NCBI GenBank assembly: GCA_013286575.1
Contig: JABDFL010000006.1
Span: 793 to 44,918 of the forward strand
Origin: Candidatus Omnitrophota bacterium
GTDB lineage: Bacteria > Omnitrophota > Gorgyraeia > Zapsychrales > Fredricksoniimonadaceae
Length of the DNA stretch: 44,126 nt
Reading direction: 5' to 3'
Made by a program: the position numbers and the translations under genes. Numbering within the stretch: position 1 is the first letter of the stretch; the number at the start of each line of letters is the position of its first letter. The notes beneath the pieces are model-generated. The model did not search any database. It was not told the origin of the DNA and saw only the letters and a list, made by a program, of their open reading frames with translations. Below are positions 1 to 44,126 of the stretch, piece by piece.

Positions 1-104
1 TTAGGCGGAAAACTCATATTGACTTCGTCCTATCAGGGTTGAATCTTGTTGTATTGGAAGCGGTTATTTTATTATTATTCGTCGTAAAATGCAAATTAAA
101 TTAC

Positions 105-803
105 TTATCTGTCTGCGGAGGCAAAACGGTATTTGATAATGGGCCAGAACATCTCCAGGGCGGTGGACCATTTGATTTTCTTGCCGGCCTGTGTGGTACG
201 GGCCGTATAATCAATGGCCACTTCCTTGATCGTGTACCCTCGATGCAACAGTTTGACTGTAAATTCGGTCTCGAAAGCAAAATTCCGGGAGGTGATGACC
301 ATCCCTTCCCAGGCCCGGCGGGTGAAAACCTTGTAGCAGGTGTTGATATCGGTCAGTTCAACGCCGTAAAGAAAACTGAATGTCCGGTTGGAGATCTCAT
401 TGGCCCAGCGGTTGATCGATTTCATCCCAACGATCCGGCCTAAAAAACGCGAACCATAAACCACCTCAGTGCGTTTATCCAAAATGGGTTGTAAAAGTTT
501 GGAGTACTGTTGGGGGTCATATTCCAGGTCCGCGTCCTGGATCAGCAAAATGTCACCGGTGGAATTCTTAAAGCCGGTCAAAAGGGCCGCGGTCTTGCCC
601 TGATTGCTTTGATGGACAATGACCGTACCTGCCTGGCCCGCGAAACGGCTTAGGCATTCAGCTGTCCTGTCCTTAGAGCCGTCGTTGACGATCACGATCT
701 CACGGGAAAGCCCGGCGGGCAAGGACACGGCCATGACTTTTTCCACGATCTGCTCTATCGTTGTTTCTTCATTGTACGCCGGAATAACGATAGATAATTT
801 CAT
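105..803 (-). CDS. Glycosyltransferase family 2 (dolichyl-phosphate mannosyltransferase-like)
   Basis: MKLSIVIPAYNEETTIEQIVEKV...VNDGSKDRT...DADLEYDPQ: GT-A fold GT2 motifs; start codon overlaps the nadE stop. Confidence 0.9.
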   Translation of the reverse strand: MKLSIVIPAYNEETTIEQIVEKVMAVSLPAGLSREIVIVNDGSKDRTAECLSRFAGQAGTVIVHQSNQGKTAALLTGFKNSTGDILLIQDADLEYDPQQYSKLLQPILDKRTEVVYGSRFLGRIVGMKSINRWANEISNRTFSFLYGVELTDINTCYKVFTRRAWEGMVITSRNFAFETEFTVKLLHRGYTIKEVAIDYTARTTQAGKKIKWSTALEMFWPIIKYRFASADR

Positions 804-2404
804 TCTTTATACCTGTTGGTGATCGGCAGGCGCCAGTCTTTACCGAAAGCGCAAGGGGTGATCTTAACACCGGGCGGGGCCTGCCTTCTCTTGTATTCGT
901 TCGTATCGACCAGATGGATAGTCCGTGCCACCATCTTGGCATCTATCCCCGAGGCCACAATGTCCTGGGGTGAGGCGCGGTCCTCAATATACGCCATCAA
1001 GATTTTATCCAGCTGCTCATAAGACCCCAGTGTCTCTTCGTCGGTCTGGTTTGACCTTAACTCGGCAGAAGGGGCCCTTAGCAAAACGCTCTTAGGGATC
1101 AAAGGGTCCCGGCAGATACTGTTGCGATAGCGCGCCAATTCATAGACCTTGGTCTTAAAAACATCCTTGATAACAGCATAGCCGCCGGACATGTCACCGT
1201 AAAGCGTGCAATAACCCACGGCCATTTCACTTTTATTGCCGGTGGTCAGGATCAGCCCCCCAAACTTATTGGCCATGGCCATTAAAATATTGCCGCGGAT
1301 GCGCGCCTGGATATTCTCCTCGGCGGTGTCCGGCCTGAGATTGGCAAAATAAGGCGCCATGGTCTTTAAATAGGCGGCAAAGATCCTCTTAATGGGGATT
1401 TCTTTGATTTCAATTTTTAAATTTTTAGCCAATTGCCTCGCATCCTGGCGGGTCGCCTTGGCTGTAAAAGGGCCCGGCATGGAGATGGCCGTGACATTCT
1501 CAGGGCCGAACGCGTCACAGGCAATGCAGGCAACCAGGGCAGAATCCACCCCGCCGCTTAAGCCCAGGGCCACTTTTTTAAAACCATTTTTGGACGCATA
1601 GTCCCGCGTCCCTAAAACCAGCGCCTTGTAAATTTCCTCGCTGCTTTCCAAAACCGGGGCCACGGGATTATTGGGTAAGCTCAAATCAACATTCAACAGC
1701 GTTTCATCAAACTGGACGGCGCGCGCCAGCACAGCGCCATCAGGGGACATCACCATGCTTCCCCCGTCAAAAACCAGCTCATCCTGGCCTCCGATGGAAT
1801 TGACATAGACCAGATGTGTTTTTGTTTCCCTGGCGCGGGCCTTCAAAAGCTCCTGGCGTATGCTCAGTTTTCCCGCATGATAGGGAGATGAGGAAATATT
1901 GACAAGGACCTTGGCGCCTGCCTTTGCCTGCGCTTTGTACACGGCCTCATTGATCCAGATATCTTCACAGATATTAATACCGACACGGGTCCCCTTGACC
2001 GTCAAGATCCCGGAATTCTTGCCGCAGGAAAAATACCGCTTCTCATCGAATACGCCGTAATTGGGCAATTCCTGTTTATAGTAAACATCCTGCACTTTTC
2101 CGTCGCTGATAAGGGCCGCCGCATTATAGATCTTCCCGCCCGCGTCACTGTCCACAAAACCCGTGATAACGCTTAACCCCCGGATTTTCTTGGCTAAAGC
2201 ATCCAGCGCTTTAATGTTGTCCGCCACAAAATGTTTCTTTAAAAGCAGATCCTCGGGCGGATAACCGCAAACAGCGAGTTCCGGGAATATCACCAGGTCA
2301 GCCCCCGCCTTCTGGGCCAGCGCCGTGTATTCCAGTATCTTTCTGGTGTTGCCAGCAAGATCCCCGACGGTAGGGTTAATCTGGGCTAAAGATATTTTTA
2401 ACAT
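800..2404 (-). CDS. nadE: Glutamine-dependent NAD+ synthetase (nitrilase amidase domain + synthetase domain)
   Basis: N-terminal carbon-nitrogen hydrolase motifs (FPELAVCGYPPEDL, NICEDIW) and C-terminal LGLSGGVDSALVA PP-loop; TGNKSEMAVGYCTLYGDMSGG. Confidence 0.95.
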   Translation of the reverse strand: MLKISLAQINPTVGDLAGNTRKILEYTALAQKAGADLVIFPELAVCGYPPEDLLLKKHFVADNIKALDALAKKIRGLSVITGFVDSDAGGKIYNAAALISDGKVQDVYYKQELPNYGVFDEKRYFSCGKNSGILTVKGTRVGINICEDIWINEAVYKAQAKAGAKVLVNISSSPYHAGKLSIRQELLKARARETKTHLVYVNSIGGQDELVFDGGSMVMSPDGAVLARAVQFDETLLNVDLSLPNNPVAPVLESSEEIYKALVLGTRDYASKNGFKKVALGLSGGVDSALVACIACDAFGPENVTAISMPGPFTAKATRQDARQLAKNLKIEIKEIPIKRIFAAYLKTMAPYFANLRPDTAEENIQARIRGNILMAMANKFGGLILTTGNKSEMAVGYCTLYGDMSGGYAVIKDVFKTKVYELARYRNSICRDPLIPKSVLLRAPSAELRSNQTDEETLGSYEQLDKILMAYIEDRASPQDIVASGIDAKMVARTIHLVDTNEYKRRQAPPGVKITPCAFGKDWRLPITNRYKE

Positions 2405-2419
2405 TTATGTCTTTCATGA

Positions 2420-2492
2420 TGGTGCTGGTTAAATGGTGTTGTTCCCGAAACGGGATATTTTGGCCGTCCGCAACACCATTTAACCAGCACCA
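2420..2492. repeat. Perfect 22-bp inverted repeat (arms 2420-2441 and 2471-2492) with nested TCCCG-AAA-CGGGA hairpin
   Basis: tggtgctggttaaatggtgttg / caacaccatttaaccagcacca; one arm includes the last codons and stop of the amidotransferase gene. Confidence 0.9.
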
Positions 2493-3187
2493 GTGATAAT
2501 TTCCAAGAAATTTTGGTACAACCGTTGCGCCTGGGCATCAAATACTTGTTTGTGTTTCCAATAATCTTCCATCATGGACTTCGCATGCCCCATGCGCCCG
2601 GGCAGATCTGTTGCACAATATTCATCACACCATTCCTTGATGCTCTTGTCCGTCACCTCGACATGAAATTGCAAGCCATAGGCATTTTCCCCGACCTTCA
2701 GGGCCTGGTGAGGGCAGCCCTCAGCGCTGGCCAATAATTTTCCGTTTGAAGGGATTTGAAACATGTCCCCATGCCAATGATAAATAGGATCAGCTTCACG
2801 GTAACCTTTAAACAAGGGATCTTTTTTCCCTTCCGCTGTCAATGCCACCCGGTACCAGCCGATCTCTTTGACCGGTGACTTGACGACACGCGCACCAGCG
2901 GCCTTGGCCAATAATTGCGAGCCTAAACATATCCCTAAATACGGCACGCCTGCCTTTAAGGTTTTTTGAATAAAATCATTTTCGGGCTTGAGAAACGAAA
3001 AACGGTCTTCCTCATCGACATTCATAGGCCCGCCTAAAACCACCACCGCTTTAAAAACTTTTGGGTCAGGAGGCAGAGGCTCGCCTGCCCCAAGCTCAAC
3101 AATGCGAAAAGCCTCTCCCCGGGCCTTCAAAAAATCACCCAAGGTCCCCGGGCCTTCGATATCAATGTGCTTAACGATCAAAATCAT
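2480..3187 (-). CDS. Class I glutamine amidotransferase (GMP synthase-like)
   Basis: VVLGGPMNV, GICLGSQLLAKAAGA (nucleophile Cys elbow), GLQFHVEVT. Confidence 0.9.
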   Translation of the reverse strand: MILIVKHIDIEGPGTLGDFLKARGEAFRIVELGAGEPLPPDPKVFKAVVVLGGPMNVDEEDRFSFLKPENDFIQKTLKAGVPYLGICLGSQLLAKAAGARVVKSPVKEIGWYRVALTAEGKKDPLFKGYREADPIYHWHGDMFQIPSNGKLLASAEGCPHQALKVGENAYGLQFHVEVTDKSIKEWCDEYCATDLPGRMGHAKSMMEDYWKHKQVFDAQAQRLYQNFLEIITGAG

Positions 3188-3210
3188 GGAAGGATTATAC
3201 TATAAAAAAT

Positions 3211-3244
3211 AAAAAAGGGGACAGTTTAAACCGTCCCCTTTTTT
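3211..3244. terminator. Bidirectional intrinsic terminator / GGGGACAGT-family inverted repeat copy 1
   Basis: aaaaaaggggacagtttaaaccgtcccctttttt, just downstream of glnN. Confidence 0.75.
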
Positions 3245-3258
3245 ATCTACGGATATAT

Positions 3259-5400
3259 TTACGCGTTCATCAACAGTATTTCCGCGTAACTGGGCAAAGG
3301 CCAGATATTCGCCGGGACTAAAGCTTCCAGCGCATCAATGGACTCGCGCAATTTGAGCATAGCGCCGGAAATCTTAAGCCCATCATGTTTTTCCAGGGTT
3401 GCCTCCAGGGCATTGCAATCGGTTAAAGACTTCTCGATCAAACCGGAGAGTTCCTTAAGCAATTTCTTTTGGCCTGTGGTCTTTCCAGCAGCACCGACGG
3501 ATTTGATCGTGTCCGCCAGCTGTTTCTGGTATTCCATGGCTGCCGGGATCAACTGGGTCTTGGCCATGGTTAAGGCACAATCGCCTTCCAGGATTTGGAC
3601 CGTATTGTAAGCATGTTTGTTGATCTCATAACGGGAAGCCATTTCCACTTCACTCAAAACCCCGTGCTTGACCATGACCTGGATATTTTTCTTGGCCTTG
3701 ATCACCTCGAGGGCTTCGGGAGTATTTTTCATGTTGGGCAGGCCGCGTTTTTTAGCTTCGACTTGCCATTCCTGAATATAACCATCCCCGTTATAAACCA
3801 CCCTCTTGTGCTTCTTGATGATCTCTTGAAGGACTTTTTGCAGGCTTGAATTGAAATCCTTGCCTGCTTTTTTATCCGCTTCCAATTTATCGCAGATATC
3901 GCTGATAGCTTCTGCGACGATGGTATTAAGCACCATGTTAGGGGCAGAAGGGTTCTGGTTGGAACCGACGGCGCGGAATTCGAATTTAGCGCCTGTAAAA
4001 GCAAACGGAGAGGTGCGGTTGCGGTCAGTCGTGTCCTTGGCTAAAACAGGCAAAGAATCAACACCCACATGGATGCTGCCGCCTTCCTTGGATGACTTGG
4101 CCGCGCCCTTTTCAATTTGCTCGATAATATCGGTCAACTGGGACCCTAAAAAGATGGATACGATCGCCGGAGGCGCTTCGTTGGCACCCAGGCGATGATC
4201 ATTGCCCGCAGTGGCGACGGTGACGCGTAAAAGATCAGCGTAAGAATCCACGGCTTGGATGACCGCGCATAACATGGCCAAAAATTTGGCATTTTCATGC
4301 GGGGTCTTGCCCGGATACAGCCAATTCTTACCGTCGGGACCGACCACCGACCAGTTATTATGTTTACCGGAACCGTTGATGCCGGCAAAAGGCTTCTCAT
4401 GCAACAGGCAGGTAAGGCCATGCTTGTCTGCGATCTGGCGCATGAGGTCCATAACGATCATATTGTGATCAACGCCGGAATTCAGATCTTCATAAATCGG
4501 GGCCATTTCATACTGGGCCGGAGCGACTTCATTATGACGGGTCTTGGAAGGAATGCCCAAAGCCCACAAGGCGCGGTCTAAATCTTCCATGAAACCCATG
4601 ATGCGGGGCTTGATGGCGCCGAAATAATGGTCTTCCTGCTGTTGATGTTTGGCCGGCTTTTTGCCGAACAAGGTGCGTCCGGTTTGGACCAGATCAAGGC
4701 GGGCTTCATAATGGGCCTTATCAATAAGAAAATATTCCTGCTCAGGGCCTAAGGTGCAGTAGGCGCGTTTGCCCTTGGTATCGATCCCAAAAAGACCGGC
4801 CAAACGGCAAACCTGCTTGCTTAAAGCCGCCATGGAGCGCAGCAAAGGTGTTTTCTTGTCCAAGGCCTCGCCATGATAGCCGATATAGAATGTCGGGATG
4901 CACAAGGTTGTTGCTTCCGGACCTTCTTTAATAAAAGCCGGAGACGTCGGGTCCCAGCCGGTATAACCGCGGGCCTCAAAGGTCGCGCGCAAACCGCCGG
5001 AGGGGAAAGAAGAGGCATCCGGCTCGCCCTGAATAAGATTTTTACCGGAGAAATTTAAAACAACACCCCCCTTATCATCCCAATCAATAAAGGAGTCATG
5101 CTTCTCAGCCGTGACACCGGTCAAAGGCTGGAACCAATGGGTATAATGAGTGGCTCCCTTGGAAATGGCCCATTTTTTCATGGCTTCGGCCACTTCATCG
5201 GCGATAGAAGCATCCAGTTTACCGCCTTCTTTAATGGTCTTTTCAATAGAAACGTATGCTTTCGGAGAAAGCATTTCTTTCATCACCTTGAGACTAAATA
5301 CGTTTTCGCCGAAATGTTCAGGCAAATGTTCACTGAAAGAACCGTTGCAGCAGCTCTCCTCAGCGCAAGCCTGAATAACTTCTTCGCGAGCTTGACTCAT
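3259..5400 (-). CDS. glnN: Type III glutamine synthetase (GlnN family)
   Basis: ~713 aa; [75 protein letters not shown]. Start placed at MSQAREEV (AGGAGG upstream) rather than the ORF-track start at 5466. Confidence 0.93.
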
Positions 5401-5433
5401 AGAACTCCTCCTGATATTGATTGTTTTAAAGCA

Positions 5434-5466
5434 GTGTGGGGCCATGATAATACACTGGCCCCACAC
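5434..5466. promoter_or_regulatory. 10-bp perfect stem in the P-II/glnN intergenic region
   Basis: gtgtggggcc-N13-ggccccacac. Confidence 0.6.
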
Positions 5467-5483
5467 TTGTCAAGACTTACATC

Positions 5484-5825
5484 TTAACCGATGGCTTTTG
5501 ATCCTTCTTCGCCGGTACGGATGCGGATACATCTGGGCAGATCCAGGACGAAAATCTTGCCGTCCCCGATCTTGCCGGTGCGGGCCCCTTTAATGATGGC
5601 CTTGATGGTCGGTTCAACGAAATCCTCGTTGACCGCGACCTCCAACTGCACCTTGCGCAGCAAATTACCTGTTTCCTTGACGCCGCGGTAATACTCGTCA
5701 ACACCGACCTGACGGCCGTGACCCACGACTTCGAATACGGTGATCAGATTCACATTCGCCGCATAGAGCTCCTGCTTAACATCATCGAGCTTGTAGGGCT
5801 GAAATATTGCAATGACTAATTTCAT
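5484..5825 (-). CDS. glnB: Nitrogen regulatory protein P-II
   Basis: MKLVIAIFQPYKLDDVKQEL, T-loop GRQVGVDEYYRG with Tyr, B-loop TGKIGDGKIFV. Start at 5825 with AAAGGAGG RBS. Confidence 0.93.
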   Translation of the reverse strand: MKLVIAIFQPYKLDDVKQELYAANVNLITVFEVVGHGRQVGVDEYYRGVKETGNLLRKVQLEVAVNEDFVEPTIKAIIKGARTGKIGDGKIFVLDLPRCIRIRTGEEGSKAIG

Positions 5826-5854
5826 GTAAGAAACCTCCTTTATCATTAATTATA

Positions 5855-7147
5855 TTAGTCTAAAATCGTATAAGCACGCTCATGATGCTGGCTCAAATCA
5901 AGCCCAATGATCTCATCTTCGGCGCTGACACGCATACCGATGGTCTTATCTATGACAAAGCAGATGACCCATGTCATGATAAATGAGAATACGGTAGTCA
6001 CGGAGCAGCCTTTGAGCTGGATCAAAAACTGGCCAGGGTTCCCTTCAGTTACGCCAGTATGTCCGGGATTGACCCAATTTGCGGCAAAAATACCGGTGGC
6101 CAAAGCACCCCAGAGACCGCCGATATAGTGTACGCCGAAAGGATCCAGCGTATCATCATAACCGAATTTCGGTTTGACGAAAGCCACGAAGAAATAACAG
6201 AATACGCTCACTAATAACCCGATCCACAATGAACCTCCGACATTCACGAAACCTGAAGCCGGGGTGATGGCAACTAAACCAGCCACTGCACCTGAAGAAG
6301 CTCCGACCAGGGTTGGCGCGCCTGCAAAGATCCATTCACAAGCAGCCCAGCTGATAGCTGCGGCAGCTGTTGCGGTATTGGTCACAACGAAAGCACTGGT
6401 GGCCAACGGTCCGGCGCAAATAGCTGAACCGGCGTTAAAACCAAACCAGCCGAACCATAATAGAGAAGCACCGATCATGACAAAAGGCACATTATGCATG
6501 CCAGGTTTGTCTGTACCAATGCGTTTGCCTAAGTACAAGGCCGTGGCTAAACCCGCGATACCGGCATCCATGTGCACGACTGTACCACCGGCGAAATCCA
6601 AAACTCCCCATTTGTTTTCAATCCCGTCATGTGACCAGACCATGTGGGCAACAGGGCAATAAACAAAGGTCAACCATAATACGGTAAACCACACCCATGC
6701 TGAGAATTTGACCCTCTCTGCGAAAGAACCGATAACCAATGCCGGCGTAATAACTGCGAACATACACTGGAAGATCATGTAGCATTGATTGGGAACGGTT
6801 GGCCCGTAGGAGGTGGTTGGGTCCCAATTAGCTCCGGGCGCCCAATGATCGGGTGTATAGATGGAGACATTGTTCAGCATGAACCAATCCAGACCGCCGA
6901 CCCATTGTCCTACCCAGCCATGGCCGGGCCCAAAGGCCAAACTATAGCCGTAAACCACCCATAGCACGCTGACTATGGACAAACACATAAAACATTGCAT
7001 CAAAATACTGTTAACATTTTTTCTCCTGACCATGCCTCCATAAAATAAGGCCAGGCCCGGTGCCGTCATCGCCAAAACAAGGGCAGATGAGGCCAGAACC
7101 CACGAGATGTCCCCGTCATTTAGTTGCGGTGCTGGTGTTGTTCCCAT
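5855..7147 (-). CDS. amt: Ammonium transporter Amt
   Basis: FAGGTVVHMDAGIAGLATALYLGKR, MIGASLLWFGWFGFNAGSA, DDTLDPFGVHYIGGLWGALATGIFA. Confidence 0.95.
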   Translation of the reverse strand: MGTTPAPQLNDGDISWVLASSALVLAMTAPGLALFYGGMVRRKNVNSILMQCFMCLSIVSVLWVVYGYSLAFGPGHGWVGQWVGGLDWFMLNNVSIYTPDHWAPGANWDPTTSYGPTVPNQCYMIFQCMFAVITPALVIGSFAERVKFSAWVWFTVLWLTFVYCPVAHMVWSHDGIENKWGVLDFAGGTVVHMDAGIAGLATALYLGKRIGTDKPGMHNVPFVMIGASLLWFGWFGFNAGSAICAGPLATSAFVVTNTATAAAAISWAACEWIFAGAPTLVGASSGAVAGLVAITPASGFVNVGGSLWIGLLVSVFCYFFVAFVKPKFGYDDTLDPFGVHYIGGLWGALATGIFAANWVNPGHTGVTEGNPGQFLIQLKGCSVTTVFSFIMTWVICFVIDKTIGMRVSAEDEIIGLDLSQHHERAYTILD

Positions 7148-7175
7148 TACGTTTTACCTCCTGTTTTCTTACTGG

Positions 7176-7295
7176 TTAGACAAGATGCGCTTTAAAAGCC
7201 CAAAACAAACCTAAAGCCAACGCGATTTGGGCCATGGCGAACAGAAACGCCATGCGTTCTGCTTGCTTCATTGATGGTGTTGGGGTAATTCTCAT
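7176..7295 (-). CDS. Small (39 aa) single-TM protein preceding amt
   Basis: MRITPTPSMKQAERMAFLFAMAQIALALGLFWAFKAHLV with strong RBS aaggagggtattcatATG. The ORF-track 97-aa version includes the non-coding leader. Confidence 0.7.
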   Translation of the reverse strand: MRITPTPSMKQAERMAFLFAMAQIALALGLFWAFKAHLV

Positions 7296-7339
7296 ATGAA
7301 TACCCTCCTTTTCTTTGTGAAAACCTTGTTTTGGGCAAT

Positions 7340-7382
7340 AAAAAATCCGGTTCTCATGTGTTTGCTGCCACATAAAACCGGA
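7340..7382 (-). terminator. Attenuator/intrinsic terminator T2 in amt leader
   Basis: - strand TCCGGTTttatgtggcagcaaacacatgagAACCGGA followed by TTTTTT. Confidence 0.8.
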
Positions 7383-7393
7383 CTTCAATGCCC
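7380..7393 (-). promoter_or_regulatory. Antiterminator-like hairpin GGGC[AUUGAA]GUCC overlapping T2 5' arm
   Basis: 4-bp stem and hexaloop with A1 and G4 (ANTAR-binding loop consensus); shares 3 nt with T2. Confidence 0.6.
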
Positions 7394-7400
7394 TTAAATT

Positions 7401-7437
7401 AAAAAATCCCCTTGTATGACTTACCTTCCCAAGAGGA
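7401..7437 (-). terminator. Attenuator/intrinsic terminator T1 in amt leader
   Basis: - strand TCCTCTTG...CAAGGGGA followed by TTTTTT. Confidence 0.7.
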
Positions 7438-7450
7438 CATATCATTGCCC
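7435..7450 (-). promoter_or_regulatory. Antiterminator-like hairpin GGGC[AAUGAUAU]GUCC overlapping T1 5' arm
   Basis: Same stem as the other copies with a 2-nt longer loop; shares 3 nt with T1. Confidence 0.55.
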
Positions 7451-7458
7451 GTGCACAT

Positions 7459-7482
7459 GCCCGAAACATCTATGCTCCGGAC
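7459..7482 (-). promoter_or_regulatory. P1-like hairpin GUCCGGAGC[AUAGAU]GUUUCGGGC of a tandem ANTAR-type RNA motif
   Basis: 9-bp helix including G.U pairs; hexaloop A1/G4; 8 nt upstream of the hairpin at 7435-7450. Confidence 0.6.
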
Positions 7483-7508
7483 TTTTTTAACTTTCATACT
7501 ACGCTGCA

Positions 7509-7537
7509 AATATACCCGCTGGTAAAAAATTTGTCAA
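7509..7537 (-). promoter_or_regulatory. Sigma-70-type promoter of the small ORF-amt-glnB operon
   Basis: TTGACA-17 bp-TATATT read on the - strand. Confidence 0.75.
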
Positions 7538-7544
7538 GTAATTT

Positions 7545-7760
7545 TTATGAGCCCTTGACAATTTGCTCTGCTGCCAGCCAATCCTCGACGTCATAGCCGT
7601 GGGCGCAACCGCGCGCGATAAAAAGTTCATAGGCTGTTTCCTTCACCTTTTGGATATAATCTTCTTTTGAGTAAGTCGTTTGGGCCAAAGGAGTTTCAAA
7701 CCTGTTTTTAGGTGTACTGGTCTTGGCTGATGTCCTTTTAACCGTACTTGTTTGTCTCAT
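7545..7760 (-). CDS. DUF2934-like small protein
   Basis: YIQKVKETAYELFIARGCAHGYDVEDWLAAEQIV resembles the DUF2934 core; RBS gcggagg. Confidence 0.7.
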   Translation of the reverse strand: MRQTSTVKRTSAKTSTPKNRFETPLAQTTYSKEDYIQKVKETAYELFIARGCAHGYDVEDWLAAEQIVKGS

Positions 7761-7782
7761 AAATCCTCCGCAAATTTAGAAT

Positions 7783-7822
7783 AAAAAATCCTCTCCTTAA
7801 ACCACATTGTTTTAAGAGAGGA
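7783..7822 (-). terminator. Attenuator in the DUF2934 leader
   Basis: - strand CCTCTCTTAAA...TTTAAGGAGAGG followed by ATTTTTT. Confidence 0.75.
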
Positions 7823-7833
7823 CATCACTGCCC
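7820..7833 (-). promoter_or_regulatory. Antiterminator-like hairpin GGGC[AGUGAU]GUCC overlapping the attenuator
   Basis: Hexaloop A1/G4; same stem as in the amt leader. Confidence 0.6.
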
Positions 7834-7849
7834 TTTGACTTACAAATTG

Positions 7850-7877
7850 AGTATACAACCTGGGGTCATTTTGTCAA
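7850..7877 (-). promoter_or_regulatory. Sigma-70-type promoter of the DUF2934 gene
   Basis: TTGACA-16 bp-TATACT on the - strand. Confidence 0.65.
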
Positions 7878-7892
7878 CAAAAAACTTCGACC

Positions 7893-9140
7893 CTACTTCT
7901 GCAGCTCCGCCATCAAAATGACCGACTCGGCGATGTCCTTCATGCTCCGGCAGGTATCCATGCTTTTTTTGTGGATCAGGCGGTATGCGGCTTCTTCGGT
8001 GAGATTATTCATCTTCATTAATATGCCCTTGGCCCGCTCAATGAGTTTACGGGTTTCCAGGGCTTCGCGGGCTTTAAGGGCTTCCTGCATCAGCTTGGTG
8101 TTCTCCACCGCCACCGCGGCCTGGTTGGCAACTATTTGCAGCACGCTGATTTCTTCATCATCAAAATGATGCGGCTGCTTGGTATAGACATTGATGACCC
8201 CGATGGCCTTATCTTTGACCACCATCGGCACAGCGACCATGGAAGTCAACCCTTCTTTAAGGGCCAGGTCGCGGTAGGCGTATTTCTCATCCTTGCTGAC
8301 ATCATAGACAACCGCGGGCTTTTTGGATTTGATAACGCTGCCGGTCAGGCTGTTCTCTACCTTAATATTAGGCTTTTGTTTATACTCCGCGCTTAAGGAT
8401 TGGGTGGCCTTGATAGAAAGTTCAACACCCTTTTCATCCAAAAGCATGATGGAACATATCTTGGAATTGAGCATTTCAGCCGTGACCACCACGATCAGGT
8501 CAAGGATTTCTTCCAAATAATCTTCGCTCGTAATCGAACGGCTGACCTTGATCAGAGAGTCAAACTGCAGGGCTTTTTTCTTTGTTTCCTCAAAAAGCCG
8601 GGCATGCTCAATGATGCCGCCGACCTGTTTGGCGATCATTTCAATCAGGTTCACTGTCTCCGTCGAATAATCCTGCTGGCTTTTATGCTGGACATTCACG
8701 ACCCCGATGGCTTTTCCCTTATATATGACCGGAACGGACAAAAAAGCCTCGTAACGGTCTTCGGGAAGAACATCAAAACTTTTAAAACGCGGGTCGCGGT
8801 AGGCGCGGGACTTGATGGCCACTGTCTTGTTCTCACGGGCCACCCAGCCGGTGATCCCCTCGCCGGTTTTCAAGACCACATTGCCCAGTTCTTTTTTATG
8901 CGCGGTCTTGGAGGCCATCAGCACGAGGTTTTGCTTGCTCTCATCAAAAAGATAGATAAAGACAGAATCCGCATCTGTCATTTCAGTCACAATTTTGACA
9001 ATCAACTGCAGGGTGAGATTTAAGTCGAGCTCAGATGAAGCAATATCAACGACATTGCGAAGGATCTGCAATTCCTGGTCCGCGGTCACGCTTAATTTTC
9101 TATTTTTTATTTTTTCAGCCATAAGGCAATAAGATACCAC
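7893..9140 (-). CDS. GAF-GAF-ANTAR transcription antitermination regulator
   Basis: Two GAF domains (e.g. GEGITGWVARENKTVAIKS; SLTGSVIKSKKPAVVYDV) and C-terminal ETRKLIERAKGILMKMNNLTEEAAYRLIHKKSMDTCRSMKDIAESVI (ANTAR); GTG start with GGGAGG RBS. Confidence 0.9.
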   Translation of the reverse strand: MVSYCLMAEKIKNRKLSVTADQELQILRNVVDIASSELDLNLTLQLIVKIVTEMTDADSVFIYLFDESKQNLVLMASKTAHKKELGNVVLKTGEGITGWVARENKTVAIKSRAYRDPRFKSFDVLPEDRYEAFLSVPVIYKGKAIGVVNVQHKSQQDYSTETVNLIEMIAKQVGGIIEHARLFEETKKKALQFDSLIKVSRSITSEDYLEEILDLIVVVTAEMLNSKICSIMLLDEKGVELSIKATQSLSAEYKQKPNIKVENSLTGSVIKSKKPAVVYDVSKDEKYAYRDLALKEGLTSMVAVPMVVKDKAIGVINVYTKQPHHFDDEEISVLQIVANQAAVAVENTKLMQEALKAREALETRKLIERAKGILMKMNNLTEEAAYRLIHKKSMDTCRSMKDIAESVILMAELQK

Positions 9141-9286
9141 ATGTGCCTCCCGCCCACAAGAACTTTGATGACAGAAGTTTATTCATCAAAAATGCAGTAT
9201 CCTCTTGACAATATTATGTTTATTTCTATGATTAGAGGATATAATACCTTCTTTAATAATAATTAAGGCAATCTTTTCTAAAAAGC

Positions 9287-9808
9287 ATGTCTCCTTTTTT
9301 CTTTTATCTTTTTGCGGCAATCCTGATTTTTGCAAGCCTTGCGGTCATCCTGGCACGAAATCCCCTGTATAATGTTTTGGCCCTAGTCGTCGCTATTTTT
9401 TCATTGTCCTGCCTCTTTGTGCTGCTTGAAGCATTCTTTGTCGGCATGATCCTTCTTTTGGTCTACGCGGGCGCGGTACTCGTTTTCTTCCTCTTTGTGG
9501 TCATGTGCCTGAACCTTAATACCGTTGTGCTCTCATCCCAACAGCAAACCCGTTTTCGCTGGTTGGGCAGCTTCGTGGGGCTGATGTTCCTGTTCTCTTT
9601 TGCTTTAGCCGCCAAAAGTTTTATCAGGGCCCATGCCATGGAGCCCTCTTCGATCCGCGGGACCATTGAGGTCATCGGCAAAATTCTTTTTACGGATTAT
9701 CTGCTGCCCTTTGAATTGACATCATTTCTTTTATTGATCGCGATCTTCGGGATTGTTTCGCTGGCCCAGGGCGCGTTAAGCACAGGAAAAGACTCGGAAA
9801 ACCTATGA
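9287..9808 (+). CDS. nuoJ: NADH-quinone oxidoreductase subunit J
   Basis: NPLYNVLALVVAIFSLSCLFVLLEAFFVGMILLLVYAGAVLVFFLFVVMCLNL. Confidence 0.93.
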   Translation: MSPFFFYLFAAILIFASLAVILARNPLYNVLALVVAIFSLSCLFVLLEAFFVGMILLLVYAGAVLVFFLFVVMCLNLNTVVLSSQQQTRFRWLGSFVGLMFLFSFALAAKSFIRAHAMEPSSIRGTIEVIGKILFTDYLLPFELTSFLLLIAIFGIVSLAQGALSTGKDSENL

Positions 9809-9844
9809 AAAGGCCCTATTGCTTAGTTTTGCAGTAGTCACATT

Positions 9845-10141
9845 ATGTTAGGACACTATCTAATTTTAAGCGGCATTATTTTTTCACTGGGGCTGATCGG
9901 TGTCATGACCAGCCGCAATGTGCTCAAGGTGCTTTTGTCACTGGAACTTCTTTTAGCAGCCTCCAACCTTTCTTTTGTGTCCTTTTCAAAATTTAACGGT
10001 GATTACGCGGGGCAATTGATCGTCTTTTTTGTGATCCTGGTGGCCGCGGCAGAAGTGGCCATCGGGCTTGCCATTATCGTCGTGATGTACCGCCGCCTGT
10101 CCACGATACAGGCTGATGAATTAAAAGAAATGAAATGGTAG
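9845..10141 (+). CDS. nuoK: NADH-quinone oxidoreductase subunit K
   Basis: LSLELLLAASNLSFVSFS...FFVILVAAAEVAIGLAIIV. Confidence 0.95.
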   Translation: MLGHYLILSGIIFSLGLIGVMTSRNVLKVLLSLELLLAASNLSFVSFSKFNGDYAGQLIVFFVILVAAAEVAIGLAIIVVMYRRLSTIQADELKEMKW

Positions 10142-10148
10142 TCCTTTT

Positions 10149-12062
10149 ATGATAAATGCTAACTTAGTCTGGATAGCTTTTTTCGCGCCGCTGGCGGCGT
10201 GTGTCCTTATTACGTTATTTTTCTTAAAATGCAAGACATCCAGCTCGCTGATTGCCATCGCCGGCATCCTAACTTCTTTTGTTTGCAGCTGTTTGGTCTT
10301 TACTCAAATATTCCAAACCAATCCTCCGGCAGAACTCCAGCAATCCTTAAGCTGGATCTCAATTGATTCCCTTACCATTAATTTCGGTTTCCTGATCAAC
10401 CCCCTGGCCATCATGATGCTCTTGATCGTCACCGGTGTCGGCAGCGCCATTTTTATCTATTCCAGAGGATACATGGATGAAGACCCCAGCGCCCCCAGGT
10501 TCTTCGCGTATTTAAGCCTTTTCGCCTTCTCCATGATAGGCATTGTCCTGTCCAATAATTTTATCCAGCTGTTCATCTTCTGGGAGTTGGTGGGGCTTTC
10601 TTCCTATCTCTTGATCGGTTTCTGGTATGCCAAGCCTTCTGCCGCGGACGCGGGGGTCAAGGCCTTCATGGTCAACCGTTTATCTGACTTCGGTTTCCTG
10701 TGCGGGATCATTTTGTTATGGAGCGTCTCTGATATCGGGAGCGGCCGCAGTTTTCAATTCACAAACTTAATGCCGGTGATTGCCCATATTGATCCTCACA
10801 TGCTTACCATCATCGGCCTGCTGCTTTTCTGCGGTGTTGTTGGAAAATCCGCCCAGGTCCCGCTGCACGTCTGGCTTATCGATGCCATGGAAGGCCCCAC
10901 ACCGGTCAGCGCTTTGATCCACGCAGCCACCATGGTGGCTGCCGGTATTTATCTTTTAGCCCGCACCTTCTTTATTTTTGAACCATCCACCACAGCGCTG
11001 ACGATCATCGCCTATACAGGGGCCATCACGTCCCTCATGGCCGCCATCCTGGCCGTCGCTGAGAATGATATCAAAAGGATACTGGCTTATTCGACGCTCA
11101 GTCAATTGGGTTTAATGGTCATGGCCTTGGGGCTGGGCGGCCCTATGCAGGGGATGTATCACCTGACAACCCACGCCTTTTTTAAAGCGCTTTTGTTCCT
11201 GGGTGCCGGTAGTGTGATTTACGCTCTTCATCATGAACAAAATATCTGGAACATGCAGGGGCTTTTAAAGAAAATGCCCGTCACCGGCATCACCTTTCTT
11301 ATCGGGACCCTGGCCCTTTGCGGTATTTTCCCTTTAAGCGGTTTTTGGAGCAAGGACGGGATTTTGGCCCTGGCTTATACAAACAACACCGTCCTTTATT
11401 TGATCGCCGCAACAGCCAGCGGTTTAACGGCCTTTTATATGGGACGGTTATTCTTTGTGGCTTTTTGGGGCGATGCCCCTGCCTCGCGTCATGGGGCGCA
11501 TAACCACGAAATTCATGAATCCCCGGCAGTGATGACGCTTCCCTTGATCGTCCTGGCTATTCTCTCGGCCATTGGCGGTTATATAGGAATACCTCATTAT
11601 CTGTTTCCGCAGGAAGCCCCTGAATCACTTAATATGCGGGTCGCCTTAATCTCTTCCGTTGTTGCCCTTTTAGGTTTGGGGTTTGCATACATGATCTACG
11701 GCAAACGCACGGCGAGCGATCCTTTGGTAACAAAGCTCGGGGTTTTCTATACTGTTTTACAAAATAAATTTTATTTTGACATTGTTTATGCCTGGTATGT
11801 TGATAATATCCAGCAAAATGTGGCCCTGGCCTTGTTCCGCATCGAAAACGGGATCATTGACCGCGCCATCATTGACGGCATTGCCAACCTGGCCCGTGTC
11901 GGCGGTAAAGCTTTCCGTTATTTGCAAAATGGCATTGTCCAGTCCTATGCCCTGGTTTTTGTTCTCGGTGCTGTCTTATTGTTCCTGTTTTTAATTAAGT
12001 CCTATACTTTAATTTTCGTTGTCGGCATTGTTCCGTTATTATTGTTCTTATTGTTGGCTTAA
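10149..12062 (+). CDS. nuoL: NADH-quinone oxidoreductase subunit L
   Basis: FWELVGLSSYLLIGFW, GKSAQVPLHVWLIDAMEGPTPVSALIHAATMVAAGIYLL. Confidence 0.95.
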   Translation: MINANLVWIAFFAPLAACVLITLFFLKCKTSSSLIAIAGILTSFVCSCLVFTQIFQTNPPAELQQSLSWISIDSLTINFGFLINPLAIMMLLIVTGVGSAIFIYSRGYMDEDPSAPRFFAYLSLFAFSMIGIVLSNNFIQLFIFWELVGLSSYLLIGFWYAKPSAADAGVKAFMVNRLSDFGFLCGIILLWSVSDIGSGRSFQFTNLMPVIAHIDPHMLTIIGLLLFCGVVGKSAQVPLHVWLIDAMEGPTPVSALIHAATMVAAGIYLLARTFFIFEPSTTALTIIAYTGAITSLMAAILAVAENDIKRILAYSTLSQLGLMVMALGLGGPMQGMYHLTTHAFFKALLFLGAGSVIYALHHEQNIWNMQGLLKKMPVTGITFLIGTLALCGIFPLSGFWSKDGILALAYTNNTVLYLIAATASGLTAFYMGRLFFVAFWGDAPASRHGAHNHEIHESPAVMTLPLIVLAILSAIGGYIGIPHYLFPQEAPESLNMRVALISSVVALLGLGFAYMIYGKRTASDPLVTKLGVFYTVLQNKFYFDIVYAWYVDNIQQNVALALFRIENGIIDRAIIDGIANLARVGGKAFRYLQNGIVQSYALVFVLGAVLLFLFLIKSYTLIFVVGIVPLLLFLLLA

Positions 12063-12066
12063 ATTT

Positions 12067-13542
12067 ATGTTCACTCCCAATCTTTCTTGGATCCTTTTGT
12101 TGCCTCTGGTGGGTTTGGCCTTTGTTTGCATGCTGCCTGCTGACAAAACCAGCCTTATCCGTCGGATTTCAATTATATCCGTGCTTGTGCCCTTTATCCT
12201 GTCAGTCTGGGTTTACGTGGCTTATGACCATGTGGCCGGCGGTTTTCAATTCGTCCAGAACGTTCCCTGGGTCGTGCCTTTTGGGATTTCCTATCATCTG
12301 GGCGTTGACGGCATAAACTCCCTGATGCTGCTGCTTTTGGGGGCTGTCTCTCTGGCCGCTGTTTTGGTGTCCGTCTCCATCAAGGAACGCATCAAAGAAT
12401 ATTATGTCTTGCTGCTCATCACGGTCATCGGCACCTATGGCGCTTTTCTGTCCCTTGATATTTTCTTTTTCTACTTCTTCCATGAAGTGGCCGCAGTCCC
12501 TGTCTTTTTGATGATCGCCATCTGGGGATCTGAACGCCGGGAATTCGCTGCCATGAAACTGACCTTGTTCTTAGTGGCTGGCGCGTCACTCGCCCTGATC
12601 GGATTATTGGCCTTATATTTAAGTACCGGCCTTCAAACCTTTGATTTGGTGCAAATCCAGCAGCAGCTGGCAAACCATCCCCTGCCCTTAGACGTGCAGA
12701 ATTGGGTTTTCCTTCTGATCGTCGTGGGGTTTGGTATCACTCTTACCCTCTGGCCGTTTTATACCTGGGCACCGGTGGGTTATGCCGAGGCCCCCACCGC
12801 CATCAGCATGCTGCATGCCGGTGTTCTCAAAAAAATGGGCGCTTATGCCATTATCCGTTTTGCCATCCAGCTGATGCCGCAGGCAGCCCACACCTGGATG
12901 CCCATCATCGCGGCCTTGGCCATTATGAATATCGTCTACTGCGGCCTTGTGGCGCTGACACAGCGTGATTTGAAATATATTTTGGGATATTCCAGCTGCT
13001 CTCACATGGGATATATCCTGCTTGGCCTCGCCTGTTTTAATACAATCGGGCTTAACGGGGTGGTGTATTTGATGTTCGCCCACGGCATCATGGCAGCCCT
13101 GGCCTTTGCCTTGACAGGTTTCGTTGCTGACCAAACCAAGACCCGTAATTTGAATGAACTGGGCGGCCTCCTTAAATGCATGCCTTTTATCGGTACTTGT
13201 TTTATGATGGCGGCCTTTGCTTCAGCCGGTGTCCCGGGATTTGCCAACTTTGTCGCTGAAGTCCTGGTCCTTCTGGGGGCCTGGGACCAATACCGCTGGC
13301 TGACAGTCCTGGCCATCTTTGGCCTTGTGATAACAGCTATTTATTTGCTAAAGGCCATCCGCCTTGGTTTTCAAGGCCCCCTGGGCCCGCGTTTCGCAGG
13401 TCTCACGGACGCCCGGACAATGGCAGCGAAATTCCCTTACATACTATTATTGGCCTTATTAATCCTCGTCGGATGCTTGCCGTCAGTCATTTTGACGCAT
13501 ATCGGCTCAAGCACAGCGGCGATTGTAGAAAGTATACGTTAA
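12067..13542 (+). CDS. nuoM: NADH-quinone oxidoreductase subunit M
   Basis: MFTPNLSWILLLPLVG...YHLGVDGINSLMLLL, PVGYAEAPTAISMLHAGVLKKMGAYAIIR; start chosen just after nuoL stop. Confidence 0.93.
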   Translation: MFTPNLSWILLLPLVGLAFVCMLPADKTSLIRRISIISVLVPFILSVWVYVAYDHVAGGFQFVQNVPWVVPFGISYHLGVDGINSLMLLLLGAVSLAAVLVSVSIKERIKEYYVLLLITVIGTYGAFLSLDIFFFYFFHEVAAVPVFLMIAIWGSERREFAAMKLTLFLVAGASLALIGLLALYLSTGLQTFDLVQIQQQLANHPLPLDVQNWVFLLIVVGFGITLTLWPFYTWAPVGYAEAPTAISMLHAGVLKKMGAYAIIRFAIQLMPQAAHTWMPIIAALAIMNIVYCGLVALTQRDLKYILGYSSCSHMGYILLGLACFNTIGLNGVVYLMFAHGIMAALAFALTGFVADQTKTRNLNELGGLLKCMPFIGTCFMMAAFASAGVPGFANFVAEVLVLLGAWDQYRWLTVLAIFGLVITAIYLLKAIRLGFQGPLGPRFAGLTDARTMAAKFPYILLLALLILVGCLPSVILTHIGSSTAAIVESIR

Positions 13543-13546
13543 AGAT

Positions 13547-14995
13547 ATGTTCCCTGTCATCAATTGGAGTTTGGTTTCCTTAGAAGTGCTCATGTCCATC
13601 ATCCTGGTATTATTGGTGGCCGTGGATATTGCGCTGCCTAAAAATACCGATAAAGACTGGATCGGCATCTTTAGTTTTATTGGCCTCGCAGGCCTCATTA
13701 TTTTCTGGCTCACTCAAGGGAGCCTTAACGGCGTGACATTCAGCGGCATGTACGTCATGGATTCCCTGGCCTGGTTCTTCAAGGGCTTTTTCCTGGTCGC
13801 CATGGTCTTTGTTTTTGCCATGACCCAGGAATTCTTTAAATCATTGGGTGAGCGGCGCAATGAATTTTATTTGTTATTGTGGCTGGCCTTGATCGGCATG
13901 TGCCTTATCGCATCGAGCGCGGATTTTCTCCTGATGTTCATTGCCATTGAAATCCTGACCATTTCCCTCTATGTCATGACGGCCTATCTTAAAAGCGACC
14001 GGCTTTCGATCGAAGCGGGGATGAAATATTTAATTTTGGGCGCCCTGGCTTCCGGCTTCTTTCTCTACGGCATCAGCTTCCTTTATGGCGCCGCACACTC
14101 AACGCACTTTGATGTGATCCAAAGCTATTGCCAAACCCACGGCATAACGCCGATAACGGTCTTTGCGACGGTCCTTATCTTTGCGGCGGTTGGTTTTAAA
14201 ATTGCGGCAGTGCCTTTTCACATGTGGGTGGCTGATGTTTACCAGGGCGCTCCCACACCGGTCACCGCCCTTTTGTCCGTCGGGTCCAAAGCCGCGGGGT
14301 TTATTGTCCTCATCCGCCTTTTCTTCGGGGTCTTTGGCGCCTGGCATGTGGAGTGGAGTTTGGTGCTGGCCGTGCTTTCAGCCATCACCATGACCTACGG
14401 CAATCTGGTGGCGATGTGTCAAACCAATATCAAACGCCTGCTTGGTTATTCAAGCATCAGCCACGCGGGTTATCTGTTAATGGGTGCCGCGGCAGGCACG
14501 GCGCTTGGGGCTGCAGGGATCAATTTCTATCTCTTAGGATACCTGTTTACCAATCTCGCGGCGTTTTTAGTCATCATCGTGTTTTCCATCGCGGCTAAAA
14601 GCGACGAGATCGCGGATTATGCCGGCTTGTCTCAACGCTCAAGCCTTTTGGCCTGCGCCATGCTCTTGGCCCTGGTGTCCCTGGCCGGCATGCCGCCTTT
14701 GGCAGGGTTCTTCGGGAAATTTACCTTGCTGATGGCTGTTATCAAAAGCGGTTATGTATGGCTGGCCTTGATTGCCGGAGTTAATATTGTCATCTCAACG
14801 TATTATTATCTGGTGGTCGCCAAACGGATCTTTGTAGAGAAACCCCACAGCACCACCCCTGTTGCGATATCCGCCGGCATGCAATTGCTCCTGGTCCTTG
14901 CCATCGTCGGCATCGTTGTTGTCGGGACCTTCCAGGGCCCATTCCTTGACGCTGCCATGGCTGCTGTCAATGGCATGTACCTGGCCCATCCATGA
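13547..14995 (+). CDS. nuoN: NADH-quinone oxidoreductase subunit N
   Basis: GFKIAAVPFHMWVADVYQGAPTPVTALLSVGSKAAGF; LLGYSSISHAGYLLMG. Confidence 0.95.
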   Translation: MFPVINWSLVSLEVLMSIILVLLVAVDIALPKNTDKDWIGIFSFIGLAGLIIFWLTQGSLNGVTFSGMYVMDSLAWFFKGFFLVAMVFVFAMTQEFFKSLGERRNEFYLLLWLALIGMCLIASSADFLLMFIAIEILTISLYVMTAYLKSDRLSIEAGMKYLILGALASGFFLYGISFLYGAAHSTHFDVIQSYCQTHGITPITVFATVLIFAAVGFKIAAVPFHMWVADVYQGAPTPVTALLSVGSKAAGFIVLIRLFFGVFGAWHVEWSLVLAVLSAITMTYGNLVAMCQTNIKRLLGYSSISHAGYLLMGAAAGTALGAAGINFYLLGYLFTNLAAFLVIIVFSIAAKSDEIADYAGLSQRSSLLACAMLLALVSLAGMPPLAGFFGKFTLLMAVIKSGYVWLALIAGVNIVISTYYYLVVAKRIFVEKPHSTTPVAISAGMQLLLVLAIVGIVVVGTFQGPFLDAAMAAVNGMYLAHP

Positions 14996-15753
14996 TCGCC
15001 GTCTGCCTGACGGTCCTTCTTTTATTACTGCCTGTATCCGGCGTATCAGCCATCCAGCAAACGAGTATTACGGGATTAGGGGAAACTAAAAAAGTCCGCG
15101 CCGAATTGATCCTGCCTGACGGAAAAGGGCCGTTCCCTGCGGTCCTGGTATTGCATACCAGCGGTGGCGTTAAAAAATATGATGTGGCTTATGCCCAGCG
15201 CCTCGCCAAAGAAGGATATGCCTGCCTTGTCCCTTATTATTTTGATGCCTATCACCTTTCTTATGGGACGCGCAATTGGGCGACAACCGACTACGCAGAA
15301 GAAATCCTGTCGGATTTCACGGCAGAGATCCAATATTTAAAAGGCCTGCCTAAAATAAAAAAAGACAAGATCGGGGCAGTCGGCTTTTCCATGGGCGGAT
15401 ACTGGGCCTTGATTTTGGCAGGGATGAAAAAAGTGCAGGCTGGCGTGTCCTATTACGGGGCCTTGACCGGAGGCGGAGCAGATTCTGAACTAAGATACCG
15501 TTTTAAAGATGTTTTTACCAAACACAGCAGCCCGGTGCTGGTCCTTCACGGTGAAGATGATATCACTGTCGATGTCAAGTATGCCCGGCAACTGGCAGAT
15601 ATGCTTAAAAGTAAATTCTGCATCTACGAATTACACACCTACCCCTACGCCGGCCATCGTTTTGATCGCGGAGTGACTCTACACGCACCTGCGGCCCGCG
15701 ACAGTTGGAACAGGACCCTTACTTTTCTTAGGAAATATCTGCGGGCAACCTAG
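14992..15753 (+). CDS. Secreted dienelactone hydrolase family alpha/beta hydrolase
   Basis: N-terminal signal peptide; VLVLHTSGGVKKYD, IGAVGFSMGGYWA, VLVLHGEDDITV, GHRFD; start overlaps nuoN stop (ATGA). Confidence 0.88.
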   Translation: MIAVCLTVLLLLLPVSGVSAIQQTSITGLGETKKVRAELILPDGKGPFPAVLVLHTSGGVKKYDVAYAQRLAKEGYACLVPYYFDAYHLSYGTRNWATTDYAEEILSDFTAEIQYLKGLPKIKKDKIGAVGFSMGGYWALILAGMKKVQAGVSYYGALTGGGADSELRYRFKDVFTKHSSPVLVLHGEDDITVDVKYARQLADMLKSKFCIYELHTYPYAGHRFDRGVTLHAPAARDSWNRTLTFLRKYLRAT

Positions 15754-16262
15754 AAATCCAGGCCGCCGATAAAATCTTTCTTGCCGATATCAAGGCCATT
15801 ATGCCGCAGGATGGCATAAGTCGTCGTGATGTGGAAATATAAATTAGGTAGGACAAAATTCAGCAGGTAGGGTTGCCCCGAGAAGGTCGTGTCCTGGCCT
15901 CTGAGCTTCAAGGTGACCTTGCGTTCTTCACTGCCGTCGATCTGCTTGGCATTGAACGTCTTTAAAAACTCAATGGTCTTGGCAATACGTGCCTGCAATT
16001 CGGGGAAGGTCTTTTCAGTATCAGGGTAACTTGGCACTTCAACGCCGGCCAGCCGCGCGGCACAGCCTTTGACGCCATCCGTGGCAATTTGCACCTGGCG
16101 CGACAAGGGAAACATATCCGGGGCGAGGCGGGCATTAATAAAAACTTCCGGCTCTATTTTCTTGGCCAGCGCATGCTCTTCTGCTTTCTTGAGGATCGCT
16201 GATAAATTATTCAGTTGTCTGATAAAAACAGGTACGGAAATCTGATACATTGATAGCGGCAT
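15750..16262 (-). CDS. DUF1993 family protein
   Basis: NLSAILKKAEEHA...LAPDMFPLSRQVQIATDGVKGCAARLAGVEVPSYPDTEKTF; FHITTTYAILRHNGLDIGKKDFIG. Confidence 0.85.
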   Translation of the reverse strand: MPLSMYQISVPVFIRQLNNLSAILKKAEEHALAKKIEPEVFINARLAPDMFPLSRQVQIATDGVKGCAARLAGVEVPSYPDTEKTFPELQARIAKTIEFLKTFNAKQIDGSEERKVTLKLRGQDTTFSGQPYLLNFVLPNLYFHITTTYAILRHNGLDIGKKDFIGGLDF

Positions 16263-16282
16263 AGTTCATCTCCCTGCAGATA

Positions 16283-16408
16283 TTATTTAAAATGGGCGTG
16301 AATGAACGTGGAGGCCAGGAGAACCAAAGCCCCTCCCCCTACAACCATCCCAATGGATGCTGCGAGCATTCCAAACCCGTTTAATAAATCTTTAGTTTTC
16401 TTTTTCAT
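16283..16408 (-). CDS. Putative 41-aa single-TM small protein (not in ORF track)
   Basis: Translated by hand: MKKKTKDLLNGFGMLAASIGMVVGGGALVLLASTFIHAHFK*. Confidence 0.45.
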   Translation of the reverse strand: MKKKTKDLLNGFGMLAASIGMVVGGGALVLLASTFIHAHFK

Positions 16409-16465
16409 AGAGCATATGTTATCACAAAAAATAGTGCCCGGCACTAATTATTAAACAACGCCCCC

Positions 16466-16900
16466 TTATTCTTTATTCCCTGATAATTTTGAATCAACGG
16501 AACAGCAGCCGGCGCCTACGATCAACAGGAAGATCAGGCTCACCAGCATGGTGAAATCCAGGCGGGATTCATGCACAGCGGGCCAAAAGCCTTTGTTGAG
16601 AAACATCGGGACCTTGGTTGATATGATGGCCACCGTAATATTGATGATCATGGGTATGGTGGAAATCCGCGTGAATAAACCGATCATTAAAAGGGCGCCG
16701 AAAATAATTTCAGACCCTCCGGAAAGATTCACCATCAGATGGGGCATCGGCAGGCCTATTTTGATAAAACGCCCTATCCCCAAGGTGTCCGGAAAAAGGA
16801 ATTTCTGGATACCTTCCACAAAAAAAACATATCCCACAATGAAACGGATAAGAACCGCTGCCGGCACTGATGACTGCAAATCCATAATTTTATTGATCAT
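16466..16900 (-). CDS. DoxX family membrane protein
   Basis: RFIVGYVFFVEGIQKFLFP...SGGSEIIFGALLMIGLFTRISTIPMIINI. Confidence 0.85.
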   Translation of the reverse strand: MINKIMDLQSSVPAAVLIRFIVGYVFFVEGIQKFLFPDTLGIGRFIKIGLPMPHLMVNLSGGSEIIFGALLMIGLFTRISTIPMIINITVAIISTKVPMFLNKGFWPAVHESRLDFTMLVSLIFLLIVGAGCCSVDSKLSGNKE

Positions 16901-16930
16901 ATTATTTTCTCCTGTCTTATTTAAACGGTT

Positions 16931-17410
16931 TTATAATTTTTGTGCGGCTTCTTTAATATCTTCGCTTAGGTCTTCCAATTCCTCACGGCCGTCATTGCCA
17001 TAATTCTTAAGGGTTTCAACTTCCCGCATCGCGGCTTGAATGTAGGCCTCACCCAAATATTCGTGCGCTTCAGGAAATCTTGGCCGTAATTCCAGGGCTT
17101 TTTTATAATTGGCTATGGACTCATCGATCAAACCGATTTTCCTTTGGGCGTGGGCCAACATATTAAGGATATCCGGATTATCCGGATCCGCACTTAGGGC
17201 CTGTTCAAAAAGCGACAACGCCTTTTGAAAATCATTATTATTGTTGGCCTCAACCCCTTGGTCGTACAGCGATGCCACGGCCTTGTTTTGCGGCTGGTCA
17301 TTCCTTGCCATATCGGCCGGGCTTGTTTCGCTCGCGTAGGAAACATGACGCGGTACGATAAAACAAATTGCTGCTAACATCAAAACGGCAACCATTCGTT
17401 TCATTCTCAC
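16931..17410 (-). CDS. Exported TPR-repeat protein
   Basis: Signal peptide; ALSLFEQALSADPDNPDILNMLAHAQRKIGLIDESIANYKKALELRPRFPEAHEYLGEAYI. Confidence 0.85.
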   Translation of the reverse strand: MRMKRMVAVLMLAAICFIVPRHVSYASETSPADMARNDQPQNKAVASLYDQGVEANNNNDFQKALSLFEQALSADPDNPDILNMLAHAQRKIGLIDESIANYKKALELRPRFPEAHEYLGEAYIQAAMREVETLKNYGNDGREELEDLSEDIKEAAQKL

Positions 17411-17485
17411 CTCCGCATAGATGGTATTTAACTGACTTCTGGTTGTAGTATATCCGCAGATAATGACCGGAAGATGACCGCAAGA

Positions 17486-18925
17486 TTACATTTTTGTAAT
17501 CTTGGAGAACTGCTGGAGAGGGATTTTAACGATAAAACTGCTGCCTTGGGCTGGCGAGCTTTCGACGCTGATGCTGCCTCCCATGGATAAAACCATGGAC
17601 TTAACAAAACTTAAACCCAATCCATGGCCGGGAGTTGAACGGCTGGATTCTACCCGGTAAAACTTCTCGAATATACGCGCCTGGGAATCTTCGGCTATGC
17701 CAATACCCGTATCTTTCACTAAAATAACCGCCTCACCTTTGTCCTCTCTGACTTCGAGACGAATGCTTCCCCTGCTTTCAGTAAATTTAATGGCATTATC
17801 CAAAAGATTGGCAATGACTCTCTGCAAACGTGACGCATCCGCCAAAACAACAATCGGATGCAATGGGCCTTTAAATTCTAAACTGATCCCTTTGTCTTGG
17901 GCTACGGGTAAGAATATTTCATATCCTTGACGGGCAAGAGCGACAACATCAATGGATGCCTGGTCAGGCTTCTTCAAACCGGCATCAGCCTCGGCCATCT
18001 CCAGCATCGTGTTTATCATTTGCGCCAGCCTGTCGCATTCTTCCACAATAGTGCCGACGGATTCCCGGTATTGTTCGATGTCCTTCTTGCCTAAGGTCGA
18101 CTCTGCCAGGCCCCGTATGCGCGTCAAGGGAGTGCGCAGGTCATGCGCAATATTATCAGTCACCTCTTTGAGGCCCGTCATCAACTGCTCAATGCGGTCG
18201 AGCATATAATTAAAAGTTTCTGCCAAATCTTCGATCTCTTCTCCCTCATTGCCCAACGCAACTCTACGCTTGATATCCCCCTGCCCGATATTCCAGGCTG
18301 TTGAGGTTATGCGTCGAACACCCTTCATCGATTTTTGCGCTTCTATCCAGCTTAAAATAATACCGCATAATAACAAAATAAAGACCGACCCTAAAAACAC
18401 CTTGCTGTAAATCTTTGCTAATTCCTCTTCATCCTTCATGGGCCTGCCAATTTGCACAACATACCTGCCTTCATCAACCCATTGTGAAAGGATGCGTATT
18501 TGATAAGGCCTGTCTCGGGGAGAGAGTGTGTGAAAGCCGGCCTGGCCCTCTGCTGCCATTGATGCCCACCGGCTTAATATGGGAAAATTCAAACAAGGCC
18601 ATTTCAAGGGATCAGAGGTAACAACGATATTCAACTGGGGGGTCAACATTCTGTAAAAAATCCTGTTGGTCCCTTCTTCTTCTATCCCTTCACGGATGTC
18701 CAATTTGACCTGGTCCAGGCCCTGGGATAGAAATTCTTTGTCAATCTTGTCTGTCGCGGCCGATAATTCACGGTCAACAACGTGTACCAGGCTCGCCACC
18801 AAAATCTTATAGCTGATGAAGAATATGATAATTAAGGAAAGGACAAACAAGATGGCATACCAGAGAGTGAGACGAAAAGCAAAGGTACCCAAGAGGCTAT
18901 TCTTTTTCTTCAATGACATAACCAA
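17486..18925 (-). CDS. HAMP-domain sensor histidine kinase
   Basis: NIAHDLRTPLTRIRGLAES (H box), NLLDNAIKFTE (N box), VKDTGIGI, HGLGLSFVKSM. Confidence 0.93.
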   Translation of the reverse strand: MVMSLKKKNSLLGTFAFRLTLWYAILFVLSLIIIFFISYKILVASLVHVVDRELSAATDKIDKEFLSQGLDQVKLDIREGIEEEGTNRIFYRMLTPQLNIVVTSDPLKWPCLNFPILSRWASMAAEGQAGFHTLSPRDRPYQIRILSQWVDEGRYVVQIGRPMKDEEELAKIYSKVFLGSVFILLLCGIILSWIEAQKSMKGVRRITSTAWNIGQGDIKRRVALGNEGEEIEDLAETFNYMLDRIEQLMTGLKEVTDNIAHDLRTPLTRIRGLAESTLGKKDIEQYRESVGTIVEECDRLAQMINTMLEMAEADAGLKKPDQASIDVVALARQGYEIFLPVAQDKGISLEFKGPLHPIVVLADASRLQRVIANLLDNAIKFTESRGSIRLEVREDKGEAVILVKDTGIGIAEDSQARIFEKFYRVESSRSTPGHGLGLSFVKSMVLSMGGSISVESSPAQGSSFIVKIPLQQFSKITKM

Positions 18926-19574
18926 AGCCTCTGACCGTATGGAGCAGTTTTCTTTTGAAAGAACGGTCGATTTTATCCCTTAACCGGCACACGCGCGCTT
19001 CGATGATATTGGTTTGCGGATCGAAATTATAGTCCCAGACATGTTCCATGATCATGGTCTTTGAAACCACCCTGCCGGCATTGCGCATAAGGTATTCCAA
19101 GAGGACAAACTCGCCTTGCTGCAGGATTATTTCTTTTTGCCCCCGGAAGACTTTACGGCCCAGCATATCGAGCTTAAGGTCAGCTATTTCTAAGGTGGTG
19201 GTCTCTGGATTTAAACTGGTCCTGCGGATAATGGCTTGGACTCTTGCTAAAAGTTCTGTGAAAGCAAAGGGTTTGACAAGGTAATCGTCCCCTCCTGCCT
19301 GTAACCCTTTGACTTTGTCGTCGACAGAATTCCTGGCGCTCAACACAATGACCGGAGTCAAAATCTTTTTTTGCCGCAAACGGTTGATTAAACTCAAACC
19401 ATCGAGTTTAGGCAACATGATGTCCACAATAGCAAGATCATGATCTTCCTCTGTCGCAAAATGCAAGCCATCCTCGCCATTGGCCGCATGATTAACAGTG
19501 TATCCCGCCTGCTTTAAGCCTTTAAGGATGAACGATGCTATCTGATCATCATCTTCGACTAAAAGGATTTTCAT
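18897..19574 (-). CDS. OmpR-family response regulator
   Basis: MKILLVEDDDQIASFILKGLK, DLAIVDIMLPKLDGL, GGDDYLVKPF; winged-helix C-terminus. Confidence 0.95.
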   Translation of the reverse strand: MKILLVEDDDQIASFILKGLKQAGYTVNHAANGEDGLHFATEEDHDLAIVDIMLPKLDGLSLINRLRQKKILTPVIVLSARNSVDDKVKGLQAGGDDYLVKPFAFTELLARVQAIIRRTSLNPETTTLEIADLKLDMLGRKVFRGQKEIILQQGEFVLLEYLMRNAGRVVSKTMIMEHVWDYNFDPQTNIIEARVCRLRDKIDRSFKRKLLHTVRGFGYVIEEKE

Positions 19575-19578
19575 CTTC

Positions 19579-19974
19579 CTATCGCTTTTCCCTTATAAAA
19601 AGAGGCAAGGATGCTTCGTTCCTGCCATCGACAGCCAAATCAATGGAATATTCGCCATAGTTGTCCAGTTTCAACATTTGAAGATTCAGCACCAGATTGG
19701 CTGACCCTGACCTTTGATCATCGGGGAAATTGATATTGATCTTGCCGTCCGCTGTCGGAATGAGGTGTTTGCCGTCCAAATCAACAAAATTGACAGAGAC
19801 CCTGTGTTCCCCTCTTTCCATATTCTGAAATCTGATCCTTAAGGCTATTGAGCATTGAGGATAGACCGCAGGCATATTGGCCATCCAAATCGTGTCAAAT
19901 GCGCCAAGCACGCTTAATTTCCCCGCCACATCAACCGTTGCCGCATCACATAAAGAAAACACTTCTATATTCAT
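19579..19974 (-). CDS. DUF6941-like protein
   Basis: MNIEVFSLCDAATVDVAGKLSVLGAFDTIWMANMPAVYPQCSIALRIRF; start at MNIEV with AAGGAAG upstream. Confidence 0.7.
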   Translation of the reverse strand: MNIEVFSLCDAATVDVAGKLSVLGAFDTIWMANMPAVYPQCSIALRIRFQNMERGEHRVSVNFVDLDGKHLIPTADGKININFPDDQRSGSANLVLNLQMLKLDNYGEYSIDLAVDGRNEASLPLFIREKR

Positions 19975-20076
19975 ATTTTTAAGCTTCCTTGCCCTTTCCC
20001 TGCCTGCCTTGACAGACACCTAACTATATGGCACACTTTGAACGTAGGCAGTTAAAACACCTTGGAGGGGTTCAAA

Positions 20077-20262
20077 ATGACACCACATTCATTGGCTGCT
20101 AAAACAAACCGTAAACTGAAATACATCCGTTTTAAAACCTATCGCAGTATTAAAACCGCATCGCATCGATTAAAAACTTTCTTTTTTGATCCCAATGATA
20201 TAGCCCCCGGTGATGACTTCCCTATCGGGCCATTAATGTTCTTAGAGCCAAAAAGCAAATAA
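20077..20262 (+). CDS. Small basic hypothetical protein
   Basis: MTPHSLAAKTNRKLKYIRFKTYRSIKTASHRLKTFFFDPNDIAPGDDFPIGPLMFLEPKSK preceded by ggagggg RBS. Confidence 0.5.
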   Translation: MTPHSLAAKTNRKLKYIRFKTYRSIKTASHRLKTFFFDPNDIAPGDDFPIGPLMFLEPKSK

Positions 20263-20280
20263 CCGCCAGGAATAGTTTTC

Positions 20281-20316
20281 AAAAAAGGGGGGCAGTATAT
20301 ACTGTCCTCTTTTTTA
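20281..20316. terminator. GGGGACAGT-family inverted repeat copy 2 / terminator
   Basis: aaaaaaggggggcagtatatactgtcctctttttta. Confidence 0.7.
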
Positions 20317-20709
20317 TAAGCGCAAAAAATCACTCGGTGAAAGTATTTTAACCTTCTTAAAATGTTTTAAAGTCAAAAGATCGCTGTCTCCTGAAACAAT
20401 ATAATCTGCCTTTGCACACACCGCACATTCAAGAATGCGATTATCATCAGGGTCATCTTTAATAACATTGATCTTTTCTGTCACAATCACAAGTTCAGTA
20501 ATTTCAGAAAGTTCATGAATGGTCTGCTGGATAAAAGATACCGGCGCCCGAAACTTCTTACTGACTAAAACTTCAGCCAGTTCTTTAAGAATGTCCTGAG
20601 AGATAACAATTTTTATTTTTCCGGATATCCCCATTTCCAAAACATCACGGCTTTTGCCGCCGAACATAATCGCCGAAATAAGGACATTTGTGTCTAAGAC
20701 AACCTTCAC
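20314..20709 (-). CDS. PIN-domain putative toxin
   Basis: MKVVLDTNVLISAIMFGG...DPDDNRILECAVCAKADYIVSGDSDLL: conserved acidic PIN residues. Confidence 0.9.
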   Translation of the reverse strand: MKVVLDTNVLISAIMFGGKSRDVLEMGISGKIKIVISQDILKELAEVLVSKKFRAPVSFIQQTIHELSEITELVIVTEKINVIKDDPDDNRILECAVCAKADYIVSGDSDLLTLKHFKKVKILSPSDFLRL

Positions 20710-20712
20710 AGG

Positions 20713-20955
20713 CTAGGCTTTCCTGCGGCGATAACTGGAAATCGCATCGGTGACATCTTTTTCTTTCAGGCCAAGGCTTTTAATATGTTTTGCAGCTGTT
20801 TGAAAAATCCCTTTCCAGGTGCGCTTGCGAAGTATGTACGCACGCGCCGCCTCCCTGATAAATTCCGACCGGGTGCGTGCTTCCTCATGACTGACCGCAT
20901 CAATGTCTTTTAAAAGCTCATCCGAAAAAGAAATATTAACTGTCTGTGTTTTCAT
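20713..20955 (-). CDS. Ribbon-helix-helix (CopG-type) antitoxin
   Basis: TQTVNISFSDELLKDIDAVSHEEARTRSEFIREAARAYI. Confidence 0.88.
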   Translation of the reverse strand: MKTQTVNISFSDELLKDIDAVSHEEARTRSEFIREAARAYILRKRTWKGIFQTAAKHIKSLGLKEKDVTDAISSYRRRKA

Positions 20956-20976
20956 GATTTTACCTCCACTACAAGT

Positions 20977-20995
20977 ATATACAAAGTTTGTATAT
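20977..20995. promoter_or_regulatory. 19-bp palindromic operator between -35 and -10 of the TA promoter
   Basis: atatacaaagtttgtatat; - strand TTGCCT-17-TATACT. Confidence 0.65.
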
Positions 20996-21014
20996 TAGGC
21001 AAGATTTTTGAGGC

Positions 21015-21049
21015 AAAAAGGGGACAATGTATACTGCCCCCTTTTTTTA
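21015..21049. terminator. GGGGACAGT-family inverted repeat copy 3 / terminator
   Basis: aaaaaggggacaatgtatactgccccctttttttat. Confidence 0.7.
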
Positions 21050-21469
21050 TACCAGTTTTGCATCCATGGTGATTTTGGCGTTCAGTAGCCTTGAAATGGG
21101 GCAACCTGCCTTGGCGGCATTGGCCGCTTTTTCAAAAGAAGCCTGGTCTGCGCCCGGGACCTTGGCCCTGACCTCCAGATTCACCTCAGTGACTGTCCAT
21201 CCCTGTTCAAGCTTCTCAAAATTCACTGTTGCTGAAGTTTCGATCTTGTCCGCCTTCAAGCCTGCATTACCCAACTGAACCGATAAGGCCATGGAAAAAC
21301 AGCCTGCATGGGCCGCACCGATAAGCTCTTCGGGATTTGTCCCCTTCCCGCCTTCAAAACGGCTTACAAATCCGTAAGGTGCATTAGAAAGCACCCCGCT
21401 TTCGGTCGAAATACTCCCCAATCCCGACTTCAAATCTCCCATCCATACTGCCGAAGCTTTCTTTTTCAT
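21047..21469 (-). CDS. OsmC/Ohr family protein (OsmC-type peroxidase)
   Basis: GTNPEELIGAAHAGCFSMALS...VTEVNLEVRAKVPGAD...GCPISRLLNAKITMDAKL. Confidence 0.92.
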   Translation of the reverse strand: MKKKASAVWMGDLKSGLGSISTESGVLSNAPYGFVSRFEGGKGTNPEELIGAAHAGCFSMALSVQLGNAGLKADKIETSATVNFEKLEQGWTVTEVNLEVRAKVPGADQASFEKAANAAKAGCPISRLLNAKITMDAKLV

Positions 21470-21537
21470 GACGATCTCCTTAAGATGATGAATGCGTTTC
21501 CCTCGCTGCTCTTACTGCTTTATCCGTAATCCCTCCC

Positions 21538-21723
21538 TTACTTTGAAGCTTTAAACATCCATAGGGATAGCAACAATAGCAATATAGTGACGCCAAAACT
21601 AAGCCAAATAGGAAGAGCGTACCCTGCAATTGTTACATCAAACTTCAAAATCACCCTTAGAAGATGAATAACACCTACTATAAGAAAAATCGTCCCTGCA
21701 ACTCTTAGCGCTGTATCTTTCAT
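21538..21723 (-). CDS. Small two-TM hypothetical protein
   Basis: MKDTALRVAGTIFLIVGVIHLLRVILKFDVTIAGYALPIWLSFGVTILLLLLSLWMFKASK. Confidence 0.65.
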   Translation of the reverse strand: MKDTALRVAGTIFLIVGVIHLLRVILKFDVTIAGYALPIWLSFGVTILLLLLSLWMFKASK

Positions 21724-21782
21724 TTGTCCCTCCTAACGGCCGCAGGTCCTATCTCGGCCTTAAAAGTAAAGTATAATTGCGT

Positions 21783-21977
21783 GTCTATTCGGCCATTGTG
21801 TTTTCTTCGAAGGTAGTAGAAGGCTGCTTGGGCATGGTCCGCGAACGTTCAGTTCGACACCAAGCCAACCCCCAATGTCGAGCAAGCAACAGGGAATCTG
21901 CAGCCTGGGTACTAGCGATGCCGCACCGCAGGGTGCGGCGAGCGTGCCTGAGAAGAGAACACAATGGCCGAATAGAC
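21783..21977. repeat. ~195-bp element with 26-bp terminal inverted repeats and internal hairpins (MITE-like or structured RNA)
   Basis: gtctattcggccattgtgttttcttc (21783-21808) vs gaagagaacacaatggccgaatagac (21952-21977), 25/26 complementary; internal stems GCCGCACC-GCAG-GGTGCGGC and CGAAC/GTTCG. Confidence 0.75.
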
Positions 21978-22022
21978 CTGCTATGGCAAATAGTAGCATG
22001 CAAGGTAGAAAACGGTCAATCC

Positions 22023-22601
22023 CTATTCTTCCATGAGACGTTTTTTGTCGTAGATCATGCTGTCGCGGGAGTATTCGGCGATTTTGAGATTGCCGGTGTC
22101 CATGCGGATGGCGTCTTCGGGGCAGACTTCCACACAAAAGCCGCAGTAAACGCATTTGCCTAAGTCCAGGATGAACTCAGAAGGGTATTTTTCGATATTG
22201 GGATCAGGGTGTTCAGCCGCGGTGATTTCGATGCATCTGGCCGGACAGACCGTCTCACACATCATGCACGCCACACATCGGGGAGAGCCGTCTTCGCGCT
22301 TGGTCAGGCGATGGCGGGTCCTTAAACGTGAGGACAAAGGCCGCGGCATTTCCGGGTACTGGTACGTAACAGCGCCTTTAGTGCCCTTGGCTATGCCAAA
22401 CAGATGAAGGATGTGAAAGGTCACATTGTAAAAGAAATGTTTGGAGGTCAAATAAATGCCGCTGATCAGCATCGGGAGATAGGTGTTTTCCCACCAGTTT
22501 AATTCCCGTCGGTTGGATTGCTTCCACGAACGCTTCATTTGGGAAACACGCAATGCGGCAAAAGGGCCTTTGGGATCAAAATATTTGTCCAGATTTTCCA
22601 T
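22023..22601 (-). CDS. nuoI: NADH-quinone oxidoreductase subunit I (2x 4Fe-4S ferredoxin)
   Basis: CVACMMCETVCPARCIEI ... CVYCGFCVEVCPEDAIRM. Confidence 0.95.
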   Translation of the reverse strand: MENLDKYFDPKGPFAALRVSQMKRSWKQSNRRELNWWENTYLPMLISGIYLTSKHFFYNVTFHILHLFGIAKGTKGAVTYQYPEMPRPLSSRLRTRHRLTKREDGSPRCVACMMCETVCPARCIEITAAEHPDPNIEKYPSEFILDLGKCVYCGFCVEVCPEDAIRMDTGNLKIAEYSRDSMIYDKKRLMEE

Positions 22602-22607
22602 ATTTTT

Positions 22608-23689
<1,082 letters not shown>

Positions 23690-23693
<4 letters not shown>

Positions 23694-25276
23694 GATTTTA
23701 ATATCATCCCTTTATCAGAAATTTTTTCGTATGTCATTTCGGAAAACGAAGGTATCGTTGCTGCAATGTCCTTGAATATTTCCTGTGAATGCTGGTACGC
23801 TAACGGTGTGCCCAATTTAGCGCTAAGTAGCGCGATAATTTCCCAATCGCCTTTGGACTCGCCTAAAGGCAAAAATGCCGGCCAGATCCTCTGGACTTTA
23901 TTTTGACAATTGGTAAAGGTCCCTTCTTTTTCAGCATAAACGCTGCTGGGAAGGTTCAAATGGGCATAGCCGCAAGTCTCGTTGACATTGCTGCCCTGAT
24001 ACACAAAAAGTTTGACCTTCTTGGCGATTTGCGCGACTGTTTCTTTACCAAAAAGTTTGACCAGATCATGGCCAAAAACATACAGGATATCAATCTCCCC
24101 GGCTTTGGCGCGGGCCACAATCTGCTGAACATCTGCATCTGCCTGCAAAATATTCACGGCCCCTGCGGTATTGGGGTTCTTGTCTGCTTTAATAAGGAAA
24201 TCATCACTGTCACCCGGCTTTTCAGGCACTTTAAAATCCAGCTGTGCGCCTTTAAGGGTCTCTTTGAAGAATTTACGGATGACAAAAAGATCTTCATTAG
24301 TCAATTGCGCGGACGCTAAAACACCGATCCTGTTGGTTTGCTTAGCATCCTGTAGCAGCTTAATGCTTTGGGCAACGATGCCGGCGGCCTGGTCCCATGA
24401 GATCAAAGCATCTTTAAGCTGCGGATGCTGGATCCTGTTCTCATCAATAAAACGGTAATTATAACGGCCCTTATCGCAGATCCAATAATCGTTGACCTCG
24501 GGATTAAGACGGGGTTTCAAACGCATGACGCGCGCTTTCTTGTGCTGGTGCGGCCGCATCTTGTCCCACTCGACGGTAATGTTGCAGCCCATGCTGCAGC
24601 CGGGGCAGACTGATTTTGTCTGCGCTAAATACCAGACCCTGCATTTGAAACGGAAATCCGTATCCGTCAAAGCGCCGACCGGGCAGATGTCAACGACATT
24701 GCCGGAATAGCTATTATCTAATTTTTTACCGGGATAAACGTCCAGTTGTGAATGGTCCCCGCGGCTAAAGACACCGAATTCGCTGGTCTTGGTGATTGTA
24801 TCCGCAAAACGCACACAGCGGGTGCAAAGGATGCAGCGTTCCTGGTCGAGCATGACAGTGGGCCCGATGGAAAAAGCCTTCTTTTCTTTTTTGACCTTCA
24901 CCTCGGAGAGACGGCTGTCGTACTGGCCATGCTCCATGTAATAATCCTGCAGTTTGCATTCCCCTGCCTGGTCGCAGACCGGGCAATCCACCGGATGATT
25001 GACCAACAAAAATTCCAATACGGTTTTACGGACTTCCAAAACTTTAGGGGAATTGGTCTTCACCACCATCCCGTCAGCCACCGGCGTGTAACAGGCGATC
25101 TGGAGTTTGGGTTGTTTCTCGACTTCCACCATGCAAATGCGGCAATTGCCGGAAACAGGCAAGGCCGGATGATAGCAGTAACGGGGAATATCAATCCCCA
25201 GTTTGTCTGCGGCCTGGATGATCGTTGTCCCTGCAGGGACTTCTACTTGTTTTCCGTCGATAGTTAAATTGGGCAT
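23690..25276 (-). CDS. nuoG: NADH-quinone oxidoreductase subunit G
   Basis: [2Fe-2S] GNCRICMVEVEK; CPVCDQAGECKLQDYYMEHG; CILCTRCVRF; CPGCSMGCNI. Confidence 0.95.
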
Positions 25277-25293
25277 ATGGTGCTTTCCATAAT

Positions 25294-26550
25294 TTATGCT
25301 ACGTGCGCGGGCTGAAGTTTAGCTTCAAACTCACTGCGAAATTTACTGACATAAGAGCCGACCGACATTGAAACAGCGTCCCCGAAAGCGCAGATCGTGT
25401 TGCCCCCGATATTATTCACGATCCCGGGGAGATTGTTTAGATCATGCGGCCGCGCGTGGCCGAGATAAACTTTTTTGACCTGGCGGTACACCCATCCGCT
25501 GCCTTCACGGCAGGGCGAACACTGCCCGCAGGATTCATGCGCGAAAAACCGCGCCGCCACCATCGCGGCCCAGACCATGTCAGTCGTATCATCCATGACG
25601 ATAATACCGCCGGAGCCGGCCATGGAACCAATGGCTTTAAGCGAATCAAAATCCATTTTCACGTCAATTTGATCAGGGGTCAGGATCGGCGCTGAAATGC
25701 CGCCGGGGATCACGGCTTTAAGCTTGCGGCCATTAGGGATGCCGCCGGCATGGTCATAAATAAGTTCCCTCAGGGTTGTTCCGTTGGGAAGCTCATAAAC
25801 GCCGGGCCGGGCCACATGCCCGCTGACACAGAAAAGACGGTTTCCGCCGTTTTTCTCACTGCCCAATTTGGCAAACCATTCGGCACCTTTGTTGATGATC
25901 GGCGGCACGCAGGCAATGGTTTCCACGTTATTGATAACAGTGGGGCAATTAAATAAGCCGACCACCGCCGGAAAAGGCGGTTTAAGCCGCGGAAAACCTT
26001 TTTTCCCCTCAAGGGACTCCAACAGCGCTGTTTCCTCGCCGCAGATATAGGCGCCGGCGCCGGGATGGACAACCACATCAATATCAAAACCGCTGCCCAT
26101 GATCCCTTTGCCCAAATATTTCCCTTTATACGCCTCATCAACCGCAGCCTGCACCCTCTCCAGGGATTTGGTGTACTCTCCGCGGATATAAATATAGGCC
26201 TTATGGCTTCCAATGGCGAAGCAGGTGATGATAATCCCCTCGAGAAGAGCATGAGGGTCTTGTTCAAAAATGTATTTGTCTTTAAATGTGCCCGGCTCTC
26301 CCTCGTCCCCGTTGATGACCAGATATTTGGGCTTTGGATTGGCCGCCGGGATAAAGCTCCATTTGGTGCCTGTCGGGAACCCCGCGCCGCCAAGCCCGCG
26401 CAGATTGGATTTCTTGACCTCGTCAATGACAGCGGCCGGTGTCATCTGAGTGATCGCACGGCGGGCAGCCTCGTAGCCATTATCTTTTAGATAATTTTCA
26501 AGGTGATGGGAATCAGGCTGGCCAAAATGGCGTGAGACGATTTTTTCCAT
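25294..26550 (-). CDS. nuoF: NADH-quinone oxidoreductase subunit F
   Basis: NLRGLGGAGFPTGTKWSF, NGDEGEPGTFKDK, GAGAYICGEETALLESLEGK, ESCGQCSPCREG. Confidence 0.97.
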   Translation of the reverse strand: MEKIVSRHFGQPDSHHLENYLKDNGYEAARRAITQMTPAAVIDEVKKSNLRGLGGAGFPTGTKWSFIPAANPKPKYLVINGDEGEPGTFKDKYIFEQDPHALLEGIIITCFAIGSHKAYIYIRGEYTKSLERVQAAVDEAYKGKYLGKGIMGSGFDIDVVVHPGAGAYICGEETALLESLEGKKGFPRLKPPFPAVVGLFNCPTVINNVETIACVPPIINKGAEWFAKLGSEKNGGNRLFCVSGHVARPGVYELPNGTTLRELIYDHAGGIPNGRKLKAVIPGGISAPILTPDQIDVKMDFDSLKAIGSMAGSGGIIVMDDTTDMVWAAMVAARFFAHESCGQCSPCREGSGWVYRQVKKVYLGHARPHDLNNLPGIVNNIGGNTICAFGDAVSMSVGSYVSKFRSEFEAKLQPAHVA

Positions 26551-27017
26551 TATTTATTCTTCTCGATCAGTTCGTCGATTTTCTTTTTGTCTAAAAGACC
26601 TCTGTACTCCCGGTCATTATACTGCATTACCGGCGCGATTTCGCAGGCCCCCAGGCATTCGACGACATTCAAAGTAAATTTACCATCCGGCGTTGTTTCA
26701 CCCGGTTTAATGCTTAACCGCTGCTCAATATGTCCAATGATATCCTCAGCCCCGCGCAAGGCGCAGGCGGTCGTCTGGCAGACTGAAAAATGGCATTTGC
26801 CCAATTTTTTCTGGTGGAACAAATGGTAAAAAGAAACAACTTCATGGACATGCACCACCGGAATGCCTAAATAATCAGCCAGGTCCTTTTCTGTTTCAGG
26901 CGTGACCAATCCTTCTTTTTCCTGGACACAGTGCAAAAGCGGCAAAAGTGCGGCGCGCTTTTGCTCGTACTTGTTGGTGATCTTATCCAGCTCCTGTTTG
27001 TATTCTGCGCTAAACAT
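26550..27017 (-). CDS. nuoE: NADH-quinone oxidoreductase subunit E
   Basis: VHEVVSFYHLFHQKKLGKCHFSVCQTTACALRGAEDI; VECLGACEIAPVMQYND. Confidence 0.95.
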   Translation of the reverse strand: MFSAEYKQELDKITNKYEQKRAALLPLLHCVQEKEGLVTPETEKDLADYLGIPVVHVHEVVSFYHLFHQKKLGKCHFSVCQTTACALRGAEDIIGHIEQRLSIKPGETTPDGKFTLNVVECLGACEIAPVMQYNDREYRGLLDKKKIDELIEKNK

Positions 27018-27018
27018 T

Positions 27019-28341
27019 CTATCTGTCCAATTCTCCGGCGATCATGTTGACTGAACCAAAAGTCGGGACCAGGTCAGCCATCATGTCTCCGATCAAACAT
27101 TTAGGCAACGCGGCCATGATCGGAAAACACGGCGGATGGACGCGCACCCGCCAGGGATGGTCACGGCCGTCGGAAACAATATAAAATCCCAGTTCCCCAT
27201 TGGCCCCTTCCACAGGAAAATACACTTCACCGATGGGCGGCTTGATCCCATGGCCATACATGACTAATTTAAAATGGTTCATCAAGCCTTCAATATTGCC
27301 ATAGGTGTTTTCCTTGGCAGGCAGCACCACATCTTTTTTATTGGCATTGATCGCATCATGGTATTTTCTGGTAGAGCCTTGCAAGGTGGGGTCCAAATTA
27401 ACCTCATCTTCGATCAAATCCTCAGTCTGCCCCATCTTGGCCCTGTCCACCATCTGGGCGGCCGGGATCACAACTCCTGACAAGTCACCGGCAATGGGCC
27501 CGTCAGGGATTTGCTGGAAACATTGCTCAATGATCCGCAGTGACTGCTCCATCTCTGCCATGCGCACAAAATAACGGTCCAGATTGTCCCCTGTACTTCC
27601 CACCGGGACTTCGAAATCAAGCTTGTCATAAATAAGATAGGGATTTGATTTACGCACATCATAAGCCACACCTGTTGCCCTTAAAAAAGGGCCGGTAACG
27701 CCGTACGCGATGGCGTCTTCAGCGGAAATTTTTCCGATATTCTTCATGCGGTCGATAAAAATACGGTTACGGCTTAACAGCTCGTCAGCCTCAATCAGGA
27801 CCTTGCGCACATCAGCGATTTTCCCAAAAGCTTTGTCTGCAAATCCTTTGGTTAGATCAGCTTTGACGCCACCGATACGCACATAGGAAATCGTCAGGCG
27901 CGCCCCGGTGATTTCTTCGACCAGCTCCCATAAGAATTCACGGGCCTTGATCATATACAGGAACACCGACATGGCGCCCAGTTCCATGGCCGAGGCGCCC
28001 ACACAGGTCAGATGGTCGGTGACGCGGGAAATCTCGCTCATGATGACACGGATATATTTAGCGCGTTCAGGGATATCAATACCCAATAATTTTTCAACGG
28101 TCAGGGCAAAGCCGACATTATTGATCAGCGGAGAAACATAATTCAAACGGTCCGTGTACGGAAAACACTGGGTGTACATGACTGTCTCGCACATTTTCTC
28201 AAAAGCCCGGTGCAAATAACCCATTTCAATATCCACACCCTTGATCTTCTCGCCGTCCAGTTCCATGATCATGCGGATGACACCATGCATCGCCGGGTGC
28301 GAAGGGCCTACGTTTAACAACATGGAGCGTGTTTGTGTCAT
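27019..28341 (-). CDS. nuoD: NADH-quinone oxidoreductase subunit D
   Basis: LNVGPSHPAMHGVIRMIMELDGEKI; MGYLHRAFEKMCE; GEVYFPVEGANGELGFYIVSDG. Confidence 0.96.
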   Translation of the reverse strand: MTQTRSMLLNVGPSHPAMHGVIRMIMELDGEKIKGVDIEMGYLHRAFEKMCETVMYTQCFPYTDRLNYVSPLINNVGFALTVEKLLGIDIPERAKYIRVIMSEISRVTDHLTCVGASAMELGAMSVFLYMIKAREFLWELVEEITGARLTISYVRIGGVKADLTKGFADKAFGKIADVRKVLIEADELLSRNRIFIDRMKNIGKISAEDAIAYGVTGPFLRATGVAYDVRKSNPYLIYDKLDFEVPVGSTGDNLDRYFVRMAEMEQSLRIIEQCFQQIPDGPIAGDLSGVVIPAAQMVDRAKMGQTEDLIEDEVNLDPTLQGSTRKYHDAINANKKDVVLPAKENTYGNIEGLMNHFKLVMYGHGIKPPIGEVYFPVEGANGELGFYIVSDGRDHPWRVRVHPPCFPIMAALPKCLIGDMMADLVPTFGSVNMIAGELDR

Positions 28342-28836
28342 TTAGTTCTGCGGACCAATTAAAGGTTGACGTTTATTGACCGGGTAATCCTTGCGCAAGG
28401 CATGCCCCACAAATTCCTCATACATCAAAATGCGCCTTAAATCAGGGTGCCCTTTAAATTTAATCCCATACATGTCCCAAACTTCCCGTTCATACCAGTT
28501 GGCCGAAGCCCAGAGATTGCAGAGCGTATCCACTTCAGGGGATTTCTCATCGACGGGGACTTTTAAACGGATGCGGTGATTGTGTTTAAGGGAAAAGAAA
28601 TGGTAAACAACCTCGAAACGGAATTCTTTTTGGATCCGCCCGCCGGCATAAAACAAATAATCCACTGCGGTCAGGTCCATTAAAAAATTAAAGTCCAGCT
28701 CCGGAGTTTCTTTTAAGAATTTGGCGATGGCCAGCAGGCTTGACGGGCGGATAATCGCAGTTTCATCGCCCCGGAAGGCATGGGTCTCTATGATATCTGC
28801 TGAAAACTGTTCCTGGACTCTTTGCAAAGGTTTCAT
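28342..28836 (-). CDS. nuoC: NADH-quinone oxidoreductase subunit C
   Basis: ANWYEREVWDMYGIKFKGHPDLRRILMYEEFVGHALRKDYPV. Confidence 0.95.
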   Translation of the reverse strand: MKPLQRVQEQFSADIIETHAFRGDETAIIRPSSLLAIAKFLKETPELDFNFLMDLTAVDYLFYAGGRIQKEFRFEVVYHFFSLKHNHRIRLKVPVDEKSPEVDTLCNLWASANWYEREVWDMYGIKFKGHPDLRRILMYEEFVGHALRKDYPVNKRQPLIGPQN

Positions 28837-29399
28837 GACACGGATTCTATATGTTTAATATGCCCCTCGATGGTGTAGCCTTGGGCTAATTCTGCAGGCC
28901 TGCCGATTTTGGTCCGGGGGTCATACAATGTTCTGGATTGCTCTCCCTTTTGGATCTTGTCCTGGAGCTTCATCAAACCGTCTAAAACATTTTCCGGCCG
29001 CGGCGGGCAGCCCGGGATATAAATATCCACGGGGATAATGGTGTCAATGCCCATCACCGTCGAGTAATTATCGTAAAAGCCGCCTGTGCAGGTGCAGACC
29101 CCGAAGGCCACCACCCATTTGGGATCGCACATCTGGTCATGCACTGTCTTTAAGACAGGCGCCATTTTATGGCTGATGGTGCCCACCACAAAAAGCACAT
29201 CTGACTGCCGCGGTGAAAAGCGCGGGAACCCGGCGCCAAAGCGGTCCTGGTCATAATGAGAGCAGTTGGTCGCCATGTATTCCATGCCGCAGCAGGCCGT
29301 GACAAAGGGGTATTGGAAAATGGAAAATTTACGCGCCCAGCCCAGGGCATCGTTTAATTTAGACGTAAAAAAATTCGTTGGTGAACTTAAAAATGACAT
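28833..29399 (-). CDS. nuoB: NADH-quinone oxidoreductase subunit B
   Basis: FVTACCGMEYMAT, FGVCTCTGGFYDNYSTVMGIDTIIPVDIYIPGCPPRPENVLDGLMKLQ. Confidence 0.96.
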   Translation of the reverse strand: MSFLSSPTNFFTSKLNDALGWARKFSIFQYPFVTACCGMEYMATNCSHYDQDRFGAGFPRFSPRQSDVLFVVGTISHKMAPVLKTVHDQMCDPKWVVAFGVCTCTGGFYDNYSTVMGIDTIIPVDIYIPGCPPRPENVLDGLMKLQDKIQKGEQSRTLYDPRTKIGRPAELAQGYTIEGHIKHIESVS

Positions 29400-29403
29400 G
29401 GCT

Positions 29404-29757
29404 TTACTCCCACTCTAAGGCGCGTTTCTTCAATACATAAAAGAACCCCAGGACCACAAAACCCATAAAAACCGCCATCTCCGTCAAACCAAAAAGGCCT
29501 AATTTCCTAAACATAATGGCCCACGGAAATAGAAAAACAAGCTCGACGTCAAAGACAATAAAAAGCATGGCCACGATATAAAAATGCACGGGCATGTTGC
29601 CTCCGGGCAATGAGAAAGGTTCTTTACCGCATTCAAAAGGCTTGGATTTGGCTTCGCTGGGAAATTTAGGGGCCAGGACGCCAGGCAGGCCAAGCAATAG
29701 GGCACATAGGCCGATGGCGAATAAAAAAGCAAATATAATAGCAATGTATTCTAACAT
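29404..29757 (-). CDS. nuoA: NADH-quinone oxidoreductase subunit A
   Basis: KSKPFECGKEPF...FYIVAMLFIVFDVELVFLFPWA. Confidence 0.95.
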   Translation of the reverse strand: MLEYIAIIFAFLFAIGLCALLLGLPGVLAPKFPSEAKSKPFECGKEPFSLPGGNMPVHFYIVAMLFIVFDVELVFLFPWAIMFRKLGLFGLTEMAVFMGFVVLGFFYVLKKRALEWE

Positions 29758-29926
29758 GGGCTGATTATTAATTCGTGCTTATCCTATTGCAAATTTAATA
29801 GCCTTCATGCCGCAGAAGCGGCAGGCCTCTACGGCGAGGCAAACTTCCCCATCAATGGAGAAATATTGATTAAATTACTTTAAATGAGGATCGTCGAATA
29901 GTCAAGAATGTTTCGAAATGTCTTGT

Positions 29927-31036
29927 TTACAGATTTTCCAGGATCATGTCTACATTGACATAGTCTTTGACCAGGCGCCTGGCCTCGTGGATCTTATCGC
30001 GGTCGGTTTTCTGGATCTTGGGGGTCATGTTCTCGATGGCCGCGGCGATGGTGTAGGTGTCCTGGTCGGAATAAAGCACGGGGATACGGCTGTCTTTAAG
30101 GAGGCCGGCGATTTTATGGTCCGGGGTCAGCCCTCCTGTCAAAACAAGCCCCGCCACCTTGACTGCCCGTCCCTGCTGCAGCAGATACGAAGACACGGCC
30201 ACCAGCATATTATCGACCCGGTCACCGGAAGTAATGACCAGGGCCCCATCGCGCAGATGGCCGATCATGTTATACGGCTCCATGGCCGCGACAATGACAT
30301 CATAAACCCGGGTGCGCAAGTTCTCTTCGCCGGAAAATACCTTTAGGTCCAGCCGGTCCTTGATCTGCTCTACCGTCGGAGCGCTTAACAGGTCCATTTC
30401 AGGGATAACGCCCAAAAGCCGGATGCCTTTGCGCTCCAGGCCCTTACCCACAATGCTCCTGATCCTCTCTAACTTATCCGGCAATACCTTATTGATAATA
30501 ACGCCCAGCACCGGCACGTTACGTATGTCAAACAAGGCCTTATTGAGCATGATCTCATCAATGGCGCGCCCGATGCCGCCGCCGGAGATGATGATGGCCT
30601 GAGACCCAAGCAGGGCCGCCACATCCGCATTCGAGCAGTCAAGCACCGATCCAACGCCCGCGTGACCGGTGCCCTCAACGATGATGGCATCCTTGCCGCG
30701 TGTAATCGTCTGGAAAGATTTAAATATCTTGTCCTGTATTTGCTGCTTTTGGGGCTCGAGAATGTATTTTTCCGTGTACCCGCGGCCCACGGTGATGGGG
30801 CTCATGTCCTTGATGTGTTTCTTGCAATGATACACTTCCCCGATCAGATAGGTGTCCTTATCGATGGATTTTTCTTCATAAAGGACGGTTTCCTGGCCGA
30901 CGGGCTTCATAAAGGCCGTCTTGATCTTGCGCTCCTGGAAATTCTTGAACAAACCCAGGGACAAGGTGGTTTTGCCGGCATTTTGATGGATGGCGGAGAT
31001 AAATATGTTCTTGAGGCGCTTTGTTTTCTTCATCAC
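29927..31036 (-). CDS. Dethiobiotin-synthetase-like P-loop NTPase + DRTGG domain (Pta N-terminus-like)
   Basis: NIFISAIHQNAGKTTLSLGLFKNFQ (P-loop); GTGHAGVGSVLDCSNADVAALLG; C-terminal VITSGDRVDNMLVA. Confidence 0.8.
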   Translation of the reverse strand: MMKKTKRLKNIFISAIHQNAGKTTLSLGLFKNFQERKIKTAFMKPVGQETVLYEEKSIDKDTYLIGEVYHCKKHIKDMSPITVGRGYTEKYILEPQKQQIQDKIFKSFQTITRGKDAIIVEGTGHAGVGSVLDCSNADVAALLGSQAIIISGGGIGRAIDEIMLNKALFDIRNVPVLGVIINKVLPDKLERIRSIVGKGLERKGIRLLGVIPEMDLLSAPTVEQIKDRLDLKVFSGEENLRTRVYDVIVAAMEPYNMIGHLRDGALVITSGDRVDNMLVAVSSYLLQQGRAVKVAGLVLTGGLTPDHKIAGLLKDSRIPVLYSDQDTYTIAAAIENMTPKIQKTDRDKIHEARRLVKDYVNVDMILENL

Positions 31037-31073
31037 AAGAAAGTATAGCAGAAGAAATCAAAGGGGAGAAAAA

Positions 31074-34000
31074 TTAATTCGAATTAAACATCAACTGAAA
31101 AGCGCCATTGACCGTCAGTCGGGGGGTGAAGCGGATAATGTTGAAATCAAACCCTTTAAAATCCTCAGGCATGCTTAAAGCAGCGGCATCAAAGAGACTG
31201 TCAGGGCTCTGCGAAGACCGTTGGATGAACTGAGGCTGGAAATTAAGATCAATCCCGCCGGGGGATTTGTTTGAAGTAGAAATTGCGGCCTGATCAGCCG
31301 AATTTCTTCCATGACCATTGCCATTAACAGCCGCCCTTACCCTGCTGTTAACTGCCATTCTTCTGTGGCCATTCCCATTACGCGGCGATATTGCATTTAG
31401 TTTGAAAATTTCAGCCCCTCGGTGCGGCACAAATGCGCTGACATTGATATCAGGATCTACTGTTTGAGCGATCACGCTGTAAAGATCCCGTAAGGCCTCA
31501 GTGGTCTCCGCACGTTTTCCATCATTCTCTATCCCCTGGATATCATCCCATTCAATCCGCTCCCTCCAATAATCATCCAATTCCCTGTTCAACTGAAACT
31601 CATCCTCTTTGAAAAGTTTTGCGATAAGGATCGGGATCACAAAATCACTGGTAAAATGCAGCGTACTTAATTTTTGCCTCAATTTCTCATTATCCATATT
31701 CCTTATGATCTCATCAAACATATCCACCGCCTCAGGCCCCATGGTGATCATGCCGTTGAAAGCTGAGTATTGTTTAAATACCGGATTGGACAAAATATAT
31801 AACTTTTCCTTAAGATGTTTAAAGATACCCGAACCCCGGGGCTTTCTCGTCTGCGCCAATGAAGAAATATGCAGTTTCTCAAGAATTGCAGCGATCTTCG
31901 GGTCACCATTCAAATTAAAATCCGAATCGATAAATGCCAGCGAACTCAATTCATCCTCGTTTACCCGAGAAGTCGATAGCGTTATATCCGCTCCCTTAAT
32001 ATGTTTTATTGGCCCCGAATAGGTGTTCCGCAGGTACCTGATGATAATTCCCTTATTGGGTGATCCTGCCGGCAATGATTGTGTCAGGCTTACGGCACCC
32101 CGATATCCGTCAATGATAGCTCTTCTGAGCATAACATCCAGGGGCCCGGGCGCGTCTTTATCAATAAAGATATACATGACCTGCTTATTTTTCCACTTTG
32201 CTCTCATCGCCTGAAAAGCGTCCACAAAAGAATTCCCCGTGCCCTCAGGGTTTAAATCCAAAACATCAACATAGGCTTCATCTCTTATTATCTTATCGGG
32301 ATCGTCTTTATTTTTCCTGCGTTGTTCTTCCTTATATGCGTTTGCAGCCTGTACTCCTTTTCGGTCTTCAGGAATAAGGATTATTGCATCCAACCTTTCT
32401 TTATCCAGGGCGATTTTGCCTTCCTCAACGGCGAGATCTTCAATATTTTTTTCCTGGCTGCTCACGCCAATTTTGTAATCTCCCCCCAGCCCTTCTTTTA
32501 GCCGGGCATCAAGTTTATTTATGACCACATCTATGGTATATTTCCAGGAAGGGTTGAGACTGATCAAATTCCTGATGACATAGGAACCATATACTGCAAG
32601 AGAGAGAATGGATGCTGATAACTGCCCCAGCACCACCCATAATAAAGGTTGTCCCAAAAAGGCCCCTATTGGCCATGATAAGGCCGTTACGGTGATTGCA
32701 ACAGCTCCCGCAATCCTCCCTAACATACTTCCAAATTTATGATGGGTGTTGCCTCCAGGGGTGGTGGATTTAGTATAGGTTGATGTGGATTCTATGACTT
32801 TGTCCAAATTTTTTTGGCTTTCTCTTACTATCTCTTCCGGTTTTACATGAAAATCCGGCATCAATTCATTAGTGTCTGTTACTAAATCATGGACGCCATT
32901 CTTAGGGAATAAATTATTATACGCACTGCTTTTTACCCAATAATAAAGCATGACGAAGCGCGTATATGGATAAATCCATAGCAATTGCCACGATTCTAAT
33001 GGATGCCCTTCTTTGTATTTGTACCTATTATAATTGTCGATATCGCCCCTCCAGCCCATAACAGGTGTAGCCCTTTCGGCAACAAGCCTCAGGCTTTTCA
33101 TCATCCGGTTGATGTCTTGCTTATACCTCAGGCGCTGATCTTTTCTCAATTTCACCCCTTGGCGGCGTTCATTGTTCAAACGTTCTGATAATTCATAAAG
33201 TGCTTGGGCCACCAACAGAAAGAAACTGCCGTACGTTTGAGTATACTCCGCATGCCTGGCTGAACCATTCATCAAATCCGAGGAATAAGGCGTTACAGTC
33301 AGCACTTCATCAGCCAGGTTAATGATAGTATTGAGATCATTTTGTATATCTTCTGTGGACCTATCTTTTGACAATCCTTTAATCAAATTCTGCAAATTTT
33401 CTAAAGGTTTATAAGCAGGCGCGTCTTTAGGGACAGATACAAGATTTAAGTCTTCCCCATTTTCATCCGTTTTTAAACCGATGTTCAATTCTTTGCTTAA
33501 AATTTTAAGTAATTTGGGTATATTATACCGTTTCTTAAAGATTGCTCCCCGAAAAACATAGGAAACTACAAGGCCCAAAATTCCCCCCAATATTCCCAAT
33601 ACCCATAACTGTCCTTCCATAACCAAAGGAATGCTCTGGTCATTTTTTATGATACGCTCAGCAATGGTCTTTCTAAGAGTATCTAATTTTTCAGCCATTG
33701 GTTTTGTCTGGGGATCTTGTTTTAATTCTTCAAAATGCTTTTCAAACTCCTGGGGATCAGGGTACATCTGCAAGTACTCTTTGACTGTACGCACCGCTCT
33801 CTCATCTCCCTTTGTACGTGTTTCATAGGCCCTCCATGGTACCGGTTTGCTATTGTTTACATCATCTGCGACTTTTACCGCCCAGCCCATTGATTCCATG
33901 TTGATTTGACGCCTTATAGGCGCGTCTTTGACAGGATCACCTGTCAAAAGTAAGTGCAATTGCTGCATAGGATACGTGCTCAAACGCAAAGCCAAAAGCA

Positions 34001-37000
34001 ATGATTTTTGATCTGCCTGGCCTGTTCTACCGGCCATTCTTTCCAAAGCAGCGCGGATAACGCGTATGGTAAGGGCGTCTTGGCTGGGGTGCACACCATT
34101 TTCTGCAGAAGCCTTTTCACGGATAGTTTGTATGTCTTTCTCGAGTATCTCTCCCCAATCGTAGTGGTTATCAATAAAATTGTGAAAATCAGGGTCATTT
34201 GATCCCAGATCGACCTGCAAAACTAAAATACGGCCCTCCAAAGTTTTCCCCAGGCGATCTGCTATGTCAGCCCGCACCTGTGAGGGGAAAGGCAGCAAAG
34301 AAGCTAACGCCGCACCGCTGAGATTAGCGATATATTTTTTCTGGCCATCTTTGTCCGAATGTTCGAAATAAGCATTCCGGATAGGCCGGTATGCAAGGTC
34401 GTAGTCCGTAAGCCCTGGAGCAGGAGCTGGTGTAAAATTAGGCAGCATATCCTGGGTGGCCGTAAGGGCCCGTCGGTACAAATTCGGTTTGACAGTACCT
34501 AATTCTTGTACAGGGGGTGATGTATTTAATAAAAACCGTGTGTCTTCCTGGAAGTTTTGAAAGATGCCGCGTGATATAAAATCGATATCAGGATATAAGA
34601 ATGACATGGGGTCGTAGTTGCCTAAATAAAAACTGGACCTAACGTTGTCCCAAATATTCTGTCTAAAAATCGACGCCTGGATATCTTGGGCAATTTTGAC
34701 GGCCTGAGGATCGTTGGCATGATTTGCCTCGAAATTCTTAAGTATCCTCAACTGATCATCAGGTCCCCAATAAAGCTGTAAAAGCCGGATCTTAGCCATT
34801 GTATTGACCGGGTCGCTGGATAGATAATTCAAGAAGACATTTTCTAACGCCCCGGAACTAATGCCAGGATAGGCAATGCCGGCGGATAATTGTTTTAATT
34901 TCTGCTCGTCTTGCAGCAGATTATCTAATGATTGGTAAATAGTATTAAGATAAGATTCCTTTGTTTTTGCTCCGGGGGCATTGGTGATCAATCGAATAAG
35001 GTGAGACAATTCGTTACGTTCCACAAAATGCCTGCAAATCTCCAAAATCACGTCTTGGTAGGGCGAATCCTTGGCGATTTGAATAATTGTCTGGTAAAAT
35101 CCCGGCCGGTCTGCATATTGTGTAAGAAATAAATTAAGCAACTCTGCCCGATGGAAAATATTAGGGTCTAAGAGCGCCTCCTGCCAGGCTTGTGTTGTAC
35201 CGTTGGCCATTAAGACTTCCAAATATTCCGGAGACACTCCTTGAGGATAGACGAAGGTTACAACACCGGGCATTAAGTACTCAGGGGCAACCCTGGGTTC
35301 ATGATTGACATCAGGTAAAGGTACTGACATCACCGCTGCAGGCCGTGTGACATGCATCCCGCCGCCGATACCAACCGGTGCAGTGCTTGGCGAAGACGGC
35401 TCCTCCAGCTGGGACAAGGACGAAAAACTGTTGGAACCACCCATAGCCTCAAGTCTGGCCCTTTGGATAAATGCGTTTTGCTGGTCATTAATGGCCTTAA
35501 TGCTTCTATTGTGGGCTTCTACAAATAATCCGACTGAATCTTCCGGTGAAGACCCTCCAGCCAAACGCGCATTCCCAAAATCTGCTTGGGCTGCTTGCCG
35601 GTCTAAATCTGCCTGGTTGCCCGAACCCTCGGAGTTTGCTGCGGTGGATGACAGGGCGCCGATGATATTTTGTTTTGCTTCTTCTAAATCCACCTCTGCT
35701 TTTGTCCAGTTATAAATCAAAGCTTCACCTGTATTGACGGGATTTATCTGCTTTAGCCCCTCCTGTTTCATTTTTTGTGAAAGGGCCTGGCCTGCTGGGG
35801 ACATAACATAAGTCCTCCCAGGCCCCGGGTCTACTAAATAGCTGATCGCTCCGTCTCCTTGAGGCGGATTGGCCTGAAAACCCGCTTGGATTTTATCCAT
35901 TGCCTTGTGATACTCTGCCAGTGCTGCCTGCCATTGCGGATTTTGATCCAAAGCGCCGGTATTGCCTTGATTGGACTTCATATCAACCGGCGGCAAACTG
36001 GCATGCCATGGCAATCTTCCCGAGATCGGACCTGTTTGGCCGGTCAAAGTGTTATACGCAATAGTTTCTTGGTTGATCTGGCTTTGCCAGTTGACGATAT
36101 CATTTCTTAAGTTAGCGATGGCATTGATACCGCTCGACGAAAAGGGTTTACCTGTAATAGCAGCCCCTCTGCCACTGACCCATGAGTTCAATTGTTCTAG
36201 CCTGACCAAGTCTTCTTCTGTTTGACGTATCTTTTCTTCTAACGCAATGACTTTAATTTTATGCGCATAGGCCTGGGCCACCTTTTCCGAAATATTGGCT
36301 TGTAGTTGACTGTCTGCCGCCTTGACAGCATTGGCAATCTGGTCTCCGCTATACGTTCCTACTAAACTAGGAATAACCTGAGGTCCTTGACTTCTATTCA
36401 TTACCGCTGCTGTATTATTTTGAATCACCTGTTCTCTTATTTCTGAAAATCCTTGCAAGGCAGAGCCGCCGGAAACCCCAACGCGCCCGGACGATGGGGC
36501 AGCTGCTCGTGGAGTTGGAGTCATGCCTGTGGTTGCAGTAGCCTGCGGCGGGACTTTTGCTTGCTGTGGCTGTGGCTCTTCGGCCACGGCAGGAGCTTGG
36601 ATGGCTTCTTGTTGATTGATCTTATTTAGGACAGCTTCAACAATGGTCCGGCCATTATCATCAGGTTGAATAAGTTTTACAGGAAATCCCTGGTTGACAA
36701 GGCCGGGACCACCATAAATCTTGAACCTAGCGCCTTTATAGCCCGTCATGATGCCTTTAGAAGTTTTTAAAGGAGAAATGACCTCTGTTACCACTGCCGG
36801 CAGGCTAATGCCGTTGATTTGGGCCAAAATCAACGTCCCTTCGCTGATCTTGGCACTTTCAGGCACGGGCACAGGATTTTCCGCGGTACCCACAAAAGCA
36901 ATACCTGTGCCCACTTCAATGACCGAATTCCCTCTATTAAAAATTCCGGAATCCTCGACGACCTGTCTTACAATCCCGGGTCTGGTGGCATGCAATTCCC

Positions 37001-40000
37001 TCATCCGCATGATTTGGTCCCAAATCACCTTTTCCCTGGCCTCTAGGGCATGTAATTGTTCTTCCGGCCCGCTTCTTTGGATGATAGGAAGAAATCGCAT
37101 CTGATCATTGAAGACTTGCTTGGCAGCGGCAATAGTCACAAGCTCTTGCAGCAAAGCTGTGTCGTCTTGATAGCCCATTGATCGGCCTTGGGCCACTTGA
37201 TCGGCTGTTATCACGTCTCCTGGCTCTATCTGCCTATGCAATTCGCCCTCTGCAGGTACTTCTATCTTGTAGCTTCCGACATCGGAAATTTGGTCATGCG
37301 CCAGGAATGTACCGCTGATGGCGTTGAGCTCAGGGTAAGGCGGATCAAACGGTATAAAATCAATGTCTATTGATTTTGGCATGTTGTTTTGATCAATAGG
37401 GGTGTCAAGCAGCAATACCATTCTTACTTGGACTTTTTTCTCTTGGGGGTCAGTACTTCCTTCGGCGCTAAAAACACTAAGGACCTTGTGCCCTGGGATC
37501 GTGACCTTCATTTTATGGCCAGCCAGGAGCCGGGCATCAATGTCAATATTGGTGATAATCTCTTGTCTGTCTAATTCCGTAAAAAGATCTTCATCTTTAT
37601 TCACAAGCTGACCGTTTTGTAATTTTGAATCGTCCAGGATCTTCGATTGGTGCGTGGCCCGGATTTCAACAAGATTGTCTTCCAGGTCTTGCTTATATTT
37701 CGCCTCTGCCAGCGCCAGAGCGATTTGAGGATCGGCCCCTTCTTGAGAGGTCGCCAAGCCGCTTATCCCTGATACCCTGGCTATCTCGCTCTCTATGTTT
37801 CTCTGGTCTGCTTCAAGGAGACCTTTTAAATCCGGACTCTCAATTTTGGCTTGAAGATCACCGGCGTTATACTCCCCGTGATTTGGAACAACTTCCTTTA
37901 TGATACCTGTGATTTTAGCCCTACGGGTGTGATGATTAAATGAAAAGTCAACGCCATCTTGATGAACATGTTCCGGCGTTGAAGATCCACCTACACCGGC
38001 AGGTGCTTGGGAAGTAGAACTTGCTGCCGGGGGCGGCACAGGCGCGGGAGCCGGTATACTAACTGCCCCGGAAACAGGTTGCTGGCTGGCAGGTGGTGTT
38101 GAAAAAGAGTTCGCAGCCAACGGCGCAAGCGTCGTCGGCGCAGGCAGTGCTGCCGCAACAGGTGCCGGTGGAATCGGGGGCACAGGCAATGTCAAATGAT
38201 CAGGTGGTGGTGGAGACGGCGATCCTCCTGCTGCTTGCAGCGGTGCAGGTGGCTGTGCCGGCAAAGCTGTTTGAGTGGGTGCAGGCGCCGCGGCAGGCGG
38301 TGTAACAGCCCTCGTCGGATGCGTTTGAGGAGCCACCGGTTGGAGGTGCGCCATTGGCGTAGCGACAACTGCTGCCGCTGGTCTTGGTGCTGCTAGCTCT
38401 GGACTGCTCCCACCAGATCCGCTGCCGTTACCGACGGCCTGGGAAACTGCAAGAGGAAAAAGCACTTCCGGACGGTCAATTTCAACGGTATCACCAACAT
38501 GCATGTGTTTAAAATCAGTAATCTTGGGATTAAATGTTTTGATGACCCTTTCAAATGCGCCGTCCTTGCCCCATAAAGGCATATAGGTAAATCCTGCCCG
38601 CTGCAGCATCCCACCGAAACCAAGCCTGCCGTCTGTTGGCTCGACTGTCAGCGTTATTTTTTGAGTCGCTTTAACAGGCGTTGGGTTTACGACAGGAGCA
38701 GGTGTTTGATCAACTGATGAAGCAGGGATCGCCGGTGCATTTGAGGCTATCTGAAATGGCTTAGCTGATTCGTCTTGATTCTTCGCTAGCGACTTAGACA
38801 CGGCTTCTGTCCATTGCCGCTGTTGGAAAAGTTGGATGGCTAACGCATCTACAGAGGATGTTTGATTTTGTGCAGGCGGGGTGGCCACTTTGGCCTGGGC
38901 CACTGCTCCCAGCGGGTTTGCAAGCTGAGAGGCCCAAACCATACCCAAGACCATTCTCTTCCATGCTGGGAGGCTGCTTTTGTTTTGAGACAAAGATCCC
39001 CTCATGGCTTGGTCACCCACCAATTGGTCCATATTAACGCCAATGGGATGGAGTTCAACTTTTTCCAACATGGCTGAATCAGCATCTTGGGCAAAGACCT
39101 TTGTTATCATGGCCGGACTAAAAGCCCGTAAAGTGTGCTCCCACTGCGAGGACATCGCAAAATTACACCCGCCGGAGAAATATTTACGCGGCACCACCTG
39201 TTGAGAAATAGGATCAACGTCTTCGCGGATATAGTTATAAGCGCCGACCTTGTAGATGCGTAAATACTGCTTGTAGATCTTTTCTTTAGCATCTTTGTCG
39301 ATACCATCAACACCGGAGATCTTCTTCTTATTGACATATACTTCAGAAAGAATGTTCCTTCTTAGGGCACGCTTAAACCAGTCTGCCAGAATGATGGAAT
39401 GAAAGATCTGCCGGACAGGGGCAAAATTCTTTCCTTCATTGATCTCTTTTTCCAATTCAGGAAGGATGATCTCTTTTGTAATGCTGGCGGATATCTCCTG
39501 GCCGGCACTTGACTTTCTATCTCCGGCAGTCAGATGTTTCTTCATCGCCAGATAATCCGCTTCCAACATGACCTTCAAATGCGTATGCCCGATCATGGCA
39601 ATATTGCCCATATCATAGACAATGGCTTGATCAGGGACGATCCAGACCTTATTATAGGTATTGACCGGAAGATCGGTGGTGCCGAATTTCTGGTAGGCTT
39701 TCTTGTAAACCAGGTCCCAAAATTTCTTGCCCAGCTTTGATTCCGGATAGGTCAAGGAAGAAGCCAGTTGCTTTAAGAGTTTATCCTGATTGAGAAGATT
39801 GTTGCCAACATCGGTCAAGGACAATTCATTGGGAATGATCCGTCCGGATTCATACGGAGAGAGATTGACCCAAAGGTCTTCTTCGGGGATGGTAAGCGAG
39901 GTCAAAAAATATTTGATAAGCAAGGCCGTGTCCTTCGGAGTCATATTGCGGCGATCTCCTGAATCAACCACAAAATCGAACTCAAAAGGTTTATCAGGGT

Positions 40001-40187
40001 AAACGCGCATGCCGCGTAAAACAGGCGTGGAATAGGGAATGGAAAGATCGAGGAAATAGTTGTGGGGGGCTGGTAAAAAAGGGGTGCCTTGCGCCTGCAC
40101 TTGTTCAAGGCTGTTTTGGACCAATAAAATGGCCAATAAACAGCATATTGTTCGAAAAACCCTGGATTTTTTGTTAATTAATGACAT
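31074..40187 (-). CDS. Giant (3037 aa) multidomain envelope protein: N-terminal signal, lineage-type N-terminal domain, LysM-like motif, Pro-rich linker, HlyD/MFP-like domain, TolC-like coiled coil, helical repeats, 3 TM segments, C-terminal GT-like cytoplasmic domain, GGID-type tail
   Basis: Single uninterrupted ORF; domain calls by motif reading only. Confidence 0.75.
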   Translation of the reverse strand: MSLINKKSRVFRTICCLLAILLVQNSLEQVQAQGTPFLPAPHNYFLDLSIPYSTPVLRGMRVYPDKPFEFDFVVDSGDRRNMTPKDTALLIKYFLTSLTIPEEDLWVNLSPYESGRIIPNELSLTDVGNNLLNQDKLLKQLASSLTYPESKLGKKFWDLVYKKAYQKFGTTDLPVNTYNKVWIVPDQAIVYDMGNIAMIGHTHLKVMLEADYLAMKKHLTAGDRKSSAGQEISASITKEIILPELEKEINEGKNFAPVRQIFHSIILADWFKRALRRNILSEVYVNKKKISGVDGIDKDAKEKIYKQYLRIYKVGAYNYIREDVDPISQQVVPRKYFSGGCNFAMSSQWEHTLRAFSPAMITKVFAQDADSAMLEKVELHPIGVNMDQLVGDQAMRGSLSQNKSSLPAWKRMVLGMVWASQLANPLGAVAQAKVATPPAQNQTSSVDALAIQLFQQRQWTEAVSKSLAKNQDESAKPFQIASNAPAIPASSVDQTPAPVVNPTPVKATQKITLTVEPTDGRLGFGGMLQRAGFTYMPLWGKDGAFERVIKTFNPKITDFKHMHVGDTVEIDRPEVLFPLAVSQAVGNGSGSGGSSPELAAPRPAAAVVATPMAHLQPVAPQTHPTRAVTPPAAAPAPTQTALPAQPPAPLQAAGGSPSPPPPDHLTLPVPPIPPAPVAAALPAPTTLAPLAANSFSTPPASQQPVSGAVSIPAPAPVPPPAASSTSQAPAGVGGSSTPEHVHQDGVDFSFNHHTRRAKITGIIKEVVPNHGEYNAGDLQAKIESPDLKGLLEADQRNIESEIARVSGISGLATSQEGADPQIALALAEAKYKQDLEDNLVEIRATHQSKILDDSKLQNGQLVNKDEDLFTELDRQEIITNIDIDARLLAGHKMKVTIPGHKVLSVFSAEGSTDPQEKKVQVRMVLLLDTPIDQNNMPKSIDIDFIPFDPPYPELNAISGTFLAHDQISDVGSYKIEVPAEGELHRQIEPGDVITADQVAQGRSMGYQDDTALLQELVTIAAAKQVFNDQMRFLPIIQRSGPEEQLHALEAREKVIWDQIMRMRELHATRPGIVRQVVEDSGIFNRGNSVIEVGTGIAFVGTAENPVPVPESAKISEGTLILAQINGISLPAVVTEVISPLKTSKGIMTGYKGARFKIYGGPGLVNQGFPVKLIQPDDNGRTIVEAVLNKINQQEAIQAPAVAEEPQPQQAKVPPQATATTGMTPTPRAAAPSSGRVGVSGGSALQGFSEIREQVIQNNTAAVMNRSQGPQVIPSLVGTYSGDQIANAVKAADSQLQANISEKVAQAYAHKIKVIALEEKIRQTEEDLVRLEQLNSWVSGRGAAITGKPFSSSGINAIANLRNDIVNWQSQINQETIAYNTLTGQTGPISGRLPWHASLPPVDMKSNQGNTGALDQNPQWQAALAEYHKAMDKIQAGFQANPPQGDGAISYLVDPGPGRTYVMSPAGQALSQKMKQEGLKQINPVNTGEALIYNWTKAEVDLEEAKQNIIGALSSTAANSEGSGNQADLDRQAAQADFGNARLAGGSSPEDSVGLFVEAHNRSIKAINDQQNAFIQRARLEAMGGSNSFSSLSQLEEPSSPSTAPVGIGGGMHVTRPAAVMSVPLPDVNHEPRVAPEYLMPGVVTFVYPQGVSPEYLEVLMANGTTQAWQEALLDPNIFHRAELLNLFLTQYADRPGFYQTIIQIAKDSPYQDVILEICRHFVERNELSHLIRLITNAPGAKTKESYLNTIYQSLDNLLQDEQKLKQLSAGIAYPGISSGALENVFLNYLSSDPVNTMAKIRLLQLYWGPDDQLRILKNFEANHANDPQAVKIAQDIQASIFRQNIWDNVRSSFYLGNYDPMSFLYPDIDFISRGIFQNFQEDTRFLLNTSPPVQELGTVKPNLYRRALTATQDMLPNFTPAPAPGLTDYDLAYRPIRNAYFEHSDKDGQKKYIANLSGAALASLLPFPSQVRADIADRLGKTLEGRILVLQVDLGSNDPDFHNFIDNHYDWGEILEKDIQTIREKASAENGVHPSQDALTIRVIRAALERMAGRTGQADQKSLLLALRLSTYPMQQLHLLLTGDPVKDAPIRRQINMESMGWAVKVADDVNNSKPVPWRAYETRTKGDERAVRTVKEYLQMYPDPQEFEKHFEELKQDPQTKPMAEKLDTLRKTIAERIIKNDQSIPLVMEGQLWVLGILGGILGLVVSYVFRGAIFKKRYNIPKLLKILSKELNIGLKTDENGEDLNLVSVPKDAPAYKPLENLQNLIKGLSKDRSTEDIQNDLNTIINLADEVLTVTPYSSDLMNGSARHAEYTQTYGSFFLLVAQALYELSERLNNERRQGVKLRKDQRLRYKQDINRMMKSLRLVAERATPVMGWRGDIDNYNRYKYKEGHPLESWQLLWIYPYTRFVMLYYWVKSSAYNNLFPKNGVHDLVTDTNELMPDFHVKPEEIVRESQKNLDKVIESTSTYTKSTTPGGNTHHKFGSMLGRIAGAVAITVTALSWPIGAFLGQPLLWVVLGQLSASILSLAVYGSYVIRNLISLNPSWKYTIDVVINKLDARLKEGLGGDYKIGVSSQEKNIEDLAVEEGKIALDKERLDAIILIPEDRKGVQAANAYKEEQRRKNKDDPDKIIRDEAYVDVLDLNPEGTGNSFVDAFQAMRAKWKNKQVMYIFIDKDAPGPLDVMLRRAIIDGYRGAVSLTQSLPAGSPNKGIIIRYLRNTYSGPIKHIKGADITLSTSRVNEDELSSLAFIDSDFNLNGDPKIAAILEKLHISSLAQTRKPRGSGIFKHLKEKLYILSNPVFKQYSAFNGMITMGPEAVDMFDEIIRNMDNEKLRQKLSTLHFTSDFVIPILIAKLFKEDEFQLNRELDDYWRERIEWDDIQGIENDGKRAETTEALRDLYSVIAQTVDPDINVSAFVPHRGAEIFKLNAISPRNGNGHRRMAVNSRVRAAVNGNGHGRNSADQAAISTSNKSPGGIDLNFQPQFIQRSSQSPDSLFDAAALSMPEDFKGFDFNIIRFTPRLTVNGAFQLMFNSN

Positions 40188-40383
40188 ATATGTAAGTTGT
40201 TACATTTTATGTACTTGTGGCTCATTGCGAACGATAGTCTTAGCTTGATAATGAGAGTATAGACGATGAATGTTAAAAACATGTTATGGTTATGTTAATC
40301 TTACATAAAATTAATAATATATATAATTTATATAATATAAGAAATTTTTGAGAAAAGGAAGGCAGCCCTTAATGCTTCTTTAC

Positions 40384-41418
40384 TTAATTAAACATGCTGT
40401 ACGGGTAAATTCCCGATGCATGACCATCACTCCAGGTGATGCCAACAGCATAGTTGCCCAGGGGAAGTATTTCTACGGGGTTAATGTCTGCGGGGATTTT
40501 TTTGATATCGACCAGCTGCTGGCCGGTCACTTCTGATACGCATAGGGCGCACTGGCAATTGGCGCGAAGATCAAAGGCTTTGGCTGACAGCTCCCTGCCA
40601 TCGCCAAAAACCAGGACCACCTGGCCATCTCTGTAGCCGGCGTCTTTTAAATCTGGTTGGGATAGATGGGCTTTATCAACCGCTTTGAGTAATTCGTTGG
40701 TTGCTTCTTTGATAGTTTCATTGGCTTGGTAAAAACTCATGTCCTCGGAAAGCTGTTCCGTGATCGGCACCTCTGCCAGGGTCTTGACCCCAAAACGCAA
40801 GGACAAGGCCCCTGCTTTTTGTTCGCCAAAAATATAATATTTTTTGCCCGTGTCCGGCGCCAAAAAATACGCCATATTTTCAATGACACCTAAAATCGGC
40901 ACCTTGACTTTTTCAAACATCAGGATCCCGCGGGCGGTATCGACGAGAGAAAGGGTGTGGTGTGTCGTGACGATCACTGCCCCGGTCAATTTGATCGACT
41001 GGGTGATGGTCAACTGAATGTCCCCCGTACCCGGCGGCATATCAAGTATCAAATAGTCCAGCTCTCCCCAATCCGTTTGAAACAATAACTGCTGGATATA
41101 GCGCGTGACAATGGGCCCGCGCATCACCGCCGGAGCGTCCCCCAGTAAAAATCCAAAGGACATCAGTTTAAGCCCCTGGTGTTCGATGGGTGTCAGCAGT
41201 TTAAATTCATTGGACTTGACCTTGGCGTCCCGCAACTGAAAAAGCGAGGGCAGCGACGGTCCGTAAATGTCCGCATCCAAAAGCCCTGTCTTAAACCCCC
41301 GGCGGGAAAGTTCCCATGCCAAAGCGCAGGCCACCGTGGATTTGCCCACCCCGCCTTTGCAGGAGGAGATGGCAATAATATGTTTAACTTTCGATAATGT
41401 AAAGGGATTGGTGCTCAT
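40384..41418 (-). CDS. Mrp/NBP35-type P-loop ATPase with C-terminal DUF971-like domain
   Basis: ISSCKGGVGKSTVACALAWEL; YLILDMPPGTGDIQLTI; C-terminal LRANCQCALCVSEVTGQQ...WSDGHASGIYPYSMF. Confidence 0.9.
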   Translation of the reverse strand: MSTNPFTLSKVKHIIAISSCKGGVGKSTVACALAWELSRRGFKTGLLDADIYGPSLPSLFQLRDAKVKSNEFKLLTPIEHQGLKLMSFGFLLGDAPAVMRGPIVTRYIQQLLFQTDWGELDYLILDMPPGTGDIQLTITQSIKLTGAVIVTTHHTLSLVDTARGILMFEKVKVPILGVIENMAYFLAPDTGKKYYIFGEQKAGALSLRFGVKTLAEVPITEQLSEDMSFYQANETIKEATNELLKAVDKAHLSQPDLKDAGYRDGQVVLVFGDGRELSAKAFDLRANCQCALCVSEVTGQQLVDIKKIPADINPVEILPLGNYAVGITWSDGHASGIYPYSMFN

Positions 41419-41432
41419 GGACTAATACTACT

Positions 41433-42302
41433 TTATTTTAGACTGGAAGTCAAAGCCTGGGGAATTTCGTCGGGGAAATCAATGACAATAACGCCCGCAT
41501 CGCGCAGCATCTGCATTTTAGCCTCAGCCGTGGAATCGCCTGAAGAAATAATGGCGCCGGCATGCCCCATGCGCTTGCCGGCGGGCGCGGTGCGTCCGGC
41601 AATGAAAGACACGACAGGTTTGGTGACATGCTTCTTGATATATTCCGCGGCCAATTGCTCATCGCCGCCGCCTATCTCGCCGACCATGACAATGGCACGG
41701 GTAGCCGGGTCTTCCTGGAACATTTTAAGGACATCCACAAACCTGGTGCCGATAATAGGGTCTCCGCCGAGGCCCACGCAAGTGGATTGCCCCATATCAT
41801 TAATGGTCAAATTATAAACCACCTCGTAGGTCAAGGTGCCTGAACGGGAAACGACACCAATGTCCCCGGCCTTATGGATATGCCCCGGCATAATGCCGAT
41901 TTTAGCCTTGCCCGGAGAGATCAATCCCGGGCAATTGGGCCCGATCAAACGGCACTGACTTTGGCTCAACGCTTTTTTAACTTCCACCATGTCCAAAACC
42001 GGAACACCCTCGGTGATGCAGATGATCAAAGGGATTCCGTTCTTAATATCTTCCAGCATGGCGTCTTTGGCAAATTTGGCCGGCACATAAATGACCGCGG
42101 CATTGCAGCCGGTCTTGTCCTTGGCTTCTTTGACGGAATTAAAAACAGGGATGCCGTTGACTTCCTGCCCGCCTTTGCCGGGGGTCACGCCACCGACGAC
42201 CTTGGTGCCGTACTCCAGCATCTGCTTGGCATGAAAAGAACCGTCACGGCCGGTGATGCCCTGGACAATGACCTTTGTATTTTGATCGATAAGTATGGAC
42301 AT
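41433..42302 (-). CDS. sucD: Succinate-CoA ligase alpha subunit
   Basis: [65 protein letters not shown]. Confidence 0.96.
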
Positions 42303-42303
42303 A

Positions 42304-43434
42304 TTATTTAGATGCCTTCACAGCCTCGGTAACAGCTTGTCTCATAGACGTAAATGTCGTCAATCCGGCCGAGGTTAAAAGTGCCTTAGCTTCTTTTTCA
42401 TTGGTCCCGGTCAAACGGATGACCAGGGGCACCGGAATATTAATTTGCTTTAAAGCGGTCAATATCCCGTTGGCGATATCGTCGCAACGGGTAATACCGC
42501 CAAAAATATTGATCAAGATGACCTTGATGTCTTTGTTGCGCAAAATGATCTTTAAGGCATTGAGCACTTTTTCAGGATTGGAAGAGCCGCCCACATCTAA
42601 AAAGTTGGCCGGCCTGCCGCCGAGCAAGTTGACCGCGTCCATGGTCCCCATGGCCAGGCCTGCGCCATTGACGATGCAGCCGACATTGCCTTCGAGCTTC
42701 ACAAAACTTAAGCCCTTTTCCTTGGCTTCCAGCTCGTCGCTATCTTCATATTTCATGTCCCGGAGCGCCGCTAATTCCGGATGGCGGTCCATGGCATTGT
42801 CATCAAAGATGACCTTGGCATCAGCCGCGATCAAATTGCCTTCGCCGTTGATGACAAAGGGGTTGATTTCCGCCAGGGAGCAGTCTTTTTCAAAAAATAA
42901 TTTAAGTAATTTCTGCAGGATGGACGTGGAACTTTTTTGCAGGCGTACGTCGCTGAACAACTGGGCTGCCACGGGCGCCCAGCGGGCCTCATCAAGGGTT
43001 TTGATCCCCTGCATGTAAAATTTGATGATCCTCTCCGGATGGGTCTTGGCGGTTTCTTCGATTTCAACGCCGCCGTCGGCAGAAGCAATAATGACAACGT
43101 CACCTTTGATATTATCTATGGTAACGGCCAAATAATATTCTTTTTTGATATCAATGGCCCGGGCAACCAGAAGCCGCTCCACTGTATAGCCTTTGATATT
43201 CAAATTCTTAATGCGGTTAAATTCCGAAACCAGCTCAGCCTCATTGGCAACGACCTTGACCCCGCCGGCCTTGCCGCGGCCCCCGACCAAAACCTGGGCT
43301 TTAACAACGACGGGAAACCCTGTCTTGCGGGCGATCTTCAGGGCCTCGTCAGAGGTGACAGCAACATCACCGTCAGCAACCGGGATGCCGTATTCGAGAA
43401 ATAAATTCCTGGCCTGGTATTCATGGATTTTCAT
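42304..43434 (-). CDS. sucC: Succinate-CoA ligase beta subunit
   Basis: [19 protein letters not shown]...[33 protein letters not shown]; start set to MKIHEYQ. Confidence 0.96.
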
Positions 43435-43487
43435 AAGGTGCTTGAATATTAGCACAATTTCCCGCAATTGCGATACAAAAATTGTAT

Positions 43488-44114
43488 TTATGCTAAAATC
43501 TTTTCCCCCTGAAAAATCGGTTCCACAGGTTTGGCATCAATCCTTAATCCCCCATCGTGTTCAATATGGATGGTATACAGATAGCCGGGGATAAAAACAA
43601 CTCCGGGGGCTTCGATTTGGACACTCTTGATACCCGCATTTTGGGCCCTGCCCTCATCAAAGGCAAAACGCCAAAAATCCCTCCAAAACCTGTTTTCAAA
43701 ACCACTGGCCTTTCCCGGGATTTTATACCCGCCAGGGATCTCGTCAACCTGGGTGATGGGAAATTCCTGGGTCCGGGCACCGTCAAGCATAAACGCCTTC
43801 CAGAACAAATAAACGCTCCTGCCGCGAAACCGGTCGCCTGCGGCCACAAATTTGTCCTCGAAACGCACCACCAAAGACTGAAACTGGATCAAGTTTCCGC
43901 TGAAGGTAAAGTATTTGGGCGGCAAGGGCCTGCCCGTGGTATCAAACTCGACGAATTTGATAGTGGTATTATTACGGCCGGAGGCCTCGTCATAATTGAC
44001 CGCCGTAACCAGCACCTGGGCTGCCCGCGATTCCGCCTGAAGGCGCCCCAGCATCTGCTCATAAACATGTTCCTGGTTAAAACGCCAGATCAGCCAAAAG
44101 CCAAAAACGATCAA
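43488..44114 (-). CDS. Hypothetical protein with N-terminal TM; possibly truncated by the window end
   Basis: 208-aa ORF running to 12 nt from the window edge. Confidence 0.6.
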   Translation of the reverse strand: MIVFGFWLIWRFNQEHVYEQMLGRLQAESRAAQVLVTAVNYDEASGRNNTTIKFVEFDTTGRPLPPKYFTFSGNLIQFQSLVVRFEDKFVAAGDRFRGRSVYLFWKAFMLDGARTQEFPITQVDEIPGGYKIPGKASGFENRFWRDFWRFAFDEGRAQNAGIKSVQIEAPGVVFIPGYLYTIHIEHDGGLRIDAKPVEPIFQGEKILA

Positions 44115-44126
44115 ACAAAAAACAAA

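Follow-up and report, generated by a model that had tools for sequence, protein, structure and literature searches.

How are genes for nitrogen assimilation controlled in Omnitrophota, a phylum described as being without isolates (PMC10066038), and why should the leader of an ammonium transporter operon carry two intrinsic terminators in series? Both questions are raised by a window of 44,126 nucleotides, the whole stretch of DNA analysed here, to which all coordinates refer. The original prediction placed a leader (leader B) with tandem ANTAR-type hairpins and two terminators on the minus strand ahead of amt and glnB. A base-by-base check of this strand located each element at the coordinates claimed for it. 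The promoter (7509–7537) consists of TTGACA (7537–7532), a 17 nt spacer and TATATT (7514–7509), and is followed by hairpin i, here P1 (7459–7482; GUCCGGAGC[AUAGAU]GUUUCGGGC), with 9 bp and the loop AUAGAU. Hairpin ii (7435–7450; GGGC[AAUGAUAU]GUCC, 8-nt loop) is the P2 switch hairpin of terminator T1 (7401–7437), which pairs UCCUCUUG (7437–7430) with CAAGGGGA (7414–7407) before a U6 tract. Hairpin iii (7380–7393; GGGC[AUUGAA]GUCC) is the switch hairpin of terminator T2 (7340–7382), whose stem (7382–7346) precedes another U6 tract and bears an 8-nt apical loop, GCAGCAAA, with R1 and G4. A ribosome-binding site and an ATG at 7295 complete the leader. Its predicted folding also held up in RNAfold, where it was more stable than dinucleotide shuffles (-65.4 versus -44.2 ± 3.9 kcal/mol; z -5.5).

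Pfam matches bear out the proposed amt/P-II/glutamine synthetase cluster downstream on the same strand. The first gene of leader B is a 39-aa ORF with a hydrophobic stretch (7176–7295), which has counterparts in the genus (47–68%) and one further counterpart (45%) in another genus. It is followed by the ammonium transporter Amt (5855–7147; PF00909), a glnB-type P-II protein (5484–5846; PF00543), a type III glutamine synthetase (GSIII; 3259–5466; PF12437, PF00120, PF18318), a class I glutamine amidotransferase (2480–3187; PF00117) and a glutamine-dependent NAD synthetase (800–2404; PF02540, PF00795). Genes for Amt, GlnB and glutamine synthetase are generally known as riboswitch targets in other phyla, and the leader could in principle be a metabolite riboswitch or a leader-peptide attenuator with coincidentally ANTAR-like loops. 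We consider this highly improbable: Rfam scans at gathering and permissive thresholds gave no relevant match, the 39-aa ORF sits downstream of both terminators, and the loop signature, the adjacent ANTAR gene and the co-occurrence reported below all favour ANTAR.

The ANTAR gene, which the original prediction had overlooked, lies immediately upstream of the leaders (7893–9140, minus strand). It encodes a GAF-GAF-ANTAR protein of 415 aa (PF03861, E 2e-21, over the cut-off), the only ANTAR match in this 52% complete genome, and we presume it to be the RNA-binding antiterminator. In an alignment with EutV (6wsh), R142, K143, K149, E160, Y164 and M172 are identical, K147 is replaced by R and R168 by H (6wsh chain numbering, offset by 2 from that of the paper); in the EutV crystal structure, residues of this RNA contact set touch the hexaloop (PMC8934654). 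Across the order, orthologues with 63–96% identity are present in 48 of the 55 genomes, a further genome having a partial one, and more distant homologues (~50% identity) are found in Nitrospirota and Elusimicrobia. The first GAF domain resembles that of PtsP (3ci6, E 2e-23; a PRK11061 match in two stretches, at E 2e-41, fell short of the cut-off) and the second that of NifA, below the cut-off. The PtsP GAF domain is glutamine-binding in alpha-proteobacteria (PMC4848567), and likeness to PtsP and NifA thus makes glutamine or 2-oxoglutarate a plausible signal of the regulator. Elsewhere in the window, a TTGACA-16-TATGAT promoter-like site on the plus strand (9205–9287) precedes a divergent nuo-type cluster and points away from the ANTAR gene, and a single 3037-aa ORF on the minus strand (31074–40187) is without a Pfam match.

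A second leader, absent from the original prediction, lies between the regulator gene and a DUF2934 ORF of 71 aa (7545–7760, minus strand; PF11154, E 3e-11), the first gene behind it; small ORFs akin to this protein occupy the same place in the genus. This leader A (7877–7783, minus strand) has a TTGACA-16-TATACT promoter (7850–7877), a switch hairpin GGGC[AGUGAU]GUCC (7820–7833) that begins 16 nt past the -10 box, and a terminator UCCUCUCUUAAAAC[AAUGUG]GUUUAAGGAGAGGA-U6 (7783–7822), the apical hexaloop of which has A1 and G4. In a mechanical scan for [A/G]NNG-loop hairpins with a 3' arm reaching into an intrinsic terminator, the window contained three such elements (hairpins ii and iii of leader B, and that of leader A), whereas 60 dinucleotide shuffles averaged 0.03. 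Switch hairpin and terminator have a UCC in common in all three attenuators, in leader A the terminator's 5' UCC. The loops with A1 and G4 are AUAGAU, AAUGAU(AU), AUUGAA, AGUGAU and AAUGUG, and relatives sometimes have G at position 1.

Conservation in relatives supports the ANTAR reading of leader B, together with the regulator gene next to it. We aligned nine homologous amt leaders of the family over P1, P2 and T1, in which P1 and P2 are paired in 99% of cells. Lack of stem covariation in homologous leaders had been named as grounds for refutation; the reading passes this test in P1, where seven of nine pairs are compensatory, with changes on both sides, and the C-G and G-U pairs below the loop are invariant. 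The GGGC/GUCC switch stem of T1 is almost invariant (three of four pairs fixed; G-U changed to A-U in two leaders) and hardly varies enough to provide covariation evidence, so that for this stem the proposal found little to work on. Terminators were likewise expected in relatives, and T1 is kept in all nine family leaders and T2 in seven. The loop of hairpin ii had been noted as a deviation from the hexaloop rule; its length does deviate, and the T1 switch loop is 7–8 nt in all nine leaders with A1, G4 and A5 invariant, which marks it as a conserved family variant and not noise. We also considered this loop as an A-U closed hexaloop, AUGAUA, and rejected it because relatives do not keep the A-U closure but do keep A1, G4 and A5 when loop positions are numbered from the C-G pair.

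The motif extends across the order. A scan of 80 related loci with ANTAR orthologues that presupposed no loop, and required only a stem of at least 4 pairs plus a loop overlapping a terminator, returned 115 hexaloops on the gene-sense strand versus 41 on the other strand. Of the sense-strand hexaloops, 61 have A1, 66 have G4 and 56 have A5, a bias that is absent from the opposite strand. The specific pattern gave 125 matches in 45 of the 55 order genomes, against ~16 control matches; in other Omnitrophota classes it is seldom seen. It matches in 44 of 49 order genomes with the ANTAR gene and in one of six without it (p 4e-4); among class-I leaders there are some that resemble copied cassettes, and since some cassettes were apparently copied between genes, the counts are not fully independent and this and the other p-values given here overstate independence. 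Across the order, there are 110 distinct elements in 83 leaders, with one attenuator in 60 leaders, two in 19 and three in 4. The two-step arrangement had been called unusual, a description that this survey corrects: leader B is not peculiar in this respect, since a series of two or three attenuators is present in 23 of the 83 leaders.

The genes behind the attenuators are mostly nitrogen genes, including amt-glnB and GSIII. Others are nifH (L114, L194), nirB (L116, with a 156-aa NirB-like start in L189), carA (L207), a DUF2126 amidoligase (L183) and, in L216, the ANTAR gene itself. Porins are also among the downstream genes. Attenuators stand directly before genes for probable outer-membrane beta-barrels, perhaps porins for nitrogen compounds, in L190 and L198, and a barrel or unknown protein lies slightly further downstream in L203 and L173. 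In a genome of another Omnitrophota class (G124; L224, L225), three serial attenuators precede porin-like and amt-like genes and two precede GSIII, these genes being named by eye from translations, and apical hexaloops recur there. An ANTAR protein was not found in G124 (77% complete) or in G014 (69% complete), although both carry elements. Outside the phylum, a P1-P2-terminator leader of ANTAR type before NAD synthetase in Nitrospira (L138, L140; ~11100–11230) suggests, from its sequence features, that this gene is an ANTAR target as well.

Taken together, these computational lines of support give high confidence that the leaders are under ANTAR control, and it is very probable that the locus belongs to an ANTAR-controlled nitrogen regulon in which the regulator opens serial attenuators through hexaloops, with either P1 or a terminator apex as the second loop. 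The second half of this reading concerns a premise of the original prediction, namely that ANTAR hairpins come in pairs with hexanucleotide loops, of which the second overlaps a terminator. At T1, the upstream P1 has a hexaloop and P2 an 8-nt loop. Hairpin iii does not share P1; at T2, as in leader A, one hexaloop overlaps the terminator without an adjacent upstream P1, and a second loop is found at the terminator apex, of 6 nt in leader A and 8 nt in T2.

This difference recurs across the order. Measured from the -10 box, switch hairpin positions are bimodal, lying either 13–19 nt (proximal) or mostly 41–60 nt (distal) away, and an upstream hexaloop hairpin is present in 27 of 34 distal elements versus none of 22 proximal ones, which leave no room for it upstream; the common P1-P2 gap is 6–14 nt. 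Conversely, a C-G closed RNNGNN apical hexaloop is found in 14 of 22 proximal but 2 of 34 distal elements (p 4e-6). The same apex, C[RNNGNN]G, occurs in 33 of 110 element terminators and in 11 of 625 unrelated terminators at the same loci (p 1e-20), where tetraloops that are not G-C closed were counted as hexaloops in both sets, RNAfold pairing A1 with U6 in such loops so that raw apical loop sizes undercount hexaloops. The apical hexaloop stands before several different genes. Its strict form is absent in 8 of the 22 promoter-proximal elements, and the spacing between switch hairpin and apical loop barely differs from that in other terminators (a weak difference, p 0.02). A fresh genome set pointed in the same direction, with the apex in three of five near elements and neither of two far ones, and is too small for an apex rule. 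We had also considered proximal elements as true single-hexaloop attenuators, a view dropped when terminator apices proved to be enriched for the same loop. The T2 switch hairpin falls under this second layout, and its partner loop seems to be T2's own apex.

Constrained folds indicate how such an apex might be used. At 2.5 kcal/mol in leader A, 4.6 at T1 and 5.7 at T2, the cost of imposing the switch hairpin is small, and the upper terminator stem is preserved. In leader A, this upper stem keeps its hexaloop and abuts the switch hairpin, with the U-tract parted from the stem; the antiterminated state would thus be a dual-hexaloop structure. We hold with moderate confidence that the apical layout is real. 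The full proposal is that it forms a second architecture for ANTAR antitermination, in which an intrinsic terminator bears the ANTAR hexaloop at its apex, and moving 3 bp at its foot turns it into a switch hairpin plus a shortened terminator, together a dual-hexaloop target. Such an attenuator could sit at the transcription start, and attenuators could be chained, each apex serving the next. Our judgement of this proposal is evenly balanced between acceptance and doubt.

The same folds bear on the idea that terminated leader RNAs act as a sponge, exposing an ANTAR loop that titrates the regulator in the way that EutV is titrated by an ANTAR-binding small RNA. The apical loop does persist in the terminated RNA and the switch loop does not, and PMC8934654 mentions RNA that sequesters EutV. 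The near mutual exclusion of the apex and an upstream P1 is left unexplained by a sponge, however, and we regard it as improbable. Another reading restricts the ANTAR sites to the switch hairpins and P1, with apical hexaloops that recruit the protein for whichever attenuator comes next in a series, or are relics of such series, and that would be idle in single attenuators. Such recruitment would agree with the model of Walshe 2022, in which P1 recruits the protein and hands it over to P2 (PMC8934654). Moreover, 18 of 28 later tandem elements come after a terminator whose apex is an RNNG hexaloop, and the next element often starts 9–16 nt past the beginning of the U-tract, similar to the P1-P2 gap. 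Yet many single attenuators have the apical hexaloop (leader A, L063, L183, L184, L197), and the apex tracks promoter distance, i.e., the absence of P1, rather than tandemness. This restriction to switch hairpins and P1 is therefore unlikely in our view, and the apex as second loop of its own attenuator is the reading that we retain.

From the sequence, structures, covariation, conservation, co-occurrence and gene context described above, we infer the binding, the antitermination, the signal and the reason for two steps as follows. The GAF-GAF-ANTAR protein (7893–9140) would sense nitrogen status and, when active, bind hexaloop hairpins in the nascent leader RNA. The three-base UCC may either close the terminator base beside the U-tract or pair in the GGGC[ANNGAN]GUCC switch hairpin; ANTAR binding would favour the switch hairpin, so that the terminator base opens and RNA polymerase reads on. 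Leader B would present two checkpoints in series before amt-glnB-GSIII, with the upstream P1 as partner at T1 and, likely, the terminator apex as partner at T2. Leader A would have a single attenuator, of the apical kind, ahead of the DUF2934 ORF, opened by capture of its switch loop together with the terminator apex. Both checkpoints would have to be passed for amt expression, which may give a sharper response. If this is true, a phylum described as being without isolates gains a defined RNA-based nitrogen control, with a regulator that has been named and targets that can be tested, nifH and nirB among them. Two or three serial checkpoints would make expression steeply dependent on regulator activity, a property that can be measured.

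That ANTAR proteins control amt and P-II genes is already known (PMC3369931), as are 13 ANTAR RNA hits in six transcription units of Desulfotomaculum acetoxidans (Ramesh 2012, PMC3369931); neither the kind of regulation nor its multiplicity is thus new in principle. The papers searched gave no account of ANTAR loops at terminator apices or of a tie between such loops and promoter distance. Promoter-proximal attenuators bear on the question of how many hexaloops ANTAR proteins need, one or two, and how the two must be ordered. Walshe 2022 trimmed the minimum needed for binding down to a single hexaloop and held that antitermination needs contact with both loops in turn (PMC8934654).

The leaders of this lineage share ANTAR-dependent release of a leader terminator and the P1 plus P2 arrangement with NasR/nasF and AmiR/amiE (PMC3369931), which differ in having one target operon each and only the classical P1-P2 layout described. 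The nitrogen regulon of D. acetoxidans is similar in that its transcription units, on nitrogen genes, each have several ANTAR RNA hits; it belongs to another phylum, and the text consulted neither states whether hits fall together in one leader nor describes apical hexaloops. The most detailed comparison is with EutV and the eut leaders of Enterococcus faecalis (Ramesh 2012, PMC3369931; Walshe 2022, PMC8934654), which have the same A1/G4 hexaloops, a P2 overlapping an intrinsic terminator, and an ANTAR protein whose RNA-contact residues are largely kept here, where P1 likewise lies upstream of T1. Unlike EutV, which has a REC domain, the regulator here has GAF-GAF as its sensor. The P2 loop of T1 is 7–8 nt, which speaks against the ANTAR reading in so far as EutV is held to select hexaloops by size. 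Leaders of this lineage can also carry two or three attenuators each, and their promoter-proximal attenuators are without P1 and have the terminator apex as probable second hexaloop. The lineage seems to have kept two loops, with the second relocated into the terminator.
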